Shown: positions 1 through 64,000 of the stretch, in pieces | How the letters are laid out: every line of letters starts with the position of its first letter | Numbering within the stretch: position 1 is the first letter of the stretch | NCBI RefSeq assembly: GCF_011777505.1 | Contig: NZ_JAATJT010000001.1 | Coordinates: 682,001-746,000 of the forward strand | Source of the DNA: Gaetbulibacter sp. S0825 | Lineage (GTDB): Bacteria; Bacteroidota; Bacteroidia; Flavobacteriales; Flavobacteriaceae | DNA length: 64,000 nt | Direction: 5' to 3' | Program-made: the position numbers and the translations under genes | Notes under the pieces: generated by a model | Databases searched by the model: none | What the model saw: only the letters and a program-made list of their open reading frames with translations | Told to the model about the DNA's origin: nothing

Positions 1-874
1 TTTAGGGGGTGCCTATAAACATATTGAAATTTTCGATTTAGAAGTTAAGCATTCTGATAAAATAAAAACGCACAAAAACCTTTCAGAAGAACGATTAATA
101 AAAGTTATGCAACAATGCAACTTTGCGGTTGCGCCTGCAAGCACAATTTTGTATGAGCTCTCTTGTATTAAAATGCCTATTTTGAGCGGGTATTTTGTTG
201 ACAATCAAAAGAACATATATAAAGGCTTAGTTAAAGAAAAAACTATCATAGAAGGTGGAGATTTAACCAAATACACAAGCTCTGATTTTAAGCAAGAAAT
301 TAGTTCTGCTATAAATAAAAATAGAGCAGAATCTTTTATAGCGCATCAGAAGAACCTAATCGACGGAAATAGTAAAAACCGCTTCTTAGGATTGATAAAC
401 GGATTGACGATTTCTCTTAGAAAAGCAAAAGAAGAAGATATGTTGCTTGTTTTCAAGTGGTCAAATGATAAATTAGTAAGAAAGAACTCTTATAATTCTA
501 AACCTATTTTATTAGAAAACCACAAAAAATGGTTTTTGCAAAAAATCAAAAGCCAAAACACCTTGTTTTTAATAGCTTTAATAAATGATGAACCATCTGG
601 AGTAGTAAGGTTTGATATAGGTAAGCATTATTCGACTGTTGGAATTTTGGTGTCAAAATTCTATAGAGGTCAAAAACTTGCTAGTGAATTTTTAAAGGAA
701 TCTGCAAAAATATATTTCAGAATACAAACGGTGCCCATATTGGCTTATATTAAAAAAGAGAATAAGGCATCAACTAAAGCCTTTGAAAATGCAAATTATA
801 AGTATTTTAAGGATGAAAATGTTAAAGGAAGTACTAGTTTTGTATATAAATTAGAAAAACAAGATGTTGGATAA
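1..874 (+). CDS. pseG: PseG-PseH fusion, 5'-truncated by window edge
   Basis: The reading frame is open from base 2, before the first ATG at 107, so the gene starts upstream of the window; about 290 codons are visible. The first part matches the C-terminal half of PseG, the UDP-sugar hydrolase of CMP-pseudaminic acid synthesis. From about base 400 it becomes a GNAT acetyltransferase resembling PseH, with FKWSNDKLVRKNSYNS and the HKKWF motif. PseH N-acetylates the 4-amino sugar and PseG then removes UDP, so a fusion joins consecutive steps. The end overlaps the pseI start by 11 bases, which supports the pathway call. Fusion architecture is seen directly; substrate is inferred from family and neighbour. 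Confidence 0.85.
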   Translation, partial: LGGAYKHIEIFDLEVKHSDKIKTHKNLSEERLIKVMQQCNFAVAPASTILYELSCIKMPILSGYFVDNQKNIYKGLVKEKTIIEGGDLTKYTSSDFKQEISSAINKNRAESFIAHQKNLIDGNSKNRFLGLINGLTISLRKAKEEDMLLVFKWSNDKLVRKNSYNSKPILLENHKKWFLQKIKSQNTLFLIALINDEPSGVVRFDIGKHYSTVGILVSKFYRGQKLASEFLKESAKIYFRIQTVPILAYIKKENKASTKAFENANYKYFKDENVKGSTSFVYKLEKQDVG

Positions 875-1886
875 TAAATGTTTTATAATTGCAGAACTTT
901 CTGCAAACCATGGAGGAAGCTTAGATATAGCTAAAGAAACAGTTAGAGCAGCTAAAAGAGCAGGAGCAGATGCTATAAAACTGCAAACCTATACTGCAGA
1001 TACAATTACCATGGATGTTAAAACAAATGACTTTAAAATACAACAAGATACAGCATGGGATGGCCAATATTTATATAATTTATATAAAGAAGCTTCTTTA
1101 CCTTGGGAATGGCATAAACCGTTATATGAATTAGCAAAAGAGGAAGGACTAATATGTTTCTCTTCACCTTTTGATAAAACGGCTGTAGACTTTTTAGAAA
1201 AGCTGAATACGCCTATTTATAAAGTAGCCTCTTTCGAAATCACCGATATTCCATTAATAGAATATATTGCATCAAAACAAAAACCGATTATTATTTCTAC
1301 AGGAATTGCCACTATTCAAGATATTGAATTAGCTATTCAAGCTTGCAAATCTGTTGGAAATCATAATATTACCATTTTAAAATGCACATCTGCATATCCT
1401 GCAGCTCCAGAAGATGCTAATTTGTTAACTATCCCCGATATTGTTAAGCAATTTGGAGTAAAATCAGGATTATCTGACCATACAATTGGGACTGAAGCAC
1501 CAATGATAGCAGTTGCTTTAGGAGCAAAAGTTATTGAAAAACATTTTATTTTAGATAAATCAATAGAAAGTGCAGACGCTCATTTTTCATTAGATGAAAA
1601 TGAATTTAAACAAATGGTTGAAGCAGTTAGATTAACTGAAGAGTTACTTGGACATGTTGATTATGAAATGACAGATAAAAAAAAGAAAAGCAGAGAATTC
1701 TCTCGCTCTTTATACGTAACTAGAACTGTAAAATCAGGAGATATGGTTACAGAAGATAATATAAGATCAATTAGACCTGGATTTGGTTTACATCCAAAAT
1801 ATTATAATAAAATTCTTGGGAAAAAGTTTGTATGTAGTGTAAAAAGAGGAGAGCCTTTAACATCTCAAATGATAGAAGGCTTATAA
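864..1886 (+). CDS. pseI: Pseudaminic acid synthase PseI
   Basis: This 340-residue protein condenses 2,4-diacetamido-2,4,6-trideoxy-altrose with phosphoenolpyruvate to give pseudaminic acid in the cytoplasm. It has the NeuB-family TIM barrel with ELSANHGG at residues 11-18, SDHT at 204-207 and EKHF at 235-238, then a C-terminal SAF (antifreeze-like) domain from about residue 285. ELSANHGG is more typical of PseI than of sialic or legionaminic acid synthases, and the preceding PseG-PseH gene agrees. The ATG lies inside the 3' end of that gene, which suggests translational coupling. Full length for the family. Confidence 0.93.
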   Translation: MLDNKCFIIAELSANHGGSLDIAKETVRAAKRAGADAIKLQTYTADTITMDVKTNDFKIQQDTAWDGQYLYNLYKEASLPWEWHKPLYELAKEEGLICFSSPFDKTAVDFLEKLNTPIYKVASFEITDIPLIEYIASKQKPIIISTGIATIQDIELAIQACKSVGNHNITILKCTSAYPAAPEDANLLTIPDIVKQFGVKSGLSDHTIGTEAPMIAVALGAKVIEKHFILDKSIESADAHFSLDENEFKQMVEAVRLTEELLGHVDYEMTDKKKKSREFSRSLYVTRTVKSGDMVTEDNIRSIRPGFGLHPKYYNKILGKKFVCSVKRGEPLTSQMIEGL

Positions 1887-1887
1887 T

Positions 1888-3192
1888 ATGAAGTTACTAT
1901 TTATTGAAAACCGATATAAAACATTTTTTTTTGATTTAGTAGCCACTAAATTAGAAAAACATGGTCATGATATTTATTGGATAGTACAAAACCCAAATTT
2001 TATTCCAACTTCAGGGAAAATAATAACAATTAAGTACCCTCCTAAGTCCGTTAAAGTTAATAAAGAGGTTAATCTAGACAACATTTTAATATCAGATAGA
2101 CAGTTAAATTATTTTAAAAAAGAAGATACAAGTTATTTTTACTACTACTATCAAGAAATAAAAAATATAATACAAGAGATAAAACCAAACTTTGTTTTTG
2201 GAGAAAGCACTGTTTTTCATGAATTATTAACAATAAAAATATGTAAAGAAAAAGATATTTTATATCTACACCCATCTTCTTGTCGCTACCCATCAGGAAG
2301 GTTTTCATTTTATTTATATGATACGGTTTACCCTTATTTAGGTAGTGAAAACCTATTGTCTCAAAATGAAGCCTTAAGCATTATAGACAATATTGTTAAA
2401 AGACATTCAAAACCAGACTATATGAAAAAAGTGTCTTTTAAAAAAAGTAAGGTATTAAAAGACAAAGCCAAAATTTTAAAAGGCTATATAACTGGTGAGA
2501 AATACAATACGCCAAATCCTATTGTAAAATATAAGATTGAAAAGCAAAAGGAAAAAAACAAAGCTATTTGGAATGAGAAAGCAGTATCTCAAATAGACAA
2601 AAATGTATTTTCTATTGTCTATCCATTACACTTACAACCAGAAGCCAATATTGATGTTTGGGGTAGACCTAGACGAGATCAATTAGAAAGCATACAACAA
2701 ATAGCCAACAATTTAAAACACAATCAGGTACTCTATATAAAACCCAATCCAAAGTCTAAATACGAGCTATCTAAAGAGTTATTAAGCTTCATAGATAACA
2801 CTCCTAACACACAAATGCTCCATCATCAAGTATCTATGGATGAAATCTTTATTGATGTTAATTTATTTATTACGGTTAATGGTACTATAGCGTTAGAATG
2901 TATTTTTGCTAACAAACCAATACTTACATTGGTTGAGGTGTTTTTTAATAAGGCAAAAAATTGCTTATTTATGAATGGGTTTGATTTACTACAAGACCAT
3001 ATAATTGATATTCAAAAGAATAATTTTCCAATTTTATCACAAAATGAGAAAATAGATTTCCTAAATTTGTTAAATACAACGAGTTTTATGGGCGTAATTT
3101 CTGACCCTTATTACAGTGCTTATTCAGTTTCAAAACAAAATGTAAAAGATGTTACCAAAGCTTTTGAATCAATAGTTAAAATAAAAACATGA
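1888..3192 (+). CDS. Capsule-type glycosyltransferase (putative)
   Basis: A 434-residue soluble protein with no membrane segment. The N-terminus (KLLFIENRYKTFFFDLVATKLEKHGHDIYWI) reads as the first Rossmann unit of a GT-B fold. The C-terminal half has FITVNGTIALECIFANKPIL, the nucleotide-sugar binding signature seen in capsule biosynthesis (KpsS/KpsC, Capsule_synth-like) transferases. It begins one base after pseI and overlaps the next gene by four bases. A reasonable inference is that it transfers pseudaminic acid, since Pse transferases often sit next to pseI, but no residue proves the donor. It could be a GT for another sugar. Confidence 0.55.
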   Translation: MKLLFIENRYKTFFFDLVATKLEKHGHDIYWIVQNPNFIPTSGKIITIKYPPKSVKVNKEVNLDNILISDRQLNYFKKEDTSYFYYYYQEIKNIIQEIKPNFVFGESTVFHELLTIKICKEKDILYLHPSSCRYPSGRFSFYLYDTVYPYLGSENLLSQNEALSIIDNIVKRHSKPDYMKKVSFKKSKVLKDKAKILKGYITGEKYNTPNPIVKYKIEKQKEKNKAIWNEKAVSQIDKNVFSIVYPLHLQPEANIDVWGRPRRDQLESIQQIANNLKHNQVLYIKPNPKSKYELSKELLSFIDNTPNTQMLHHQVSMDEIFIDVNLFITVNGTIALECIFANKPILTLVEVFFNKAKNCLFMNGFDLLQDHIIDIQKNNFPILSQNEKIDFLNLLNTTSFMGVISDPYYSAYSVSKQNVKDVTKAFESIVKIKT

Positions 3193-4073
3193 TAAAAAAA
3201 ATCTTGCATCGAATTAGTTCTATTTCAAATGTTAAATTTTATTACCAACGTAGTATTACAAATTATAACAAGAGGGAAAAAATAGCCAATAGAATTGCCA
3301 AAAAAATAGGGGTTTCCAGTTTTGAAGGTGATTCAATTTTGCCAAACAGTAAAATTGAAAACACATTATCTACAAAAGGGTATATTAATTTTGGTAAAGT
3401 TTTATCTGAAAGTGAGATTAATAACATAACGGAACAACTTGTACCACTTAAATGTTTTGACCCTTTTAGACCCGAACTAAAAGACTTTACGTTTAGCAAT
3501 ATTCCAAATGAAGTGCATGTGGCCAATTATAAAAGAGCCGATTTAGTGCAGATTCCAGAAATTACGAAAATTGCCAACGACCCAAAAATATTGACTTTAG
3601 CACAAGAATTTTTAGGAGCTACACCTACCATAAGCAATGTAAATTGTTGGTGGTCTACCTCTACAAATGATGAAGCCGAACAAGCACAATTTTTTCATCG
3701 AGATGTGGATGATTACAGATTCTGTAAGGTTTTTATTTATTTATCAGATGTTGAAATGGAAAACGGTCCTCATGTTTTTGTTGAAGACTCCCCTGCTTCA
3801 AATACCCTTACTGCCATTAGAAGGTATCAAGACCATGAAATTGAAAGCGCTTTTGGGAAATACAATATTAAATACTTTACAGCGCCTAAAGGTAGTATGT
3901 TTATGGTAAATACTTATGGGTTTCATAAGGGGTTATTACCAAAAAAAGGAAAGAGATTACTACTGCAAATACAATATTCATTGCAACCAATAGGGATAGA
4001 AAAGTATAACCCAATAAATGGATATAATAATTCATATAATAAACATACTAATAGGCTTATTCTAAAACAATGA
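3189..4073 (+). CDS. Phytanoyl-CoA dioxygenase (PhyH) family protein
   Basis: A 294-residue Fe(II)/2-oxoglutarate dioxygenase of the PhyH family. The metal triad is visible as H170-x-D172 (FFHRDVDD) and H246 (TYGFHKG), and R256 in KKGKRLLLQ fits the 2-oxoglutarate anchor. The fold should be a jelly-roll barrel in the cytoplasm. PhyH proteins occur repeatedly in polysaccharide loci, where they may oxidise a sugar or a lipid-linked intermediate; the substrate here is unknown. Start and stop overlap both neighbours in the ATGA style, so it is part of the polysaccharide operon. Confidence 0.8.
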   Translation: MIKKILHRISSISNVKFYYQRSITNYNKREKIANRIAKKIGVSSFEGDSILPNSKIENTLSTKGYINFGKVLSESEINNITEQLVPLKCFDPFRPELKDFTFSNIPNEVHVANYKRADLVQIPEITKIANDPKILTLAQEFLGATPTISNVNCWWSTSTNDEAEQAQFFHRDVDDYRFCKVFIYLSDVEMENGPHVFVEDSPASNTLTAIRRYQDHEIESAFGKYNIKYFTAPKGSMFMVNTYGFHKGLLPKKGKRLLLQIQYSLQPIGIEKYNPINGYNNSYNKHTNRLILKQ

Positions 4074-4570
4074 GAAAAGCAGCTCAAATACTTGCATCAT
4101 TGCCTCCAGTGAGATTTTTTTCAATACTTATTATAGGTGTTTTAAGTATATTTTCCAGAGTATTAAGTAATTTGAAATTTAAAGCGTTAATTCCAAATTC
4201 AAAGAATAGTATTTGTCATTACTCAACTGAAATAAAGTACGGAAATAATATAACAATAGGTAATTTTAGTAAAATTGGAAAGCATTGTAGTTTGGGAGCG
4301 AAGAGTCCAATAACAATTGGAGACCATGTTACACTTTCTAGAGGAGTAATTGTTGAAACTGCGGCATTAGATCTTAAAGGAGAAAAACCATATAAACATT
4401 ATTCAAAGCCTATTGTTATTGAAGATGGTGTTTGGTTAGCAGCTAATGTTATAGTATTGGCAGGAGTTACAATTAAGAAGAACGCGTTAATTGGTGCAGG
4501 AACAGTAATTACAAAAAATGTGGAAGAAGGAGAAATCATTGTTGGTGCTAGAAATAGAAGTTTATCATGA
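4070..4570 (+). CDS. Hexapeptide-repeat acyltransferase (LbH, WcaF/MaA-like)
   Basis: A 166-residue protein. The first 45 residues include a hydrophobic stretch (FFSILIIGVLSIFS), followed by left-handed beta-helix hexapeptide repeats such as ITIGNFSKIGKH and PITIGDHVTLSRG. The second coil block has the typical end IGAGTVITKNVEEGEIIVG. These features fit a trimeric O-acetyltransferase that decorates a glycan. The conventional catalytic His is not certain by eye. It overlaps its neighbours by four bases on both sides. The acceptor is unknown, but a role in acetylating the repeat unit is the best inference. Confidence 0.75.
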   Translation: MRKAAQILASLPPVRFFSILIIGVLSIFSRVLSNLKFKALIPNSKNSICHYSTEIKYGNNITIGNFSKIGKHCSLGAKSPITIGDHVTLSRGVIVETAALDLKGEKPYKHYSKPIVIEDGVWLAANVIVLAGVTIKKNALIGAGTVITKNVEEGEIIVGARNRSLS

Positions 4571-5307
4571 AAAAAATTCTGACTGCTTTAGCCTGTTTAT
4601 TACCGTTTAAATTATCTAACCTTTTTTTAAAAATATTAGGTCATAAAATAACATGGTCGGCTAAAATTGGTTTTTCGCTCATTTTATCTAATAAAATATT
4701 CCTTGAAGAAAACACCATGATAGGACATCTGAATTTTATCAAGAACGAGGAATTGAATTTTAAGAAAGGTGCTTACATAGGGCATTTAAATAGAATAAAT
4801 GGACCTTTTAAAATCTTTTTAAAAGAGAAAGGGGCGATAGGAAATAAAAATTCAGTCGTAAGAGCTCCCTTAGGAGTGACTTACGAAATATCTAAATTAA
4901 CTTTGGGTAAGTTATCAAAATTAACTTCAAATCATTATATCGATTTAACAAGAAGTATTTGTTTTGGTGATTACTCAACATTAGCGGGTATAAAATCACA
5001 GCTTTGGACTCATGGTTATTATCATGCAAATACAGGGAAAGACAGGATTAGAATTGATGGACAAATAACTATTGGCGACAATGTATATATAGGCTCAGGC
5101 TGTATTTTTAACCCTGGTGTTACTGTGGCAAATGCGATACACATTGGAGGAGGCAGTGTTGTTTCTAAAAACCTAGAAAAACCAGGGATGTATGTTGGAC
5201 AAGCTCTTCGCTTTATTGAAAATGATATTGATTCTTTAAAAAACAAACTAACAAAAGTAGAAGGAGTTAATCTTATTGAAAAAGTATATTCGAAAAAGGA
5301 ATTATGA
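4567..5307 (+). CDS. Second left-handed beta-helix acyltransferase
   Basis: A 246-residue protein with irregular hexapeptide-like repeats along its length and a clear C-terminal coil block (ITIGDNVYIGSGCIFNPGV, then GGGSVVSKNLEKPGMYVG). The candidate catalytic His lies in LWTHGYYHAN near residues 143-149. It is longer and more divergent than the preceding acyltransferase, so the two probably act on different positions or sugars of the same glycan. It sits in the same operon, overlapping both neighbours by four bases. The family is clear; the acyl group and acceptor are not. Confidence 0.72.
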   Translation: MKKILTALACLLPFKLSNLFLKILGHKITWSAKIGFSLILSNKIFLEENTMIGHLNFIKNEELNFKKGAYIGHLNRINGPFKIFLKEKGAIGNKNSVVRAPLGVTYEISKLTLGKLSKLTSNHYIDLTRSICFGDYSTLAGIKSQLWTHGYYHANTGKDRIRIDGQITIGDNVYIGSGCIFNPGVTVANAIHIGGGSVVSKNLEKPGMYVGQALRFIENDIDSLKNKLTKVEGVNLIEKVYSKKEL

Positions 5308-6626
5308 ATCCTGTAAATCGCGTCTTCATAAAAAAATTCAATCCATTAAAAGTTACTTTTTTTGGTATGCTACTTTGGGTTTTTATTTTCTTTTTTTCTT
5401 CAATTAAAGTTAAACATCAACCTGGAGTATTACCTGTAATATTTATTCTAGCTAATTATTTTTTCTTCTTTGTTGGCCTAATTTCTATTATAAAAAAAAA
5501 TACAATTATCAATGAAAAGTACGTTTTAAAAAAACGTGCGTTAAAGAAAATACTTGTCTTTTTAATTATAATTTCGCTGATAGGTTTCAGTTTTAGAATA
5601 TTGGACAAATTCTTTATTCGAGACATAACAATTGGCAATACCTCTATCGATAATAGAAATTTATTAACAGAAAACAAATCAAGCATTTTTGGTGTCATAG
5701 CAGCTGTTCTAACTCCCTTTTCTTTTTTGCCTCTCTACATATACTATACTATAAAGCCAAAAAGATTTTTTTTAGCATTACTCTGTATTATCATTTTTTT
5801 TCTGCCTGCTTTTGATAGTATAATCTTGGGCTCACGATCAGGCTTGTTTATGGTGGTGTTTTTTTTCATAATTAATATGCTATATTTTAAAATATTAAAA
5901 ATCACACCTTTTAGATTATTGTTCTTTTTTGGGATAATCTATTTTTTAGGAATCTATACAACAAAGATGTTTATAGAGCGAACCCAAGAATACATGGTAA
6001 CAGAAAAAAGAGCTACAAAACATATATTATCTAATGCTGTTTATAACTTTACACTAGAACCGAAAGAATACACTAGAACCGATATCATAGAAACTAAAAA
6101 TGAAACCTTAAGGCTAACAAGATTGAGTCTTTTAAATGCATCACAATACTATACTCATGGTGTATTCGAATTTGGATATTTATATAATAATTATGAAGGA
6201 AAACATCATTATGGTGGATTTACTTTTAATGTTATAGCAAAGTTTTCTAATATTATTTTGGGAACAAACATTGATTTAGCCAAAATTCAAGACAGCCCAG
6301 TTAGAACAGGTGTTTATACAACCTTCTTTGGTCCAATATATTTAGATTTTGGGTGGTTTGCACCAATTTTTATGCTGTTTTTTGGGATGCTTCAAGGCTT
6401 AATATTTAACAAGACCCTCTTAGGGGACTATAAGTATGTTCCGTTATTATTCTATATGCTTATAATAGATTTTTTTATGCCTGTAATTAATTTTATTACA
6501 TCCTCTCAAGGAGTTTACATAATTGTATCTATGATAGTTTTTGCTAAGTTGTATAAACTATTAACTGCAAAATTAATTTTTAAGGATATTAACGGTAATA
6601 AAAGATTTTATAAAATTTTAAAATGA
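5304..6626 (+). CDS. Wzy-like oligosaccharide repeat-unit polymerase (1)
   Basis: A 440-residue inner-membrane protein with about 10-12 hydrophobic segments. RSGLFMVVFFF in the middle, a long periplasmic loop with YYTHGVFEFGYL, and a later FGPIYLDFGWFAP match the flavobacterial repeat-unit polymerase (O-antigen polymerase, Wzy) pattern. It would join undecaprenyl-linked repeat units on the periplasmic side. The same three landmarks recur in the protein at 11166-12440, so the locus has two related polymerases. The start overlaps the acyltransferase stop by four bases. Confidence 0.72.
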   Translation: MNPVNRVFIKKFNPLKVTFFGMLLWVFIFFFSSIKVKHQPGVLPVIFILANYFFFFVGLISIIKKNTIINEKYVLKKRALKKILVFLIIISLIGFSFRILDKFFIRDITIGNTSIDNRNLLTENKSSIFGVIAAVLTPFSFLPLYIYYTIKPKRFFLALLCIIIFFLPAFDSIILGSRSGLFMVVFFFIINMLYFKILKITPFRLLFFFGIIYFLGIYTTKMFIERTQEYMVTEKRATKHILSNAVYNFTLEPKEYTRTDIIETKNETLRLTRLSLLNASQYYTHGVFEFGYLYNNYEGKHHYGGFTFNVIAKFSNIILGTNIDLAKIQDSPVRTGVYTTFFGPIYLDFGWFAPIFMLFFGMLQGLIFNKTLLGDYKYVPLLFYMLIIDFFMPVINFITSSQGVYIIVSMIVFAKLYKLLTAKLIFKDINGNKRFYKILK

Positions 6627-6633
6627 ATAAATA

Positions 6634-7635
6634 ATGTTACGTAAGGGAATAGGTATTTTGTTTTGTATACTTTGTGCATGTAAGGACATAAACGAAAACG
6701 AAGCTGGAGGCTTTAGTCAAACAGTTTTAGATCAAGAAAAAGTATTTGCCATTGACACAACATTCCCAATTGGCGATGTTAGAAGATATGGTATAGATTC
6801 TTTAGGCCTAGACATTAAGCACCCAGTCACAAAAGAAAGCACAGTAACTACCATTTTAGACATTTCAGAGGAATTGGGAATAGAAATTTACTTTCCTAAG
6901 GGATATTATGATTTTGGATTAAATATTGATTCTAGAAAAAATATAAAGATTAAATTTGATAATTCTGAATTTTCAGATGTGATTCACATTACCAATGAAA
7001 AAGGCTCAAAGTCTGAGAACATTATATTAAAAGGAACATTAATAACCTATGATAGGTTTGGAACATATGAAAGTAATAACATTCAAATTGATTCGTTAAT
7101 AATCAAATCAGATAAGAATAAACAAAAAAGAAACCTAAATTCAAGAGGATTGCATATTTATACTAACACAACAAATTTAAGTATAGATTATTTGCAGGTG
7201 GATGGTTTGGGAGATGATTCGATAAATAACCATGCAGCGATAGCCATTGACGGTTGGCCTGCTTATCCGAAAAACATTAAAATAAAAAAGGCTAAAGTTA
7301 ATTCATCTGATCGTCACGGAGTTTATCTAATGGGTTTTAATCATAAGATTGATACTTTAATTATTAAGAATTATGCCTTAGGGAGCAGTGCAAACATGTC
7401 TTTAATGCAAGGCGCTCAAAGAGGAGAAGAAAAGGAATTTTCAGGTATTTGGTTTAACGAATGTTATAGTACAAATATTGGGTTCCTTAAAATTGAGACT
7501 AAGAAAATTGATAAAAAACAGAGCGACATTAAATTTGATATAGGAGATAAAAATTATCCAATTTTAATAAATGAATTATACAATAATAATTCCATTATTA
7601 GAAACAACTATTCAGGAGAAATAATAAAACAATAA
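6634..7635 (+). CDS. Beta-helix lipoprotein A (paralogue of next gene)
   Basis: A 333-residue protein with a short signal sequence and lipobox LCAC ending at Cys16, followed by Lys-Asp, which resembles flavobacterial surface-export signals. The mature part has FPIGDVRRYGID, YFPKGYYDFG and many short strands of the right-handed parallel beta-helix type, as in pectate-lyase-like folds. SSDRHGVY near residue 226 is shared with the next gene. I do not recognise a named family. Its place between a polymerase and the flippase suggests that it acts on, or binds, the exported glycan, for example as a lyase, epimerase or anchoring factor. No catalytic residues can be assigned. Confidence 0.65.
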   Translation: MLRKGIGILFCILCACKDINENEAGGFSQTVLDQEKVFAIDTTFPIGDVRRYGIDSLGLDIKHPVTKESTVTTILDISEELGIEIYFPKGYYDFGLNIDSRKNIKIKFDNSEFSDVIHITNEKGSKSENIILKGTLITYDRFGTYESNNIQIDSLIIKSDKNKQKRNLNSRGLHIYTNTTNLSIDYLQVDGLGDDSINNHAAIAIDGWPAYPKNIKIKKAKVNSSDRHGVYLMGFNHKIDTLIIKNYALGSSANMSLMQGAQRGEEKEFSGIWFNECYSTNIGFLKIETKKIDKKQSDIKFDIGDKNYPILINELYNNNSIIRNNYSGEIIKQ

Positions 7636-7641
7636 AAAACT

Positions 7642-8700
7642 ATGAATTACTACAAAATTTTATTTGCAACAATAATTTTTACTCTTTTTGTTTCATGTAA
7701 AGAAGAAAGCAAAAATGATTCAAAAAATGAATCAATTGAAGTTATCGATGAAAAAATAAACGAAGAAGAATTAAAGTATGTTATTGATGACTCTTTCCCC
7801 ATTGGAGATATAAGGAGATATGGTATTAGAATAGAAGGAGGCGATCCTCTTCACCCAATATCAAAAAAGCCTACCACTCAAACTATTTTTGAAATGGCTA
7901 GCAAAGAAAAGATAGATTTATTTTTCCCGAAAGGATACTATAAATTTGGAATATATATTAAAGGCTTAAATGGTTTAAGCGTAACCTTTGATAATTCAGA
8001 ATTTGGAGGTCCCATTTATATTATTGAGGGAGAAGAAAAAAACGAATCAACCAACATTTCTCTAAAAGGAGATTTTACCACATATTATAAATTCTTTTCT
8101 AGAAACTGTTCAGATATTGATATTGATAACCTAACAATTAAAACAGACTTAGAAAAAAACTCGGCTGGTTTAAGAAGTATGGGATGTGATATTTATTCAG
8201 GAAGCAAGTATTTAACCTTCAAAAACCTTGTGATTGAAGACTTGGGATCTGGAAGTGATAAATATTCGCTTTCGCGAGCAGCTCTACAGGTTCATGGATG
8301 GAATAATAACCCAATAGGCTTAAGTATTGATAAAGTGCATATTAAATCGTCAGATAGACATGGCGTTTATATCACAGGAAAAGAACATACTATAGGCCAA
8401 ATTATTATAGATAAATTTGGAGTTGGAAATATAAATGGCATGAAAGCACTAGAAGATTCTGATCAGGGAGAATCTAAAAATATTACAGGTGTGTGGCTTA
8501 ATAGATTAACAAATTCGCATATAGACGAAATAATTATCAATACAAAGGATTCAAAGGGGAAATACGCTGTTTGGTTAGATCAAGGAAATATTGGAGAGCC
8601 CACTATTATTGAGCAATTAACTTTGAATGGAGGAGATGAAAAATTAGGGGTTTTTGCTGATGAAATAACAAATACTGTTGTAAAAGGCATAGAAAAATAA
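7642..8700 (+). CDS. Beta-helix lipoprotein B (tandem paralogue)
   Basis: A 352-residue lipoprotein with signal peptide and lipobox FVSC at Cys19, then Lys-Glu-Glu, a good fit to the acidic surface-lipoprotein export signal of Flavobacteriaceae. A charged linker (residues 20-45) leads to FPIGDIRRYGIR, FFPKGYYKFG and SSDRHGVYITG, all matching lipoprotein A in the same order. The two genes are separated by six bases and clearly arose by tandem duplication, with strong divergence since. The fold is probably a right-handed beta-helix. Activity is unknown; a role in the processing or surface retention of the polysaccharide is inferred only from context. Confidence 0.65.
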   Translation: MNYYKILFATIIFTLFVSCKEESKNDSKNESIEVIDEKINEEELKYVIDDSFPIGDIRRYGIRIEGGDPLHPISKKPTTQTIFEMASKEKIDLFFPKGYYKFGIYIKGLNGLSVTFDNSEFGGPIYIIEGEEKNESTNISLKGDFTTYYKFFSRNCSDIDIDNLTIKTDLEKNSAGLRSMGCDIYSGSKYLTFKNLVIEDLGSGSDKYSLSRAALQVHGWNNNPIGLSIDKVHIKSSDRHGVYITGKEHTIGQIIIDKFGVGNINGMKALEDSDQGESKNITGVWLNRLTNSHIDEIIINTKDSKGKYAVWLDQGNIGEPTIIEQLTLNGGDEKLGVFADEITNTVVKGIEK

Positions 8701-8705
8701 TTTTT

Positions 8706-9950
8706 TTGAAAACAGTATTAAAACATAGACTATTTTTTTTAATGGCTTTTGGAGTATCAAAAGCCATTGTTTTTTTAGCACCTTTATTACTATCTAATAC
8801 ACTCTCTAAAACAAATTACGGAGTTTTAGAGTATGCGCTAAACATTGCTTTTATTGGAGCTGCTATAATTAATTTTGGAGTGCCAAATGCTTATCCATAT
8901 TTTAAATTAAAAAGAAAGTTTCAAGCTATATACACTGGTTTTAATTTTCATTTTTTGTATTTGTTAGCGTCTTCGTTTTTTGCGTTGATTTCTATTTTCA
9001 TTTTTAGAAACGAAACCCAATTTGTTTTATCAGTATTGTTTATTTACACCCTAAGCAACCAAGTCACCTATTCTTTACGATATAAAACAGACGAAAAAAT
9101 TATCAAGGCTGTTTTTGTTGACGCTTTGTTTTATGTTGTGTTGTTGTGTGCCTACTTCTATATTTATTTAACAGACGACAGTAGTATTGAGCCTATTACA
9201 TATGGCGCTTTTTTGTATAGCATAATTTATATGATAATAGCCTTGAAAAAAGGATATAAATTGCAAATAAAAGCAGCGTTTAAAAAACATCAAAAGCTCA
9301 TTAAATATGGTAAGAGCGTCATGCTTTCGGGTTTGTTTATTTTGCTTATTGCAAACTCAGGAAGAATCGTAATAGACTTAGTGTTTAATGACAAGGAACT
9401 TATTGCTATTTTTGGTTTTTATTTTAGAATGGCCTCTTTTGTAGTAATGTTGCACCAAATATTAAACATTATTTATTTTAAACGGATTTATACCTTTAAC
9501 ACTCAAAAACTAGATACTATTTTTGTTGTTTTTTTAAGTATTATTGCTCTTGGTGTTGCAGCTACATATTTTATTATACCCAAAATTGGGATTCATTTTT
9601 TCAAACTTTTTGAAACATTTCCTATATATAAAGATGTGTATTTAGTGTTGTGTTTTCAAATGATTTTTTGGATTGTTTTAGCCAATAATGAAAATGTTAT
9701 TTATAGAGAAAAACTAGCTAGTAAAATGAATATTGCTTTTACCCTTCTTTTAACGTTTTTTGCAGTTACTGTAACCTTGTTAAAAGATACGTTTAACTTT
9801 AATGACGTTGTTATTGGACTATATTTATTAATTGTTACAGCTGTTACCTTACAGTTTTATATATTGTATAAGTTTAAAAAAATTAAGCTTAAAAAAACAA
9901 TTGTGGCAAGTGTTTTAGTTTTCTTGTTGTCATTGATATTAATTATATGA
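8706..9950 (+). CDS. Wzx-type polysaccharide flippase
   Basis: A 414-residue integral membrane protein with roughly 12 hydrophobic segments spread evenly, as in MOP-superfamily flippases. The N-terminus (LFFLMAFGVSKAIVFLAPLL, then SNTLSKTNYGVLEYAL) is typical of Wzx/polysaccharide biosynthesis proteins. It would move the undecaprenyl-linked repeat unit across the inner membrane for the polymerases in this locus. The start is TTG at 8706, five bases after the lipoprotein stop; no ATG lies nearby in frame that would retain the first helix. It overlaps the next gene by four bases. Confidence 0.78.
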   Translation: MKTVLKHRLFFLMAFGVSKAIVFLAPLLLSNTLSKTNYGVLEYALNIAFIGAAIINFGVPNAYPYFKLKRKFQAIYTGFNFHFLYLLASSFFALISIFIFRNETQFVLSVLFIYTLSNQVTYSLRYKTDEKIIKAVFVDALFYVVLLCAYFYIYLTDDSSIEPITYGAFLYSIIYMIIALKKGYKLQIKAAFKKHQKLIKYGKSVMLSGLFILLIANSGRIVIDLVFNDKELIAIFGFYFRMASFVVMLHQILNIIYFKRIYTFNTQKLDTIFVVFLSIIALGVAATYFIIPKIGIHFFKLFETFPIYKDVYLVLCFQMIFWIVLANNENVIYREKLASKMNIAFTLLLTFFAVTVTLLKDTFNFNDVVIGLYLLIVTAVTLQFYILYKFKKIKLKKTIVASVLVFLLSLILII

Positions 9951-11173
9951 TTAAAACATTATTTGTAACAAAAAGAGAGCGTACAGTGTTAATTGCATTA
10001 GGTCTTTTTTTGGTAACCTTACCAATATCTTATGGATTAAACTCGGTAAGTGCTATTGTTATTGGGTGCTTATTTGTGCTAGACACACCACAAAGAATAA
10101 AACAAAAAACACAGGCACTATTTAAAAATAAGTTCTTCATTATTCTGCTTTGTTTTTTTGGAATACAACTCATAGGCGCCCTATATTCCGAAAACACAAA
10201 ACAAGCAATTAGAGGTCTAAGAATTTTGTTTCCTTTTGTAGCATTGCCAATGACTATTTTGACAGAGCAGTTAGACAAACAAAAAGTATTAAAACTTGTA
10301 AGTTATTTTAAATATTATTTGTTTTTTGGACTGTTAATAGCTTTTGTGTATCAGTTTATTAGTTTTAAAACAATACTAAGTTTTGAGCATGATATTTTTG
10401 CAATTTTAGAAATTAATCCCTTTTATTTTTCAGCCTTTATTTTTTTGGCAATTTTAGATTCATTGTTTAATTTAATAAAGCAACATTTTAAAGGAATAAA
10501 GGAATATGTTTTCATTCTGTTTTTTTCATTCTCTCTTTTATTGTTAGGCGCAAGAATTTCTATTCTAATATTAATGTTTTGCTTCGTTTTGTTTATTTTC
10601 AAATTATTGCCTAATGTTTCATTCATTAAAAAGGCAATAATATCTTTAACCATAGTAGGTGGACTATTTATTATAGCTTATCAAGTACCACAAGTAAAAA
10701 AGAAAATAGACATTACGGTACGCACCATGGATTTTGATTTTAAAACCATACTCACCAAAAATCAAATAAGCATCTCTAGAAATACCGTAGAGTACAGAAT
10801 CTTGATTAATTATTCTGGAATACAAATTCTTAAAAGCAATATTTTTGGAGTAGGCATAGGTGATTATAGAGAAGCACTTATTGAACAATATAATGTGTTA
10901 AATTTTAGAGCAGGAAAAAAGAGAAAATTTAATAGTCACAATCAATATATGGAGGAGTTTGTGAAGCAGGGTGTTATAGGAGGGGCTATTTTTATTTTTT
11001 TAATGTTTTTTGTACTTAAAAAAGGAGCTATTAATAAAAACCACTTTTATTATGTTGGAATATATATTGCTTTAGTTTGTTTAGTTGAATCTTTTTTTCA
11101 CAGACAACATGGAGTAATGTTTGCGGCATTTTTTTTACCATTATTTTATAATATAGAGAAATTAAATGAGTGA
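9947..11173 (+). CDS. O-antigen ligase / Wzy_C family membrane protein
   Basis: A 408-residue protein with about 11 membrane segments. The large periplasmic loop is followed by FNSHNQYMEEFVKQGVIGG, the H-N-x-Y signature of the Wzy_C (O-antigen ligase, WaaL) family, and IFGVGIGDYREAL precedes it. Members either ligate polymer to a lipid or protein acceptor or act as polymerases. With two other Wzy-like genes in the cluster, a ligase role is the more economical reading, but this cannot be settled from sequence. ATGA overlap with the flippase and 8-base overlap with the next gene place it in the operon. Confidence 0.75.
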   Translation: MIKTLFVTKRERTVLIALGLFLVTLPISYGLNSVSAIVIGCLFVLDTPQRIKQKTQALFKNKFFIILLCFFGIQLIGALYSENTKQAIRGLRILFPFVALPMTILTEQLDKQKVLKLVSYFKYYLFFGLLIAFVYQFISFKTILSFEHDIFAILEINPFYFSAFIFLAILDSLFNLIKQHFKGIKEYVFILFFSFSLLLLGARISILILMFCFVLFIFKLLPNVSFIKKAIISLTIVGGLFIIAYQVPQVKKKIDITVRTMDFDFKTILTKNQISISRNTVEYRILINYSGIQILKSNIFGVGIGDYREALIEQYNVLNFRAGKKRKFNSHNQYMEEFVKQGVIGGAIFIFLMFFVLKKGAINKNHFYYVGIYIALVCLVESFFHRQHGVMFAAFFLPLFYNIEKLNE

Positions 11174-12440
11174 TAAATTACTACATAAACCATTATATCT
11201 TTTTTTAATTCTTGGACTATTGTTTTGGGGTTTTTTATACACCATAATTCCAGCAAAACCAACCTATAGTTTCTCAACAACAACATTAGTTTATATTATT
11301 ATATCACTATTGGCATATATTTTAGGGCATCTTATATGTCATAAATTTTACAAAATTAAAACTCAGCCCAATTCAAATTTAAATCACAGCAAAAACATTA
11401 TTTGGTTTTTAATCACCTTAGTTATTATTAGCTGGTTTATAAGATATATCGATCTTTTTTTTAGCAGAGGAATTTCTTTCAGTAATACCATACAAGAGAA
11501 TAGAGATTTATTAGGAATAGCCAGTTCCAATCCTATTTATATTTTTGGCGCCATTTTTAAAGAGTTATTTTTTTTGCCATTATTACTAACATTAATCAGT
11601 TTTAATAAAAACAAAAAATTATTAATATGTAGCAGTTTTCTTTATTTGTTGCCATTATTGATACCTTTTTTACGAGGAACTAGAAAAGATGTGTTTTTTA
11701 CGTTTTTAATTTTGGCCTTAGTATTAATAATTACTAAGACGATGGCCTTAAAACTTAAAACCTTGATAAAATTAGGAGTAGTTTTTATCGTATTAAATAT
11801 TGTTTTTTATAATCTTTTAATGAATCGAGAAACTGGCGAAACTCAAACTAAAGACCAAAAAATTGATGAGCTTTTAGATAAGGCTACTTATAATGATTTA
11901 TTACAACCAACAGTTTTATTTGAAGAAAAAATAAAAGCTAGTAAAGGAATTAAGAAGGCTATTTTATTTAATTATGTACACACATTACAGTATTATTGCC
12001 ATGGTGTATTTGAGCTAGACTATTTAGTAAAAGATAAGACAAAAAATAAAGACTACCTTAAGGGAGAATATAACTTCAATTTGTTTTTAAAAGCTTTAGA
12101 AAAATTTAATCTTATTGAGTATGATTCAAGTAAGGTTCACTTTATTCTACCACGCCAAAGCACATATATTACATTTTTAGGAGCTATGTTTGTTGATTTT
12201 GGATGGCTTGGAATTATTGGAATGTTTTGCCTAGGTTACTTCCAGAATGTTATTGATAAGAAAGTTAAAAATAACAATACGTTATATTTAAGCCTATATA
12301 TATTCTTTATTATGTTTAATATATTTTTTCCAGTTATAAACCTTCTTAGAGGAACAGGGATTTATTTTGTGTTTTCATGCCTAACAATAATAATAAGTCT
12401 TAATATTTTATTTAAATCAAAATTTAGAACATATTTGTAA
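11166..12440 (+). CDS. Wzy-like oligosaccharide repeat-unit polymerase (2)
   Basis: A 424-residue protein with about 11 hydrophobic segments. It shares its landmarks with the polymerase at 5304-6626: a charged motif RGTRKDVFF after a cytoplasmic loop, YYCHGVFELDYLV in the large loop, and FLGAMFVDFGWLG near the C-terminus. The pair are therefore paralogues rather than two unrelated polymerases. Possible reasons for two include two polymers, two linkages, or one inactive copy; both look intact. The start lies within the end of the ligase-like gene. Confidence 0.72.
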   Translation: MSDKLLHKPLYLFLILGLLFWGFLYTIIPAKPTYSFSTTTLVYIIISLLAYILGHLICHKFYKIKTQPNSNLNHSKNIIWFLITLVIISWFIRYIDLFFSRGISFSNTIQENRDLLGIASSNPIYIFGAIFKELFFLPLLLTLISFNKNKKLLICSSFLYLLPLLIPFLRGTRKDVFFTFLILALVLIITKTMALKLKTLIKLGVVFIVLNIVFYNLLMNRETGETQTKDQKIDELLDKATYNDLLQPTVLFEEKIKASKGIKKAILFNYVHTLQYYCHGVFELDYLVKDKTKNKDYLKGEYNFNLFLKALEKFNLIEYDSSKVHFILPRQSTYITFLGAMFVDFGWLGIIGMFCLGYFQNVIDKKVKNNNTLYLSLYIFFIMFNIFFPVINLLRGTGIYFVFSCLTIIISLNILFKSKFRTYL

Positions 12441-12442
12441 AC

Positions 12443-13537
12443 ATGAAAAAAGCTTTAGTTCAAGATTGGTATTATGTAAATGGAGGTGCCGAAAAGGTTG
12501 TTCACTCAATTAATAATATTTGGAATGATTTTGACCACTATTCTTTAATAGATTTTTTAAATGATGATGACAGAGAATTCATTTTAAAAGGGAAAAAAGC
12601 AAAAACTAGCTTCATTCAAAAATTACCAACAGCAAAATCTAATCACAGAAAGTTTTTGCAATTATTTCCTTACGCTATTGAAAGCTTTGATTTATCTGAA
12701 TACGATTTGATTGTTTCATCTTCGGGTTTTGTAGCAAAAGGGGTCTTAACACATCAAAATCAAACCCATATATGTTATTGCCATTCACCTATGAGATATG
12801 CTTGGGATTTGTATCATAAGAACCTAAATGATTCTGGTCTCAATAAAGGGTTAAAATCATGGTATGTAAAAAGAGTGCTTCATAAATTACGTATTTGGGA
12901 CATAGCATCATTAAATAGAGTTGATCACTTTGTGGCTAACTCAAACCATATTGCCAGGAGAATTAAAAAAATTTATGATAGAGATGCAAAAGTTATTTAC
13001 CCACCAGTAGATGTTAATAAATTTCAATTGGAAACTGTAAAAGACAATTATTATATTACGGCTTCTAGACTAGTATCTCATAAAAAAGTTAATGTTATCG
13101 CCCAAGCGTTTACTCAAATGAAGGACAAAAAATTACTAATAGTAGGTGATGGTCCTGAAATGAGTACAATAAAATCTTTTGCAACACAAAACATAGAAAT
13201 GCTTGGACATGTGACCTCTGAAGAACTCAAGACTCTAATACAAAAGGCTAAAGCATTTGTTTTTGCTGCAGAAGAAGATTTTGGAATAGCTCCAGTAGAG
13301 GCACAAGCCTGCGGGACACCTGTAATATGTTTAGGAAAAGGAGGTTGTGCCGAAACAATAATTAACAATGAAACAGGACTCTTTTTTGATAATCAGAATG
13401 TTAAAGAAATTATTGAAGCTGTTAAAAATTTTGAAGCCATGGAGTTTGACTATGAGAAAATAAGAAAAAATGCTTTAAGATTTAGCATGAAAAGATTTGA
13501 GATCGAGTTTCAAGAGTTTGTTGAAAGTAAAGTATGA
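12443..13537 (+). CDS. GT4-family glycosyltransferase
   Basis: A 364-residue GT-B retaining glycosyltransferase. The C-terminal nucleotide-sugar domain shows SRLVSHKKVNVIAQAF (209-224), LLIVGDGPE (231-239) and the E(x7)E motif with Glu278 and Glu286 in AEEDFGIAPVEAQACGTP. The N-terminal part has HSPMRYAWDLYH (114-125), common in mannosyltransferase-like GT4 members. It is cytoplasmic and should extend the lipid-linked repeat unit. It starts three bases after the second polymerase and is the last gene before an intergenic gap with a promoter. Donor sugar unknown. Confidence 0.85.
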   Translation: MKKALVQDWYYVNGGAEKVVHSINNIWNDFDHYSLIDFLNDDDREFILKGKKAKTSFIQKLPTAKSNHRKFLQLFPYAIESFDLSEYDLIVSSSGFVAKGVLTHQNQTHICYCHSPMRYAWDLYHKNLNDSGLNKGLKSWYVKRVLHKLRIWDIASLNRVDHFVANSNHIARRIKKIYDRDAKVIYPPVDVNKFQLETVKDNYYITASRLVSHKKVNVIAQAFTQMKDKKLLIVGDGPEMSTIKSFATQNIEMLGHVTSEELKTLIQKAKAFVFAAEEDFGIAPVEAQACGTPVICLGKGGCAETIINNETGLFFDNQNVKEIIEAVKNFEAMEFDYEKIRKNALRFSMKRFEIEFQEFVESKV

Positions 13538-13595
13538 TTTATTTCTGTTGATGGCTTTTTGGTTAATGATAATAGCTTTTGAGAGTTATGTTTCT

Positions 13596-13603
13596 TACTT
13601 TTG
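13596..13603 (+). promoter_or_regulatory. Candidate -7 promoter element before WecA-like gene
   Basis: TACTTTTG fits the flavobacterial -7 consensus TAnnTTTG and lies 20 bases before the ATG at 13624. The nearest TTG upstream (13579-13581) gives a 14-base spacer, shorter than usual, so the -33 box is weak. It lies in the only sizeable gap (86 bases) of the polysaccharide locus, which suggests a second transcription unit starting here. Confidence 0.45.
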
Positions 13604-13623
13604 TAGCTAAATCAAATTAAACA

Positions 13624-14781
13624 ATGCCCTTCATAGTTAGTGCAATTTTGTTTTTTGTTGGAGCGTATCTTCTTACTTTTTTAATAATACCAAAAATTAT
13701 AGGTTTGGTTGAATATAAAAAGTTGATGGACGAGCCCAATATAAGAAGTTCTCATGTTAAAGTAACACCAACGCTTGGGGGAATTGCATTTTTTTATTCT
13801 ATAATTCTTGCTCTATTTTTTTTAAAAGATTGGGGAAAATTTAACGAGTCGATTTATTTGGTTCCTGGGCTCACAATTCTATTCATTACGGGTCTTAAAG
13901 ATGATTTAGTAGTGTTATCTCCCTTTTCTAAGCTTTTAGCACAGTTAGTTGCAATCGCATTTATTTTAAGTAATGCAAGTTTTACAATTTACTCATTAAA
14001 TGGATTTTTTGGAATTTATGAAATACCAATATATGTTTTTTATACAATAGGTGCTTTTATGATGCTTACAATTATAAATGCATATAATTTAATAGATGGC
14101 ATTGATGGTTTAGCAGCAATTGTAGGTATAGTAATATTGATTATATATACCACCATATTTTATATGACTAAAGAGTATTTTTATGCACTAATTAGTTTGA
14201 CACTTAATGGATGTTTAATGGCATTTTTGAGATATAATCTATCAGATGAAAAAAAAATATTTATGGGAGATACTGGCTCCCTTATTGTAGGTTATATTAT
14301 AAGTATTTTAACATTGAAATTTTTAGCTTTGTCCCCAAACTCGTTAAAGGATTTACCTTTTGCTCTAGAAAATGTTCCACTAATTGCCATAAGTATTTTG
14401 ATAGTACCCTTGTTTGATACAGCTAGAGTTTTTACAATTAGAGTAGCAAATAAAAGAAGCCCTTTTTCTTCCGATAGAAATCACACACATCACATTTTAA
14501 TAGATTATTTCAATTTATCTCATAGGCAAGCAAGTTTTATTATTGGAGGTTTTAATCTGATATTTGTTTATTTGATTATAATTCTAGGAAGCACTTCATA
14601 TAATTTTTGGCTATTAACCGTTCTTGTTATAACGGCAGTTCTACTAGCTTATTTTTTTTATAGATTTAATTATAGTTTTTCTAACCTAAAAAGAAAAATT
14701 CGTTTTAAAAGATGGGTTGATAGTACAAAGAAAGGATTAAAGAAAAATTTAAAGAAGTCCCAAACACAAAAAAAGAAATGA
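13624..14781 (+). CDS. Undecaprenyl-phosphate GlcNAc-1-phosphate transferase-like (WecA/MraY family)
   Basis: A 385-residue polytopic enzyme of the polyprenyl-phosphate N-acetylhexosamine-1-phosphate transferase family, which loads the first sugar phosphate on undecaprenyl phosphate at the inner membrane. Diagnostic motifs are KDD at 92-94, NAYNLIDGIDGLAA at 152-165, GDTGS at 215-219 and the DRNHTHH histidine motif at 284-290. The C-terminus is a lysine-rich tail. A WcaJ-like initiating transferase is encoded 3.4 kb downstream, so the locus holds two enzymes of the initiating type. It overlaps ugd by four bases. Confidence 0.88.
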   Translation: MPFIVSAILFFVGAYLLTFLIIPKIIGLVEYKKLMDEPNIRSSHVKVTPTLGGIAFFYSIILALFFLKDWGKFNESIYLVPGLTILFITGLKDDLVVLSPFSKLLAQLVAIAFILSNASFTIYSLNGFFGIYEIPIYVFYTIGAFMMLTIINAYNLIDGIDGLAAIVGIVILIIYTTIFYMTKEYFYALISLTLNGCLMAFLRYNLSDEKKIFMGDTGSLIVGYIISILTLKFLALSPNSLKDLPFALENVPLIAISILIVPLFDTARVFTIRVANKRSPFSSDRNHTHHILIDYFNLSHRQASFIIGGFNLIFVYLIIILGSTSYNFWLLTVLVITAVLLAYFFYRFNYSFSNLKRKIRFKRWVDSTKKGLKKNLKKSQTQKKK

Positions 14782-16091
14782 AAATAGCAGTTATAGGAAC
14801 AGGCTACGTAGGCTTAGTCACTGGAACCTGTTTAGCAGAAACAGGAAACGAAGTACTTTGTATAGATATAGATGCCAATAAAGTAAAAAAAATGCAACAA
14901 GGTGAGGTGCCAATTTATGAGCCACATTTAGATGTATTATTTGAAAGAAATATTAAAGCAGGACGTTTAAAATTTTCCACCAGTTTGGATGAAGGGCTAC
15001 AACATGGTGATATTATATTTTTAGCATTGCCAACACCTGAAGGAGGTGATGGTTCGGCTGATTTGTCGTTTGTATTAGGAGTTGCCAAAGAAATCGGTAA
15101 AAAATTGCAATCATATAAAGTGATTGTAGATAAAAGCACAGTACCTGTAGGAACAGCCGATAAGGTAACAGAGGTTATTTCTAAAGAAACAACTGTAGAT
15201 TTTGACGTAGTGTCAAATCCTGAATTTTTAAGAGAAGGTTTTGCAGTGGACGATTTTCTAAAGCCAGAACGCATAGTCATTGGCTCAGAATCTGAAAGAG
15301 CTATTGACTTAATGAAAAAATTATATAAACCATTTGTACGTTCGGGAAATCCAATTATAGTTATGGATGAGCGAAGCGCTGAACTTACTAAATATGCTGC
15401 AAATTCGTTTTTGGCAACCAAAATAACTTTTATGAACGAGATTGCTAACTTTTGCGAAAAAGTAGGTGCAGATGTAGATAAAGTTCGTGTTGGAATGGGA
15501 ACAGATTCACGCATAGGTAAGCGTTTTTTATTTCCAGGAATTGGTTATGGAGGTTCTTGTTTTCCAAAAGACGTAAAAGCACTTCATAAATCTGGTAAAG
15601 ACGCTGGCTATCAGTTTGATATTCTCAATGCCGTTATTAAAGTAAATGATGTTCAAAAAAAGATATTAATTCCTAGAATCGAAACACATTTCAAAGGTGA
15701 TATAAGAGGCAAAACCTTTGCTGTTTGGGGATTGGCATTCAAGCCAGAAACAGACGATATTAGAGAAGCACCTTCATTGTATATTATTGAAGATTTATTA
15801 CAAAAAGGTGCAAACATACAAGTATTTGATCCAGAAGCTATGCCAAATGTTAAGCGTAAGTTTGGAGATAAATTAAACTATACATTAAACAAGTATGAAG
15901 CCGCCGCTAATGCTGATGCTCTAATAATTTGTACTGAATGGAGTATTTTTAGAACACCAGATTTCAATAGATTAAAAAAGGAATTAAATGCACCTGTAAT
16001 ATTTGACGGAAGGAATTTATTTGATATTGAAGATATGCAAAACGAAGGCTTCCAATATAACTCTATAGGACGAAAATCAACACATATATAA
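14778..16091 (+). CDS. ugd: UDP-glucose 6-dehydrogenase
   Basis: A 437-residue NAD-dependent enzyme that oxidises UDP-glucose to UDP-glucuronate. The N-terminal Rossmann motif GTGYVGLVTG starts at residue 7, the hinge contains STVPVGT at 120-126, and the catalytic cysteine is C261 in GGSCFPKD. The C-terminal domain has AVWGLAFKPETDDIREAPS. Length is normal. It overlaps the WecA-like gene and is followed at once by a UDP-glucuronate decarboxylase, so the pair provides UDP-xylose, or UDP-glucuronate when flux stops early. Confidence 0.95.
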   Translation: MKIAVIGTGYVGLVTGTCLAETGNEVLCIDIDANKVKKMQQGEVPIYEPHLDVLFERNIKAGRLKFSTSLDEGLQHGDIIFLALPTPEGGDGSADLSFVLGVAKEIGKKLQSYKVIVDKSTVPVGTADKVTEVISKETTVDFDVVSNPEFLREGFAVDDFLKPERIVIGSESERAIDLMKKLYKPFVRSGNPIIVMDERSAELTKYAANSFLATKITFMNEIANFCEKVGADVDKVRVGMGTDSRIGKRFLFPGIGYGGSCFPKDVKALHKSGKDAGYQFDILNAVIKVNDVQKKILIPRIETHFKGDIRGKTFAVWGLAFKPETDDIREAPSLYIIEDLLQKGANIQVFDPEAMPNVKRKFGDKLNYTLNKYEAAANADALIICTEWSIFRTPDFNRLKKELNAPVIFDGRNLFDIEDMQNEGFQYNSIGRKSTHI

Positions 16092-16094
16092 GTT

Positions 16095-17081
16095 TTGAAA
16101 AGGGTTTTAATAACAGGAGCTGCAGGATTTTTAGGATCACATTTATGTGATCGGTTTATTGATGAAGGTTTTTCTGTTATTGGTATGGACAACTTCATTA
16201 CAGGAGATATGTCAAATATTTCACATCTCTCCAGCAATCCTAATTTTGAGTTTATAGAACATGATGTTACCGAGTTTATTGCAATAGAAGGTGCACTAGA
16301 TTATATTCTACATTTCGCTTCACCAGCAAGTCCAATCGATTATTTAAAGATTCCAATTCAAACCTTAAAAGTTGGCTCTTTAGGGACGCATAACTTATTG
16401 GGATTGGCTAAAGCAAAACAAGCTAGAATACTCATTGCGTCGACTTCCGAAGTTTATGGTGATCCATTGGTACACCCACAATCTGAAGATTATTACGGAA
16501 ATGTTAGCACTATTGGGCCTAGAGGTGTTTATGATGAAGCCAAACGCTTTCAAGAGTCAATTACTATGGCATATCATCGATTTCATGGATTAGAAACCAG
16601 AATTGTACGTATTTTTAATACGTATGGTCCAAGAATGAGACTTAACGATGGGCGAGTGATTCCTGCATTTATGGGTCAAGCATTACGTGGTGAGGATTTA
16701 ACGGTTTTCGGAGATGGATTACAAACACGCTCGTTTTGTTATGTTGATGATCAAGTAGAAGGGATTTTTAGGCTCCTATTTAGTGATTATGTATATCCAG
16801 TAAATATTGGGAACCCAGATGAGATTACTATTTTAGATTTTGCTAAAGAAATTATCGGCTTAACGCAAACGGGACAGAAGATAATTTATAAAGAATTACC
16901 TATAGATGATCCTCTGCAACGGCAACCAGACATTAGTTTAGCAAAACAGCTTTTAGATTGGGAGCCAAAAATTGGACGAACAGAAGGAATGAAAAAAACT
17001 TTTGAATATTTTAAAAAATTATCAAAAGAAAAACTTTTTAAAAGAGAACATAAAGATTTTGCATCTCATATAAAAAAGTAA
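16095..17081 (+). CDS. UDP-glucuronate decarboxylase (UDP-xylose synthase)
   Basis: A 328-residue extended short-chain dehydrogenase/reductase. [10 protein letters not shown] at residues 8-17 binds NAD, and the catalytic set is S/T near 117-119 with Y146-x3-K150 (GVYDEAKR). [11 protein letters not shown] and [10 protein letters not shown] are characteristic of UXS enzymes, which convert UDP-glucuronate to UDP-xylose. The start is a TTG at 16095, four bases after ugd; starting later would cut the dinucleotide motif. Its substrate is made by the preceding gene. Confidence in UXS over other UDP-sugar epimerases is good but not absolute. Confidence 0.88.
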
Positions 17082-18491
17082 ATGAGGTATAAACAAGGCA
17101 GATATTCGGGGTATTTAAAACCTTTTTTAATACTTTTCGACTTAAGTATTGTAAATCTATTTGCTTTTTACTTTTTCGATTTCAATCAGGATAAGCTCTA
17201 TTTCTTTTCAAGCGAAATTTTAAATAATAAACATATTCTTTTTGTTGTTTATTCAAGTTTTTTTTGGGTATTAACAGCATTCTTTTTAAAGTTTTATAAT
17301 GTTTATAGATTTACTTCTTTTTTAAATTTAATTTCATTACTGGTAAAGCAATTTTGTGCATTTACGCTCATAGTTTTTTCTTTTATAGGAATTTTTAGAA
17401 GCATTAATATTTATGTTTTCGATATATTAAAATTTACTTTTATATGCATTGTTATTGTTGGCTTGGTGAAAGTCATGTCGTATTATGCTCAAAAAAAATA
17501 TAGATTATGGTTGAATGGAAATACCAGAAAAATAGTTGTAATTGGAACTAATGAAGGGTCAGAAAAATTCAAAAAACTCATTAATCAAAGAAAAGATTTA
17601 GGTTATGATATAAAAGCAACATTTAGTAATTATAATTTAGAGAAAGTTACTGGGGATTTAAAAGATGGACTAAAGTATATTCAAGAACAAAAAAATATTG
17701 ATGAAATTTATTGTGCCATTGACGAATTAAATGAAAATCAGGCAAACGAATACGTTAAAGTAGCAAGCCTAAATCAAAAAAACATTAAGTTTATTCCAGA
17801 GGATTATTCGTTATTTACAAAAAAACTTCAAACGGAATATTACAATTATATTCCAATATTGTCTGTTCAAGAAGTATCCCTGAACACTGATGTTAATGCT
17901 TTTTTCAAACGATTTTTTGACATTATTTTCTCGATTATCGTAATTGTATTTATTCTTTCATGGGTAACTCCTATTATGTTTATTTTAATAAAGTTAGACT
18001 CAAAAGGACCATTGTTTTATAAGCACGAACGAAATGGATTAAACTATAAAGTATTTTCGTGCTATAAGTTTAGAACTTTAAAGTTGAATACTGGAAGCAA
18101 GATTGATTATGTAAAAAAAGAAGACTCTAGAGTCACAAAAATTGGACGCGTTTTGCGAACACTTAGCCTTGATGAATTGCCTCAATTTATTAATATTTTG
18201 CTAGGAGATATGTCAGTTGTTGGCCCCAGACCTCACATGTTATCGTATACTAAAAAATATGCTCAAGTAATTGACAAGTATAGTTTTATTTACAGACACA
18301 GTGTTAAACCAGGATTAACAGGCTTGGCTCAAATAAAAGGTTATAGAGGAGAAATAACCTCAAAAGAGGATATAATTAACAGAATCAAGTATGATATTTT
18401 TTACATTGAAAATTGGTCTATGTTATTAGATTTAAAAATAATTGCACAAACAATTATTAATATCTTTAAAGGAGAAGAAAAAGCTTACTAG
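17082..18491 (+). CDS. WcaJ-like exopolysaccharide initiating sugar transferase
   Basis: A 469-residue polyisoprenylphosphate hexose-1-phosphate transferase. The N-terminal half has four membrane helices and a CoA-binding-like Rossmann region (KIVVIGTNEGSEKF). The C-terminal catalytic domain begins with a hydrophobic re-entrant segment at FFKRFFDIIFSIIVIVFILS, then carries YKFRTLK, SLDELPQFINILLGDMSVV with GPRP, and KPGLTGLAQI. It would add a sugar-1-phosphate to undecaprenyl phosphate to start the repeat unit. It begins directly after the UXS stop codon. Confidence 0.88.
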   Translation: MRYKQGRYSGYLKPFLILFDLSIVNLFAFYFFDFNQDKLYFFSSEILNNKHILFVVYSSFFWVLTAFFLKFYNVYRFTSFLNLISLLVKQFCAFTLIVFSFIGIFRSINIYVFDILKFTFICIVIVGLVKVMSYYAQKKYRLWLNGNTRKIVVIGTNEGSEKFKKLINQRKDLGYDIKATFSNYNLEKVTGDLKDGLKYIQEQKNIDEIYCAIDELNENQANEYVKVASLNQKNIKFIPEDYSLFTKKLQTEYYNYIPILSVQEVSLNTDVNAFFKRFFDIIFSIIVIVFILSWVTPIMFILIKLDSKGPLFYKHERNGLNYKVFSCYKFRTLKLNTGSKIDYVKKEDSRVTKIGRVLRTLSLDELPQFINILLGDMSVVGPRPHMLSYTKKYAQVIDKYSFIYRHSVKPGLTGLAQIKGYRGEITSKEDIINRIKYDIFYIENWSMLLDLKIIAQTIINIFKGEEKAY

Positions 18492-19250
18492 ATGGTTTCA
18501 ATTATTACACCATCCTATAATTCAGAAAGGTTTATTGCCACTACAATAACCTCTGTTATTAACCAAACCCATGAAGATTGGGAGTTAATAATAGTTGACG
18601 ATGCTTCAGTAGATAACACATACAATATTGTTCTAGATTTTTGTCAAAAAGACAAGCGCATTAAACTTATAAAACAATCAAAAAACCTAGGTACTGGAGT
18701 TGCAAGAAATAAAGCTATTAAGGTAGCCCAAGGTAATTATATAGCTTTTTTGGACTCAGATGATGTATGGATACCAAATAAACTAGAAAAACAACTTGCT
18801 GTTATGAAATCCACAAAGGCTGCTATTTGTTTTTCATCGTATGAACTAATAAACGAACAAGGAGAATCATTAAACAAAATAATTGAAGCCCTACCCAAAC
18901 TTTCATATACTAAGCAGCTTAAATGTAATTATATAGGTAATTTAACAGGTATATACGATGTAAGCGCAATGGGTAAGATGTTTATTCCAGAGATTAAGAA
19001 ACGACAAGATTGGGTGTTGTGGCTAAATTTATTAAAAAAAGGAGGTCCAGCGATAGGAATTAAGGAATCTCTAGCTTATTATAGAGTTAGAAAAGGGTCA
19101 ATTTCATCTAACAAATTTAACTTAATTATTTATAATTTTAATGTGTTTAGGAAAGCATTAGGTTTTGGCTTTTTTAAATCTGCTTGGTATTTAATAGTGT
19201 TTTTGTATGAATACTTTTTTGTGAAACCAAAACAAACTAAAAGCGTGTAA
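18492..19250 (+). CDS. GT2-family glycosyltransferase
   Basis: A 252-residue GT-A glycosyltransferase. VSIITPSYNSERFI (2-15), ELIIVDDASVDNT (31-43), and the metal-binding D88-S-D90-D motif in AFLDSDDVW are all present. The C-terminal 60 residues contain a hydrophobic segment that may associate with the membrane. It starts directly after the initiating transferase stop, and is the last plus-strand gene of the locus, meeting the minus-strand PaaK-like gene tail to tail with no gap. Sugar specificity is unknown. Confidence 0.88.
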   Translation: MVSIITPSYNSERFIATTITSVINQTHEDWELIIVDDASVDNTYNIVLDFCQKDKRIKLIKQSKNLGTGVARNKAIKVAQGNYIAFLDSDDVWIPNKLEKQLAVMKSTKAAICFSSYELINEQGESLNKIIEALPKLSYTKQLKCNYIGNLTGIYDVSAMGKMFIPEIKKRQDWVLWLNLLKKGGPAIGIKESLAYYRVRKGSISSNKFNLIIYNFNVFRKALGFGFFKSAWYLIVFLYEYFFVKPKQTKSV

Positions 19251-20609
19251 CTAAGATTTGAGTAGAGACGTAAACTGTTTCAACTTTCCTTTTTTTGTGC
19301 GCTCTAGCTGACTTTTTTTAGTAAAGAAAACATCTACTTCAGGCTCCAAATATTTAACCAAAGCCTCATTAATTCTCTTTTTTTGATCATTATTTAAAGC
19401 TTTTTCTGAAACATATTCTATTTCAAACCTATTTAAAGCATGCTGCAAAACCTTAATTTCTTGTATAGAGCCATCGTCTTTCATTACAGATTTTGTCACA
19501 TAATAAAAAGAAAGCCCAGGAGCAGTTTTTCCACTTGGTAGTTTTATATAATCTTCTTTTCTGCCAGTGAGTGTTTTTAAGACGCTCATTTTTTTATTAA
19601 TAAAGCTAATACTTCCTGTGTCTCCAATTTCATACCGAATAAAAGGGTGCGCTTTATTATATAAATCGGTGATTACAATTCTACCTTCTTCACCATGAGG
19701 TAAAACATTTCCATTGTCATCTAAAATTTCAGCATATAGGTTTAAGTTGTTTAAAACCCATTGCTTATCTTTCTCAAGTGCAATTAAGCCAAATTCAGCA
19801 GACCCATATTCATTTATTATTGAGATATTAAATGCTTTTTCAAGCAACTTTTTGTCTTCCACCGAAAGCATTTCGGAGGTCGGTAAACACGCCTTTAAAC
19901 TAGGACATATTTCAGAAAGGACCAAGCCCCTTTGTAATAAACGCTTTGCAAAAGCCACTATAACAGATGTATATCCTGTCATAAAAACGAAATCTGTTTT
20001 TTTAAACTTCTTAATCCAATTATCCAGTGCAGTTTCCGAAAGATCAAAAACATTAAATCGATAACGATTCGTCACCCAATCTTTAAAACGCTCTTTATAA
20101 TACCCCTTTTTGTCTAAAGGAATTCCGTAAAAACGCGCTTGCTTTGTATTAAATATAGAATGCCATCCATACCATTCTTTAAAAATCGCCCAAGTCATTG
20201 AGTGACAAAATTTGTCTTTGGCAAACACAAATGGGTCTCCAGATGAACCAGATGTTTTATTGATGTAAATATTTTTTGTTGAATAATTTCTTGACAACCT
20301 CTCCTTTAAAGGCTGTTGCAAATCACGCTTAGTCATTACAGGAACCGTGTTCCAATCTAAAAGATTTAGATCTTTAGCAAGAGATTTATAAAAAGGTGTA
20401 TGCTTGATATGATACGAAACGATCTCTTTTTTTTTCTGAATAATAGATGTTTCAAAATCAGACTCAGATTTTTCTTGAATTTCCTTCAAAGTACGTTCAG
20501 CTTCACTAATTGGAAAGCCATTAAATCGTAAAGAAAGATTGAATAAATTCAAAAGTAAATTTAGATAATATGTTTTTGTAAAATAATTGCTTTTAAGCTT
20601 AAAAAACAA
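19251..20609 (-). CDS. PaaK/CapK-family adenylate-forming protein
   Basis: A 452-residue member of the phenylacetate-CoA ligase-like family also called CapK in capsule loci. TSGSSGDPFVFAKD is the P-loop-like adenylation motif, INEYGSAEFGLIALE the A5 region, and GRIVITDLYNKAHPFIRYEIGDTG the A7-A8 region. The role of CapK proteins is not established; they may activate an acyl or amino acid group for glycan decoration. The longest frame starts at TTG 20609, inside the divergent purD promoter, so the true start may lie slightly downstream. It is opposed to the polysaccharide block and ends one base after it. Confidence 0.75.
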   Translation of the reverse strand: MFFKLKSNYFTKTYYLNLLLNLFNLSLRFNGFPISEAERTLKEIQEKSESDFETSIIQKKKEIVSYHIKHTPFYKSLAKDLNLLDWNTVPVMTKRDLQQPLKERLSRNYSTKNIYINKTSGSSGDPFVFAKDKFCHSMTWAIFKEWYGWHSIFNTKQARFYGIPLDKKGYYKERFKDWVTNRYRFNVFDLSETALDNWIKKFKKTDFVFMTGYTSVIVAFAKRLLQRGLVLSEICPSLKACLPTSEMLSVEDKKLLEKAFNISIINEYGSAEFGLIALEKDKQWVLNNLNLYAEILDDNGNVLPHGEEGRIVITDLYNKAHPFIRYEIGDTGSISFINKKMSVLKTLTGRKEDYIKLPSGKTAPGLSFYYVTKSVMKDDGSIQEIKVLQHALNRFEIEYVSEKALNNDQKKRINEALVKYLEPEVDVFFTKKSQLERTKKGKLKQFTSLLKS

Positions 20610-20618
20610 TTATTTTTG
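20587..20618 (+). promoter_or_regulatory. purD promoter
   Basis: TTG at 20587-20589, a 21-base spacer, and TATTTTTG at 20611-20618 make a near-ideal flavobacterial promoter. It ends 16 bases before the ATG at 20635 and shows that an in-frame extension of purD to 20587 would lie upstream of the transcript. Confidence 0.8.
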
Positions 20619-20634
20619 CGCAAACAATACTTCA

Positions 20635-21906
20635 ATGAACATATTAATTCTTGGTTCTGGTGGAAGAGAACATACTTTTGCTTGGAAAATCACACAAAGC
20701 CCATTATGTAAATCCCTTTATGTTGCTCCGGGAAACTCTGGAACTGCACAAATAGCAACTAATGTAGATATTAGTGTTACAGATTTTGAAGCCATTAAAT
20801 CTTTGGTTTTAGAAAAGAGAATAGATATGGTGGTTGTTGGACCAGAAGACCCCTTGGTGCAAGGGATTCATGATTGCTTTTTAAATGATGAAGCACTAAA
20901 ACATATTGCGGTAATTGGTCCAGAAAAGGCAGCTGCTGAGTTAGAAGGTAGTAAAGAATTTGCTAAAGAGTTTATGTATCGTCATAATATTCCAACAGCG
21001 GCTTACAAAAGTTTTAATGCATTAAATGTTGAAGAAGGCTATGCGTTTCTAGAAACCTTAAGCCCTCCTTATGTTTTAAAAGCGGACGGATTGGCAGCAG
21101 GAAAAGGCGTTTTGATTCTTAACGATTTACAAGAAGCAAAAACTGAGTTAAAAAACATGTTGGTTGACGCTAAATTTGGTGACGCAAGTTCTAAAGTTGT
21201 TATTGAAGAATTTTTAGACGGCATTGAATTAAGTTGCTTTGTGCTAACCGATGGAAAGAATTACAAGATTCTACCAACTGCAAAAGATTACAAACGCATT
21301 GGCGAAGGTGATACAGGCTTAAATACTGGAGGCATGGGAGCAGTATCTCCAGTGTCTTTTGCAACTCCAGAATTTTTAAATAAAATAGAAGAACGTATTG
21401 TAAAACCAACTATTTCTGGTTTGCAAAAAGATAATTTACCATACAATGGTTTTGTGTTTATTGGTTTAATTAAAGTTGGAGATGACCCAAAAGTTATTGA
21501 GTATAATGTTAGAATGGGTGACCCAGAAACCGAAGTTGTTTTACCAAGACTAAAAAATGACTTGGTTGAAATTTTTCAAGCAATTGCTAATCAAACATTA
21601 GATAATATTGATATTAATATTGATGAGCGCACAGCAACGACTGTGATGCTTGTATCTGGTGGCTATCCAGAAGCTTATGAGAAAGGAAAGGAAATTTCAG
21701 GAGTAGAAACCATTACAAATTCTATACCTTTTCATGCTGGTGCAAAACTAGAAAATGGTAAAATAGTGACCTCAGGTGGACGTGTTATGGCAATAACTTC
21801 TTTTGGGAATGATTACGAAGAGGCACTAAAAAAATCTTATCAAAACATAGAAAAACTACATTTTGATAAGATGTATTATCGTAAAGATATTGGTTTCGAT
21901 TTATAA
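20635..21906 (+). CDS. purD: Phosphoribosylamine-glycine ligase
   Basis: PurD joins phosphoribosylamine and glycine with ATP in the second step of purine synthesis. The N-terminus MNILILGSGGREHTFAWK, KADGLAAGKGV in the ATP-grasp domain, and the family signature YNVRMGDPETEVVLPR are present. The start at 20635 gives 423 residues, a normal length; the frame runs open to 20587 but the extra 16 residues would fall within the promoter. The 3' end overlaps the convergent DUF6341 gene by six bases. Confidence 0.95.
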   Translation: MNILILGSGGREHTFAWKITQSPLCKSLYVAPGNSGTAQIATNVDISVTDFEAIKSLVLEKRIDMVVVGPEDPLVQGIHDCFLNDEALKHIAVIGPEKAAAELEGSKEFAKEFMYRHNIPTAAYKSFNALNVEEGYAFLETLSPPYVLKADGLAAGKGVLILNDLQEAKTELKNMLVDAKFGDASSKVVIEEFLDGIELSCFVLTDGKNYKILPTAKDYKRIGEGDTGLNTGGMGAVSPVSFATPEFLNKIEERIVKPTISGLQKDNLPYNGFVFIGLIKVGDDPKVIEYNVRMGDPETEVVLPRLKNDLVEIFQAIANQTLDNIDINIDERTATTVMLVSGGYPEAYEKGKEISGVETITNSIPFHAGAKLENGKIVTSGGRVMAITSFGNDYEEALKKSYQNIEKLHFDKMYYRKDIGFDL

Positions 21907-22128
21907 GTATGAATGCGAAGTAATGCTTTTATCCTCTTCGCCTCTATCATTAAATCCTTTTAATTGTAGCATCCAATAAGTAAATGCAACTATTCCAATA
22001 ACAATAAATATCCACGAAACAATATTTGCAGTCCACCAATTTTCAAGCTCTAATTCTCTTAAAGCATCAAAAGGAAGAAATAATACATCTACAAATAAAT
22101 CTTGAATGGCGTAAAAAAAGTCTTTCAT
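21901..22128 (-). CDS. DUF6341-type small membrane protein
   Basis: A 75-residue protein (MKDFFYAIQDLFVDVLFLPF) with the conserved pattern DALRELELENWW and one transmembrane helix (IVSWIFIVIGIVAFTYWML). It looks like the Bacteroidota family DUF6341, which some databases mislabel as uracil phosphoribosyltransferase because upp lies nearby; it has no enzymatic motif. An in-frame start at 22155 would sit inside the promoter, so 22128 is preferred. Function unknown. Confidence 0.75.
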   Translation of the reverse strand: MKDFFYAIQDLFVDVLFLPFDALRELELENWWTANIVSWIFIVIGIVAFTYWMLQLKGFNDRGEEDKSITSHSYL

Positions 22129-22152
22129 TGTAATAATATTATATTTACATGG

Positions 22153-22182
22153 CAAATATACGAACTCTTTAAATGATTACAA
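22153..22182 (-). promoter_or_regulatory. Promoter of the DUF6341-type gene
   Basis: On the minus strand TTG (22180-22182), a 19-base spacer and TATATTTG (22153-22160) form a consensus flavobacterial promoter, 24 bases before the chosen start. It overlaps the first codons of the divergent DUF6427-type gene. Confidence 0.75.
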
Positions 22183-23096
22183 GATTTTTTCGCACTTCTA
22201 AACCAATTCATCTAGTACTTGTATCCTTTTTTGTTTTAGGGTTGTTTTTAGTTGTGAGGTTGGGTTATTATTCCAAAGGCATTAGCGGAGTACAAATACT
22301 TAAAGAACTAACATTATATGGCATTACATTGTTATCTATTTTTGTGCTTTCTTTTTTTGTAAACAAGAATAATTTAACAAAGCAAAACAGCTTTAAAATT
22401 TTATTGTTTAGCCTTTTTCTAGCATGTATTCCAGCAACCATACAACATGGAACTATTATTGTTTCAAACGTGTTTATTTTATTTGCCATAAGACGCATAA
22501 TAAGCTTGAGGTCAAATTTACATATTAAGAAAAAACTATTTGACGCCGCTTTTTGGATTGCCTTAGCATCGCTATTCTATTTTTGGTCTATTTTATTTTT
22601 AATTTTGGTTTTTGCAGCGTTAATATTTTATTCTATTGGACAATCAAATAATTGGATGATTCCTATTACGGGAATTGTAACAGTAGCATTAATAGTTATA
22701 AGCTATAATATTATTACTGAAAACACCTTTGGTGATATTTATAACTATATAGATAGTGTGGGTTTTGATTTCTCTAACTATAATTCTCCCAAATTAATAT
22801 CGTCAATAGCTATTATCTCATTATTAGGACTTTGGACGTTGTTTTTCTATACTAAAAAGTTGCAAGATAAATCTAGGTCGCTTAGACCTTCGTTTACCTT
22901 AATTTTAATCGCTTTAATTATTGGTATAGCAATAGTGATTTTGGCACCAAACAAAAATGGCAGTGAGTTTGTCTTCTTGTTTGCACCTCTCGCTATTATT
23001 ATGACAAACTATATTGAATCCGTTAAAAAAGTTTGGCTTGCAGAGGTTTTTATATGGCTACTAATTATTACTCCAATTCTTCAATTAGTCTCTTAA
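22173..23096 (+). CDS. DUF6427-type polytopic membrane protein
   Basis: A 307-residue protein with about nine hydrophobic helices and no recognisable enzymatic motif. The N-terminal ITRFFRTSKPIHLVLVSFFV and its place between DUF6341 and upp match the Bacteroidota family DUF6427. It is divergent from the DUF6341 gene and convergent with upp, overlapping upp by 12 bases at the 3' end. Function unknown; the persistent neighbourhood hints at a shared envelope role, which is inference only. Confidence 0.7.
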   Translation: MITRFFRTSKPIHLVLVSFFVLGLFLVVRLGYYSKGISGVQILKELTLYGITLLSIFVLSFFVNKNNLTKQNSFKILLFSLFLACIPATIQHGTIIVSNVFILFAIRRIISLRSNLHIKKKLFDAAFWIALASLFYFWSILFLILVFAALIFYSIGQSNNWMIPITGIVTVALIVISYNIITENTFGDIYNYIDSVGFDFSNYNSPKLISSIAIISLLGLWTLFFYTKKLQDKSRSLRPSFTLILIALIIGIAIVILAPNKNGSEFVFLFAPLAIIMTNYIESVKKVWLAEVFIWLLIITPILQLVS

Positions 23097-23741
23097 TTTA
23101 TCGCCAAAGGCTAAATCTCCTGCATCACCTAGACCAGGAACTATATAACCTTTATCGTTCAGAGTTTTATCAATAGTGGCAATCCATAAATGAGTATTTT
23201 CCGGGAATTTGTCTTTCACATAATCAACACCAGTTTCAGCACCAATAACACTTAAAATATGTACCTGTTTTGGCATTCCATGAGATTTTAATGCCTCATA
23301 AGTTAAAGCTAAAGATTTTCCTGTAGCCAACATAGGGTCAACTAAGAGAAGCGTTTTATTTTCCAAGTTTGGGCTTGCAATATATTCTACAACAATCTCA
23401 AAATCGGTATTGTTTAAATGATGTCTGTAAGCTGAAATAAAAGCATTTTCTGCTTTGTCAAAATAATTCAATACACCATTATGAAGCGGTAAACCAGCTC
23501 TTAAAATTGAACAGATTACAACATCTTCCTCTGGCACATTTACTTTTGTGTTGCCTAAAGGTGTTTCTGCATTAATTATATGATGGTTTAGTGTTTTACT
23601 CATCTCATAGCTCAATATCTCACCAATACGTTCAATATTTCGTCTAAAACGCATTCTATCATTTTGAATAGAAACATCTCTTATTTCGAATATAAAGTTG
23701 TTTAAAACGGAGTCGGTGTTTGAAAGATTATGAATGTGCAT
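23085..23741 (-). CDS. upp: Uracil phosphoribosyltransferase
   Basis: A 218-residue type I phosphoribosyltransferase that converts uracil and PRPP to UMP in pyrimidine salvage. The PRPP-binding loop is LLLVDPMLATGKSLALTYEA, with ILRAGLPLHNGVL upstream and the uracil-binding C-terminal region TLNDKGYIVPGLGDAGDLAF. Length and motif order are normal. It reads towards the DUF6427 gene with overlapping 3' ends and is divergent from the DUF4254 gene. Confidence 0.93.
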   Translation of the reverse strand: MHIHNLSNTDSVLNNFIFEIRDVSIQNDRMRFRRNIERIGEILSYEMSKTLNHHIINAETPLGNTKVNVPEEDVVICSILRAGLPLHNGVLNYFDKAENAFISAYRHHLNNTDFEIVVEYIASPNLENKTLLLVDPMLATGKSLALTYEALKSHGMPKQVHILSVIGAETGVDYVKDKFPENTHLWIATIDKTLNDKGYIVPGLGDAGDLAFGDKLRD

Positions 23742-23756
23742 TTTACGTAATTAAGG

Positions 23757-23789
23757 TTGAGTAAAGTTAATTAAATAGGAGTATATTTG
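23757..23789 (+). promoter_or_regulatory. Promoter of the DUF4254 gene
   Basis: TTG at 23757-23759, a 22-base spacer and TATATTTG at 23782-23789 fit the flavobacterial consensus. The ATG follows 20 bases later at 23810. Confidence 0.75.
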
Positions 23790-23809
23790 CATTTTATAAG
23801 CACAAAGAT

Positions 23810-24418
23810 ATGTTTTCAGATAAGGCAAATGCCATTTTTCAAGAGGTTATTAAAACCTATAAAGTATTAAATACTGTTGACCAACCATTTACGAATAAGT
23901 ATGATAAAAATGACGATTTAATTGCTCATTTATTATATAGAAAATCTTGGATTGACACTGTTCAATGGGCTTACGAAGATATTATTAGAGACCCAAACAT
24001 CGAGCCAGTTGCTGCTTTAAAATTAAAGCGAAAGATTGATGCATCTAACCAAGATAGAACAGACACTGTTGAGTATATTGACAGCTATTTTCTAGATAAA
24101 TATAAAGATGTTGTTGTTAAGCCTAATGCTAAAATAAATTCTGAAAGTCCTGCTTGGGCAATAGATAGATTGTCAATTTTGGCACTAAAAATTTATCATA
24201 TGCATTTAGAAACGGTTAGAGATGATGCATCGCAACAACACAAAGACGCTTGTCAAAAGAAGTTAAATGTATTGTTAGAACAGCGAGTAGATTTATCGAC
24301 TGCAATTGATGATTTGCTTGAAGATATTTCTAATGGCGATAAATACATGAAGGTATATAAGCAAATGAAAATGTATAATGATGATGAGCTTAACCCAGTT
24401 TTAAGAGCACAGAAATAG
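23810..24418 (+). CDS. DUF4254 family protein
   Basis: A 202-residue, largely helical soluble protein. The stretch LLYRKSWIDTVQWAYEDIIR, followed by DASNQDRTDTVEYID, is the pattern I associate with DUF4254, a Bacteroidota family regularly encoded beside GT9 heptosyltransferase-like genes, as here. No catalytic motif can be named. A role with the neighbouring transferase in lipopolysaccharide core synthesis is inferred from gene order only. Confidence 0.75.
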   Translation: MFSDKANAIFQEVIKTYKVLNTVDQPFTNKYDKNDDLIAHLLYRKSWIDTVQWAYEDIIRDPNIEPVAALKLKRKIDASNQDRTDTVEYIDSYFLDKYKDVVVKPNAKINSESPAWAIDRLSILALKIYHMHLETVRDDASQQHKDACQKKLNVLLEQRVDLSTAIDDLLEDISNGDKYMKVYKQMKMYNDDELNPVLRAQK

Positions 24419-24450
24419 TAGTTTTTATAATATTTCTGAGACTCATTATA

Positions 24451-24458
24451 TAATTTTG
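24451..24458 (+). promoter_or_regulatory. Possible -7 element touching a start codon
   Basis: TAATTTTG matches TAnnTTTG exactly but ends one base before the ATG at 24460, and no convincing TTG lies 17-23 bases upstream. If used, the transcript would be leaderless or begin inside the gene. Read-through from the DUF4254 gene 41 bases upstream is the simpler option. Confidence 0.25.
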
Positions 24459-24459
24459 A

Positions 24460-25494
24460 ATGAGTAATTTACCTAAACACATTTTGGTTATTCGCTTATC
24501 CGCAATGGGAGATGTCGCTATGACTGTTCCCATATTACGACACTTTACTAAGCAATATCCACAAGTTAAACTCACGGTTTTAACTAGGGCGTTTTTCACA
24601 CCTTTTTTTAGAGATTTGGAAAATGTATCTGTGTATTCAGCAGACGTAAAAGGAGAGCATAAAGGATTTTTAGGGCTTTATAAACTATCTAAAGAACTTA
24701 ATAAACTTGAGTTTGATGCTATTGCAGATTTACACAATGTGCTTAGAAGTAATGTACTTAAACTTTTTCTAATTAATAAAAAGTGCATCCAAATTGACAA
24801 AGGAAGAGCCGAAAAAAAAGCACTAACCTCAGGCAAGTTTTTTAAGCAACTTAAAACAACACATCAACGTTATGCTGATGTTTTTTCTGCTCTTGGATTC
24901 CATTTAGACTTAAGCTCACCCATATTTCCAAACAAAGCAACTTTAAGCAAAAAGCTTAAAAATATTATTGGAGATAAAAACAAATCTTTGATTGGTATTG
25001 CGCCTTTTGCAGCTTTTAACAGTAAAGCTTATTCGTTAAAGCAAATACAAGAAGTTATAAAAACACTTAGCCAATCAAATACCATTTTGCTTTTTGGGGG
25101 TGGACAAAACGAAATTAAAATGTTGAACAACTTGACAACTTCACAAACCAATACCGTTAATCTGGCTGGTAAACTCTCGCTAGATGAAGAACTGGATATT
25201 ATTTCAAATTTAGATGTAATGATATCAATGGATTCTGGAAATGCACACATAGCAGCAATGTTAGGTGTTGAGGTAATTACGCTTTGGGGAGTCACGCATC
25301 CTTATGCAGGCTTTTACCCTTTTAACCAAAAGCCTGAAAATGCTTTGATAGCAGATAGAGAACAATTTCCTTTAATACCTACTTCAATTTATGGCAACAA
25401 ATTTCCGGAGGGATACGATGAGGCTATTAACTCAATAACACCTCAACAAGTCATTTTAAAAGCGAATATGATTCTACAAAAAAGCCTCACATAA
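24460..25494 (+). CDS. GT9 (heptosyltransferase-like) glycosyltransferase
   Basis: A 344-residue GT-B enzyme of family 9. The N-terminus ILVIRLSAMGDVAMTVPIL is diagnostic, as are IGIAPFAAF in the middle and ISMDSGNAHIAAMLG followed by LWGVTHPYAGF in the C-terminal domain. The family transfers heptoses or related sugars in lipopolysaccharide core synthesis at the inner membrane; the exact sugar cannot be read. It follows the DUF4254 gene on the same strand. The stop codon lies inside the loop of an inverted repeat. Confidence 0.9.
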   Translation: MSNLPKHILVIRLSAMGDVAMTVPILRHFTKQYPQVKLTVLTRAFFTPFFRDLENVSVYSADVKGEHKGFLGLYKLSKELNKLEFDAIADLHNVLRSNVLKLFLINKKCIQIDKGRAEKKALTSGKFFKQLKTTHQRYADVFSALGFHLDLSSPIFPNKATLSKKLKNIIGDKNKSLIGIAPFAAFNSKAYSLKQIQEVIKTLSQSNTILLFGGGQNEIKMLNNLTTSQTNTVNLAGKLSLDEELDIISNLDVMISMDSGNAHIAAMLGVEVITLWGVTHPYAGFYPFNQKPENALIADREQFPLIPTSIYGNKFPEGYDEAINSITPQQVILKANMILQKSLT

Positions 25495-25503
25495 AGTGAG
25501 GCT
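25478..25503 (-). terminator. Intrinsic terminator (minus strand)
   Basis: AGCCTCAC and GTGAGGCT (25483-25490 and 25496-25503) pair across a five-base loop. On the minus strand the stem is followed by six T, the intrinsic terminator pattern, which suits the reductase gene ending at 25700. The plus strand lacks a T tract, and the stem overlaps the stop codon of the GT9 gene. Confidence 0.65.
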
Positions 25504-25699
25504 AGATTTAACGTTATAAATAGACATAGATAATCCTAAAAAAAGATTAACGTTTAAATCTACTACTAATGTATTCGATTTTAAAACACATAAAAATTTT
25601 GTGTAGGAAAATATGTATTCAATTCGATGAAACGCATATTTCAAAGATTAAATAATAAATAAATCAGATGAATAACATTGTATTCACAAATTTTAGGAC

Positions 25700-26755
25700 C
25701 TATACATCATCATAATCCACAACAATTTTATTTGTAGTAGGGTGTGCTTGACATGTTAAAATGAGCCCTTCGGCAAGTTCGCTATCGGTTAAAATATTGT
25801 TTTGTCGCATCGTTGCTTCACCTTCTTTAATTCGTGCAATGCAACTACTACAAATACCTCCTTGGCACGAATACGGCACATCTAAATCCTCATCTAGAGC
25901 AGACTCTAAAATATTTCTTTTTTGAGACATTTCGAATTCAGTTTCTTCATCATCAACAATTACTGTAATATGTGTGTTACCTTCAGATAGAGTTTTGATG
26001 TCATCATTACTAGCTTTAGCGGCTTTAAACAATTCATAATGAATAACATCATCGTTTATATTATGCTCAGTAAGCACATCTTTTACAGTGTGAATCATGC
26101 CTTCAGGACCACATAAATAAAAGGCATCAACCTCAACGTGTTTATGTTTGTTTTTCATTATATAGTTGACCGTACTTTTTTCTATACGCCCAAAAATTGC
26201 ATTGTCTTCATCAGCTTGACTAAATACAAACTGAATAGAAAAACGGTCTTTGTATTGATGATGAAGCTCCAGTAATTCATTCAAAAACATGGTGTCCTTA
26301 GTTTTTTTGTTGCCATAGACCAAAATAACTTTACTATGTGCTTCTTCTTCCAAAGCACATTTTATAATGCTTAATACTGGTGTAATACCACTTCCTGCTG
26401 CAAAAAGAGCTATATTTTTGGTTTTTTTGTCATTAGGCTCAAACACAAAACGACCTTTAGGTGGTGCTACTTCTAACGAGTCACCAACTTTTAACTGATT
26501 ATTGGCATAAACTGAGAAAGTTCCGTTGTCTACCTCTTTTACCGCAACTCTTAATTCGTTGCTTTTTGGAGATACACACAAAGAATAATCACGCCTAACC
26601 TCATTGCCATTTAATATTGTTTTTAAAGTGATATATTGCCCTGCTTTAAAAGAAAAAATGTCTTTTAAGTTATTAGGAACCTCAAAATTTATGGTAACAG
26701 CATTGTCAGTTTCCTTTTGAATTTCTTTTATAGTAAGTTTATAGAATTGTGACAT
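25700..26755 (-). CDS. Ferredoxin-type NAD(P)H reductase with C-terminal 2Fe-2S domain (PaaE-like)
   Basis: A 351-residue flavoprotein with three domains in order: FAD-binding (RRDYSLCVSP), NAD(P)-binding (AAGSGITPVLSII, then FYLCGPEGMI) and a plant-type 2Fe-2S ferredoxin domain (CQGGICSSC with a distal cysteine in ILTCQAHP). This is the architecture of PaaE-like reductases that feed electrons to oxygenases or desaturases. No paaABCD genes are nearby, so the partner is unknown and a phenylacetate role should not be assumed. The start at 26755 is used because the longer option begins inside the promoter. Confidence 0.85.
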   Translation of the reverse strand: MSQFYKLTIKEIQKETDNAVTINFEVPNNLKDIFSFKAGQYITLKTILNGNEVRRDYSLCVSPKSNELRVAVKEVDNGTFSVYANNQLKVGDSLEVAPPKGRFVFEPNDKKTKNIALFAAGSGITPVLSIIKCALEEEAHSKVILVYGNKKTKDTMFLNELLELHHQYKDRFSIQFVFSQADEDNAIFGRIEKSTVNYIMKNKHKHVEVDAFYLCGPEGMIHTVKDVLTEHNINDDVIHYELFKAAKASNDDIKTLSEGNTHITVIVDDEETEFEMSQKRNILESALDEDLDVPYSCQGGICSSCIARIKEGEATMRQNNILTDSELAEGLILTCQAHPTTNKIVVDYDDV

Positions 26756-26770
26756 AAAAATAATTTTTGG

Positions 26771-26778
26771 CAAAAATA
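26771..26778 (-). promoter_or_regulatory. -7 promoter element of the reductase gene
   Basis: TATTTTTG on the minus strand, 15 bases before the chosen ATG at 26755. No clear TTG at the usual spacing, so only the -7 half is well supported. Confidence 0.5.
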
Positions 26779-26859
26779 GTGAAGTAAACAGTTAATTTTT
26801 AATTTAGATTGTAACAAATTGACGATAATTGCAACAAATACATCAAACACAACCAAAAC

Positions 26860-28332
26860 ATGATTAAACATTTCTTGAATTTAGAGTGGAAGCAATTTAA
26901 AAGAGCTTCCTATTTTCAAAAAGGACTAGCTATTAAAATTTTGCTTTTTCTGGCTGTTCTATACTTTGGTGGAATAGCTATTTTTATTGGAGGTATTATG
27001 TTTTTTGGGCTTGAAAAAGCTTTCCCAGATGTAGATCCAATAGTTATGGTTAACAACTATTTAATCTATTGGATATTATTTGAGTTAATGATAAGGTATT
27101 TTATGCAGCAATTGCCAGTAATGAATATTAAACCATTGATGATAATTCCAATAAAACGAAATACAATTATTAATTATTTACTAGGAAAAACGATACTTTC
27201 TTTCTTTAATTTTATTTCACTTTTTTTATTTCTTCCTTTTTCAATCGTATTATTATTTCAAGGGTACCCTGTAATTAATGTGGTTTTGTGGTTTATTGCA
27301 ATAATGTGTATTAATCTCTCAATAAATTTTCTAAATTTTTTAATCAATAAGAGTAATACGGTTTTTTATGGGATAGCTTCTGTTTTGATAGTAATTATTT
27401 CACTTAGATATTTTAATATTTTTGATGTTACCGAACCTATTGGAAAATTATTTAACGGGTTATATAATCAACCATATTTTGCACTCATTCCTTTATTGCT
27501 AATGGTAGGATTATACAAAGTCAATTTTGATTTTATAAGAAAAGGGTTTTATCTAGATGGTGCAATTTCTAAAAAAGTTAAAGAAGTAGAAGCAACTGAT
27601 TTAAGCTGGATGGACCGTTTTGGAAGCATGGCACCATTCTTAAAAAATGATGTTAAAATGATTTGGCGAAACGCAAGACCCAAGCAAGTACTAATGATGT
27701 CGTTTCTATTCTTGTTTTACGGATTAATTTTTTATACTCAAGACGTATACCGAGATATGCCAGCATTTTTGGCATTTGCTTCCATATTTGTTACTGGTGG
27801 GTTTTTATTGAGTTTTGGACAGTTAGTTCCTTCTTGGGATAGTGAGTATTATAAAATGTTGATGAGCCAAAACATACCATATAGACAGTATTTAGAATCC
27901 AAATGGTACCTTATGGTAGTTGCTGTAGCAGTTTCGTTTGTTTTAAGTACACCTTATATTTACTTTGGATGGGAAATATTTGGAATGATTGCAGCAGGAG
28001 CATTATTTAATATTGGTCTAAACACTTTTATAACCCTTTTTGGAGGCGCTTTAAATAGGGTTCCAATAGAGCTTAATACAAAAGCCAAAGCGTTTAGTAA
28101 TACAAATGGATTTAATCCAACGCAATTGTTAATTGCTTTGCCAAAAATGGTATTACCAATGCTATTATTTTACATCCCTTATAAGCTTATTAATTTTAAT
28201 GCAGGACTTATTGCTTTAGCATTAAGTGGAGTAATAGGACTAGTATTTAAAAACTTCTTTTTAAATAAAATAGAAGGGATTTATCAAAAAGGGAAGTACA
28301 AAACAATAGCTGCATTTTCAGAAAAAAAATAA
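26860..28332 (+). CDS. DUF5687-type ABC transporter permease
   Basis: A 490-residue membrane protein with about 12 helices (first at KILLFLAVLYFGGIAIFIGG). The middle cytoplasmic part carries SMAPFLKNDVKMIWRNARPK, a pattern I associate with Bacteroidota DUF5687 exporters. It is followed 25 bases later by an ABC ATPase that lacks its own membrane domain, so the two very likely form one exporter. The cargo is unknown. No clear -7 element was found in front. Confidence 0.75.
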   Translation: MIKHFLNLEWKQFKRASYFQKGLAIKILLFLAVLYFGGIAIFIGGIMFFGLEKAFPDVDPIVMVNNYLIYWILFELMIRYFMQQLPVMNIKPLMIIPIKRNTIINYLLGKTILSFFNFISLFLFLPFSIVLLFQGYPVINVVLWFIAIMCINLSINFLNFLINKSNTVFYGIASVLIVIISLRYFNIFDVTEPIGKLFNGLYNQPYFALIPLLLMVGLYKVNFDFIRKGFYLDGAISKKVKEVEATDLSWMDRFGSMAPFLKNDVKMIWRNARPKQVLMMSFLFLFYGLIFYTQDVYRDMPAFLAFASIFVTGGFLLSFGQLVPSWDSEYYKMLMSQNIPYRQYLESKWYLMVVAVAVSFVLSTPYIYFGWEIFGMIAAGALFNIGLNTFITLFGGALNRVPIELNTKAKAFSNTNGFNPTQLLIALPKMVLPMLLFYIPYKLINFNAGLIALALSGVIGLVFKNFFLNKIEGIYQKGKYKTIAAFSEKK

Positions 28333-28357
28333 AAGAACAAAAAAACTATAACATACA

Positions 28358-29053
28358 ATGATAACAGTTAGTAATTTATCAAAATCATATAATGGCGTTC
28401 AAGTACTCAACCTTGAGAACTTAGATATACCAAAAGGCCAAAGCTTTGGTTTAGTAGGTAATAATGGTGCTGGGAAAACAACGTTTTTTAGTCTACTCTT
28501 AGATTTAATTCAACCAACAACAGGACATATAAAAAACAAAAATGTTTTAGTCCACGAGAGTGAAGACTGGAAGCCTTTTACTTCATCGTTTATAGATGAA
28601 AGTTTTTTAATAGGTTATTTAACAGCCGAAGAATACTTTTACTTTATAGGAGAATTGCGTGGTGAAAACAAATCTGATGTTGATGCTTTGTTATCGCAGT
28701 TTGAAGACTTTTTTCACGATGAAATTCTAGGAAAGAAAAAATATCTTAGAGATTTAAGTAAAGGAAACCAGAAAAAAGCAGGTATTGTTGCTGCGCTTAT
28801 TGGAAATCCTGAGGTAATTATTCTAGATGAGCCTTTTGCTAATTTAGACCCAACAACTCAAATAAGGCTAAAACAAATCATAAAACATTTAGCTGAAAAA
28901 CAAGGTGTCACTGTATTAGTTTCTAGTCACGATTTAATGCATGTAACAGATGTTTGTGAGCGCATAGTTGTATTGGAAAAAGGTGAAATGGTAAAAGATT
29001 TAGCCACAAGCGAAGCGACCTTAAAAGAGCTAGAAGAGCACTTTTCTAACTAG
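28358..29053 (+). CDS. ABC transporter ATP-binding protein
   Basis: A 231-residue single nucleotide-binding domain. Walker A is GNNGAGKTT (residues 35-43), the signature is LSKGNQKKAG, Walker B is VIILDEP, and the H-loop is VSSHDL. The ligand-type signature LSKGN resembles the gliding/CcmA-like subgroup of exporters. It pairs with the permease just upstream. The last residues (LEEHFSN) end before the sprE promoter region. Confidence 0.9.
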   Translation: MITVSNLSKSYNGVQVLNLENLDIPKGQSFGLVGNNGAGKTTFFSLLLDLIQPTTGHIKNKNVLVHESEDWKPFTSSFIDESFLIGYLTAEEYFYFIGELRGENKSDVDALLSQFEDFFHDEILGKKKYLRDLSKGNQKKAGIVAALIGNPEVIILDEPFANLDPTTQIRLKQIIKHLAEKQGVTVLVSSHDLMHVTDVCERIVVLEKGEMVKDLATSEATLKELEEHFSN

Positions 29054-29073
29054 CATTTCGGCTAAAAGTCGAC

Positions 29074-29081
29074 TATTTTTG
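29074..29081 (+). promoter_or_regulatory. -7 promoter element before sprE
   Basis: TATTTTTG matches TAnnTTTG. A transcript starting a few bases later would have a leader of about 85 bases before the TTG start at 29171 and would include the palindrome at 29118-29135. No clear -33 TTG. Confidence 0.5.
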
Positions 29082-29117
29082 CACTTTAAAAGAAAAAAGA
29101 TGATTATTTTTACGTTT

Positions 29118-29135
29118 TTGCATAATATTATGCAA
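29118..29135 (+). promoter_or_regulatory. Perfect 18-bp palindrome in the sprE leader
   Basis: TTGCATAATATTATGCAA is identical to its reverse complement. It lies between the promoter element and the sprE start, where a dimeric repressor or activator could bind, or an RNA hairpin could form. Confidence 0.6.
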
Positions 29136-29170
29136 GGCATTTAGTTATTCAATTACTAAACATACCAACG

Positions 29171-31705
29171 TTGAAGATATCTTTTAAATCCAAATCTATA
29201 CTTCTACTTTCTGCTATTGTTATTGCAGGATGTTCTCGCAAAAAAGACAATTTCGTTAGTAGAAACTTTCACGCTGTAGCTACAGAATACAATACGCTAT
29301 ACAACGGTTATAATGCTCTAGAACAAGGGCGAGAAGATTTAAACAACAATTACACGGACAACTATTGGGAGATATTACCAATAGAGCGTATGATAGTTAC
29401 AGATGAAGTTGTACTTCCTGGACAATCTGAGGATAATAATTTCACCAAAGCTGAAGAAAAAGCCATTAAAGCTATTCAAAAGCATGGAATGAACATACAA
29501 GGGAAAGAAAAAAACCCTCAAATAGACGAAGCATATTTGCTTTTAGGTAAAGCTCGTTATTTCGATCAGCGTTTTGTGCCCTCCATGGAAGCCTTCAACT
29601 ATATTTTATTTAAATACCCTGCAAGCGACAAGATAAACCAGGCACGAATTTGGAGAGAGAAAACCAATTTGCGTATCGAAAATAATGAATTAGCCATTAC
29701 TAATTTAAAGCGTTTATTATTTCAAGAAGACTTGAAAGATCAAGATTTAGCCGATGCCACGTCTATGCTAGCACAAGCATATATTAACACACAATCGTTA
29801 GATAGCGCAATCACACAATTAGAAATTGCATCAAATGCTACTAGAAGTAATGACGAACGTGGTAGATATAAGTTTATTCAAGGACAACTGTATAATGCTT
29901 TACAAAAACCAGATAGTGCCAATATGGCTTTCGACAAGGTTATTGAGCTAAACAGAAAAACCCCTAGAATTTATATGATAAGTGCACAAATCGAAAAAGC
30001 TAAAAATTTCGATTTTGAAAAAGGCAATAAGCTTGAGTTTTTAGAGCTGCTAACCGATATGGAAGAAAACAGGGAGAATAGACCTTTTCTAGATAAAATT
30101 TATTATCAAATTGCCGAGTACCACAAGGCAAATAAATCGGATACCATTGCAGCTGCGTATTACAATAAATCACTTAGAACCAGTTCTACAGACAAGTTTT
30201 TAAACGCAATGAGTTATCAAAATTTAGGGAACATGAATTTTGATGATACCAAATACAAAAACGCAGGAGCTTATTATGATAGTACCATGCTTAATTTAAA
30301 GCAAAATAGCAAGATGTTTAGAGCTATTAAGCGTAAACGAGACAATTTAGATGATGTTATTTTTTATGAAGATGTTGCTGTAAGAAACGATAGTATATTG
30401 AGTTTGGTTAATATGTCTAGCGACGAACGCTTAGCATATTTTTCAGATTACACGATTAAGCTAAAAGAAAAAGTCGAGGCTCTTAAAGAGGAAGCCGAAG
30501 CAGCTAACTTAATAGCACAGCAGACTTCAAAAAACAACAAAGGAATTACTAATCAAAGAGAGAATGCAGGAGTTTCAACGTTCTATTTTTACAATCCTGT
30601 AACAGTCGCTTATGGTAAAAACGAGTTTTTACAAAACTGGGGTGAACGACAACTTCAAGATAATTGGAGATGGTCCAATAAAGGAGGAGGAAATACAACC
30701 CAAAATAATAATATTGAAGACGTATTAGTCGCAGCAGAAGAAAGTGAGTTATTTAATCCGGAATTTTATATATCAAAAATTCCAGTAGAACAAAAAACAA
30801 TAGATAGTTTAGCGAAGGATAGAAATTTTGCATATTATCAATTAGGGCTCATTTATAAAGAAAAATTTCAGGAATATCATCTAGCAAAAGAGAAACTTTT
30901 AGCCCTATTAAAGAGCGATCCAGAAGAACGTTTAATATTACCTTCTAAATATAATTTGTATAAAATTTACGAATTATTAGGTGAAAATGGAGAAGCTGAA
31001 ATAGCTAAAAACGATATTATTGCAAATTATCCAGATTCGAGATATGCTTCTATATTATTGAATCCAGATGCTGACCTTGGTGAAGACGAAAACAGTCCAG
31101 AATATATTTACGAATCGCTTTATAAAAAGTTTGAAGACCAAGAATACGCTAATGTCATTGAACAGTGCGACATATACATAACACGATTTGAAGGCGAAAA
31201 AATTGTGCCAAAATTTGAGTTTTTAAAAGCAGTATCAAAAGCACGTATATATGGTTTTGAAAGTTATAATGAATCCATAAACTACATCGCTTTAAATTAC
31301 CCAAACAGCCCAGAAGGGAAAAAAGCAGAAGAGATGATAGAGAACGTAATGCCGTTACTATCTAAAAATGAATTCCAGAGTAATGATAGTTCTAAACACT
31401 TCAAAGCAATCTATCAATTTGTAGATGCCGAAGCTGAAGAAATAGATGCGTTTTTTAAGAAATTAAATGAAGCAATAACTAAAATTGACTATTTTGAGTT
31501 GACCACTTCAAAAGACATGTATAATGAAAACACTACCTTTATAGTGGTTCATGGTTTAAAAAGCATTCAAGCAGCTAATGGATTTAGAGAATTTTTGAAG
31601 GATAAAAAACAAAATATCAATCGAGAGCATTTTGGCATTTCATCTCAAAATTATCAAATAGTACAAATTCATAAAAACCTAGACGAATACTTAAAATCTT
31701 TATAG
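29171..31705 (+). CDS. sprE: Type IX secretion / gliding lipoprotein SprE (PorW)
   Basis: An 844-residue lipoprotein with signal peptide and Cys21 in IAGCSRKKDNF. The segment FHAVATEYNTLYNGYNALEQ is the highly conserved N-terminus of SprE/PorW. The rest is a long series of TPR-type helices with an acidic, Asn-rich linker around residues 500-520, ending in a domain that includes IVVHGLKSIQAANGFREF. SprE is required for type IX secretion and SprB-based gliding, and is thought to link the PorK/N ring to the translocon. The start is TTG at 29171, the only start that keeps the signal peptide. Full length. Confidence 0.9.
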   Translation: MKISFKSKSILLLSAIVIAGCSRKKDNFVSRNFHAVATEYNTLYNGYNALEQGREDLNNNYTDNYWEILPIERMIVTDEVVLPGQSEDNNFTKAEEKAIKAIQKHGMNIQGKEKNPQIDEAYLLLGKARYFDQRFVPSMEAFNYILFKYPASDKINQARIWREKTNLRIENNELAITNLKRLLFQEDLKDQDLADATSMLAQAYINTQSLDSAITQLEIASNATRSNDERGRYKFIQGQLYNALQKPDSANMAFDKVIELNRKTPRIYMISAQIEKAKNFDFEKGNKLEFLELLTDMEENRENRPFLDKIYYQIAEYHKANKSDTIAAAYYNKSLRTSSTDKFLNAMSYQNLGNMNFDDTKYKNAGAYYDSTMLNLKQNSKMFRAIKRKRDNLDDVIFYEDVAVRNDSILSLVNMSSDERLAYFSDYTIKLKEKVEALKEEAEAANLIAQQTSKNNKGITNQRENAGVSTFYFYNPVTVAYGKNEFLQNWGERQLQDNWRWSNKGGGNTTQNNNIEDVLVAAEESELFNPEFYISKIPVEQKTIDSLAKDRNFAYYQLGLIYKEKFQEYHLAKEKLLALLKSDPEERLILPSKYNLYKIYELLGENGEAEIAKNDIIANYPDSRYASILLNPDADLGEDENSPEYIYESLYKKFEDQEYANVIEQCDIYITRFEGEKIVPKFEFLKAVSKARIYGFESYNESINYIALNYPNSPEGKKAEEMIENVMPLLSKNEFQSNDSSKHFKAIYQFVDAEAEEIDAFFKKLNEAITKIDYFELTTSKDMYNENTTFIVVHGLKSIQAANGFREFLKDKKQNINREHFGISSQNYQIVQIHKNLDEYLKSL

Positions 31706-31726
31706 AAACGATTAATAGCAAAAAAT

Positions 31727-32152
31727 ATGTTTTCAGATAGTAAAAGAGGAAGAGGAGATGCAGTCGAATCTTCAACACAACAAAACAGAATAGCTCAAGG
31801 CACTACAATTGTTGGTGACATTGTGAGCGAAGGAGGTTTTAGAATAGATGGTGCCATTCAAGGCACAATAAAAACACCAGGAAAAATAGTTGTTGGTAAA
31901 TCAGGAATTATTAACGGGACACTCGAAGGTACAAATGCCGATTTTGAAGGTCGTTTTTCTGGGAAAATGAAATTATCAGGTGTTTTATCTTTAAAGTCTT
32001 CAGCATTTATTGAGGGTGAAGTTGAAATTGGAAAACTTGCAGTAGAACCTGGAGCAACATTTAACGCAGTTTGTAGCATGAAAGGCGCTGTAAAAGAACT
32101 TAACAAAGGTGAGCAACAAAAACCAGGGTCAGGAACCGAAAAATCAGCTTAA
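31727..32152 (+). CDS. Bactofilin (polymer-forming cytoskeletal protein)
   Basis: A 141-residue protein with a central DUF583/bactofilin beta-helix (about residues 25-120), showing regular turns such as TIVGDIVSEGGFRIDGAIQG and KIVVGKSGIINGTLEG. Bactofilins self-assemble into filaments that position cell-wall or division enzymes. N- and C-terminal tails are short and polar, as usual. It lies 21 bases after sprE and its 3' end overlaps the AtpZ-like gene by 44 bases, a conserved arrangement upstream of the Bacteroidota ATP synthase genes as far as I recall. Confidence 0.9.
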   Translation: MFSDSKRGRGDAVESSTQQNRIAQGTTIVGDIVSEGGFRIDGAIQGTIKTPGKIVVGKSGIINGTLEGTNADFEGRFSGKMKLSGVLSLKSSAFIEGEVEIGKLAVEPGATFNAVCSMKGAVKELNKGEQQKPGSGTEKSA

Positions 32153-32345
32153 AAACGCATTAGTACTTACGGGAGTTGGTTTACAAATGGGAATAATTAT
32201 TTACCTTTTTATACTCCTAGGTAAATGGTTAGATTCCGAATACAATAATGGGGATAAATTATTTGTTATTTTTGGCACCTTATTAGGTGTTGGAGTATCA
32301 CTTTATACCGTTGTCAAGCAACTTAACCGAATTAATTCTAAATGA
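32109..32345 (+). CDS. AtpZ/AtpI-family membrane protein
   Basis: A 78-residue protein with two transmembrane helices (ALVLTGVGLQMGIIIYLFIL and LFVIFGTLLGVGVSLYTVV) and the short LGKWLDSEY motif between them, typical of AtpZ/AtpI proteins that assist F-type ATP synthase c-ring assembly or Mg uptake. The start is GTG at 32109 inside the bactofilin gene in another frame, a 44-base overlap. It overlaps the next gene by four bases and precedes atpB. Confidence 0.85.
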   Translation: MSNKNQGQEPKNQLKNALVLTGVGLQMGIIIYLFILLGKWLDSEYNNGDKLFVIFGTLLGVGVSLYTVVKQLNRINSK

Positions 32346-32731
32346 ACAATACGTTTACCAGATTTTCTTCCAAATTAACTATTATACTATCCGTTGTTTT
32401 TGGGATTCACGCAACTATCTTGAGTTTAATCGATAAGCCAGTATTTGAAAATAAAATTATACTTTCTTACGTAATAAATTTAGTGCTTGCAATAGCGATA
32501 TTTGGTTTTCTTTATAAATACCGCGAACGATTTAAAAGCCAAATAGGGTTTCTGTTTTTAGCAGGAAGTTTTGTGAAGTTTGCAGTCTTTTTCATAATTT
32601 TTTATCCTGTGTACAAAGCTGATAATGATATTTCAAGCTTAGAATTTGCTGCATTTTTTGTCCCTTATGCTATTTGTCTAGTTTTGGAGACCTCTAGCCT
32701 CGTAAAATGGTTGAACAAAATGGAATTCTAG
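32342..32731 (+). CDS. DUF6168/AtpI-like membrane protein
   Basis: A 129-residue protein with four hydrophobic helices. The pattern KFAVFFIIFYPVYKAD and its location immediately upstream of atpB suggest the DUF6168 family, which occupies the AtpI position in Flavobacteriia. A role in ATP synthase assembly is inferred from position. The start ATG overlaps the AtpZ-like stop by four bases; a promoter follows its stop codon, so atp expression does not depend on this gene's transcript alone. Confidence 0.7.
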   Translation: MNNTFTRFSSKLTIILSVVFGIHATILSLIDKPVFENKIILSYVINLVLAIAIFGFLYKYRERFKSQIGFLFLAGSFVKFAVFFIIFYPVYKADNDISSLEFAAFFVPYAICLVLETSSLVKWLNKMEF

Positions 32732-32783
32732 AACCTTAAATTCTCCTCTCCAACTTACAGCAAAATAAAATATAAAATAGTTT

Positions 32784-32811
32784 TTGTTTTTGAGATAAAA
32801 ACCTACCTTTG
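32784..32811 (+). promoter_or_regulatory. atpB operon promoter
   Basis: TTG at 32784-32786, a 17-base spacer and TACCTTTG at 32804-32811 form a strong flavobacterial promoter, 34 bases before the atpB ATG. It would drive atpBEFHAG. Confidence 0.8.
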
Positions 32812-32845
32812 CAGCGATTTTTAAGCCACTATTATTTAGAGTGAT

Positions 32846-33952
32846 ATGCAAAGAAAAATAACTATTAAAGCACTAACCCTTGTATTTCTATTAATCTCAT
32901 TTGTTTCTTATGCAAGTGAAGACACTCAAAAGGGTGATTTAAAGACTGAAATAAAGGCATATATCCAACACCATTTAGAAGACTCTTATGACTTTAGTTT
33001 AACATCGTACACTAATGATCAAGGTGAGAAAGTATATTGGGGTTTTCCGCTTCCAGTAATTTTATGGGATAATGGTTTAAAAGTATTCTCTTCATCAAAA
33101 TTCCATCACGGAAAAACAGTTGCCGAGGTAGATGGTAATTTTTACAAAGTATACCATACCAAGATATATAAAACGGATGCTGAAGGAACTATTAATTATG
33201 ACGCCGAAAAACACCCAACAAATGCTAAACCTTTAGATTTTTCTATAACTAAGAATGTTGTAGTTATCTTTTTAGTAGGTTTGTTAATGTTTTTACTGTT
33301 TAGAGGACTTGCGAGTTCTTACTCAAAAAACAATGGCATCGCAAAAGGAGCTGGTCGTATCTTTGAGCCAATCATACTTTATATTAGAGATGATATAGCC
33401 ATTCCAAACATTGGAGAAAAGAAATACAGAAAATACATGCCGTATTTGTTAACGGTATTTTTCTTCGTATGGTTTATAAACATGTTAGGTTTAACACCAT
33501 TAGGTGTAAATGTTACCAACAGTATTTCGGTAACAGTTGCATTGGCTTTAATCACATTTTTAATTACAAATTTTACAGGAACAAAAGATTATTGGAAGCA
33601 TATTTTTGACCCATTAGGAGATACTATGCCTTGGTATGCTAAAATTCCTTTGTACATAATACTAATACCAATTGAGGTGTTAGGAATATTTATCAAACCT
33701 TTCTCATTATTAATTCGTTTGTACGCCAACATAAAGGCAGGACATATTGTAATGATGAGCTTAATTGGATTGATGTTTATATTTAAGAGCTGGTTAGGTA
33801 GTCCATTATCGTTTGGATTAGCGTTCGCTATCTCTTTAATTGAATTATTAGTAGCATTGTTGCAAGCATATATTTTCACAATGTTATCAGCGCTTTATTT
33901 TGGTTTTGCTGCAGAAGAGCACGATCATCATGAAGAGGCTCACGCACATTAG
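32846..33952 (+). CDS. atpB: F0F1 ATP synthase subunit a
   Basis: A 368-residue subunit, longer than the usual 240-270 because of a Bacteroidota-type N-terminal extension: a signal-like helix (residues 5-24) and about 100 periplasmic residues. The essential stator arginine sits in LLIRLYANIKAGHIV, and the last helices end in a His/Glu-rich tail (EEHDHHEEAHAH). With the c-ring it forms the proton channel of the inner membrane. First gene after the operon promoter. Confidence 0.95.
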   Translation: MQRKITIKALTLVFLLISFVSYASEDTQKGDLKTEIKAYIQHHLEDSYDFSLTSYTNDQGEKVYWGFPLPVILWDNGLKVFSSSKFHHGKTVAEVDGNFYKVYHTKIYKTDAEGTINYDAEKHPTNAKPLDFSITKNVVVIFLVGLLMFLLFRGLASSYSKNNGIAKGAGRIFEPIILYIRDDIAIPNIGEKKYRKYMPYLLTVFFFVWFINMLGLTPLGVNVTNSISVTVALALITFLITNFTGTKDYWKHIFDPLGDTMPWYAKIPLYIILIPIEVLGIFIKPFSLLIRLYANIKAGHIVMMSLIGLMFIFKSWLGSPLSFGLAFAISLIELLVALLQAYIFTMLSALYFGFAAEEHDHHEEAHAH

Positions 33953-33990
33953 TGCATTAATTTGAATGTTTAATTTTTAAATACATATAT

Positions 33991-34182
33991 ATGGAAATTC
34001 CAGTAATGGTAGGTGCAGGTTTAGTAGTAATTGGTGTTGGTATTGGTATTGGTAAGATTGGTGGTTCAGCTATGGAAGCTATCGCTCGTCAACCAGAATC
34101 ATACGGTAAGATTCAAACTGCTATGCTTATTGCAGCTGCGTTAATCGAAGGTATTGGATTTGCTGCATTATTTGCAGTATAA
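33991..34182 (+). CDS. atpE: F0F1 ATP synthase subunit c
   Basis: A 63-residue hairpin of two helices joined by the polar loop ARQPE (32-36). The ion-binding carboxylate is Glu53 in ALIEGIGFA. The residue after it is Gly rather than Ser or Thr, and helix 1 lacks the Gln ligand, so the sodium-binding signature is absent and protons are the likely coupling ion. Many copies form the c-ring; a hairpin downstream (34203-34225) may favour its expression. Confidence 0.95.
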   Translation: MEIPVMVGAGLVVIGVGIGIGKIGGSAMEAIARQPESYGKIQTAMLIAAALIEGIGFAALFAV

Positions 34183-34202
34183 TCAAACCTATTTTAAGGC
34201 AT

Positions 34203-34225
34203 CCTTGCAACGGTTGGTTGCAAGG
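34203..34225 (+). promoter_or_regulatory. Hairpin between atpE and atpF
   Basis: CCTTGCAAC and GTTGCAAGG pair perfectly over nine bases across a five-base loop, 20 bases after the atpE stop. The following sequence is TTGCTTTATTTT, not a clean T run, so this may be a weak attenuator or an RNA-stability element rather than a full terminator. Confidence 0.65.
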
Positions 34226-34270
34226 TTGCTTTATTTTAAAAATTAAAAAGTATAATACTATAAATAGAAT

Positions 34271-34771
34271 ATGGAAAAGTTATTAGGAGAATTTTCGATT
34301 GGACTGTTTTTTTGGCAAACAGTATTGTTCTTAGCACTACTATTCTTACTAAGAAAATTTGCTTGGAAACCAATTCTTAATGCGGTAAACGATAGAGAAG
34401 AAGGAATTAAAAATGCATTAGACTCTGCTGAACAAGCTAAGAGAGAAATGGAAAACCTTCAAGCAGACAATCAGAAGTTATTAAAAGAAGCTAGAGCAGA
34501 AAGAGAAGAAATGCTTAAAGAAGCGCGTGAAATCAAAAATAAAATGATTGACGATGCGAAAGAAGAAGCAAGAGAAGAAGCAGGAAAACTAATTGCACAA
34601 GCTCAAGCATCTATTCAAACAGAAAAGAAAGCTGCAATTGCTGAGTTAAAATCGCAAGTAGCTAACTTATCTATCGAAATAGCAGAAAAAGTGGTTCGTG
34701 AAGAATTATCTAATAAAGATAAGCAAGTAAAATTGGTTGAGTCTATGTTAGGTGAAGCAACTTTAAACTAA
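34271..34771 (+). CDS. atpF: F0F1 ATP synthase subunit b
   Basis: A 166-residue stator subunit: one N-terminal membrane helix (LFFWQTVLFLALLFLL) followed by a long charged coiled coil rich in Glu, Lys and Ala. It anchors F1 to subunit a as part of the peripheral stalk. The conserved FAWKPILNAVNDRE follows the helix. It is separated from atpE by a gap holding a hairpin and from atpH by six bases. Confidence 0.95.
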   Translation: MEKLLGEFSIGLFFWQTVLFLALLFLLRKFAWKPILNAVNDREEGIKNALDSAEQAKREMENLQADNQKLLKEARAEREEMLKEAREIKNKMIDDAKEEAREEAGKLIAQAQASIQTEKKAAIAELKSQVANLSIEIAEKVVREELSNKDKQVKLVESMLGEATLN

Positions 34772-34777
34772 ACACTC

Positions 34778-35308
34778 ATGAGTAGAGCAGCAATACGTTA
34801 CGCAAAAGCAGTACTTAGTTTAGCAAGTGATCAAAATGCAGCAGAAGCTGTAAATAACGATATGAAGCTAATAGCGACTACTATTAAAGAAAACGTAGAA
34901 TTAAGTCAGGCACTTAAAAATGCAATCGTTAAATCGGATTCTAAAACAGAAGCTTTGACTAAAATATTTCCAAATATAAATAGTATTAGTTCTAGGTTGT
35001 TCAACTTATTAATGTCTAATAAAAGAATTGACATTCTTGGTGATGTTGCATCAAAATATACAACGTTATTTGATGAGTTAAATGGAAAAGAAATTGCACA
35101 AGTAACTACTGCATTTCCTATGAATAACGATCTAGAAATTAAAGTACTAGCAAAAGTAAAAGAGTTAACAAGTAAAGCTGTAGAGCTAGAAAATATGGTG
35201 GATGAAGGCATCTTAGGTGGTTTCATTTTACGTGTTGGAGACAAGCAATATGATGCTAGTGTGTCTAACAAACTAAATAAGTTAAAAAGAGAATTTACAT
35301 TAAACTAA
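34778..35308 (+). CDS. atpH: F0F1 ATP synthase subunit delta
   Basis: A 176-residue OSCP/delta subunit that joins the peripheral stalk to the top of the alpha-beta hexamer. The N-terminal [14 protein letters not shown] and the C-terminal [20 protein letters not shown] motif are diagnostic. Normal length; six bases after atpF and 28 before atpA. Confidence 0.95.
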
Positions 35309-35336
35309 GATATTTATATCTAAACAAATAAGTAAG

Positions 35337-36917
35337 ATGGCAGAAGTAAAACCAGCTGAAGTATCAGCAATCTTAAAACAACAACTAGCAGGATTTGAAG
35401 CTACAGCGTCATTAGACGAAGTAGGATCAGTATTAACTGTAGGTGATGGTATTGTACGTGCATATGGACTTTCAAACGCTCAATATGGTGAGTTAGTAGA
35501 ATTTGATGGAGGTCTTGAAGGAATTGTACTTAACCTTGAAGAAGACAACGTAGGTATTGTATTATTAGGACACTCTAAAGCAGTTGCTGAAGGTTCTACA
35601 GTAAAGCGTACTGGTCGTATCGCATCTATTAATGTAGGTGAAGGTATTGTTGGTCGTGTTGTTGATACCTTAGGAGCACCTATCGATGGTAAAGGACCTA
35701 TCTCTGGAGATACATACCAAATGCCACTAGAGCGAAAAGCACCTGGTGTTATTTATCGTGAGCCAGTAACAGAACCTTTACAAACTGGAGTAAAAGCAAT
35801 TGACGCAATGATTCCTGTTGGTCGCGGACAACGTGAGTTGGTTATTGGAGATAGACAAACTGGTAAAACAGCAGTTTGTATTGATACTATTATAAATCAA
35901 AAAGAATTTTACGATGCAGGAGAACCTGTATATTGTATATATGTTGCTATTGGACAAAAAGCATCAACAGTGGCTTTAATTGCTAAAACATTAGAAGAAA
36001 AAGGCGCTTTAGCTTATACTACAATTGTTGCAGCTAACGCATCAGATCCTGCGCCAATGCAGGTTTATGCTCCTTTTGCTGGCGCTGCAATTGGTGAATA
36101 CTTTAGAGATACTGGTCGTCCAGCTTTAATCATTTATGATGATTTATCTAAGCAAGCGGTAGCGTATCGTGAGGTATCATTATTATTACGTCGTCCACCA
36201 GGACGTGAGGCGTATCCTGGAGATGTATTCTACTTACACTCTCGTTTATTAGAGCGTTCTGCAAAAGTGATTAATGATGATGCTATTGCTAAAGAAATGA
36301 ACGACCTTCCAGATTCTTTAAAGCCAATGGTAAAAGGTGGAGGTTCTTTGACAGCTTTACCAATTATTGAAACGCAAGCTGGTGACGTTTCTGCCTATAT
36401 CCCAACAAACGTAATTTCTATTACAGATGGGCAAATCTTCTTAGATGGAGATTTATTTAACTCAGGTGTACGTCCAGCGATTAACGTAGGTATTTCTGTA
36501 TCTCGTGTTGGTGGTAATGCACAAATTAAATCCATGAAAAAGGTAGCTGGTACATTAAAACTGGATCAAGCACAATTCCGTGAACTAGAAGCATTCGCGA
36601 AATTTGGATCAGATCTAGATGCTGTTACTTTAAATGTAATTGAAAAAGGAAAACGTAACGTTGAAATCTTGAAGCAGGCACAAAACGATCCATTTACGGT
36701 TGAAGATCAAATTGCAATTATTTATGCTGGGTCTAAAAACTTATTGAGAGATGTTCCTGTAGAAAAAGTTAAAGAATTCGAAAGAGATTATATAGAGTTC
36801 CTTAAAGCAAAACATGAAGATGTTTTGAACACTTTAAAAGCAGGAAAATTAACTGATGAGGTTACAGATACATTAACGAATGTAGCAAAAGACTTATCAG
36901 CAAAGTATAAAGCATAA
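35337..36917 (+). CDS. atpA: F0F1 ATP synthase subunit alpha
   Basis: A 526-residue subunit with the P-loop GDRQTGKTA, the DELSD-like [20 protein letters not shown] region and the family signature [14 protein letters not shown]. It forms the non-catalytic nucleotide sites of F1. The codon use is noticeably more biased (few synonymous codons, many gtt/gct/cgt) than in the polysaccharide genes, as expected for a highly expressed gene. Confidence 0.97.
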
Positions 36918-36954
36918 TTATCATTCTCACGGTTGTGAGATTCATATTTAGAAT

Positions 36955-37815
36955 ATGGCAAACTTAAAAGAAATACGTAACAGAATTTCATCGGTATCTT
37001 CAACGATGCAGATTACCAGTGCCATGAAAATGGTATCTGCTGCAAAATTAAAGAAGGCACAAGATGCTATTACTGCAATGCGTCCTTATGCGAATAAGTT
37101 AACGGAGCTTTTGCAAAACCTTAGTGCTACTTTAGATGCAGATTCTGGAAGCAAATATGCGACTCAGAGAGAAGTGAACAAGGTGCTTATAGTGGCTATT
37201 ACTTCCAATAGAGGTTTGTGTGGTGCATTTAATTCAAATATCATAAAGGAAGCAAGTAGATTAGCAAATGAAACGTACGCCAATCAAGAGGTTTCTTATG
37301 TTGCTATTGGAAAAAAGGCTAACGACGCATTGTCTAAAAATGGAGAAGTTGTTTCTAATAATAGTAATGTATTTGATGATTTAACGTTTGAAAATGTTGC
37401 TAGAATAGCCGAAATGTTGATGGAAAAGTTTGTTGAAGGCGAGTTTGATAAAATTGAAATCGTTTACAACAAGTTTAAAAATGCTGCGACTCAAATTGTT
37501 ATGACAGAGCAATTTTTACCAATTGTACCTATGGAAGGAAGCTTAAATAACAATCAAGACTATATTTTTGAGCCATCAAAAGTAGAAATTGTTGAAACTT
37601 TAATTCCAAAGTCATTAAAAACGCAGTTGTATAAGTCTATTAGAGATAGTTTTGCTAGTGAACACGGAGCTCGTATGACGGCAATGCATAAAGCAACTGA
37701 TAATGCTACTGAGTTAAGAGATCAATTAAAATTAACTTACAATAAAGCTCGTCAAGCGGCTATTACTAACGAGATCTTAGAAATTGTTGGTGGAGCGGAA
37801 GCACTAAATAATTAA
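36955..37815 (+). CDS. atpG: F0F1 ATP synthase subunit gamma
   Basis: A 286-residue central-shaft subunit. The N-terminal LKEIRNRISSVSSTMQITSA and MKMVSAAKL, and the C-terminal MHKATDNATELRDQL with NKARQAAITNEI, are the conserved coiled-coil halves. It is the last gene of the operon and is followed by a strong terminator. atpD and atpC are not in the window, as expected for Bacteroidota where they form a separate unit. Confidence 0.96.
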   Translation: MANLKEIRNRISSVSSTMQITSAMKMVSAAKLKKAQDAITAMRPYANKLTELLQNLSATLDADSGSKYATQREVNKVLIVAITSNRGLCGAFNSNIIKEASRLANETYANQEVSYVAIGKKANDALSKNGEVVSNNSNVFDDLTFENVARIAEMLMEKFVEGEFDKIEIVYNKFKNAATQIVMTEQFLPIVPMEGSLNNNQDYIFEPSKVEIVETLIPKSLKTQLYKSIRDSFASEHGARMTAMHKATDNATELRDQLKLTYNKARQAAITNEILEIVGGAEALNN

Positions 37816-37841
37816 TTGAGAGCATTAAAAAATAATTAAGG

Positions 37842-37868
37842 GCCTTACTTTTTAGTAAGGCTTTTTTT
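37842..37868 (+). terminator. Terminator of the atp operon
   Basis: GCCTTACT (37842-37849) pairs with AGTAAGGC (37854-37861) over a four-base loop and is followed by seven T. It lies 27 bases after the atpG stop. Confidence 0.9.
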
Positions 37869-37915
37869 ATGGCATAGCTCTTGATTTAGTATCTTTATAA
37901 TAAATAGTCAAGTAA

Positions 37916-38428
37916 ATGAAAACCCTGAAGCAAATATTTAAATTATTAATATTAACAGTAATTATGTCTAGTTTTTCTCAATGTTCAAGTGCGCAAAAGC
38001 TTCAAAAAGAGTCACCAACAACCTTTGGAAACATATACTGTAAACAATGGGTTTCAGGAATGGTCGATGGACCTTCAGGAATGGATATTTTCATTGAAAT
38101 AAAAGATTTAGAATTCCAACCAGATAGCGTTTATTTTAGAGAGAAAGTAACAAAACTAAATAAGCACTCACAAGAAGAAGGTGTTTACGTTGGTCGTTTT
38201 ACATCACTATCTACTCAAAAACAAGATATTGTAATTAGCAGTGACTCTAAAGCTGAATATGGTAATAAAATGCCAGAGAAACCAATAAAAACCCCATTTG
38301 AATTGGCACATAATGAGTGTGTGATTAGTTATAATGTCAATGGAAAAACGAAGTATTACAAGCTTACTAATGTAGCTGAAATACAAATGGTGGAGGTTCC
38401 AATGTCACCAGTGTCTAATAATAACTAA
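37916..38428 (+). CDS. Hypothetical lipoprotein
   Basis: A 170-residue protein with a signal peptide and a candidate lipobox ending at SFSQC (Cys23). I do not recognise the family. The mature part has alternating polar and hydrophobic strands (GPSGMDIFIEIKD, KQDIVISSD) and a C-terminal NVNGKTKYYKLTNVAEIQ, suggesting a small beta-rich domain. It stands alone between the atp terminator and a flippase gene. Its role is unknown. Confidence 0.7.
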   Translation: MKTLKQIFKLLILTVIMSSFSQCSSAQKLQKESPTTFGNIYCKQWVSGMVDGPSGMDIFIEIKDLEFQPDSVYFREKVTKLNKHSQEEGVYVGRFTSLSTQKQDIVISSDSKAEYGNKMPEKPIKTPFELAHNECVISYNVNGKTKYYKLTNVAEIQMVEVPMSPVSNNN

Positions 38429-38481
38429 TGTTGCAAAACGTTTACTAATAACGTACTTTTAGCTACGTTAAAACCCAACTT

Positions 38482-39945
38482 TTGAGCGCATTTCAAAAAC
38501 TTTTTAAGCAAACATTTATTTATGGATTAGCAACCGTTTTACCTAGGATGCTTAGCTTTTTGTTGGTGCCACTATACACTACAGAAGGTGTCTTAACTTC
38601 GGTAGCAGAATATGGAGAAGTATCAGTCATCTTTTCATATTTCGTAATATTTAATGTTGTTTTGGCTTATGGTATGGAAACAGCTTTTTTTAGGTTTTTC
38701 AATAAAGAAGAAGATAAAAATCAAGTTGTTGGGACTTCTACAATTTCACTAATTGTGTCATCTTTAGGCTTTTTTGCCTTAGCATTGATTTTTCAAAATC
38801 AGATAGCCTCTTTTATTGATATTGATGTAAAATACATCAATTTGGTTATTTGGATTTTACTATTAGATGCCTTGGTCATTATTCCATTCGCATGGTTAAG
38901 GGCCAACGAAAAACCTAAACGCTATGCAATCATTAAAATTTTAAATGTAGCTATCAACCTTGGTCTTAATTTATTCTTCTTATTAGCTTTAAAAGACTTG
39001 GCTTCTAACAATTCTGTGTTTGAAAATATCTACAAGCCAGATTTTCAAATTAGTTACATTTTCATAGCTAATCTTATTGCAAGCGCTGTAACATTATTGT
39101 TAATGTTGTCATTTTACAGTAAAATTAAATATGTGTTTAATTCACAGCTATGGAAAACCATGTTTCGTTATGCATTTCCTGTGCTTATAGCAGGTGTTGC
39201 TTTTTCGATAAATGAAACATTCGATAGGATATTGCTTAAGGAATTACTTCCTGCAGATGTAGCCGAAACCGATATTGGGATGTACTCAGCCTGTTACAAA
39301 ATAGCTGTATTTATGACGCTTTTCGCAACAGCTTACAGACTTGGTATAGAGCCTTACTTTTTTAGTCATTCAAATAGTAAAAACCCACAAAAAAACTATG
39401 CAAAAATTTTAGAGCTATTTGTAGCATTTGGTTCTGTAATTTTATTGAGCGTCGTTGTTTTTGCAGATTTACTAAAATCATACATAGTAAGAAGTGAAGC
39501 TTATTGGGAAGCCATGTGGATTGTGCCAATAATCTTGTTGGCTAATTTCTGCTTAGGTATTTATCACAATCTTTCGGTATGGTATAAAATAACAGATAGA
39601 ACAAAATTTGGCGCATACATTTCAGTTTTTGGAGCAATAATTACCTTAGTCATAAACATATTTTTCATTAAGGAATACAGCTATAGAGCCTCAGCAATTG
39701 CCACTCTTATTGCTTACAGCGTCATGATGCTATTGTCTTATTATTTTGGCAGAAAGTATTACCCAATACCGTATAACCTTAAAAAAATAGGGTTATATTT
39801 ATTTGTCTCTGTGCTGTTTTCAGTGATTTCTTTCTATTATTTTAGAGAAAACTATTTAGTTGGAATACCATTGTTATTAGTATTTTTGGGTATCACTTAC
39901 GCATTAGAAAAAAAAGAAATTAAACAATTATTAAGAAGAGTATGA
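38482..39945 (+). CDS. Polysaccharide flippase-like (MOP superfamily) protein
   Basis: A 487-residue protein with about 14 membrane helices. [20 protein letters not shown] at the N-terminus and [20 protein letters not shown] in the middle are typical of oligosaccharide flippases of Flavobacteriia. It starts at TTG 38482; no nearby ATG keeps the first helix. Unlike the Wzx-type gene at 8706 it is not in a glycan cluster but is followed by dut with a four-base overlap, so its substrate is uncertain, possibly lipid II-like or glycan intermediates. Confidence 0.75.
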
Positions 39946-40376
39946 CTATTAAAATAATCAACAAATCCAATCACAATTTACCACATTACGAAACCATTGC
40001 TTCAGCAGGAATGGATTTAAGAGCAAACTTATCAGAGTCGAGAACTCTAAAGCCACTTGAACGAAGTATTGTAGGCACAGGCTTATTTATAGAGCTACCA
40101 ATTGGTATTGAAGCACAAGTACGTCCACGAAGTGGTTTAGCAGCCAAAAAAGGAATAACAGTACTTAATGCTCCGGGAACGATTGATGCTGATTATAGAG
40201 GTGAAATTGGCGTGATTCTTGTAAACCTTTCTAATGAAGATTTCACCATTAATAATGGTGAGCGTATCGCACAATTAGTGATTGCAAAGCATGAACGTGC
40301 TGAATGGGAAGAAGTACAAGCGCTTTCTGAGACCGAAAGAGGCGAAGGAGGCTTTGGCAGCACAGGAACTAAATAA
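39942..40376 (+). CDS. dut: dUTP diphosphatase
   Basis: A 144-residue trimeric dUTPase. All five family motifs are visible: [20 protein letters not shown], the uracil-binding hairpin [25 protein letters not shown], and the C-terminal [10 protein letters not shown]. It hydrolyses dUTP to dUMP to keep uracil out of DNA. It overlaps the flippase stop by four bases, so the two are co-transcribed. Confidence 0.96.
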
Positions 40377-40441
40377 TGTGTTAAAAAGAGCTTAAACAAA
40401 CCCGTAGCGCTTTTAAAATATGTAATTTAGTGGCAGATATA

Positions 40442-41803
40442 ATGAAGCTGAAAACCCAAATACTATTATTGATTCTTGGAATTATTTTTATTCCACAAAC
40501 GCTTTTTGCTCAAGTTGATTTTAATAAAACACCAGATGATGACTTAGGTAATTTTGAAGATAAGTTTCAAGAACACTTCTACGAGGCTTTAAAACAAAAA
40601 GGCATAGAAAACTACGACCGCGCAATAAAATCATTGTTAAAATGCTTAGAGTTGGACGATTCTAAAGCAGTTATATATTTTGAATTAGGCAAAAACTACA
40701 CGCAACTTAAAAACTTTGGTGCTGCCGAAGATGCCTTAAAAAAAGCTATTGATAAAGCACCAGAAAATGAATGGTTTTTAGATGCACTTTACGATGTTTA
40801 TTACCAAAAAGACGATTTTAATAAAGCACTAAAAACAGTAAAAAAATTAGTGAAATTCCATCCAGACTATAAGGAAGATTTAGTATCACTTTACATTAAA
40901 AACAAAAAATATAAAGACGCATTAAAAACTTTAGATGAGCTCGATAAGGATTATGGGGTTTCAGAAAGGCGTGATTTTATGCGCAATCAAATTTATAATG
41001 CAACAGGAGGCGATAAAGAACGAATAGAAAATCTTGAAGAGCGTGTTGCCAATAACCCAAATAATGAGGCACTTTATTTACGATTAATTTATAGATATAG
41101 TGAATTAGGCGATAAAGAAAAAGCCTTCAACACCGCAAAAGAGCTTCTAGAAAAAAAACCAAATTCACACATTGTACATCTAGCATTGTATAAGTTTTAT
41201 TTGAGCGATAACATGCCAAAAGAAGCAATAAATTCAATGAAAATTATACTTACAAGTCTTAAAATTAAGCCAGATGCGAAAACCAAGGTGTTAAACGATT
41301 TTGTATCATTTGTAAAAAATAACCCACAGTATGAAAACGATTTATTAGAAGTTACAACTATGGTATCCGATGATAACAATGGAAAATCCAATGTTGAATT
41401 AGCACAATATTATTTACAGAAAGGAAATAAAGAGATGGCTTTAAAGCATTATGAAATGGCTTTAAACAAAGATTCTGAAAATTTCGAAGTTCTAAAAAGC
41501 GTGATTTTATTATACATAGACAGTAAACAACATCAAAAAGTTGTCGATTTAGCAACAAAAGCTTTAGATGTATTTCCATCACAACCTATAATTTATTTAG
41601 CAAATGGTGTAGCATTTAATCATTTAAATCGTCCTAAAGATGCCATAGAGACGCTAGAAACAGGTATTGATTATGTGATTGATAATGCTCAAATGGAAAT
41701 AGATTTCTATAAACAACTTAGTACTGCTTATAGAATGATTAATAATATTACTAAAGCTAATGCGTTTTCTAAGAAAGCCGAAAACGTTTTAATTAAGCAA
41801 TGA
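40442..41803 (+). CDS. Periplasmic TPR protein
   Basis: A 453-residue protein with a Sec signal peptide ending at LFAQ and then around ten TPR-like repeats (for example KAVIYFELGKNYTQLKNFGA and EALYLRLIYRYSELGDKEKA). The start at ATG 40442 is preferred over GTG 40430 because it gives a clean signal peptide. It precedes a DUF4292 lipoprotein and an EnvC-like gene with four-base overlaps, a conserved flavobacterial trio likely acting in the envelope. Function unknown; TPRs suggest scaffolding. Confidence 0.85.
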   Translation: MKLKTQILLLILGIIFIPQTLFAQVDFNKTPDDDLGNFEDKFQEHFYEALKQKGIENYDRAIKSLLKCLELDDSKAVIYFELGKNYTQLKNFGAAEDALKKAIDKAPENEWFLDALYDVYYQKDDFNKALKTVKKLVKFHPDYKEDLVSLYIKNKKYKDALKTLDELDKDYGVSERRDFMRNQIYNATGGDKERIENLEERVANNPNNEALYLRLIYRYSELGDKEKAFNTAKELLEKKPNSHIVHLALYKFYLSDNMPKEAINSMKIILTSLKIKPDAKTKVLNDFVSFVKNNPQYENDLLEVTTMVSDDNNGKSNVELAQYYLQKGNKEMALKHYEMALNKDSENFEVLKSVILLYIDSKQHQKVVDLATKALDVFPSQPIIYLANGVAFNHLNRPKDAIETLETGIDYVIDNAQMEIDFYKQLSTAYRMINNITKANAFSKKAENVLIKQ

Positions 41804-42573
41804 AAAAAATAACCTACATAGTATTGGCAATTGTGCTTTTAATAAGCTTTGGCTGTAAGTCAACCAAAAGTATTACTTCCAATGGTGAATTGGATAGTAA
41901 AATATCTTCAAGACAATTAATAAAAGAGCATACTAAAACCTTTACTAAATTTAAAACCCTTCAAGCTCGTGTTAAAGTAGAATATTTGCAAGGAGATATG
42001 GAGCAGACCCATAGTATTAACCTTAGAATGGAAAAAGACAAAACCATTTGGTTAAGTGCCACTTTAGGGATAGTTCGCGCAAAAATAACACCGACAAAAG
42101 TAAGCTTTTACAATAAGTTAGATAACACCTATTTTGATGGCGATTTCTCATTAATTAGTGACCTTTTAGGAACTGATTTAGATTTTAATAAAGTACAAAA
42201 CATGTTGTTAGGAGAGGCACTTTTTAATTTAACCTATAATAATTACAAGGCAGATGTTCATGAAAAATCTTATTTACTTCAACCAAAAAAACAAAGCGAA
42301 TTACTTGAGGTTTTATTGCTTTTAAACCCATCACATTTTAAAATGGATTCGCAGCAAATTTCTCAGACTTTAAAACAAAGAATGTTACAAATTGACTATA
42401 AAGACTATCAAGAAGTTGATAAACAAGTATTGCCAAAAAGTGTCAATATTATAGCTGTGGAAGGCAATTTTGAAACCCAAATCAATATGGAATTTAGGTC
42501 AGTTTCGTTAGATAGTGATTTAAGGTTTCCTTTTCGAATTCCAACAGGGTTTAAAGAAATTGTTGTTAAATGA
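41800..42573 (+). CDS. DUF4292 lipoprotein
   Basis: A 257-residue lipoprotein; the lipobox is SFGC with Cys20. Its pattern TFTKFKTLQARVKVEYLQGD followed by INLRMEKDKTIWLSATLGIVRAKITP matches DUF4292, whose fold resembles LolA/LolB-like lipoprotein carriers (an inference from family knowledge). It lies between the TPR gene and the EnvC-like gene, overlapping both by four bases. Confidence 0.8.
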   Translation: MKKITYIVLAIVLLISFGCKSTKSITSNGELDSKISSRQLIKEHTKTFTKFKTLQARVKVEYLQGDMEQTHSINLRMEKDKTIWLSATLGIVRAKITPTKVSFYNKLDNTYFDGDFSLISDLLGTDLDFNKVQNMLLGEALFNLTYNNYKADVHEKSYLLQPKKQSELLEVLLLLNPSHFKMDSQQISQTLKQRMLQIDYKDYQEVDKQVLPKSVNIIAVEGNFETQINMEFRSVSLDSDLRFPFRIPTGFKEIVVK

Positions 42574-43799
42574 TAAAAGCAAATATATCATCATATAAAA
42601 TATATTTTCTTTTAATTCTATTCGTTTGTAGCTCATTGGCTCAGGCTCAAAGTGCAAAACAAAAACAATTAGAAGAGAGACGACGTGAACTAACACGTCA
42701 AATAAGCCAGTTTGAGCGCCTAATGTCGCAAGGCAAAAAAGAACAAACAACCATTTTATCTAGTCTAGATAATATTAATTACAAAATTTCAGTAAGGCAA
42801 AATCTAATTAGAAACATAAATCAGCAAGCCAATAACTTAACAAGAGAGATTAACAACAATCAAAAAGAAATTACCAATCTTAGAAACCGTTTACAGATTT
42901 TGAAAGATGAATATGCAGCAATGATTGTCAAATCCTACAAAAGTAGGTCTGAAGAAAGTAAAATTATGTTTTTGCTGAGCTCTAATAACTTTCAACAAGC
43001 ATATAAGCGCTTACAGTATATTAAGCAATATGCCAATTATCAAAAAAAGCAAGGCGAAGAAATTAAGCTTCAAACCATCAAACTACAAGAGTTAAACAAA
43101 AATCTTCAAGCACAAAAACAAGAGAAACAAAAATTAATTGAAGCTAACAGATTAGCGAAAAAGGAATTAGACAAAGAGCTAAAAGAGTATGAAGGCTTAA
43201 TGGCTTCGGTAAGTAAAAATTTAAGTAAGTATAAATCTCAAATTAGAACCAAGCAACAAGAGGCTGATAGGATAGATAAGGAGATTGAAAAAATAATTAG
43301 AGCAGCTATTTCAGCGTCTAATAAAAAAGCAGGAAAATCATCCTCTTCAAAAACATTTGCTTTAACTCCTGAAGAAGAATTGTTAGCCTCGAGTTTTGTC
43401 GCTAATAAAGGAAAGTTACCTTGGCCTGTTAGCGAAGGGTTTATTAAGGTGCCTTTTGGAACAAAACCCTCACCTATAGACAGAACAGTTAAAATCACTA
43501 ATAATGGCGTTAGAATTGAAACTAATAAGGGAGAAAAAGTACGAGCTGTTTTTAATGGAACTGTAAACTCTGTGGTAAAGCAAAATAATGGTAATAATAT
43601 TGTAATGATTCAACATGGAAATTATTTTACCATTTATAAAAACCTATCCAAAATCTATGTTCAAAAAGGAGATAAGGTTACTACAAAACAAGACATAGGC
43701 GAAGTTCGTACTAATAAAGCATCTGGTGAAGCCATATTGAGTTTTGGCGTGTGGAAAGGTCTTGAAAAACAAAATCCAGCGTATTGGATTAAGCGATAG
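42570..43799 (+). CDS. EnvC-like murein hydrolase activator (M23 domain)
   Basis: A 409-residue protein with a signal peptide (to about residue 26), a long coiled coil (30-255) and a C-terminal LytM/M23 domain (about 285-409). The zinc ligands of active M23 peptidases are missing: the HxGxD position reads NNGVRIE and the HxH position reads ILSFGVW. This matches EnvC-type proteins, which activate amidases during cell separation instead of cutting peptidoglycan. It ends one base before the next, opposing gene. Confidence 0.85.
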   Translation: MIKANISSYKIYFLLILFVCSSLAQAQSAKQKQLEERRRELTRQISQFERLMSQGKKEQTTILSSLDNINYKISVRQNLIRNINQQANNLTREINNNQKEITNLRNRLQILKDEYAAMIVKSYKSRSEESKIMFLLSSNNFQQAYKRLQYIKQYANYQKKQGEEIKLQTIKLQELNKNLQAQKQEKQKLIEANRLAKKELDKELKEYEGLMASVSKNLSKYKSQIRTKQQEADRIDKEIEKIIRAAISASNKKAGKSSSSKTFALTPEEELLASSFVANKGKLPWPVSEGFIKVPFGTKPSPIDRTVKITNNGVRIETNKGEKVRAVFNGTVNSVVKQNNGNNIVMIQHGNYFTIYKNLSKIYVQKGDKVTTKQDIGEVRTNKASGEAILSFGVWKGLEKQNPAYWIKR

Positions 43800-43800
43800 T

Positions 43801-44016
43801 TTATACTCTTACAAATACATATCCTTTTTTAGTTTTTCTGTAATGTTTACCATTCCAAAAGTAATAACGCTTCCCTTTTACAACTACAATTTTATGATGT
43901 TTGGGAGCTACTTTCACAACAGTAGTTGTATGCGCAGGTCTTACTGCAACACGTGACACACAAGAGGTAGCAGAAAAGAAAATGACAATTCCGAAGATTA
44001 AAAAATAAGTTCTCAT
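43801..44016 (-). CDS. Small basic lipoprotein
   Basis: A 71-residue protein with a signal peptide and lipobox ATSC (Cys19). The mature part is short and very basic, with VAPKHHKIVVVKGKRYYFW and NGKHYRKTKKGYVFV, reminiscent of short YXWxGxxYR repeats of DUF6515-like proteins. It is convergent with the EnvC-like gene, one base apart. Function unknown. Confidence 0.65.
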   Translation of the reverse strand: MRTYFLIFGIVIFFSATSCVSRVAVRPAHTTTVVKVAPKHHKIVVVKGKRYYFWNGKHYRKTKKGYVFVRV

Positions 44017-44062
44017 AGCATTTGGGTTTTGTTACTATAAGACTTATTGAATTTAAAAAGGT

Positions 44063-44581
44063 TTAATCAAAAAACAAGGCTTTAAGCTCTGTAGCTTCAT
44101 CTGGTTTCATTTTTCCAGCAAGCACAAGGCTTAATTGTTTTCGCCTTAAAGCTCCATCGAAGCGAATTTTCTCTTCTTCTGTTTCTGGAATAATTGCAGG
44201 AATTTTAACTGGACGACCAGTTTCATCCACAGCCACAAAGGTATATATAGCTTCATTGGCCTTGGTGCATTCGCCAGATTCTCTATCATCTATCCATACA
44301 TCTAAATACACTTCCATAGAAGATTTGAATGCTCTTGAAACTTTAGCTTCAACAGTTACCACACTACCTAAAGGCACAGGATGTTTAAACGCCACATGGT
44401 TAACCGAAGCTGTAACCACAATTCTTCGTGAATGACGCCTTGCAGCAATACTTGCAGCACGATCCATACGAGCCAATAGCTCGCCTCCAAATAAGTTATT
44501 TAAAGGGTTGGTTTCGCTTGGTAAAACCAAGTCGGTCATTGTTGTTTTAGAATCGTTAGGATGTTTAGCTTCCATGTACAT
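44063..44581 (-). CDS. Acyl-CoA thioesterase (YciA-like hotdog)
   Basis: A 172-residue hotdog-fold thioesterase. The family motif LPSETNPLNNLFGGELLARMD carries the catalytic Asn/Glu/Asp region, followed by HVAFKHPVPLGSVV and the C-terminal EAIYTFVAVDETGRPVKIP. It hydrolyses acyl-CoA to free acid and CoA. Either ATG at 44581 or at 44575 (MEAKHPND) could be the start. Confidence 0.88.
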   Translation of the reverse strand: MYMEAKHPNDSKTTMTDLVLPSETNPLNNLFGGELLARMDRAASIAARRHSRRIVVTASVNHVAFKHPVPLGSVVTVEAKVSRAFKSSMEVYLDVWIDDRESGECTKANEAIYTFVAVDETGRPVKIPAIIPETEEEKIRFDGALRRKQLSLVLAGKMKPDEATELKALFFD

Positions 44582-44594
44582 TTTATTTGAAATG

Positions 44595-44602
44595 CAAAGG
44601 TA
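44595..44602 (-). promoter_or_regulatory. -7 promoter element of the thioesterase gene
   Basis: TACCTTTG on the minus strand, 13 bases before ATG 44581. The -33 TTG is not evident. Confidence 0.55.
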
Positions 44603-44632
44603 AGCCGCTTTTAATAACTAAGGAAGTAAAAT

Positions 44633-45571
44633 TTAATTAAGTTTTTGAGCTAATAACCAAGCATCAGGATTGTGTGTTCTTTTGATTTTATAAAGTTCAC
44701 GTTGTGCTTCAGCCCTTGTGTCGTAACTTGAATACACTACTTGATGCAGCCCATATTTGTTTGCGCCTATTTTTCTAGCACTAAAACCTTGAGCGTGTAA
44801 TTGTTTTAATTTTTTATCACAATTTTCTTCTATTCGGAAAGCACCAGCAACTATATGAAAATTGCCACTTTGCTTGGCAACATTTAGAGTAACGCTTGGT
44901 AATGGATTATCTATTATAAAAGTAGCTTCCTGAATTTTGTTTTCTATTTCTTGGGTTGCTTCTTGCTGCGCTATTTGGTTTTGAGTCTCAATTTGATTGA
45001 GATAATAATTTGATGCTCCAAAGCCACCTAAAGTTAATGCTATAACAGCAACAGCAGCATATTTTAAGTAATTTCGTGATTTACGTTTTTCTGGTGTAAT
45101 GGCGATAGGAGCAACTTTTTCAATGGATTCAACTTGCTCTTTATAAACTTCTCTTGATACATTTGGAGATACAAATTTTGCCAATCCAAAAGCATCAGTT
45201 AAATAGTTTAAATGGTAAGAAGGTTCAAAAGTTATTTTACCTTCATTACTTAACGTAATATCACCAATGTTTTTAAACGTCAAGGTTTCTCCTTGGGCTA
45301 AATAAGACTTTAAGGATTTTGTCTTTTTTGCAATCTTTTTTACTGCAACTTCGTAAGGTAGTTTTTCGACATCAGCAATGTAATTTGCTAACAAACCATC
45401 ATTGTTTTTAAGTTGTTCATTAAACGATAATACTTTTTTAGGAGGGTAAAAAGTATTGCTAGAAGTATCAACTTTTGCAGATATAGGCTGCGTTAAAAAG
45501 GCGCCAAAATCTGGAATAATCACACATTCGTATCTGTATAGTAAATCGCTTATATAGGTTTCCAATTGCAT
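44633..45571 (-). CDS. HU-domain / SPOR-domain membrane protein
   Basis: A 312-residue inner-membrane protein. Residues 1-130 resemble the HU-like CCDC81-type pair of domains (RYECVIIPDFGAFLTQ, GETLTFKNIGDITL) and lack a signal peptide, so they should be cytoplasmic. A single membrane helix follows at about 170-190 (AAVAVIALTLGGFG), then a Gln/Glu-rich linker and a C-terminal SPOR domain at 236-310 (FHIVAGAFRIEENCDKKLKQL), which binds denuded peptidoglycan at division sites. The layout suggests a septal protein. Partners unknown. Confidence 0.82.
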   Translation of the reverse strand: MQLETYISDLLYRYECVIIPDFGAFLTQPISAKVDTSSNTFYPPKKVLSFNEQLKNNDGLLANYIADVEKLPYEVAVKKIAKKTKSLKSYLAQGETLTFKNIGDITLSNEGKITFEPSYHLNYLTDAFGLAKFVSPNVSREVYKEQVESIEKVAPIAITPEKRKSRNYLKYAAVAVIALTLGGFGASNYYLNQIETQNQIAQQEATQEIENKIQEATFIIDNPLPSVTLNVAKQSGNFHIVAGAFRIEENCDKKLKQLHAQGFSARKIGANKYGLHQVVYSSYDTRAEAQRELYKIKRTHNPDAWLLAQKLN

Positions 45572-45576
45572 AGAAA

Positions 45577-45584
45577 CAAAGTTA
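45577..45584 (-). promoter_or_regulatory. -7-like element just before the HU-SPOR start
   Basis: TAACTTTG on the minus strand, ending five bases before the ATG at 45571. If used, the leader would be only a few bases long or absent. No TTG at proper spacing. Confidence 0.35.
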
Positions 45585-45664
45585 AAAATTTTTCAATCCG
45601 TAAAAAAGTTCCTCCAACTATTTATTAACAATGTAATTTTTAGTTTCTTGTACGTTGTAATTCA

Positions 45665-46774
45665 ATGATGTACATGTCTAATACCAACTTAATATATGCT
45701 TTAGCCTTACAAAATGCTCCAAATATTGGTGACATTACAGCCAAAAAACTCATTACGCACTGTGGTTCTCCTGAGGCTGTTTTAAACGAAAAGAAACAAA
45801 ACTTGCTTAAAATTGATGGCATTGGTACGTATGCCATTGGCGATTTACATAAAGACATATTACTGCAGAATGCTGAAAAAGAATTGGAATTTATAGAAAA
45901 GCAGGGTATTGTTAGCCACTATTTTATGGAAAGCAGTTATCCTGAGCGATTAAAGCACTGCGTAGATGGGCCTATTTTATTATTTCAAAAAGGAAATGTA
46001 AACATAAAAAACCAACCTATTATTAGTATAGTTGGCGCACGAAAAATTACCACTCAAGGGATTGCTAATTGTGAAGCGATTGTTGAACGTTTAGCACCTT
46101 ATAACCCAATTATTGTATCTGGGTTTGCTTATGGTACAGATATTACTGCGCAAAAAGCTGCCATTAAGCACAATTTGCAGACTATTGGTTGTTTAGCACA
46201 TGGGTTTAATCAAATCTATCCAAAGGTTCATAAAAAATATGTTGCTGATATTGAAAGTCATGGAGGGTTTTTCACTGATTTTTGGAGCACTGATGAGTTT
46301 GATCGAAACAACTTTTTAAAGCGCAACCGAATTATTGCAGGATTAAGCGAAGCAACTATTGTGGTAGAATCTGCCGAAAAAGGAGGAAGCTTAGTGACAG
46401 CAGATATTGCAAACTCATATAACAGAGAGGTGTTTGCTGTTCCAGGTCGTATTACCGATACGCAAAGTGTTGGTTGTAATAATTTAATTAAACTTCAACG
46501 TGCACATCTACTCTCTAAAGCTGAGGATATTCCTTATATACTAAATTGGAAGTTAGAAAGCGAAGAAAAGCCTATCCAAAAACAATTATTTGTTGAATTA
46601 GATACCGATGAAAAACTGATATACAATTTCCTAAAAGAGAATGGAAAGGAATTACTAGATATAATTGCTTTAAAATGTAATATGCCAACTTTTAGAGTGG
46701 CTTCTTTATTGTTAAGTATGGAGTTAAAAGGCGTGGTGAGACCATTGCCTGGTAAACAGTTTGAGGTTATTTAA
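45665..46774 (+). CDS. dprA: DNA-processing protein DprA
   Basis: A 369-residue protein with an N-terminal helix-hairpin-helix-like region, the DprA Rossmann domain (ISIVGARKITTQG, VSGFAYGTDITAQKAA, LAHGFNQIYP) and a C-terminal winged helix (DEKLIYNFLKENGKELLD). DprA loads RecA on incoming single-stranded DNA in natural transformation. ATGs at 45665, 45668 and 45674 all fit; the first is used. The stop overlaps the 3' end of a small minus-strand ORF by eight bases. Confidence 0.93.
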   Translation: MMYMSNTNLIYALALQNAPNIGDITAKKLITHCGSPEAVLNEKKQNLLKIDGIGTYAIGDLHKDILLQNAEKELEFIEKQGIVSHYFMESSYPERLKHCVDGPILLFQKGNVNIKNQPIISIVGARKITTQGIANCEAIVERLAPYNPIIVSGFAYGTDITAQKAAIKHNLQTIGCLAHGFNQIYPKVHKKYVADIESHGGFFTDFWSTDEFDRNNFLKRNRIIAGLSEATIVVESAEKGGSLVTADIANSYNREVFAVPGRITDTQSVGCNNLIKLQRAHLLSKAEDIPYILNWKLESEEKPIQKQLFVELDTDEKLIYNFLKENGKELLDIIALKCNMPTFRVASLLLSMELKGVVRPLPGKQFEVI

Positions 46775-46895
46775 GTTTTTTATATTCAATAAAAAACATA
46801 ACAATGTTAACAATAATTAGAATTATTGCCAAAGTAATAACCCAATCAAACTTATTGTTGCTCGAAGGATATCTTGAGACAATTACCAGTAACAT
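46767..46895 (-). CDS. Small membrane peptide ORF (42 residues)
   Basis: A short ORF starting at ATG 46895, below the length of routine gene calls. It reads MLLVIVSRYPSSNNKFDWVI and then a hydrophobic helix rich in Ile, Leu and Val ending in FFIEYKKLK, a positive tail: a plausible single-span small membrane protein. It lies 43 bases after the trpS stop on the same strand and would be in its transcript. The strongly hydrophobic and cleanly delimited pattern argues for coding, but no homologue can be checked here. Confidence 0.4.
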   Translation of the reverse strand: MLLVIVSRYPSSNNKFDWVITLAIILIIVNIVMFFIEYKKLK

Positions 46896-46938
46896 TACTA
46901 GTATATTTTATAGGGTCGGCCAAACGATTTTTTTCATA

Positions 46939-47907
46939 TTAATACCCAATCTTCGTTCTAACCCTTTTTAGCACATCATCGGCAACGACCTTAGCTTTTT
47001 CAGCACCAATAGCCAAGGATTTGTCAATTTCGTTGAGGTTATCCATATAATAATTGTAACGCCCCCTTTCAGCAGAAAATTTATCAATGAGTAATTCAAA
47101 CAAAGCTTGTTTTGCATGGCCATAACCATAACCACCTTTTTCGTAATTGGCTTTCATCTCAGCTATCTGATTGTCATTAGCAACGAGCTTGTAAAGCGCA
47201 AAGCAATTACAAGTTTTCCAGTCTTTAGGTTCTTCTAAAGGCGTACTATCTGTAGCAATAGCCATAATTTGCTTACGTAATTTCTTGTCTGGTAAAAATA
47301 AATTGATAATATTATTTTGGCTTTTACTCATTTTCCCACCATCAATTCCAGGAACATACATAGTGTCTTTTTGTATATCAGCCTCAGGTATTACAAAGGT
47401 TTCTCCAACCTTTGCATGAAAACGTGAGGCTACATCGCGAGTCATTTCAATATGTTGTAATTGGTCTTTTCCAACAGGAATAATATTAGCGTCGTACAAT
47501 AAAATATCTGCAGCCATAAGCATTGGATAGGTAAACAAACCTGCGTTTACATCTTCCAATCTATCTGCTTTATCCTTAAAACTATGTGCTAGCGTCAATC
47601 TTTGATAAGGAAAAAAACAGCTTAAATACCATGATAATTCCGTTACTTGAGGCACATCACTTTGGCGATAAAACACGGTTTTATCAATATTTAATCCAAA
47701 AGCTAACCATGCAGCAGCAGTAGAGTATGTATTATTTTTTAAGGTATCTGCATCCTTTATTTGGGTTAATGAGTGCATATCTGCAATAAATAAAAATGAC
47801 TCATTGTTTGGGTCGTTACTCATCTGTATTGCAGGTATAATTGCTCCTAAAAGATTTCCTAAGTGTGGTGTTCCTGTACTTTGTACGCCTGTTAGTATTC
47901 TTGCCAT
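46939..47907 (-). CDS. trpS: Tryptophan-tRNA ligase
   Basis: A 322-residue class I synthetase. The HIGH-like motif is TGTPHLGN, the KMSKS loop is GKMSKSQNN, and PYQRLTLAHSFKDK and PVGKDQLQHIEMTRD are typical of bacterial TrpS. The start MARILTG at 47907 is chosen over an in-frame ATG two codons earlier, since TrpS proteins commonly begin this way. A consensus promoter and a hairpin lie in the leader. Confidence 0.95.
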   Translation of the reverse strand: MARILTGVQSTGTPHLGNLLGAIIPAIQMSNDPNNESFLFIADMHSLTQIKDADTLKNNTYSTAAAWLAFGLNIDKTVFYRQSDVPQVTELSWYLSCFFPYQRLTLAHSFKDKADRLEDVNAGLFTYPMLMAADILLYDANIIPVGKDQLQHIEMTRDVASRFHAKVGETFVIPEADIQKDTMYVPGIDGGKMSKSQNNIINLFLPDKKLRKQIMAIATDSTPLEEPKDWKTCNCFALYKLVANDNQIAEMKANYEKGGYGYGHAKQALFELLIDKFSAERGRYNYYMDNLNEIDKSLAIGAEKAKVVADDVLKRVRTKIGY

Positions 47908-47913
47908 AGTCAT

Positions 47914-47931
47914 TTCCCACGAAAGCGGGAA
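47914..47931 (-). repeat. Palindromic repeat/hairpin at the trpS start
   Basis: On the minus strand TTCCCGC, a four-base loop and GTGGGAA form a hairpin ending six bases before the trpS ATG at 47907. The core resembles short GC-rich palindromes that recur between genes in Flavobacteriaceae. In the trpS leader it could also hinder ribosome entry. Confidence 0.55.
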
Positions 47932-47964
47932 TCTCTTTAATTAATAATTCTTTATAACGAAACA

Positions 47965-47995
47965 CAAAGGTAATTTTTTTGATAGAATAGCTCAA
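47965..47995 (-). promoter_or_regulatory. trpS promoter
   Basis: Minus strand: TTG at 47993-47995, a 20-base spacer, TACCTTTG at 47965-47972. Excellent consensus match. The leader would be about 55 bases and contains the hairpin at 47914-47931. Confidence 0.8.
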
Positions 47996-48013
47996 TTAAA
48001 TTAATTAGATTTG
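47979..48013 (+). promoter_or_regulatory. Candidate plsC promoter overlapping the trpS promoter
   Basis: TTG at 47979-47981, a 24-base spacer and TAGATTTG at 48006-48013. The element ends six bases before ATG 48020, giving a very short leader. It overlaps the divergent trpS promoter, so polymerases may compete. Confidence 0.45.
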
Positions 48014-48019
48014 GCTCTA

Positions 48020-48751
48020 ATGAAATTTTTAAAATATCCTTTCTGGATTTTATATCGTATTTGGTTTTATGTACTTGTTGCTTTACCAATAATTATTCTA
48101 TTCCCTTTCCTTATTGTTTCCATAGCTAAAGAACGGTGGTATCCTTTCTTTTTTAAGTTAGCTCGCATTTGGTCAAAATTTATTTTAATTGGTATGGGCC
48201 TTGGTTGGAAAATCACTAAGCTGCAAAATTTAGAAAAAGGTAAAAGCTATATGTTTATCGCTAACCACACTTCAATGATTGACATTATGCTCATGTTGGT
48301 GACGATTAAGGATAACCCTTTTGTGTTTGTTGGAAAAAAGGAGTTGGCTAAAATACCATTGTTTGGATTTTTCTATAAGCGAACCTGTATTTTGGTAGAT
48401 AGGAGCAGTGCTAAAAGTAGACAAGCAGTATTTATAAGAGCACAACGACGTTTACAATCTGGATTGAGTATTTGCATTTTCCCAGAAGGTTTAGTGCCAG
48501 AAGAAGATGTGCTTTTAGCCGATTTTAAGGATGGTGCTTTTAGATTGGCAATTAAGCATGAAATTCCAATTGTACCAATTACGTTTTATGATAACAAAAC
48601 GCGATTTTCATATACCTTCTTTAGCGGAGGACCAGGAATGTTACGTGTTAAAATTCATGAATTCTTAGAAACGAAGCATTTAGAAATCGAAGACACAAAG
48701 CAATTAAATAATACCTCTAGAGAGATTATTTTACAAGAGCTTCAAACATAA
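48020..48751 (+). CDS. plsC: 1-acyl-sn-glycerol-3-phosphate acyltransferase
   Basis: A 243-residue membrane-associated acyltransferase that makes phosphatidic acid. Block I is FIANHTSMIDIM (H-x4-D), block III is CIFPEGLVPEE, and two hydrophobic segments lie at the N-terminus (VLVALPIIILFPFLIV). A TTG start at 48011 is possible but lies inside a promoter-like element, so ATG 48020 is preferred. A terminator follows the stop. Confidence 0.9.
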   Translation: MKFLKYPFWILYRIWFYVLVALPIIILFPFLIVSIAKERWYPFFFKLARIWSKFILIGMGLGWKITKLQNLEKGKSYMFIANHTSMIDIMLMLVTIKDNPFVFVGKKELAKIPLFGFFYKRTCILVDRSSAKSRQAVFIRAQRRLQSGLSICIFPEGLVPEEDVLLADFKDGAFRLAIKHEIPIVPITFYDNKTRFSYTFFSGGPGMLRVKIHEFLETKHLEIEDTKQLNNTSREIILQELQT

Positions 48752-48755
48752 AAAA

Positions 48756-48780
48756 AGCCACTCAATAAAGAGTGACTTTT
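48756..48780 (+). terminator. Bidirectional terminator after plsC
   Basis: AGCCACTC and GAGTGACT (48756-48763 and 48770-48777) pair with one mismatch over a six-base loop, flanked by A on the left and T on the right. It can stop plsC and the opposing barrel-protein gene ending at 48840. Confidence 0.75.
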
Positions 48781-48839
48781 ATAAATTATTGACACTTCTA
48801 AGACGAAGCACAATAACCAACCTAACCAACTAAAAATCT

Positions 48840-50393
48840 TTAAAACTTGAAGCTTAAACCAGAATAAACACCTATAAAATATGGCTTAAAATTGCCAGAA
48901 GTATTTCTAAAAGTGTTTAATTGATATTTAAACATAGGTTCAAGATTTACATTAATATTGTTTGATACCTTATAGTTTAATCCTAACCCAAGGTTAGCAC
49001 TATAACTCAAATTATTAATATTTGTTGCCTTGCCAATTAAAGTACTAGTCCCATCTAAAGTGGAATATATGTCGTTTGTGTTTAAAAATAGGGCGCTAAA
49101 ACCTCCAATAGCATTAATTCCTAATTTGGTATTAGTGATGTTATATTGAATTTCTAGAGGGATTTCTAAAAAACCTAACTCCTGATTAATTGAAGCATTA
49201 TATTGATTTGAAAGCGGCTCAGGTACTTGTGCAAAACTCATTCCAGCAACAGTAATAAAAGCCAACTCGGTAGGAGTTTTATCTATCTCAATATTTTTAA
49301 CTGCAATAGGTTTAATAGGATTCATTTCCATATCACTAGCATTAAAAACATCATGTGTGTTGTAGCCTAGCTTTACATTGTTTACGCCAACCCTAACATT
49401 AATTTTATCGTTTATAGCATAACTTGCCGATACACCATAACTCATATTAATTTCTCCAGATTTTGCATTATTTACAAACTCTGAATCCATAGACGAACCA
49501 GTTCCTAACGAGTTAAAATAAACAGGAGCAATATTGGGTGCTACACTCCAACGTTTTGCGACTTCATCTTCATTTAATTCGTCTTCTGTCTCTTTTATTT
49601 TGTTTTCAGCAATAGCATCCTCAATAGATATTTTACCAGCTTCATTTATTTCTTTGTCGATTTTATTAACATCAGCCACTGTTGTTTCAGTAGATTTACC
49701 ATCAATCTTGTTTGATTTTTCACTCTCAATTTTATTAGTGCTTTGGTTTTTAACAACTGCTGAATTAATATCAGTTATTTTTGAAATATCATCTTTAACA
49801 GCATTCTTTTGAGAATCATCTACTTTAGTTTTATTCGAATTAGAAGAAGCAACTGTATTAGCAGTAGCTTCTTTTATCAATTCATCTTTAGTTATAGCAT
49901 TAAGCCTTTTGTTTTTTGAAGAGTTTGCGCCTTCATCATTCTTTGCAACTATAGACTCGTTTTTATTTATTAAAGTGTTTTTAGAATTCTTTTTATTACT
50001 ATTTAATGAATCTTTTGTGTCATTATCATTAAAATTTGATTCTTCTTGAGCTAACTTTTCGTTAGTATTATTGTTTTTGTTAAGATTATCAATGTTATTA
50101 GGGTCTAAAGTATTGGAATCGTTGTTTTTAGAATTTGTGTCAACAATAGTTTCGTCTATTTCAGGATTAGGATTGTTATCCTGAAAAAACAAATTATTTC
50201 CTAAAGTGAATAGCAAAAGCAAACCTGCAGCAATTGCTGAGATTTTCATCCATAAAGGAATTACTTTTCGTTGTTTTTGGTTATTTAGCAACTGTTCAGA
50301 AACGTTTTTCCAAACAGTATTACTAGGTGTTGCCTCAAAGTTTTTTAATCCTTCTTGGAAAAGCCTATCAATATGCTTTTTTTCATGCTTCAT
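48840..50393 (-). CDS. Dual-membrane anti-sigma-like protein with outer-membrane beta-barrel
   Basis: A 517-residue protein with four visible parts: a cytoplasmic anti-sigma-like segment (1-44; HIDRLFQEGLKNFEATPSN and VWKNVSEQL), one membrane helix (about 46-66), a long polar Asn/Lys/Ser/Asp/Glu-rich linker without predicted fold (71-280), and a C-terminal beta-barrel (281-517) ending in Phe, as needed for outer-membrane insertion. It has no cleavable signal peptide. Its start overlaps the ECF sigma gene stop by four bases, so it probably controls that sigma factor. The layout is like the dual membrane-spanning anti-sigma (Dma) proteins I recall from Bacteroides. Confidence 0.75.
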   Translation of the reverse strand: MKHEKKHIDRLFQEGLKNFEATPSNTVWKNVSEQLLNNQKQRKVIPLWMKISAIAAGLLLLFTLGNNLFFQDNNPNPEIDETIVDTNSKNNDSNTLDPNNIDNLNKNNNTNEKLAQEESNFNDNDTKDSLNSNKKNSKNTLINKNESIVAKNDEGANSSKNKRLNAITKDELIKEATANTVASSNSNKTKVDDSQKNAVKDDISKITDINSAVVKNQSTNKIESEKSNKIDGKSTETTVADVNKIDKEINEAGKISIEDAIAENKIKETEDELNEDEVAKRWSVAPNIAPVYFNSLGTGSSMDSEFVNNAKSGEINMSYGVSASYAINDKINVRVGVNNVKLGYNTHDVFNASDMEMNPIKPIAVKNIEIDKTPTELAFITVAGMSFAQVPEPLSNQYNASINQELGFLEIPLEIQYNITNTKLGINAIGGFSALFLNTNDIYSTLDGTSTLIGKATNINNLSYSANLGLGLNYKVSNNINVNLEPMFKYQLNTFRNTSGNFKPYFIGVYSGLSFKF

Positions 50394-50932
50394 AATGATT
50401 GCGAATTTAAATTCGCCATATAACTTTCTACTTTTTCTTTTAATATCTTTCTTGCTCTTGCAAGATTCGATTTGGTGGTGCCAGTTGTTATTTCTAACAT
50501 ATCACTAATCTCTTTGTGAGAATACCCGTCTAGCACATAAAGGTTAAACACCAATCTATATCTATCCGGAAGCTCTTGTATTGAGTTTAGTAAAAAATCA
50601 ATATCTACAGTTTCCGTTTCTACTTCAACTTCAACATCTTCAATTTGTCCCTCATTAACAATGTCAAAAACCCCTTGGGTTCTATAACGTTGTAAAGCAG
50701 TATTAATGGTAATTCGTTTTAACCAACCTTCTAATGATCCTTTTCCACTATACTGTGATATTTTTTTAAAAATTGTCATAAAGGCATCTTGCAGATTATC
50801 TTCAGCCTCTGCACGATTCCTAGAATACTTTAAACACAGTGCGAAAAGCTTGCTCGAATAGAGCTTATATAAGTCACTTTGCGCCTTTGTGTCATTGTTT
50901 CTGCACTTTTGTAAGAGTTGTTCTAAACTCAA
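50390..50932 (-). CDS. ECF RNA polymerase sigma factor
   Basis: A 180-residue sigma-70-family ECF factor. Region 2 includes AEDNLQDAFMTIFKKISQY and GSLEGWLKRITINTAL; region 4 includes ELPDRYRLVFNLYVLDGYSH and KEISDMLEITTGTTKSNLAR. The acidic linker between them (EDVEVEVETETVD) is unusual. The start is TTG 50932, preceded directly by an in-frame stop, so it is the earliest possible start. The next gene, overlapping by four bases, is its likely membrane-bound regulator. Target genes are not evident. Confidence 0.92.
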   Translation of the reverse strand: MSLEQLLQKCRNNDTKAQSDLYKLYSSKLFALCLKYSRNRAEAEDNLQDAFMTIFKKISQYSGKGSLEGWLKRITINTALQRYRTQGVFDIVNEGQIEDVEVEVETETVDIDFLLNSIQELPDRYRLVFNLYVLDGYSHKEISDMLEITTGTTKSNLARARKILKEKVESYMANLNSQSL

Positions 50933-51014
50933 TTATCACATGTATATTATTTAATTATAATACTAACTTCACATTGTAGATGAAGAATCTTTTAAAAGGT
51001 TGCGTCAATATTAT

Positions 51015-51038
51015 AAAAAATCCCGAAAAGACGGGATT
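51015..51038 (-). terminator. recA terminator
   Basis: AATCCCG and CGGGATT (51019-51025 and 51032-51038) pair over a six-base loop; on the minus strand a T run follows. It lies seven bases beyond the recA stop. Confidence 0.85.
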
Positions 51039-51044
51039 CAGGGG

Positions 51045-52049
51045 TTATTTATTTTCTGAAATTATCACTTTAATTTTTTCCTCAAGATCATCCATTAAGT
51101 CAGGATTATCTTTTAACATGTTTTTCACTGCATCTCTACCTTGACCAAGTTTTGAGTCTTGATAACTAAACCACGACCCACTTTTCTTTACAATTTCGTT
51201 TTCTACAGCTATATCCAATATTTCACCAACTTTAGATATTCCTTCACCGTACATAATATCAAACTCAGCAAGTCTAAATGGAGGAGCAACTTTGTTTTTT
51301 ACAACTTTTACACGTGTTTTATTACCCAAAACACCACCGTCACTATTTTTTATTTGGGTAGATCGTCTAATATCTAATCGTACAGAAGCGTAAAATTTAA
51401 GCGCATTTCCACCAGTTGTAGTTTCCGGATTACCAAACATAACACCAATCTTTTCTCTTAATTGATTAATAAAAATAACAGTACAATGTGTTTTACTAAT
51501 TGATGCGGTTAGTTTACGTAAAGCTTGCGACATTAAACGCGCGTGAAGCCCCATTTTTGAATCACCCATCTCGCCTTCAATTTCACTCTTTGGAGTTAAT
51601 GCAGCTACAGAATCTATCACAACAATATCAATAGCTCCAGAGCGAATTAAGTTATCGGCAATTTCAAGTGCTTGCTCACCATTATCAGGTTGAGAAATAA
51701 TTAAATTGTCAATATCAACACCTAGATTTTGTGCATAAAAACGATCAAAAGCATGTTCAGCATCAATAAAGGCAGCAATTCCTCCAGCCTTTTGTGCCTC
51801 AGCAATTGCGTGAAGTGTTAAAGTTGTTTTACCAGATGATTCTGGACCATATATTTCTATAACACGACCTCTTGGATACCCACCAACGCCTAAAGCGATA
51901 TCTAACCCTAGTGAACCAGATGAAATGGCATCAACATCCACTACAGCTTGATCGCTCATTTTCATAACAGTTCCTTTTCCGTAAGCCTTATCTAATTTAT
52001 CTAATGTAAGTTTTAATGCTTTTAATTTTGCTTCTTTTTCGTTGCTCAT
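51045..52049 (-). CDS. recA: Recombinase RecA
   Basis: A 334-residue RecA with Walker [11 protein letters not shown] (68-77), the L1/L2 region including [16 protein letters not shown], and [20 protein letters not shown] for Walker B and following segment. It forms filaments on single-stranded DNA for recombination and, where LexA exists, SOS induction. It has its own terminator; a nine-base dyad lies 26 bases upstream of the start. dprA, which loads RecA, is about 4.3 kb away on the other strand. Confidence 0.97.
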
Positions 52050-52074
52050 TGCTTCTAATTTTCGTTTCTAATGT

Positions 52075-52101
52075 ATGCTAAAATAATACATCTTTTAGCA
52101 T
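52075..52101 (-). promoter_or_regulatory. Dyad upstream of recA
   Basis: ATGCTAAAA and TTTTAGCAT are perfect nine-base inverted arms separated by nine bases, 26 bases before the recA ATG. A dimeric regulator such as an SOS or stress repressor could bind; an RNA hairpin in the recA leader is also possible. Confidence 0.55.
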
Positions 52102-52267
52102 CAAACAATTTTATAACGCAACCTTTTAAAAGTTTTTACATCTACTATATAGTACTGGGAAATTTTATGCTATGAAAAGCACTTAGAAGGTCTTTTTTGC
52201 AAAGAATTTTAAGTTAGATTTTATCTAGATTTTGATAAAAGGAATGAACCATTATTAAATTTTGAAG

Positions 52268-52299
52268 ACACTTTAAATTTAATTTTAAAGTGTTTTTTT
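52268..52299 (+). terminator. Orphan terminator-like hairpin
   Basis: ACACTTTAAA and TTTAAAGTGT pair over ten bases across a six-base loop and are followed by seven T, a textbook terminator on the plus strand. No plus-strand gene lies in the 200 bases before it, so it may end a small RNA or an antisense transcript from the recA leader region. Confidence 0.6.
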
Positions 52300-52318
52300 A
52301 TGCCTTACATTAAAATAG

Positions 52319-52326
52319 TACCTTTG
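52319..52326 (+). promoter_or_regulatory. -7 promoter element of trhO
   Basis: TACCTTTG, 34 bases before the ATG at 52361. No clear TTG at 17-23 bases upstream. Confidence 0.6.
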
Positions 52327-52360
52327 CAACAATATTCTTTAACCTTAAAATTAGTATAGC

Positions 52361-53434
52361 ATGCAACTGTACAATAAATTAAGCGGAAAAGAAAGAGCAG
52401 CATTAATCGAAAAAGCAGGAAAAGATCGATTAACGCTCTCTTTTTATCAATACGCAAAAATCACCAATCCTCAAGAATTTAGAGATCAATTATTTATTAT
52501 TTGGAATCAATTAGATGTTTTGGGACGTATTTATATCGCAACTGAAGGTATAAATGCACAACTTTCTCTTCCAGCTGATCGTTTCGATGAGTTCAAAAAA
52601 CATCTCGATAGTATTAATTTTTTAAAAGGTATTCGATTAAATATTGCCATAGAGCAAGACAATATGTCATTTTTAAAACTTAAAGTAAAAGTGAGACATA
52701 AAATTGTTGCAGATGGTTTAAATGACGACACGTTTGATGTTACCAACAAGGGGATTCATGTTGGAGCTGGCACTTTTAATGAATTAATCGAAGATGAAAA
52801 CACTGTGTTAGTGGATATGCGCAACCATTACGAAAGCGAAATAGGTCATTTTAAAAATGCAGTAACACCAGATGTAGATACATTTAGAGAATCTTTAGAT
52901 ATTATTGAAGAAGATTTAAAAGAACATAAAGAAGACAAAAACTTGGTCATGTATTGTACAGGAGGTATTAGATGTGAAAAGGCAAGTGCTTATTTTAAAC
53001 ATAAAGGATTTAAAAATGTATACCAACTAGAAGGAGGTATTATTGAATATACACGTCAAGTAAATGATAAAGGATTAGAAAATAAGTTTATTGGAAACAA
53101 TTTTGTTTTTGATGACCGTCGCGCAGAAAAAATTAGTGATGATGTTATTGCACAATGCCACCAATGCGGAAGTCCGTTTGACGTACATACTAACTGTGCC
53201 AATGATGCGTGTCATTTGTTATTTATTCAATGTGATGCCTGTAAAGAGGAAATGAACAACTGCTGTTCAACAAACTGCAAAGAGATACATGCACTACCTT
53301 ATGAAAAGCAAAAAACATTGCGTAAAGGGCAAGGTAATAGTAACGATATTTTCAAAAAAGGAAGAGCCGACTACTTGCCTTATAAAAAAGATTTAAGAAA
53401 CATTTTCGAAACTCTAAAAGTCGAAAAGAAATAA
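52361..53434 (+). CDS. trhO: tRNA uridine(34) hydroxylase TrhO (rhodanese domain)
   Basis: A 357-residue UPF0176/YceA protein. The N-terminal acylphosphatase-like domain (residues 20-115, RIYIATEGINAQLSL) precedes a rhodanese domain with the active-site C199 in MYCTGGIRCEKA, then a cysteine-rich C-terminal domain (CHQCGSPFDVHTNCANDAC). TrhO makes 5-hydroxyuridine at position 34 of tRNA with oxygen. The next gene encodes TrhP, which does the same reaction by an independent route in E. coli, so the pair is notable. Confidence 0.92.
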   Translation: MQLYNKLSGKERAALIEKAGKDRLTLSFYQYAKITNPQEFRDQLFIIWNQLDVLGRIYIATEGINAQLSLPADRFDEFKKHLDSINFLKGIRLNIAIEQDNMSFLKLKVKVRHKIVADGLNDDTFDVTNKGIHVGAGTFNELIEDENTVLVDMRNHYESEIGHFKNAVTPDVDTFRESLDIIEEDLKEHKEDKNLVMYCTGGIRCEKASAYFKHKGFKNVYQLEGGIIEYTRQVNDKGLENKFIGNNFVFDDRRAEKISDDVIAQCHQCGSPFDVHTNCANDACHLLFIQCDACKEEMNNCCSTNCKEIHALPYEKQKTLRKGQGNSNDIFKKGRADYLPYKKDLRNIFETLKVEKK

Positions 53435-53444
53435 AATATCCATT

Positions 53445-54689
53445 ATGCAGAAAATTGAATTAATGGCTCCTGCTGGGAATTTCGAATCACTTCAAGCTGC
53501 TTTAGATAATGGCGCAGATTCAGTTTATTTTGGAGTTGAACAATTAAACATGAGAGCTCGAGCTTCTATTAACTTTACTTTAGATGATTTACAAGAAATT
53601 TCTCGACGTTGTAAAGAAAAAGATGTTCGTACTTACCTAACTCTAAATACTATTATTTACGACCACGACCTTTCTATTGTAAAAACACTTATTAAAAAAG
53701 CTAAAGAAGCCGATATTACGGCAGTCATTGCTATGGACCAAGCAGTTATTGCTTCTGCTAGAGAAGTTGGAATGGAAGTACATATTTCTACTCAAATAAA
53801 TATCACGAATGTTGAAACGGTTAAGTTTTACGCCATTTTTGCTGATACTATGGTGTTAAGTAGAGAGTTAAGCTTAAGTCAAGTAAAAAAGATTACTAAG
53901 CAGATTGAAAAGGACCAAATAAAAGGTCCTTCAGGAAAATTAGTTGAAATAGAGATTTTTGGCCATGGAGCGTTATGTATGGCAGTTTCTGGCAAATGCT
54001 ATATGAGTTTACATTCACATAATTCTTCGGCTAATAGAGGTGCTTGCAAACAAAATTGTAGAAAGAAGTATACAGTTATCGATCAAGAAACTGGGTTTGA
54101 AATGGAGCTGGACAACGAATATATTATGTCTCCTAAAGATTTGTGTACTATCGATTTTCTTGATCAAGTTGCAGATGCTGGGATTAAGGTATTAAAAATT
54201 GAAGGAAGAGGAAGAGCGCCTGAGTATGTCGCTAAGGTTATTAAGTGTTATCGTGAAGCTATTGATAGTCTAGAAAATGGCACTTACAATAAAAATGAAG
54301 TAATTATCTGGATGCAGGAATTAGAAAAAGTATATAATCGAGGTTTCTGGAATGGCTATTATTTAGGTCAAAAACTTGGTGAATGGAGTAAAGGTTCAGG
54401 ATCGCACGCAACGCAAAAAAAGGTGTATATAGGTAAAGGAGTGCATTATTTCCCAAAAGCAAATGTTGGAGAATTTAAAATCGAGGCCTACGATTTATGC
54501 ATTGGCGATACTATATTAGTCACAGGACCAACCACAGGAGCAAAAGAAATTAAGGTAAAAGAAATGTTGGTGAATGATGAGAAGTTAAATAAGGGCTCAA
54601 AAGACGATTCGATAACTATCCCATTAAATTTTAGAATCAGACCTTCAGATAAATTATACAAAATCGTAGAACATAAAGTTGAAGCCTAA
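53445..54689 (+). CDS. trhP: U32 family tRNA hydroxylation protein TrhP
   Basis: A 414-residue U32 protein. IELMAPAGNFESLQAALDNG at the N-terminus and the family signature EIEIFGHGALCMAVSGKCY, followed by SSANRGACKQNCRKKY, supply conserved cysteines for an iron-sulfur centre. In E. coli the U32 member TrhP (YegQ) carries out prephenate-dependent hydroxylation of tRNA U34 and needs Fe-S biogenesis. It lies 10 bases after trhO and overlaps a ferredoxin gene by one base, which supports an Fe-S role. Other U32 proteins act elsewhere, so the name is a good but not certain choice. Confidence 0.75.
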   Translation: MQKIELMAPAGNFESLQAALDNGADSVYFGVEQLNMRARASINFTLDDLQEISRRCKEKDVRTYLTLNTIIYDHDLSIVKTLIKKAKEADITAVIAMDQAVIASAREVGMEVHISTQINITNVETVKFYAIFADTMVLSRELSLSQVKKITKQIEKDQIKGPSGKLVEIEIFGHGALCMAVSGKCYMSLHSHNSSANRGACKQNCRKKYTVIDQETGFEMELDNEYIMSPKDLCTIDFLDQVADAGIKVLKIEGRGRAPEYVAKVIKCYREAIDSLENGTYNKNEVIIWMQELEKVYNRGFWNGYYLGQKLGEWSKGSGSHATQKKVYIGKGVHYFPKANVGEFKIEAYDLCIGDTILVTGPTTGAKEIKVKEMLVNDEKLNKGSKDDSITIPLNFRIRPSDKLYKIVEHKVEA

Positions 54690-54919
54690 TGGTAGTTGTA
54701 ACACTACAACGAAACAAATGTATTGGTTGTAATTATTGTGTGGAGTTGGCTCCAGATCAATTTAGAATGTCAAAAAAAGACGGTAAATCAGTGCTATTAC
54801 ACAGCAAAGACAAAAAAGGGTTTTTTACATTAAAATCAAACAATCATCTAATTTTTGATTATTGTGAAAAAGCTGCAAAAGCATGTCCTGTTAATATAAT
54901 AACGGTTAAGGATATCTAA
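54689..54919 (+). CDS. Small 4Fe-4S ferredoxin
   Basis: A 76-residue protein with C11-x2-C14-x2-C17 (KCIGCNYC) and a fourth ligand C66 followed by Pro, a single-cluster 4Fe-4S ferredoxin of the Fer4_13/15 type with an insert of about 40 residues. Cys59 is a spare. Its ATG overlaps the TrhP stop by one base, so it is co-translated and is the obvious electron donor candidate for TrhP. This partnership is inferred from context. Confidence 0.85.
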   Translation: MVVVTLQRNKCIGCNYCVELAPDQFRMSKKDGKSVLLHSKDKKGFFTLKSNNHLIFDYCEKAAKACPVNIITVKDI

Positions 54920-54988
54920 TTTCACTTAGCTTTTTAAAGTCTATATAATAATCTTATCTTTACCTCTTTAAAAGATTTATGAACTTTC

Positions 54989-55016
54989 TTCAGAGAATAG
55001 TTAGTATTCTTCTGAA
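54989..55016 (+). promoter_or_regulatory. Leader hairpin upstream of ricT
   Basis: TTCAGAGAATA and TATTCTTCTGAA pair over 11 bases with one bulged T around a five-base loop. It ends 17 bases before the ATG at 55034, close enough to influence translation. A TATCTTTA at 54955-54962 is a one-mismatch -7 box. Confidence 0.45.
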
Positions 55017-55033
55017 TCAATATATAAAAACAT

Positions 55034-56194
55034 ATGGCTTGTAACAGTTGCTCAACTGGTAAAGACGGTCAGCCTAAAGGATGCAAGAACAATGGGACTT
55101 GCGGTACAGATAGTTGTAATAAGCTAACTGTTTTTGACTGGCTTTCAAACATGTCGCTTCCTAACGGAGAAAAACCCTTTGATTGGGTTGAAGTACGTTT
55201 TAAAAACGGACGAAAACATTATTATAAAAACGCCGAAAACTTATCGCTTAGCATTGGAGATATTGTTGCTACGCAAGCGCAAGCTGGACACGACATTGGT
55301 ATGGTGACTCTTGCAGGCGAATTGGTTCGCGTGCAAATGAAACGTAAAAACATTAGCGAAACTCCTGAAGAAGTTTTAAAAATATACAGAAAAGCCTCTC
55401 AGAGAGATATTGATATTTGGCAAAAAGCTCGCGATAAGGAAGAAGCAATGAAAGTTAAGGCACGCCAATTTGCAATAGACCTTAAGCTACAAATGAAAAT
55501 TTCAGACATCGAATACCAAGGCGATGCAAGTAAGGCAACGTTTTATTACACAGCCGAAGAACGTGTTGATTTTAGAGAACTTATCAAGGTATTTGCTAAA
55601 GAGTTTCGTACTAGAATAGAAATGAAACAAGTCGGTTTCCGTCAGGAAGCAGCAAGACTTGGAGGAATTGGCTCCTGTGGAAGAGAATTGTGCTGCTCCA
55701 CTTGGTTAACCGATTTTCGTTCGGTAAGTACATCTTCTGCAAGATATCAGCAATTATCTTTAAACCCTCAAAAGCTAGCTGGACAATGTGGAAAGCTAAA
55801 ATGTTGTTTGAATTATGAATTAGATTCGTATTTAGATGCTTTAAAAAGTTTTCCTAAAACTGAAATTAAACTTCAAACAGAAAAAGGTGTTGGGGTTTGC
55901 CAGAAAACGGATATTTTTAAAGGTCATATGTGGTATGCTTATGAAGGTGAATGGATGAATTGGCATAAACTTACTACCGAACAAGCTAACGAAATAATAG
56001 AAATTAATTCTAAAAAGAAAAAAGTTGCTAGCCTTGAAGAATATGCGCTAGATTTGGTAGAGGACACTAAAACAGATTTTGAAAACGTTGTAGGACAAGA
56101 TAGTTTAACACGCTTCGATAGTCCAAAACGCTCAAAAAAACGTAGAAATAATAGGAACAGAAACAAAAGAAGACCAAAAAACAATGCGAAATAA
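55034..56194 (+). CDS. ricT: PSP1-domain protein RicT (YaaT)
   Basis: A 386-residue protein of the RicT/YaaT family. It has a short cysteine-rich N-terminus (MACNSCSTGKDG, six Cys within 40 residues), then the PSP1 domain with GSCGRELCCSTWLTDF and CGKLKCCLNYELD, and a basic tail ending KRSKKRRNNRNRNKRRPKN. In Bacillus RicT forms an Fe-S-binding complex (with RicA and RicF) that directs RNase Y; the partners are not seen here. The extra N-terminal Cys cluster is a Bacteroidota feature as far as I recall. It overlaps gldH by 11 bases. Confidence 0.88.
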   Translation: MACNSCSTGKDGQPKGCKNNGTCGTDSCNKLTVFDWLSNMSLPNGEKPFDWVEVRFKNGRKHYYKNAENLSLSIGDIVATQAQAGHDIGMVTLAGELVRVQMKRKNISETPEEVLKIYRKASQRDIDIWQKARDKEEAMKVKARQFAIDLKLQMKISDIEYQGDASKATFYYTAEERVDFRELIKVFAKEFRTRIEMKQVGFRQEAARLGGIGSCGRELCCSTWLTDFRSVSTSSARYQQLSLNPQKLAGQCGKLKCCLNYELDSYLDALKSFPKTEIKLQTEKGVGVCQKTDIFKGHMWYAYEGEWMNWHKLTTEQANEIIEINSKKKKVASLEEYALDLVEDTKTDFENVVGQDSLTRFDSPKRSKKRRNNRNRNKRRPKNNAK

Positions 56195-56678
56195 ATTTTG
56201 TGGACTTTTGGTAATCCTTTGTATTGGGATTACTGCTTGTGATTCTAATCGCGTTTTTGACGAATATAAATCGGTTCCAAACCAATGGCATAAAGACTCC
56301 ATAGTTGAGTTTTATATAACACCACCAGATTCGTTAAAACCTTACGATTTATTTGTAAACCTTAGAAACACGAGCGATTATAAATACAGCAATTTATTTT
56401 TAATTGTTGAGATGAATTTTCCAAACGGAAAAAGAGTAACAGATACTTTAGAGTACGAGATGACAAAACCAAATGGGGAGTTTTTAGGAACAGGATTTTC
56501 TGATGTAAAAGAAAACAAACTTTGGTACAAGGAAGGTGTAGTGTTTGAAGAGTCTGGAGATTATCTAGTTAAAATTCAACATGCAATGCGTGAAAACGGA
56601 CAAATTAAAGGCGTTGAAAACCTTGAAGGCATAACAGATATTGGATTTAGAATAGAAACACCCCAAAACAATAATTAA
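56184..56678 (+). CDS. gldH: Gliding motility lipoprotein GldH
   Basis: A 164-residue lipoprotein: signal peptide and lipobox ITAC with Cys19, then DSNRVFDEYKSVPNQWHKDS, LFVNLRNTSDYKYSNLFLI and RETPQ-like end, all matching GldH. It is required for gliding and type IX secretion in Flavobacterium, with an unclear biochemical role. It starts inside the 3' end of ricT and is followed three bases later by the PBP1a gene, the usual flavobacterial order. Confidence 0.88.
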   Translation: MRNKFCGLLVILCIGITACDSNRVFDEYKSVPNQWHKDSIVEFYITPPDSLKPYDLFVNLRNTSDYKYSNLFLIVEMNFPNGKRVTDTLEYEMTKPNGEFLGTGFSDVKENKLWYKEGVVFEESGDYLVKIQHAMRENGQIKGVENLEGITDIGFRIETPQNNN

Positions 56679-56681
56679 TAC

Positions 56682-59027
56682 ATGGCTACAAAAAAGAAAA
56701 CAGAAAGTGTAAACAACTTTTCAAAATATATTCGTTGGTTCTGGATACTATTTGGAGCTGGAATACTTTGTTTTTTCCTTGTTTTTCAATTAGCAGCTTG
56801 GGGCTTTTTTGGTGAAATGCCAGATCACACGCAATTGGAAAACCCAAACACTAATTTAGCTGGCGAAATCATTTCGCATGATGGTGAAACACTAGGGAAG
56901 TTCTATTTAAGTGATAACAGAACACCAGTTGGTTATGATGAGTTGCCACAACACTTAGTGGATGCTTTAATAGCCACTGAGGATGCTAGATATCATAAAC
57001 ATGCAGGCATAGATGCTCGTGGTACTGTTAGAGCATTTGCTTATTTAGGTAGAAAAGGAGGGGCTAGTACTATTTCTCAGCAATTAGCTCGTCAATTATT
57101 TATTGGAGTTAGAGACAAAGAGAGTACTACTAGTGCAATTTTTCAAAAAATTCAAGAATGGGTTCTCGCCATTCGTTTAGAACGCCAATATACTAAGGAA
57201 GAGATTATTGCTCAATATTTCAACATTTATGATTTTGGAAACTTTGGAGACGGTATTCGTAGTGCGGCTAGTATTTATTTTGATAAAAAGCCAATGGATT
57301 TGGACATTAAAGAATCTGCTATGTTGGTTGGGATGTTTAAAAATTCATCATTATATAATCCTAGGGAGCACAGAAACCCAGAAGGCACAAAGAATAGACG
57401 AAATGTTGTATTGGCACAAATGGCAAAATACGGATACATTACGCAAGAAGTTAAAGATTCATTACAGCAAACAGAGTTAGATTTAAAATTCACACCGCAA
57501 TCTCATGATGTTGGTACAGCAACCTACTTTAGAGCATATTTGCAAGAAGAATTAAAAAAATGGGTGAACGACCCAAAAAACACAAAACCAGATGGCACCA
57601 AGTATAGCATCTACAAAGATGGTTTAAAATTTTATACAACTATAGACTCTAGAATGCAAAAATATGCTGAAGAAGCTGTTGCACAACACATGCCAAGGTT
57701 ACAAGCAGAATTTTTTCATCAAAATACACCACAACGAAATAGAACAGCTCCTTTTTTAGACCTTACTCGTGGAGCCATAGATACGTTAATGCGTACTTCT
57801 ATTAAACGATCTGAGCGTTGGAGACATATGAAATATGACCTCAAAAAACCTGAGGAGGAAATTTATAAGTCGTTTGAAGAACCTACCGAAATGAGCATTT
57901 TTTCATGGAAAGAAGGTAAATATGCCGAGATAGATACAGTAATGACGCCAATGGATTCCATGCGTTATTACAAACACTTTTTACGCCCAGGAATGATGTC
58001 TATGGAACCACAAACAGGACATGTTAGAGCTTGGGTTGGTGGGATGAATTATCGTCATTTTAAGTACGATATGGTAAAACAAGGAAAGCGTCAAATAGGG
58101 TCAACGTTTAAGCCTTTTGTATATGCCGCAGCGATAGATCAGTTGCGTTTATCACCTTGCGACACATTGCCTAGATCACAAATAACCATAGAGGCTAACA
58201 AGTATGGGAATCCAGAACCATGGACACCTAGAAATGATAATGGTGATTATTCGGGGTATTTAAACCTTAAACAATCTTTAGCTAATTCTGTAAACACAGT
58301 TACCGCTAGATTAATGAATGATATTGGGCCACAACCAGTAGTAGATTTAGCGAAAAGTTTAGGGATTGAACAAGATATTTTACCAGTACCATCAATAGCA
58401 CTAGGAACACCAGATTTAAGTGTATACGAAATGGTAGCAGCCTATTCTGCTTTTGCCAATAAAGGTGTCTATACAAAACCAGTAGTGTTAACCAGAATAG
58501 AAGACAAAAACGGAACGGTATTATTTCAATTTACTCCAGAAACAAAAGATGTATTGAGTGAAGAGGTTGCTTACGTAACAGTGAATTTAATGGAAGGAGT
58601 AACACAAGGAGGCTCAGGGACTCGACTTAGACATACTTATGGTACGGATCCTGCTTATAAAGAAATTATTACAGGCTATCCTTATGAGTTTGATAACCCT
58701 ATTGCAGGTAAAACAGGAACCACGCAAAACCAAAGTGATGGATGGTTTATGGGAATGGTACCAAACTTAGTCACAGGTGTTTGGGTAGGTGCAGAAGATC
58801 GTGCAGCACATTTTGCTAGTATTAATTATGGACAAGGTGCAGCAATGGCTTTACCAATTTGGGCATTGTACATGAAAAGCTGTTATGCTGATGAGACATT
58901 AAATGTCTCCAAAGAAGCCTTTGAAAAACCAGAGGAGTTATCCATTATTATAGATTGCGATGAATTTAAAGATAATGCAAAGCAATCTAAGAAAGGCAAG
59001 CTCGATGACCCAGAAATAGATTTTTAA
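56682..59027 (+). CDS. Class A penicillin-binding protein (PBP1a)
   Basis: A 781-residue bifunctional peptidoglycan synthase anchored by one N-terminal helix (residues 20-45). The GT51 domain has ATEDARYHKHAGIDARG and GGASTISQQLARQLF; the transpeptidase domain has the catalytic STFK in GSTFKPFVYA, SLANSVN and KTGTT. It polymerises and crosslinks glycan strands in the periplasm. The last residues overlap the opposing acetoacetyl-CoA synthetase gene by four bases. Confidence 0.95.
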   Translation: MATKKKTESVNNFSKYIRWFWILFGAGILCFFLVFQLAAWGFFGEMPDHTQLENPNTNLAGEIISHDGETLGKFYLSDNRTPVGYDELPQHLVDALIATEDARYHKHAGIDARGTVRAFAYLGRKGGASTISQQLARQLFIGVRDKESTTSAIFQKIQEWVLAIRLERQYTKEEIIAQYFNIYDFGNFGDGIRSAASIYFDKKPMDLDIKESAMLVGMFKNSSLYNPREHRNPEGTKNRRNVVLAQMAKYGYITQEVKDSLQQTELDLKFTPQSHDVGTATYFRAYLQEELKKWVNDPKNTKPDGTKYSIYKDGLKFYTTIDSRMQKYAEEAVAQHMPRLQAEFFHQNTPQRNRTAPFLDLTRGAIDTLMRTSIKRSERWRHMKYDLKKPEEEIYKSFEEPTEMSIFSWKEGKYAEIDTVMTPMDSMRYYKHFLRPGMMSMEPQTGHVRAWVGGMNYRHFKYDMVKQGKRQIGSTFKPFVYAAAIDQLRLSPCDTLPRSQITIEANKYGNPEPWTPRNDNGDYSGYLNLKQSLANSVNTVTARLMNDIGPQPVVDLAKSLGIEQDILPVPSIALGTPDLSVYEMVAAYSAFANKGVYTKPVVLTRIEDKNGTVLFQFTPETKDVLSEEVAYVTVNLMEGVTQGGSGTRLRHTYGTDPAYKEIITGYPYEFDNPIAGKTGTTQNQSDGWFMGMVPNLVTGVWVGAEDRAAHFASINYGQGAAMALPIWALYMKSCYADETLNVSKEAFEKPEELSIIIDCDEFKDNAKQSKKGKLDDPEIDF

Positions 59028-60985
59028 ATACCTTTTTCAAATTCAATAAAAAACTGTACCGATTCGGGATTTCGCATAGAGTCAAAATTAATGGATTTTT
59101 CAAGCGGCATTCCTAAAAGAATTTTCTTAATTGGAGCTTCCATTTTTTTACCACTAATGGTGTACGGAATATCATTAACTTGAATAATCTTATCAGGAAC
59201 ATGTCTTGGTGAATATTCTTTTTTTAGTTGACTATTAATTTGAGTTTTTATGTCATCAGTTAATTTGTCATTGTTTCTCATTTTTACAAATAATGGCATA
59301 TAGTGCTTGCCTTCATCAAGCTCTAGATTTACAATGAGTGAATCTTCAACAGATTTAATTTTGTTTACAGCCCTATAAATTTCACTTGTTCCAATTCTTA
59401 TGCCATGTCTATTTAATGTTGCATCGCTTCTTCCATAGATAATTAATCCGTTAGTTTTTGAATTGATTTTAATAAAATCACCATGACGCCATTTATCAGG
59501 ATAGTGTTCAAAATAACTAGCTTTATAGCGTTTGTTATTTCTGTCGTTCCAAAAGTAGATTGGCATTGAAGGCATTGGTTTATCAATCACCATTTCCCCT
59601 AATTCATCTTCAACAGGGTTTCCGTTATCATTATAGGCATATAATGACACGCCTAATGCCCTACATTGAATTTCACCAGAATGTACGGCATATTCAGGCA
59701 ATCCTCCAACAAAAGCAGTACAAACATCTGTGCCTCCAGCCATAGAACATAGCCATACATCTTCTTTTATATTAGAATATACATAGTCAAAAGCTTCAGG
59801 TGGTAGAGGTGCTCCTGTTGAGCTAATTGACCTTATTGAAGTTAAATCAAACGCTGATTTTGGCAACAGTCCTTTTTTCATACAAGCCACTAAATAAGGT
59901 GCACTAGTACCAAAATGGTCAATTTTCACATCTTCAGAAAACTGCCAAAGTTTATTAAAATTTGGAAAGGTTGGACTGCCATCATATAAAACAATAGACG
60001 CTCCCATTAAAAATGCTGCTTGCACAAAATTCCACATCATCCATCCAGTAGTAGAGAACCAAAAGAAGCGTTCACCTTCATGGACGTCATTATGAAATGC
60101 CATATACTTTAAGTGCTCCAAAAGAATGCCTCCATGTGAGTGCACAATAGCCTTTGGCAGTCCTGTTGTTCCTGACGAATACAAAACCCAAATAGGGTGA
60201 TTAAAGGCAACTGGCTCGAAAGTCAATTCACCACTAACCGTGTTAAAAACATGGTTGATATTTTCGTAATGCTTAGGAAAATTATCAAGCGCATTTGCAT
60301 TGAGGTAAGGCAATACCAACACTTTTTTAAGAGTAGGCAATGCATCTACAATTGCGTTTACAATGTTAGATTTATCATAAGGCTTACCGTTGTATTGATA
60401 ACCATCAACAGTAATAAGTACTTTAGGCTCTATTTGTGCAAATCTGTCTACTACACTTTCTGAACCAAAATCTGGAGAGGTACTGGACCAAATAGCACCA
60501 ATAGAATTTACAGCTAAAAATGCTATGGTGGCCTCTGGGATGTTAGGCAAAAAAGCGACTACACGATCACCTTTTATAACACCAATAGACTTAAAATATG
60601 TTGCAAGTGATGCCACTTTTGTTTTAAGCTCTAACCAAGAGATTTCCTGATTAATACCAGATTCATTTCCAAAAATAATGGCTGTTTTGTTGTCTTTGGC
60701 TTTTTTAAATAGATGTTCGGCGTAATTTATTGTGGCGCCTTCAAACCATTTACAATTAGGCATTTCGAGCGATGAAAGTACTTTTGTGTAAGGTTGGTGC
60801 GATGTAACTTTAAAGTAATGCCAGATGCTTTCCCAAAAATCTTCAATTTCCGTGACTGACCATTGCCATAGTTCTTGATAGTTTTTAAATTCTAAACCTT
60901 TATTAGTAAAAAGCCATTGCTTGTAAGCATGCAAATGACTATTTTCTTTTAATTGTTTGCTGCCTTCCCAAAGTTTTTTGCTCAT
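59024..60985 (-). CDS. Acetoacetyl-CoA synthetase
   Basis: A 653-residue adenylate-forming enzyme. The N-terminal cap region (WEGSKQLKENSHLHAYKQWL) and the P-loop WVLYSSGTTGLPKAIVHSHG are present, with RFFWFSTTGWMMWNF and the C-terminal hinge RHGIRIGTSEIYRAVNKI. The conserved C-terminal lysine lies in ISGKKMEAPIKKILLG. Length and motif spread fit acetoacetyl-CoA synthetases better than acetyl-CoA synthetases. It activates acetoacetate for lipid or ketone use. It is isolated, with a 379-base gap upstream. Confidence 0.9.
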   Translation of the reverse strand: MSKKLWEGSKQLKENSHLHAYKQWLFTNKGLEFKNYQELWQWSVTEIEDFWESIWHYFKVTSHQPYTKVLSSLEMPNCKWFEGATINYAEHLFKKAKDNKTAIIFGNESGINQEISWLELKTKVASLATYFKSIGVIKGDRVVAFLPNIPEATIAFLAVNSIGAIWSSTSPDFGSESVVDRFAQIEPKVLITVDGYQYNGKPYDKSNIVNAIVDALPTLKKVLVLPYLNANALDNFPKHYENINHVFNTVSGELTFEPVAFNHPIWVLYSSGTTGLPKAIVHSHGGILLEHLKYMAFHNDVHEGERFFWFSTTGWMMWNFVQAAFLMGASIVLYDGSPTFPNFNKLWQFSEDVKIDHFGTSAPYLVACMKKGLLPKSAFDLTSIRSISSTGAPLPPEAFDYVYSNIKEDVWLCSMAGGTDVCTAFVGGLPEYAVHSGEIQCRALGVSLYAYNDNGNPVEDELGEMVIDKPMPSMPIYFWNDRNNKRYKASYFEHYPDKWRHGDFIKINSKTNGLIIYGRSDATLNRHGIRIGTSEIYRAVNKIKSVEDSLIVNLELDEGKHYMPLFVKMRNNDKLTDDIKTQINSQLKKEYSPRHVPDKIIQVNDIPYTISGKKMEAPIKKILLGMPLEKSINFDSMRNPESVQFFIEFEKGI

Positions 60986-61364
60986 TACTAACTACTTTTT
61001 TAGAATATTCATCAAAGATAATGTTATAGAATCAAATAAATAAACTGAGTGTACAATTTTGATTTGCTTTATAAATGTTTGATAAATTTACTTTGAAACG
61101 AATCAAATGTTAAAATTTTATGCATTTCATCGATTTAATATGTTTTTAAACGAATTAGTTTAAATATTTGTTTCATATTAGCAGTCCCCAAATAAACCAA
61201 ATTAAAATAACAGATTTGCCCCAAATCTACCATGAATTTAGCTTATGAATTTAGCCCCAAATCTACCAGAACCTACTTATAGATTTAAGAACATTTTTAC
61301 GAGCATTCAAAACACAAAAAGACTCCTTAGGAGTCTTTTGCGTTTAGTAAAAAAATTGTTCATG
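60986..61364. other. Intergenic region with short direct repeats
   Basis: 379 bases with no convincing ORF. GCCCCAAATCTACCA occurs at 61218-61232 and 61254-61268 (36 bases apart), and ATGAATTTAGC at 61232-61242 and 61245-61255. The first copy overlaps AGATTTG CCC CAAATCT (61212-61228), an inverted repeat. A terminator lies at 61316-61339. Confidence 0.6.
61316..61339 (-). terminator. Bidirectional terminator at the ABC gene end
   Basis: GACTCC and GGAGTC (61321-61326 and 61330-61335) pair over a three-base loop, flanked by A run on the left and T run on the right. It lies 26 bases beyond the stop of the ABC ATPase gene. Confidence 0.8.
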
Positions 61365-63056
61365 CTATAATCCTTTTGGGATAGCGTCTATAAGTGTTTT
61401 TGTATATTTTTCCTTAGGATTGGCATAGATACTATCTGCCTCTCCAAGTTCTTCTATGTTGCCTTGATTCATCACAAGAAGCTGGTCACTCATATATTTT
61501 ACAACTGCTAAATCGTGTGATATAAAGATGTAAGTAAAGCCAAAGTTATCTTTTAGTTCGTTCAATAAATTTAATACTTGTGCTTGTACCGAAATATCTA
61601 ATGCCGAAACAGATTCGTCACAAACAATAAGCTTTGGTTGTAAGGCTATGGTCCTAGCTATACCAATTCGTTGTCGTTGACCACCAGAAAATTCATGAGG
61701 ATATCTGTTAAAATATTCGGCAGATAAACCAACACGTTCTAAAAGCTCTAAAGCTTTTTCTTTCCGTCCTTTTGAAGAGTTATACAAACCATGAACTTTC
61801 ATAGGCTCCATAATGGCATTTCCTATGGAAATTCTTGGGTTTAATGATGCATAAGGATCTTGAAAAATAATTTGAATATCTTTTCTAAGCGTTCTTAATT
61901 CTTTTTTCGAAAGCTTTGTTATATCTATTCCTTTGTATAAAATACTACCAGCACTTATTTTATGTAACTGCAAAATGGCATTTCCTAAGGTAGATTTTCC
62001 ACAACCAGATTCTCCAACAAGACCAAGTGTTTCACCTTCATAAACTTTAAAGCTCACATCATTAACAGCTTTAAATACTGATGACTTACCAAAAAACCCA
62101 TGATTAGTTAGATATTCTTTACTAACATTTTTAATCTCTAGTATTGGAGGTTTCGAGTATAATGCTTCGTGTTTTTGTACTCTTTCTTGAGATGAGACAA
62201 CAGTATCTAAAATGTTGTTGTTCATATAATCATCAATTGTAGGAAGTTGTTTTAACCTAACGTTTAAAGACGGTTTGGAGTTAATTAATGCTTTTGTATA
62301 TATATGTTGTGGATTTTTAAAAATAGCTTCTGAAGGTCCTTGTTCAACGATTTCACCTTGATACATTACTAGGACTCTATTTGCTATTTCAGACACCAAA
62401 GACAGATTATGTGAAATAAATATAATGCTCATTTCAAAGATCTTTTGTAAGTCTTTGAGAAGTAAAATAATGTCTTTTTGGACTGTTACATCCAATGCTG
62501 TTGTTGGCTCATCTGCAATTAACAATTTTGGTTTACAAGCAATAGCCATAGCAATCATAACACGTTGTTTTTGGCCGCCAGAAATTTCGTGAGGATACTT
62601 GCTAAAAATAACATTTGGATTTGGAAGTTTTACTTTTTTAAACAGATCCAATACTTCATTTTTAGCTTGATTTTTTGTTAGCTTGGTATGTTTTAATAAC
62701 ACCTCCAATACTTGTTTTCCACACATCATAGAAGGATTTAAAGAACTCATAGGCTCTTGAAAAATCATAGCGATATCATTACCACGTATTGATTCAAAAT
62801 TTTTGTCATCAAGGGTAGTTAAATCTTGATTTTCAAAAACTATTTCACCGTTATCTATGGTGCAATTTTGCTTTGGAAGAAGTCCAGAAATAGCTAAAGA
62901 TGATACCGATTTTCCACTTCCAGATTCTCCTACAATTCCTAATATTTCATTTGTAAATAGGTTATAGGAAATCCCTTTAATGACTTTTGAAACAACAGAA
63001 TTGTTAGTAAACGAAATCTCGAGATTCTTAACAGATAGCAAGTGCTTTTTAACCAT
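61365..63056 (-). CDS. Fused two-domain oligopeptide ABC ATPase (DppD-DppF/YejF type)
   Basis: A 563-residue protein with two complete ATPase domains, equivalent to DppD and DppF joined. Domain 1 has Walker A GESGSGKS, signature ISGGQKQR and H-loop ISHNL; domain 2 has GESGCGKST, FSGGQRQR and ISHDL. The dipeptide-type C-terminal segment (EQGPSEAIFKNPQHIYTKAL and similar in domain 2) supports peptide or nickel import. No permease or binding protein is in the window, so the other subunits are encoded elsewhere or distal. Confidence 0.92.
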   Translation of the reverse strand: MVKKHLLSVKNLEISFTNNSVVSKVIKGISYNLFTNEILGIVGESGSGKSVSSLAISGLLPKQNCTIDNGEIVFENQDLTTLDDKNFESIRGNDIAMIFQEPMSSLNPSMMCGKQVLEVLLKHTKLTKNQAKNEVLDLFKKVKLPNPNVIFSKYPHEISGGQKQRVMIAMAIACKPKLLIADEPTTALDVTVQKDIILLLKDLQKIFEMSIIFISHNLSLVSEIANRVLVMYQGEIVEQGPSEAIFKNPQHIYTKALINSKPSLNVRLKQLPTIDDYMNNNILDTVVSSQERVQKHEALYSKPPILEIKNVSKEYLTNHGFFGKSSVFKAVNDVSFKVYEGETLGLVGESGCGKSTLGNAILQLHKISAGSILYKGIDITKLSKKELRTLRKDIQIIFQDPYASLNPRISIGNAIMEPMKVHGLYNSSKGRKEKALELLERVGLSAEYFNRYPHEFSGGQRQRIGIARTIALQPKLIVCDESVSALDISVQAQVLNLLNELKDNFGFTYIFISHDLAVVKYMSDQLLVMNQGNIEELGEADSIYANPKEKYTKTLIDAIPKGL

Positions 63057-63173
63057 GCTTAAAAGTATAAAAAATAATTGCTTTTAGTTAGTAATTAACA
63101 ATTGATAAGATTTTTCCTCACACATTTTACGGGAAAACCATAAATCTAAAGAAAGTTGAATTTATTTATTAAC

Positions 63174-63240
63174 AAAAGGGATACAATTGTTAAAGAGTTA
63201 CTAAAATTTTACTACTTTCAAAAGAATGTTAATCCCTTTT
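63174..63240 (+). repeat. Long-range inverted repeat in the peptidase leader
   Basis: AAAAGGGAT (63174-63182) and ATCCCTTTT (63232-63240) form perfect nine-base arms 49 bases apart, just before the ATG at 63258. Pairing would place the start codon next to a long closed loop. Confidence 0.4.
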
Positions 63241-63257
63241 TAAACAATTTATTTAAT

Positions 63258-64000
63258 ATGAAAAAAACACTACTACTGTTCATTTTATGTATGAGCACTA
63301 CATTAATTTTTGGTCAAAGCAAGTCGTTTTGGCAAAAAGAAACTCCAGCTAGTAACTCAAGAGTAATGGAGTCTAAAAAATCATTACCAATGTTGCAGAC
63401 ATATAGTTTGGACATGAAGGAAATGAAGCATGCTTTAAAAAACGCACCACTTAGAGGGAGTTTTTCAGGTCAATCCAATTTAGTTATTGCATTTCCTAAC
63501 CACGAAGGAGTTTTGGAACATTATAGAATTATTGAGGCTCCAGTAATGGATCCTAAATTAAGTTTAAAGTATCCTGGAATTAAGTCGTATGCAGGACAGG
63601 GGGTTGAAGACCCTTCAGCTAGAATTCGTTTTAGTGTTTCGCCTTCAGGATTACAAAGTATGCGACTATCTTCAAATAGTGAGGCTGCATTTATTGAACC
63701 TATAACAAAGGATTTTTCTCAATATACAGTTTATAAAAGAAGTGATAAAACAGCAGACTTTGATGATTTTGCATGTGAAGTAACATCTAAAGCTAGTAAA
63801 ATTATGTCTGGAAATAGCGCTTTAAGAAACGCTGATGATGGTGTTTTAAGAACCTATAGATTAGCAGTGTCTGCTACAGGAGAGTATACTCAATATCATG
63901 GTGGCACAAAAGCTCAAGCATTAGCAGCAATTAATACAACTATGACAAGGGTTAATGGTATTTTCGAAACAGATTTTAATGTAACAATGGTTTTAATTGC
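63258..64000 (+). CDS. Reprolysin-like secreted metallopeptidase, 3'-truncated
   Basis: The frame starts at ATG 63258 and is open to the window end (247 codons). A Sec signal peptide ends at IFGQ near residue 20. The mature N-terminus matches propeptides of flavobacterial reprolysin-family metallopeptidases: APLRGSFSGQSNLVIAFPN, YPGIKSYAGQGVEDPSARIR, then RTYRLAVSATGEYTQYHGGT at the start of the catalytic domain. The HExxHxxGxxH zinc site and the expected type IX C-terminal sorting domain would lie beyond the window. The sprE and gldH genes in this window belong to that export route. Confidence 0.8.
   Translation, partial: MKKTLLLFILCMSTTLIFGQSKSFWQKETPASNSRVMESKKSLPMLQTYSLDMKEMKHALKNAPLRGSFSGQSNLVIAFPNHEGVLEHYRIIEAPVMDPKLSLKYPGIKSYAGQGVEDPSARIRFSVSPSGLQSMRLSSNSEAAFIEPITKDFSQYTVYKRSDKTADFDDFACEVTSKASKIMSGNSALRNADDGVLRTYRLAVSATGEYTQYHGGTKAQALAAINTTMTRVNGIFETDFNVTMVLI

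Follow-up and report, generated by a model that had tools for sequence, protein, structure and literature searches.

The sigma factor gene and its overlapping partner in the window (the whole 64,000-nucleotide stretch of Gaetbulibacter sp. S0825 DNA analysed here) are, taken together, best explained as a flavobacterial Das-Dma envelope circuit, a reading which we regard as probable, and in which an ECF sigma factor is paired with a predicted anti-sigma factor that would span both membranes. The computational evidence comprises the architecture of the partner protein, its conservation, its homology to Dma, its linkage to the sigma gene, a promoter-like element ahead of the operon, which is new here, and the class of genes found downstream of this element. 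According to a Bacteroides thetaiotaomicron study (PMC13088901), the Dma family is defined by a four-part architecture together with an adjacent ECF21 sigma gene, and its role is called poorly understood. A literature search combining ECF21 and Flavobacteri returned no paper; the original Dma1 paper (PNAS 2024) may already report relatives in Flavobacteriia.

Locus and Protein Architecture

The features of the locus are as follows.

50390..50932, minus strand: ECF sigma factor, das-like, 180 residues, TTG start (Pfam; grouping with Bacteroides-like Das sigma factors)
48840..50393, minus strand: predicted Dma-like anti-sigma factor, 517 residues, ATG start (homology, structure model)
50256..50393, minus strand: its residues 1-46, conserved, predicted cytoplasmic anti-sigma-like segment with two short helices (model, identity, Dma homology)
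50187..50255, minus strand: residues 47-69, predicted single inner-membrane helix, positive side N-terminal (model, sequence)
49629..50177, minus strand: residues 73-255, disordered linker (pLDDT < 50)
49596..49625, minus strand: residues 257-266, short conserved helix ahead of the barrel (model, identity)
48843..49550, minus strand: residues 282-517, eight-stranded OmpA-type barrel with a variable stretch, 352-399 (model, identity)
50977..51005, minus strand: predicted autoregulatory promoter of the sigma-dma operon, ACGCAACCTTT-N11-TCATCTA, with the TTG 44 nt downstream
51018..51039, minus strand: terminator-like hairpin after recA, setting recA apart from the sigma-dma operon
52116..52144, plus strand: second predicted promoter copy, divergent, in the recA-trhO gap
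52150..52299, plus strand: candidate sigma-dependent small RNA with a conserved leader and an A+T-rich hairpin followed by T7

The minus-strand arrangement, the 517-residue partner and the four-base overlap (ATGA) described in an earlier note on this DNA check out. The sigma factor is matched by the Pfam families Sigma70_r2 (1.9e-14) and Sigma70_r4_2 (3.9e-15), and among the NCBIfam matches listed (25 of 108) none above cut-off is more specific than the sigma70-ECF superfamily. The Pfam match of the partner is weak (PF13505, 1.8e-4, under the curated cut-off); at E 0.01, PF13505 was found in 62 and PF13568 in 45 of the 78 aligned family members. FecR and zf-HC2 were absent from the Pfam matches of the window partner at E up to 1, and neither was hit by any of the 78 members at 0.01. 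An NCBIfam search of the partner gave nothing useful, and a PDB sequence search with its 78-sequence profile returned chance-level matches only (best E 0.25).

An AlphaFold2 model built on the 78 sequences bears out the short N-terminal segment and the one membrane helix that had been read from the sequence before: helices 6-15 and 25-36, in a segment modelled with moderate confidence (block means 60-78 for residues 1-50), are followed by a membrane helix, 47-69, which is the sole stretch exceeding the hydropathy threshold applied. Mean identity to the window protein is 54% for residues 1-46 across the 78-member family. The linker of about 209 residues (161-261 among the 78) agrees in length with the roughly 210 disordered residues claimed in the earlier note, but about 183 of these are predicted to be disordered (pLDDT < 50 across residues 73-255), and the barrel is preceded by the short conserved helix 257-266; identity in the family is 18% for residues 73-256 and 53% for residues 257-267. 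A random-coil linker would fall short of the width of the periplasm, and by this reasoning it must be partly stretched there. The predicted C-terminal barrel ending in Phe reappears as an eight-stranded barrel of the OmpA type (residues 282-516, pLDDT mostly > 90 except at about 351-400). Structural alignment of this barrel to OprF, NspA, OmpA and OmpW gave VIA-align Z 16-18, and all 78 members share F517. The stretch 352-399, located between strands and probably facing outside, is 16% identical, compared with 62-63% for the surrounding barrel.

Conservation and Relationship to the Dma Family

The Dma-like partner was matched in 83 of 100 sampled Flavobacteriaceae genomes, that of the window included. 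In 30 of 30 loci, again counting the window's own, the open reading frame immediately upstream is of sigma size, and a sigma frame holds this position in 77 of 77 relatives whose public records yielded a full frame (80 loci were taken, and the filter left no full frame for L039, L054 and L105), such that the linkage cannot be ascribed to chance. In BLAST clustering the upstream frames of the relatives fall with the window sigma factor, and the pair mostly sits in a conserved recA-trpS neighbourhood.

The resemblance to Dma noted earlier turned out to be real homology, with the reference set consisting of Dma-like proteins of two Bacteroides-like genomes, not of B. thetaiotaomicron itself. A whole-length comparison of the two sets of profiles aligned the barrel alone, and for this reason the N-terminus was compared separately; hhalign gave 96.7% probability (E 4.2e-10) for the N-terminus and 93.6% for the barrel. 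An N-terminal hmmsearch over 413 stretches returned three matches, all Dma-like (L153, L154 and L155; E 7e-4 to 8e-5), and missed L152, the fourth Dma-like locus. The window sigma factor groups with the Dma-adjacent sigma factors at 99/98 support, and 17 other ECF sigma factors of the two Bacteroides-like genomes stand outside this group; the tree tool warned of long branches. L156, a Dma3-like arrangement, joins the group on a long branch. Furthermore, the five best matches of the window sigma profile in these genomes (134.7-102.3 bits, the next at 67.4) all lie beside Dma-like or Dma3-like genes, one of them in das2-dma2-DUF4943 order. The sequence comparisons thus support the assignment of the pair to a flavobacterial branch of the Dma family, that is, to a Das-Dma system.

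With Dma1-Das1 and Dma2-Das2 of B. thetaiotaomicron the pair shares the four-part architecture and the adjacent sigma gene, and its N-terminus, barrel and sigma factor are homologous to those of the Bacteroides-like loci taken as Dma1/Dma2 kin. The flavobacterial branch differs in its diverged promoter element, in its recA-trpS neighbourhood and in its linker, about 209 residues in comparison with roughly 130 in Bacteroides-like Dma by our own reading. Dma3 likewise ties an outer-membrane barrel to a related sigma domain, but there this domain is stated to lie within the Dma3 protein (PMC13088901), in contrast to the two overlapping genes of the window.

Promoter-Like Element and Predicted Targets

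The element ACGCAACC-x-TT-N11-GCATCTA precedes the sigma-dma operon in 77 of 78 loci, the remaining one being cut by a contig end. Among 60 family genomes it occurs at 117 sites in 41 genomes, compared with none for the reversed pattern in all 60, and 62 of these sites lie beyond the operons (reversed control, 0). Off-operon sites are present in 32 of the 50 Dma-bearing genomes and in none of the 10 Dma-less ones (Fisher P 1.7e-4), which have no site of any kind; 9 of the 50 Dma-bearing genomes are without an exact match. In the genome of the window, the short pattern GCAACCNTT-N13-ATCT with at most one mismatch gave 23 sites compared with 20 for the reversed control, and hence four exact sites alone stand out; the longer pattern with at most three mismatches gave 11 compared with 3. 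A relaxed pattern was recovered in 11 of 27 loci searched (L119-L140 and L152-L156), namely L119-L127, with L120 being the window locus, and L154 and L155, and was not found in L128-L140 or in L156 and the das1-like L152 and L153. In the Bacteroides-like L154 and L155, a variant of the same spacing precedes the sigma genes. The window sigma factor would recognise this element and use it as a promoter, as its distribution in sequence suggests.

Of the 61 sites that were read, 57 lie ahead of genes for envelope proteins: lipoproteins (33 by rule, 6 more by eye), 12 single-helix microproteins of about 30 residues, 4 DUF3575-like barrels and 2 other secreted proteins. The lipoprotein background by the same rule, taken from one genome, was 30 of 261, and the choice of start codons favoured lipoproteins in targets and background alike. 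A corresponding Fisher comparison for the microproteins is invalid and its value is to be ignored, since the background was restricted to genes of 100 codons or more.

A small RNA beside recA may be transcribed from the second copy of the element in the window (52116-52144). In 12 related loci no Rfam family reached its gathering score, and in the window region 50900-52500 all Rfam matches lay far below that score. The hairpin of the candidate is A+T-rich, and it was not listed by a G+C-based terminator scan.

As a separate observation, the element also occurs between genes that we read as SusC-like and SusD-like, once in the genome of the window (L177) and once in another (L249), where it consists for the most part of an inverted repeat and may represent a hairpin instead of a promoter. 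The L177 protein matched no Pfam family, and its SusD-like reading was not confirmed.

Proposed Mechanism and Alternatives

The role of the system is likely an envelope response that senses the outer membrane. The N-terminal segment of the Dma-like partner would act as an anti-sigma domain and hold the sigma factor at the inner membrane, in which the single helix would anchor the protein; from there the disordered linker would run through the periplasm to the C-terminal barrel, which would sit in the outer membrane. A disturbance of the outer membrane or of its protein assembly, or a perturbed barrel, presumably sensed by the barrel directly, would release the sigma factor, be it by proteolysis or by pulling and a change of conformation. 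The released sigma factor would then bind promoters of the ACGCAACC-x-TT-N11-GCATCTA type, including that of its own operon, and turn on small, often LES-like lipoproteins, small outer-membrane barrels, single-helix microproteins and the putative small RNA adjoining recA.

The strongest competitor, although we consider it rather unlikely, is that surface loops of the barrel recognise a particular external molecule, such as a glycan, and that this binding rather than damage to the outer membrane releases the sigma factor. The barrel does resemble small outer-membrane proteins, and a glycan signal has been proposed, as a hypothesis, for Dma2 (PMC13088901). The probable outside stretch 352-399 is, however, poorly conserved in a barrel that is otherwise well kept, the system is maintained across a large family, and few predicted targets look like polysaccharide loci by eye: two SusD-like genes behind the SusC-SusD gaps of L177 and L249 (the former unconfirmed by Pfam) and, at L266, a SusC-like frame that follows at a distance of 153 nt.

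It can also be asked whether the element is the site of another regulator, placed at the operon and at envelope genes, rather than the promoter of this sigma factor. The connection between element and sigma factor is drawn from sequence, and the inverted repeats in L177 and L249 would suit such a regulator; this is nevertheless improbable in view of the fixed spacing of the two boxes, their position 14-54 nt upstream of the start codon at the 57 envelope targets, the lack of sites in the 10 Dma-less genomes and the same-spaced variant ahead of the L154 and L155 sigma genes.

A third alternative keeps the protein anchored in the inner membrane and has the barrel fold in the periplasm, where it would read the folding of outer-membrane proteins or become trapped on BAM under stress only. 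RseA and RseB work by periplasmic surveillance of this kind, and insertion of the window barrel in the outer membrane is a prediction from its model; the OmpA-type eight-stranded fold, a linker never below 161 residues in 78 members and the C-terminal GVYSGLSFKF, which we take to fit the beta-signal pattern, make this arrangement hardly probable.

A cleavable signal peptide would refute the two-membrane reading, as the earlier note pointed out. By simple criteria the hydrophobic stretch does not resemble one: it starts at residue 44 in the window protein and at 42-51 among the 78, only one of which has an A-x-A motif after it, and mean K+R is 6.1 before the helix and 0.6 after it, a strong positive-inside bias; no Cys occurs within the first 120 residues of any member. 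An ordinary exported barrel with an incidental sigma neighbour would also combine one N-terminal hydrophobic segment with an outer-membrane barrel, but is highly implausible given the approximately 43 conserved residues ahead of the helix, the rarity of A-x-A and the charge bias, the sigma gene directly upstream in 77 of 77 relatives, and the homology of the N-terminus to Dma.

Comparison with Other Systems

FecI-FecR cell-surface signalling places an ECF sigma factor under the control of a component in the outer membrane, acting through the periplasm with a separate TonB-dependent receptor and FecR. The window system is alike in having an outer-membrane component govern such a sigma factor, and differs in being a single polypeptide without Pfam matches to FecR or the TonB receptor. 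E. coli sigmaE, with RseA/RseB and the small RNAs MicA and RybB, combines an inner-membrane anti-sigma factor with an envelope regulon, and the window system follows this outline, possibly including a sigma-dependent small RNA. Unlike in E. coli, no RseA or RseB family is among the window Pfam matches, the sensor protein itself seems to extend as far as the outer membrane, and lipoproteins and microproteins, not assembly factors, make up the predicted targets.

It is tentatively suggested, at somewhat less than even confidence, that the system constitutes a family-wide envelope response of Flavobacteriaceae analogous to sigmaE, with one tethered reader of the outer membrane and a regulon of surface lipoproteins, microproteins of about 30 residues, small barrels, and a sigma-dependent small RNA or micropeptide beside recA, which would join sensing, surface remodelling and post-transcriptional control in one circuit. 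The orthologous pair is placed in most sampled Flavobacteriaceae genera, and the element allows the target genes to be read. If true, this would give a large environmental family a defined outer-membrane stress circuit that is open to testing, with microproteins and a small RNA as predicted members, and would suggest that lipoproteins are common targets of Dma sigma factors (NigD1 in Bacteroides, other lipoproteins here).

The Upstream Lipoprotein Gene

In 75 of 77 relatives the operon contains an upstream lipoprotein gene (gene 3), unrelated to the genes found with Bacteroides-like Dma, which are NigD in L152 and L153 and DUF4943 in L155 (in L154 by resemblance). Gene 3 was considered as a NigD homologue, which is unsupported because the alignment (22%) covered the signal-peptide end alone. 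It was not found in the genome of the window in a search without positive control. A Foldseek comparison of its modelled product with the PDB gave no chain at E 0.001 or better; the model itself is confident (mean pLDDT 88.3) and consists mostly of strands.

The gene pair and the architecture of the partner protein

The pair under study is a widely conserved member of an already known family, to which a promoter-like element, a predicted regulon and a candidate small RNA are added here. Reading of the open frames places both genes on the minus strand, with the sigma stop and the partner start sharing the four bases ATGA, an overlap already seen in the earlier note:

50390-50932, minus strand: ECF sigma factor gene, 180 codons, TTG start
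48840-50393, minus strand: partner gene, 517 codons
51018-51039: terminator-like hairpin on the recA side of the sigma gene

Sigma-70 regions 2 and 4 are both clear in the sigma protein (Pfam), and the partner yields a barrel match alone, which is sub-threshold. On the sigma side the neighbour is recA, across a gap of 112 bases (50933-51044) without gene 3, the lipoprotein gene that heads the operons of relatives; beyond recA follows a rhodanese/UPF0176 gene (trhO). On the partner side lie genes for an acyltransferase (plsC) and for a W/Y-type tRNA synthetase (trpS); plsC, trpS and trhO are short names assigned in this analysis, Pfam backing only the families.

The partner was modelled with AlphaFold2 from an alignment of 78 sequences, that is, the window protein and 77 flavobacterial relatives with a full ORF (the 78):

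residues 6-15 and 25-36: two short helices
residues 47-69: membrane helix
residues 73-255: disordered stretch
residues 257-266: short helix
residues 282-516: eight-stranded barrel

This model matches the N-terminal segment, single helix, disordered linker and C-terminal barrel claimed in the earlier note. In structure alignments the barrel was superimposed on NspA (1p4t; Z 18.0, rmsd 3.2, 151 residues), OprF (4rlc; Z 17.5, rmsd 2.3, 132 residues) and OmpA (9fzc; Z 17.3, rmsd 3.0, 164 residues). Mean identity to the window protein among the 78 amounts to 54% for N-terminal residues 1-46, 18% for the linker (73-256), 53% for residues 257-267 and 62-63% for barrel residues 282-351 and 400-517, with just 16% in the stretch 352-399. 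The linker measures 161-261 residues (mean 209) in the 78, so that two conserved blocks are joined by a stretch of free sequence that is never short. An extended polypeptide covers about 0.35 nm per residue, so that even 161 residues, fully extended, would exceed 50 nm and hence a periplasm. The conserved short helix 257-266 (49596-49625, minus strand), directly before the barrel, perhaps serves for docking or cleavage in the periplasm.

Signal-peptide features of the 78 were read by a simple script rather than a trained predictor. The hydrophobic stretch sets in at residue 42-51, A-x-A follows it in 1 of 78 sequences, and the 15 residues preceding it contain 6.1 Lys plus Arg on average, as compared with 0.6 after it (4 and 0 in the window protein). 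Given the late onset, the near absence of A-x-A and the charge bias, a cleavable signal peptide, which the earlier note had named as refuting its reading, is unlikely by these script-read features.

Relation to the Dma family

For Dma, the dual membrane-spanning anti-sigma factors described in Bacteroides, PMC13088901 lists an anti-sigma domain, a membrane helix, a disordered tether, a C-terminal barrel and an adjacent ECF21 sigma factor. NigD occurs in two of 247 sampled genomes of the phylum, G327 and G335, as it does in the named control Bacteroides ihuae; these two are for that reason called Bacteroides-like, and the reference loci were taken from them. Searched with a profile of the window sigma, they yielded 22 ECF matches, of which the top five scored 134.7-102.3 bits and the following one 67.4. 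Next to four of these five lies a protein of 351-425 aa in which a short N-terminus is followed by a hydrophobic segment, a linker and a barrel; at the fifth, L156, a sigma factor with a membrane segment is followed, by eye, by a barrel-like gene, which is read as a Dma3-like arrangement. Beside the remaining 17 ECF sigma factors, no Dma-like partner was seen among ORFs starting within 1.5-kb flanks. The sigma loci L152 and L153 adjoin a NigD gene, and Dma1 is reported as the controller of nigD1. The gene after L155 belongs to DUF4943 (Pfam, E 8.7e-48), as does BT_1557 of the dma2 operon (PMC13088901), and L154 resembles the L155 locus.

Profiles of the flavobacterial and Bacteroides-like proteins aligned with a probability of 96.7% for the N-termini and 93.6% for the barrels. 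In a maximum likelihood sigma tree of 36 rows (the window, 13 of the 77 relatives and 22 Bacteroides-like sequences), the flavobacterial and the five Das-like sigma factors (Das being the sigma factor of a Dma) were separated from the 17 others with support 99/98, in a tree with midpoint rooting only, a long branch for L156 and a tool warning of long branches meeting. On the basis of these profile alignments and the sigma grouping, the pair is by sequence a Dma member, and by function a putative one, in agreement with its earlier assignment as a flavobacterial Dma relative.

Conservation

Of 100 Flavobacteriaceae genomes, 83 match the partner at E 0.001, one of them the own genome; among the 17 without a match, 14 are 2.2 Mb or smaller and the others 2.6, 3.1 and 4.8 Mb. 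Across the phylum the Dma profile matches 55 of 247 genomes, and outside the family most matches extend over no more than its N-terminus and linker. Immediately upstream of the partner, an ORF of sigma size is present at 30 of the 30 best loci of the Flavobacteriaceae survey (the window's locus counted), and within 5 bases of the partner ORF in 77 of 77 relatives, which are those with a full ORF among the best 80 of 568 confirmed relatives in a public genome collection. Within the 78 neighbourhoods recA occurs in 76, plsC in 71, trpS in 70 and trhO in 65, the shortfalls including loci that end at contig ends. Gene 3, encoding a small lipoprotein of about 140 aa between recA and sigma, is present in 75 of 77 relatives (L040-L118), and two further Cys are invariant across 33 aligned sequences. 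By script reading the sigma genes of the 78 start with TTG (47) or GTG (31), an in-frame ATG lying farther upstream in 5, whereas ATG opens the partner gene in all 77 relatives; this difference perhaps keeps sigma scarce. Elsewhere in the own genome (G000:C3:1098413-1098973), a 268-residue open frame matches Dma profile positions 12-209, the N-terminal and linker part, without the barrel, and is perhaps an anti-sigma factor lacking the outer-membrane part.

Proposed mechanism

Most likely, the N-terminal segment would keep sigma sequestered at the inner membrane, with the partner's other end anchored in the outer membrane by the barrel. Disturbed barrel assembly, or a disturbed outer-membrane state, would then set sigma free, either through proteolysis or through a pull on the tether. 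A barrel serving as a ligand receptor fits less well, since the barrel is conserved and its stretch 352-399 poorly so, a sequence pattern that would suit a sensor of state better.

The promoter-like element and a candidate small RNA

Ahead of the operon, and in front of gene 3 in the loci that have it, stands a strongly conserved element of the form A-CGCAACC-x-TT, 11 bases, GCATCTA:

50977-51005: window copy before the operon
52116-52144, plus strand: second window copy, pointing away from recA
52150-52299, plus strand: candidate small RNA between recA and trhO

The core CAACC-N16-ATCT, searched up to 1000 bases before sigma, was found at 77 of 78 loci, the exception (L098) meeting a contig end after 620 bases. 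Outside the core, CG precedes it in 77 of 77, the two T occur in 76 and 77, GC before ATCT in 69 and 71, and A after ATCT in 65. A same-spaced variant, GCAGCA-N15-CGTCT, stands before the sigma genes of the Bacteroides-like L154 and L155. Because the element precedes the operon, autoregulation is predicted, which would parallel the induction of das2 in a dma2 deletion (PMC13088901).

The core is also found on the strand of the second copy in 65 of 77 relatives. Among 66 stretches upstream of recA, window included, not every one reaches trhO: L040, L041 and L044 enter another gene, and L073 and, by neighbourhood, L101 a lipoprotein gene. After the element, 57 of the 66 carry a leader like GGGAAA...TGCTATGA, and 20 hold a 30-codon ORF ending NCKADGG or similar, in which third codon positions vary more (0.353 vs 0.218 and 0.169); in the window the leader is kept and the ORF absent. 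At its end the region 52150-52299 has an A+T-rich hairpin and then T7, and its predicted fold is better than those of all 200 shuffles (z -3.38), which is consistent with a candidate small RNA. Its hairpin is absent from the listing of a G+C-based terminator scan; under a strict script, 36 of the 66 stretches had a terminator-like hairpin. A TACCTTTG box comes next, before trhO, and fits the primary-promoter consensus TAnnTTTG (PMC9723704). For Flavobacterium psychrophilum the same paper describes an ECF-type promoter class, SM6, that includes a sigma/anti-sigma pair and the rhodanese gene yceA, taken here to be trhO. The -10 box of SM6 is CGT, and SM6 is at most a possible counterpart of the element.

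Predicted regulon

The pattern CGCAACC-N-TT-N12-CATCT was searched in 60 family genomes, giving 117 sites in 41 of them and 0 in all 60 for the reversed control. Within 4 kb of dma lie 55 sites; the 62 elsewhere are spread over 32 genomes. No site falls in any of the 10 searched genomes that lack Dma, and remote sites occur in 32 of 50 Dma-bearing vs 0 of 10 Dma-less genomes (P 1.7e-4), most of the latter being small. Targets were classed for 61 remote sites, leaving out the ambiguous SusC-SusD-type site of the own genome.

Table. Genes preceded by the 61 remote element sites
Lipoproteins, by rule: 33
Lipoproteins, by eye: 6 further (L219, L234, L237, L244, L249, L263)
Predicted single-helix proteins of 28-38 residues: 12 (L202, L204, L211, L222, L223, L227, L232, L240, L250, L255, L257, L260)
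DUF3575-like barrels: 4 (L174, L248, L253, L261)
Other secreted proteins: 2 (L252, L262)
No class: 4 (L216, L236, L254, L266)

Nine recurring groups of similar targets cover 38 of the 61; the twelve single-helix targets form two recurring groups and three singles, and L174, the only DUF3575-like barrel tested with Pfam, falls below the cut-off. Applied to 300 kb of the own genome, the same rule marks 30 of 261 genes as lipoproteins; the enrichment (33/61 vs 30/261, Fisher P 6e-12) refers to a background of one genome only. In many of the target lipoproteins the cysteine is followed by acidic residues, resembling the export signal K-(D/E)2 or Q-A-(D/E)2 given for surface lipoproteins in PMC5080379, and their surface exposure is putative.

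With up to 3 mismatches, the own genome holds 11 element sites vs 3 for the reversed control. Believed credible are those at the sigma operon, in the recA-trhO gap, at C5:303140 (lipoprotein), at C3:380966 (DUF3575-like barrel) and at C3:770591 (3 mismatches), where the lipoprotein resembles recurrent targets by eye. In two gaps between putative SusC and SusD genes, L177 (about 1501-1526) and L249, the element makes up most of an inverted repeat, for which reason it may there represent a hairpin or a pair of promoters that face each other.
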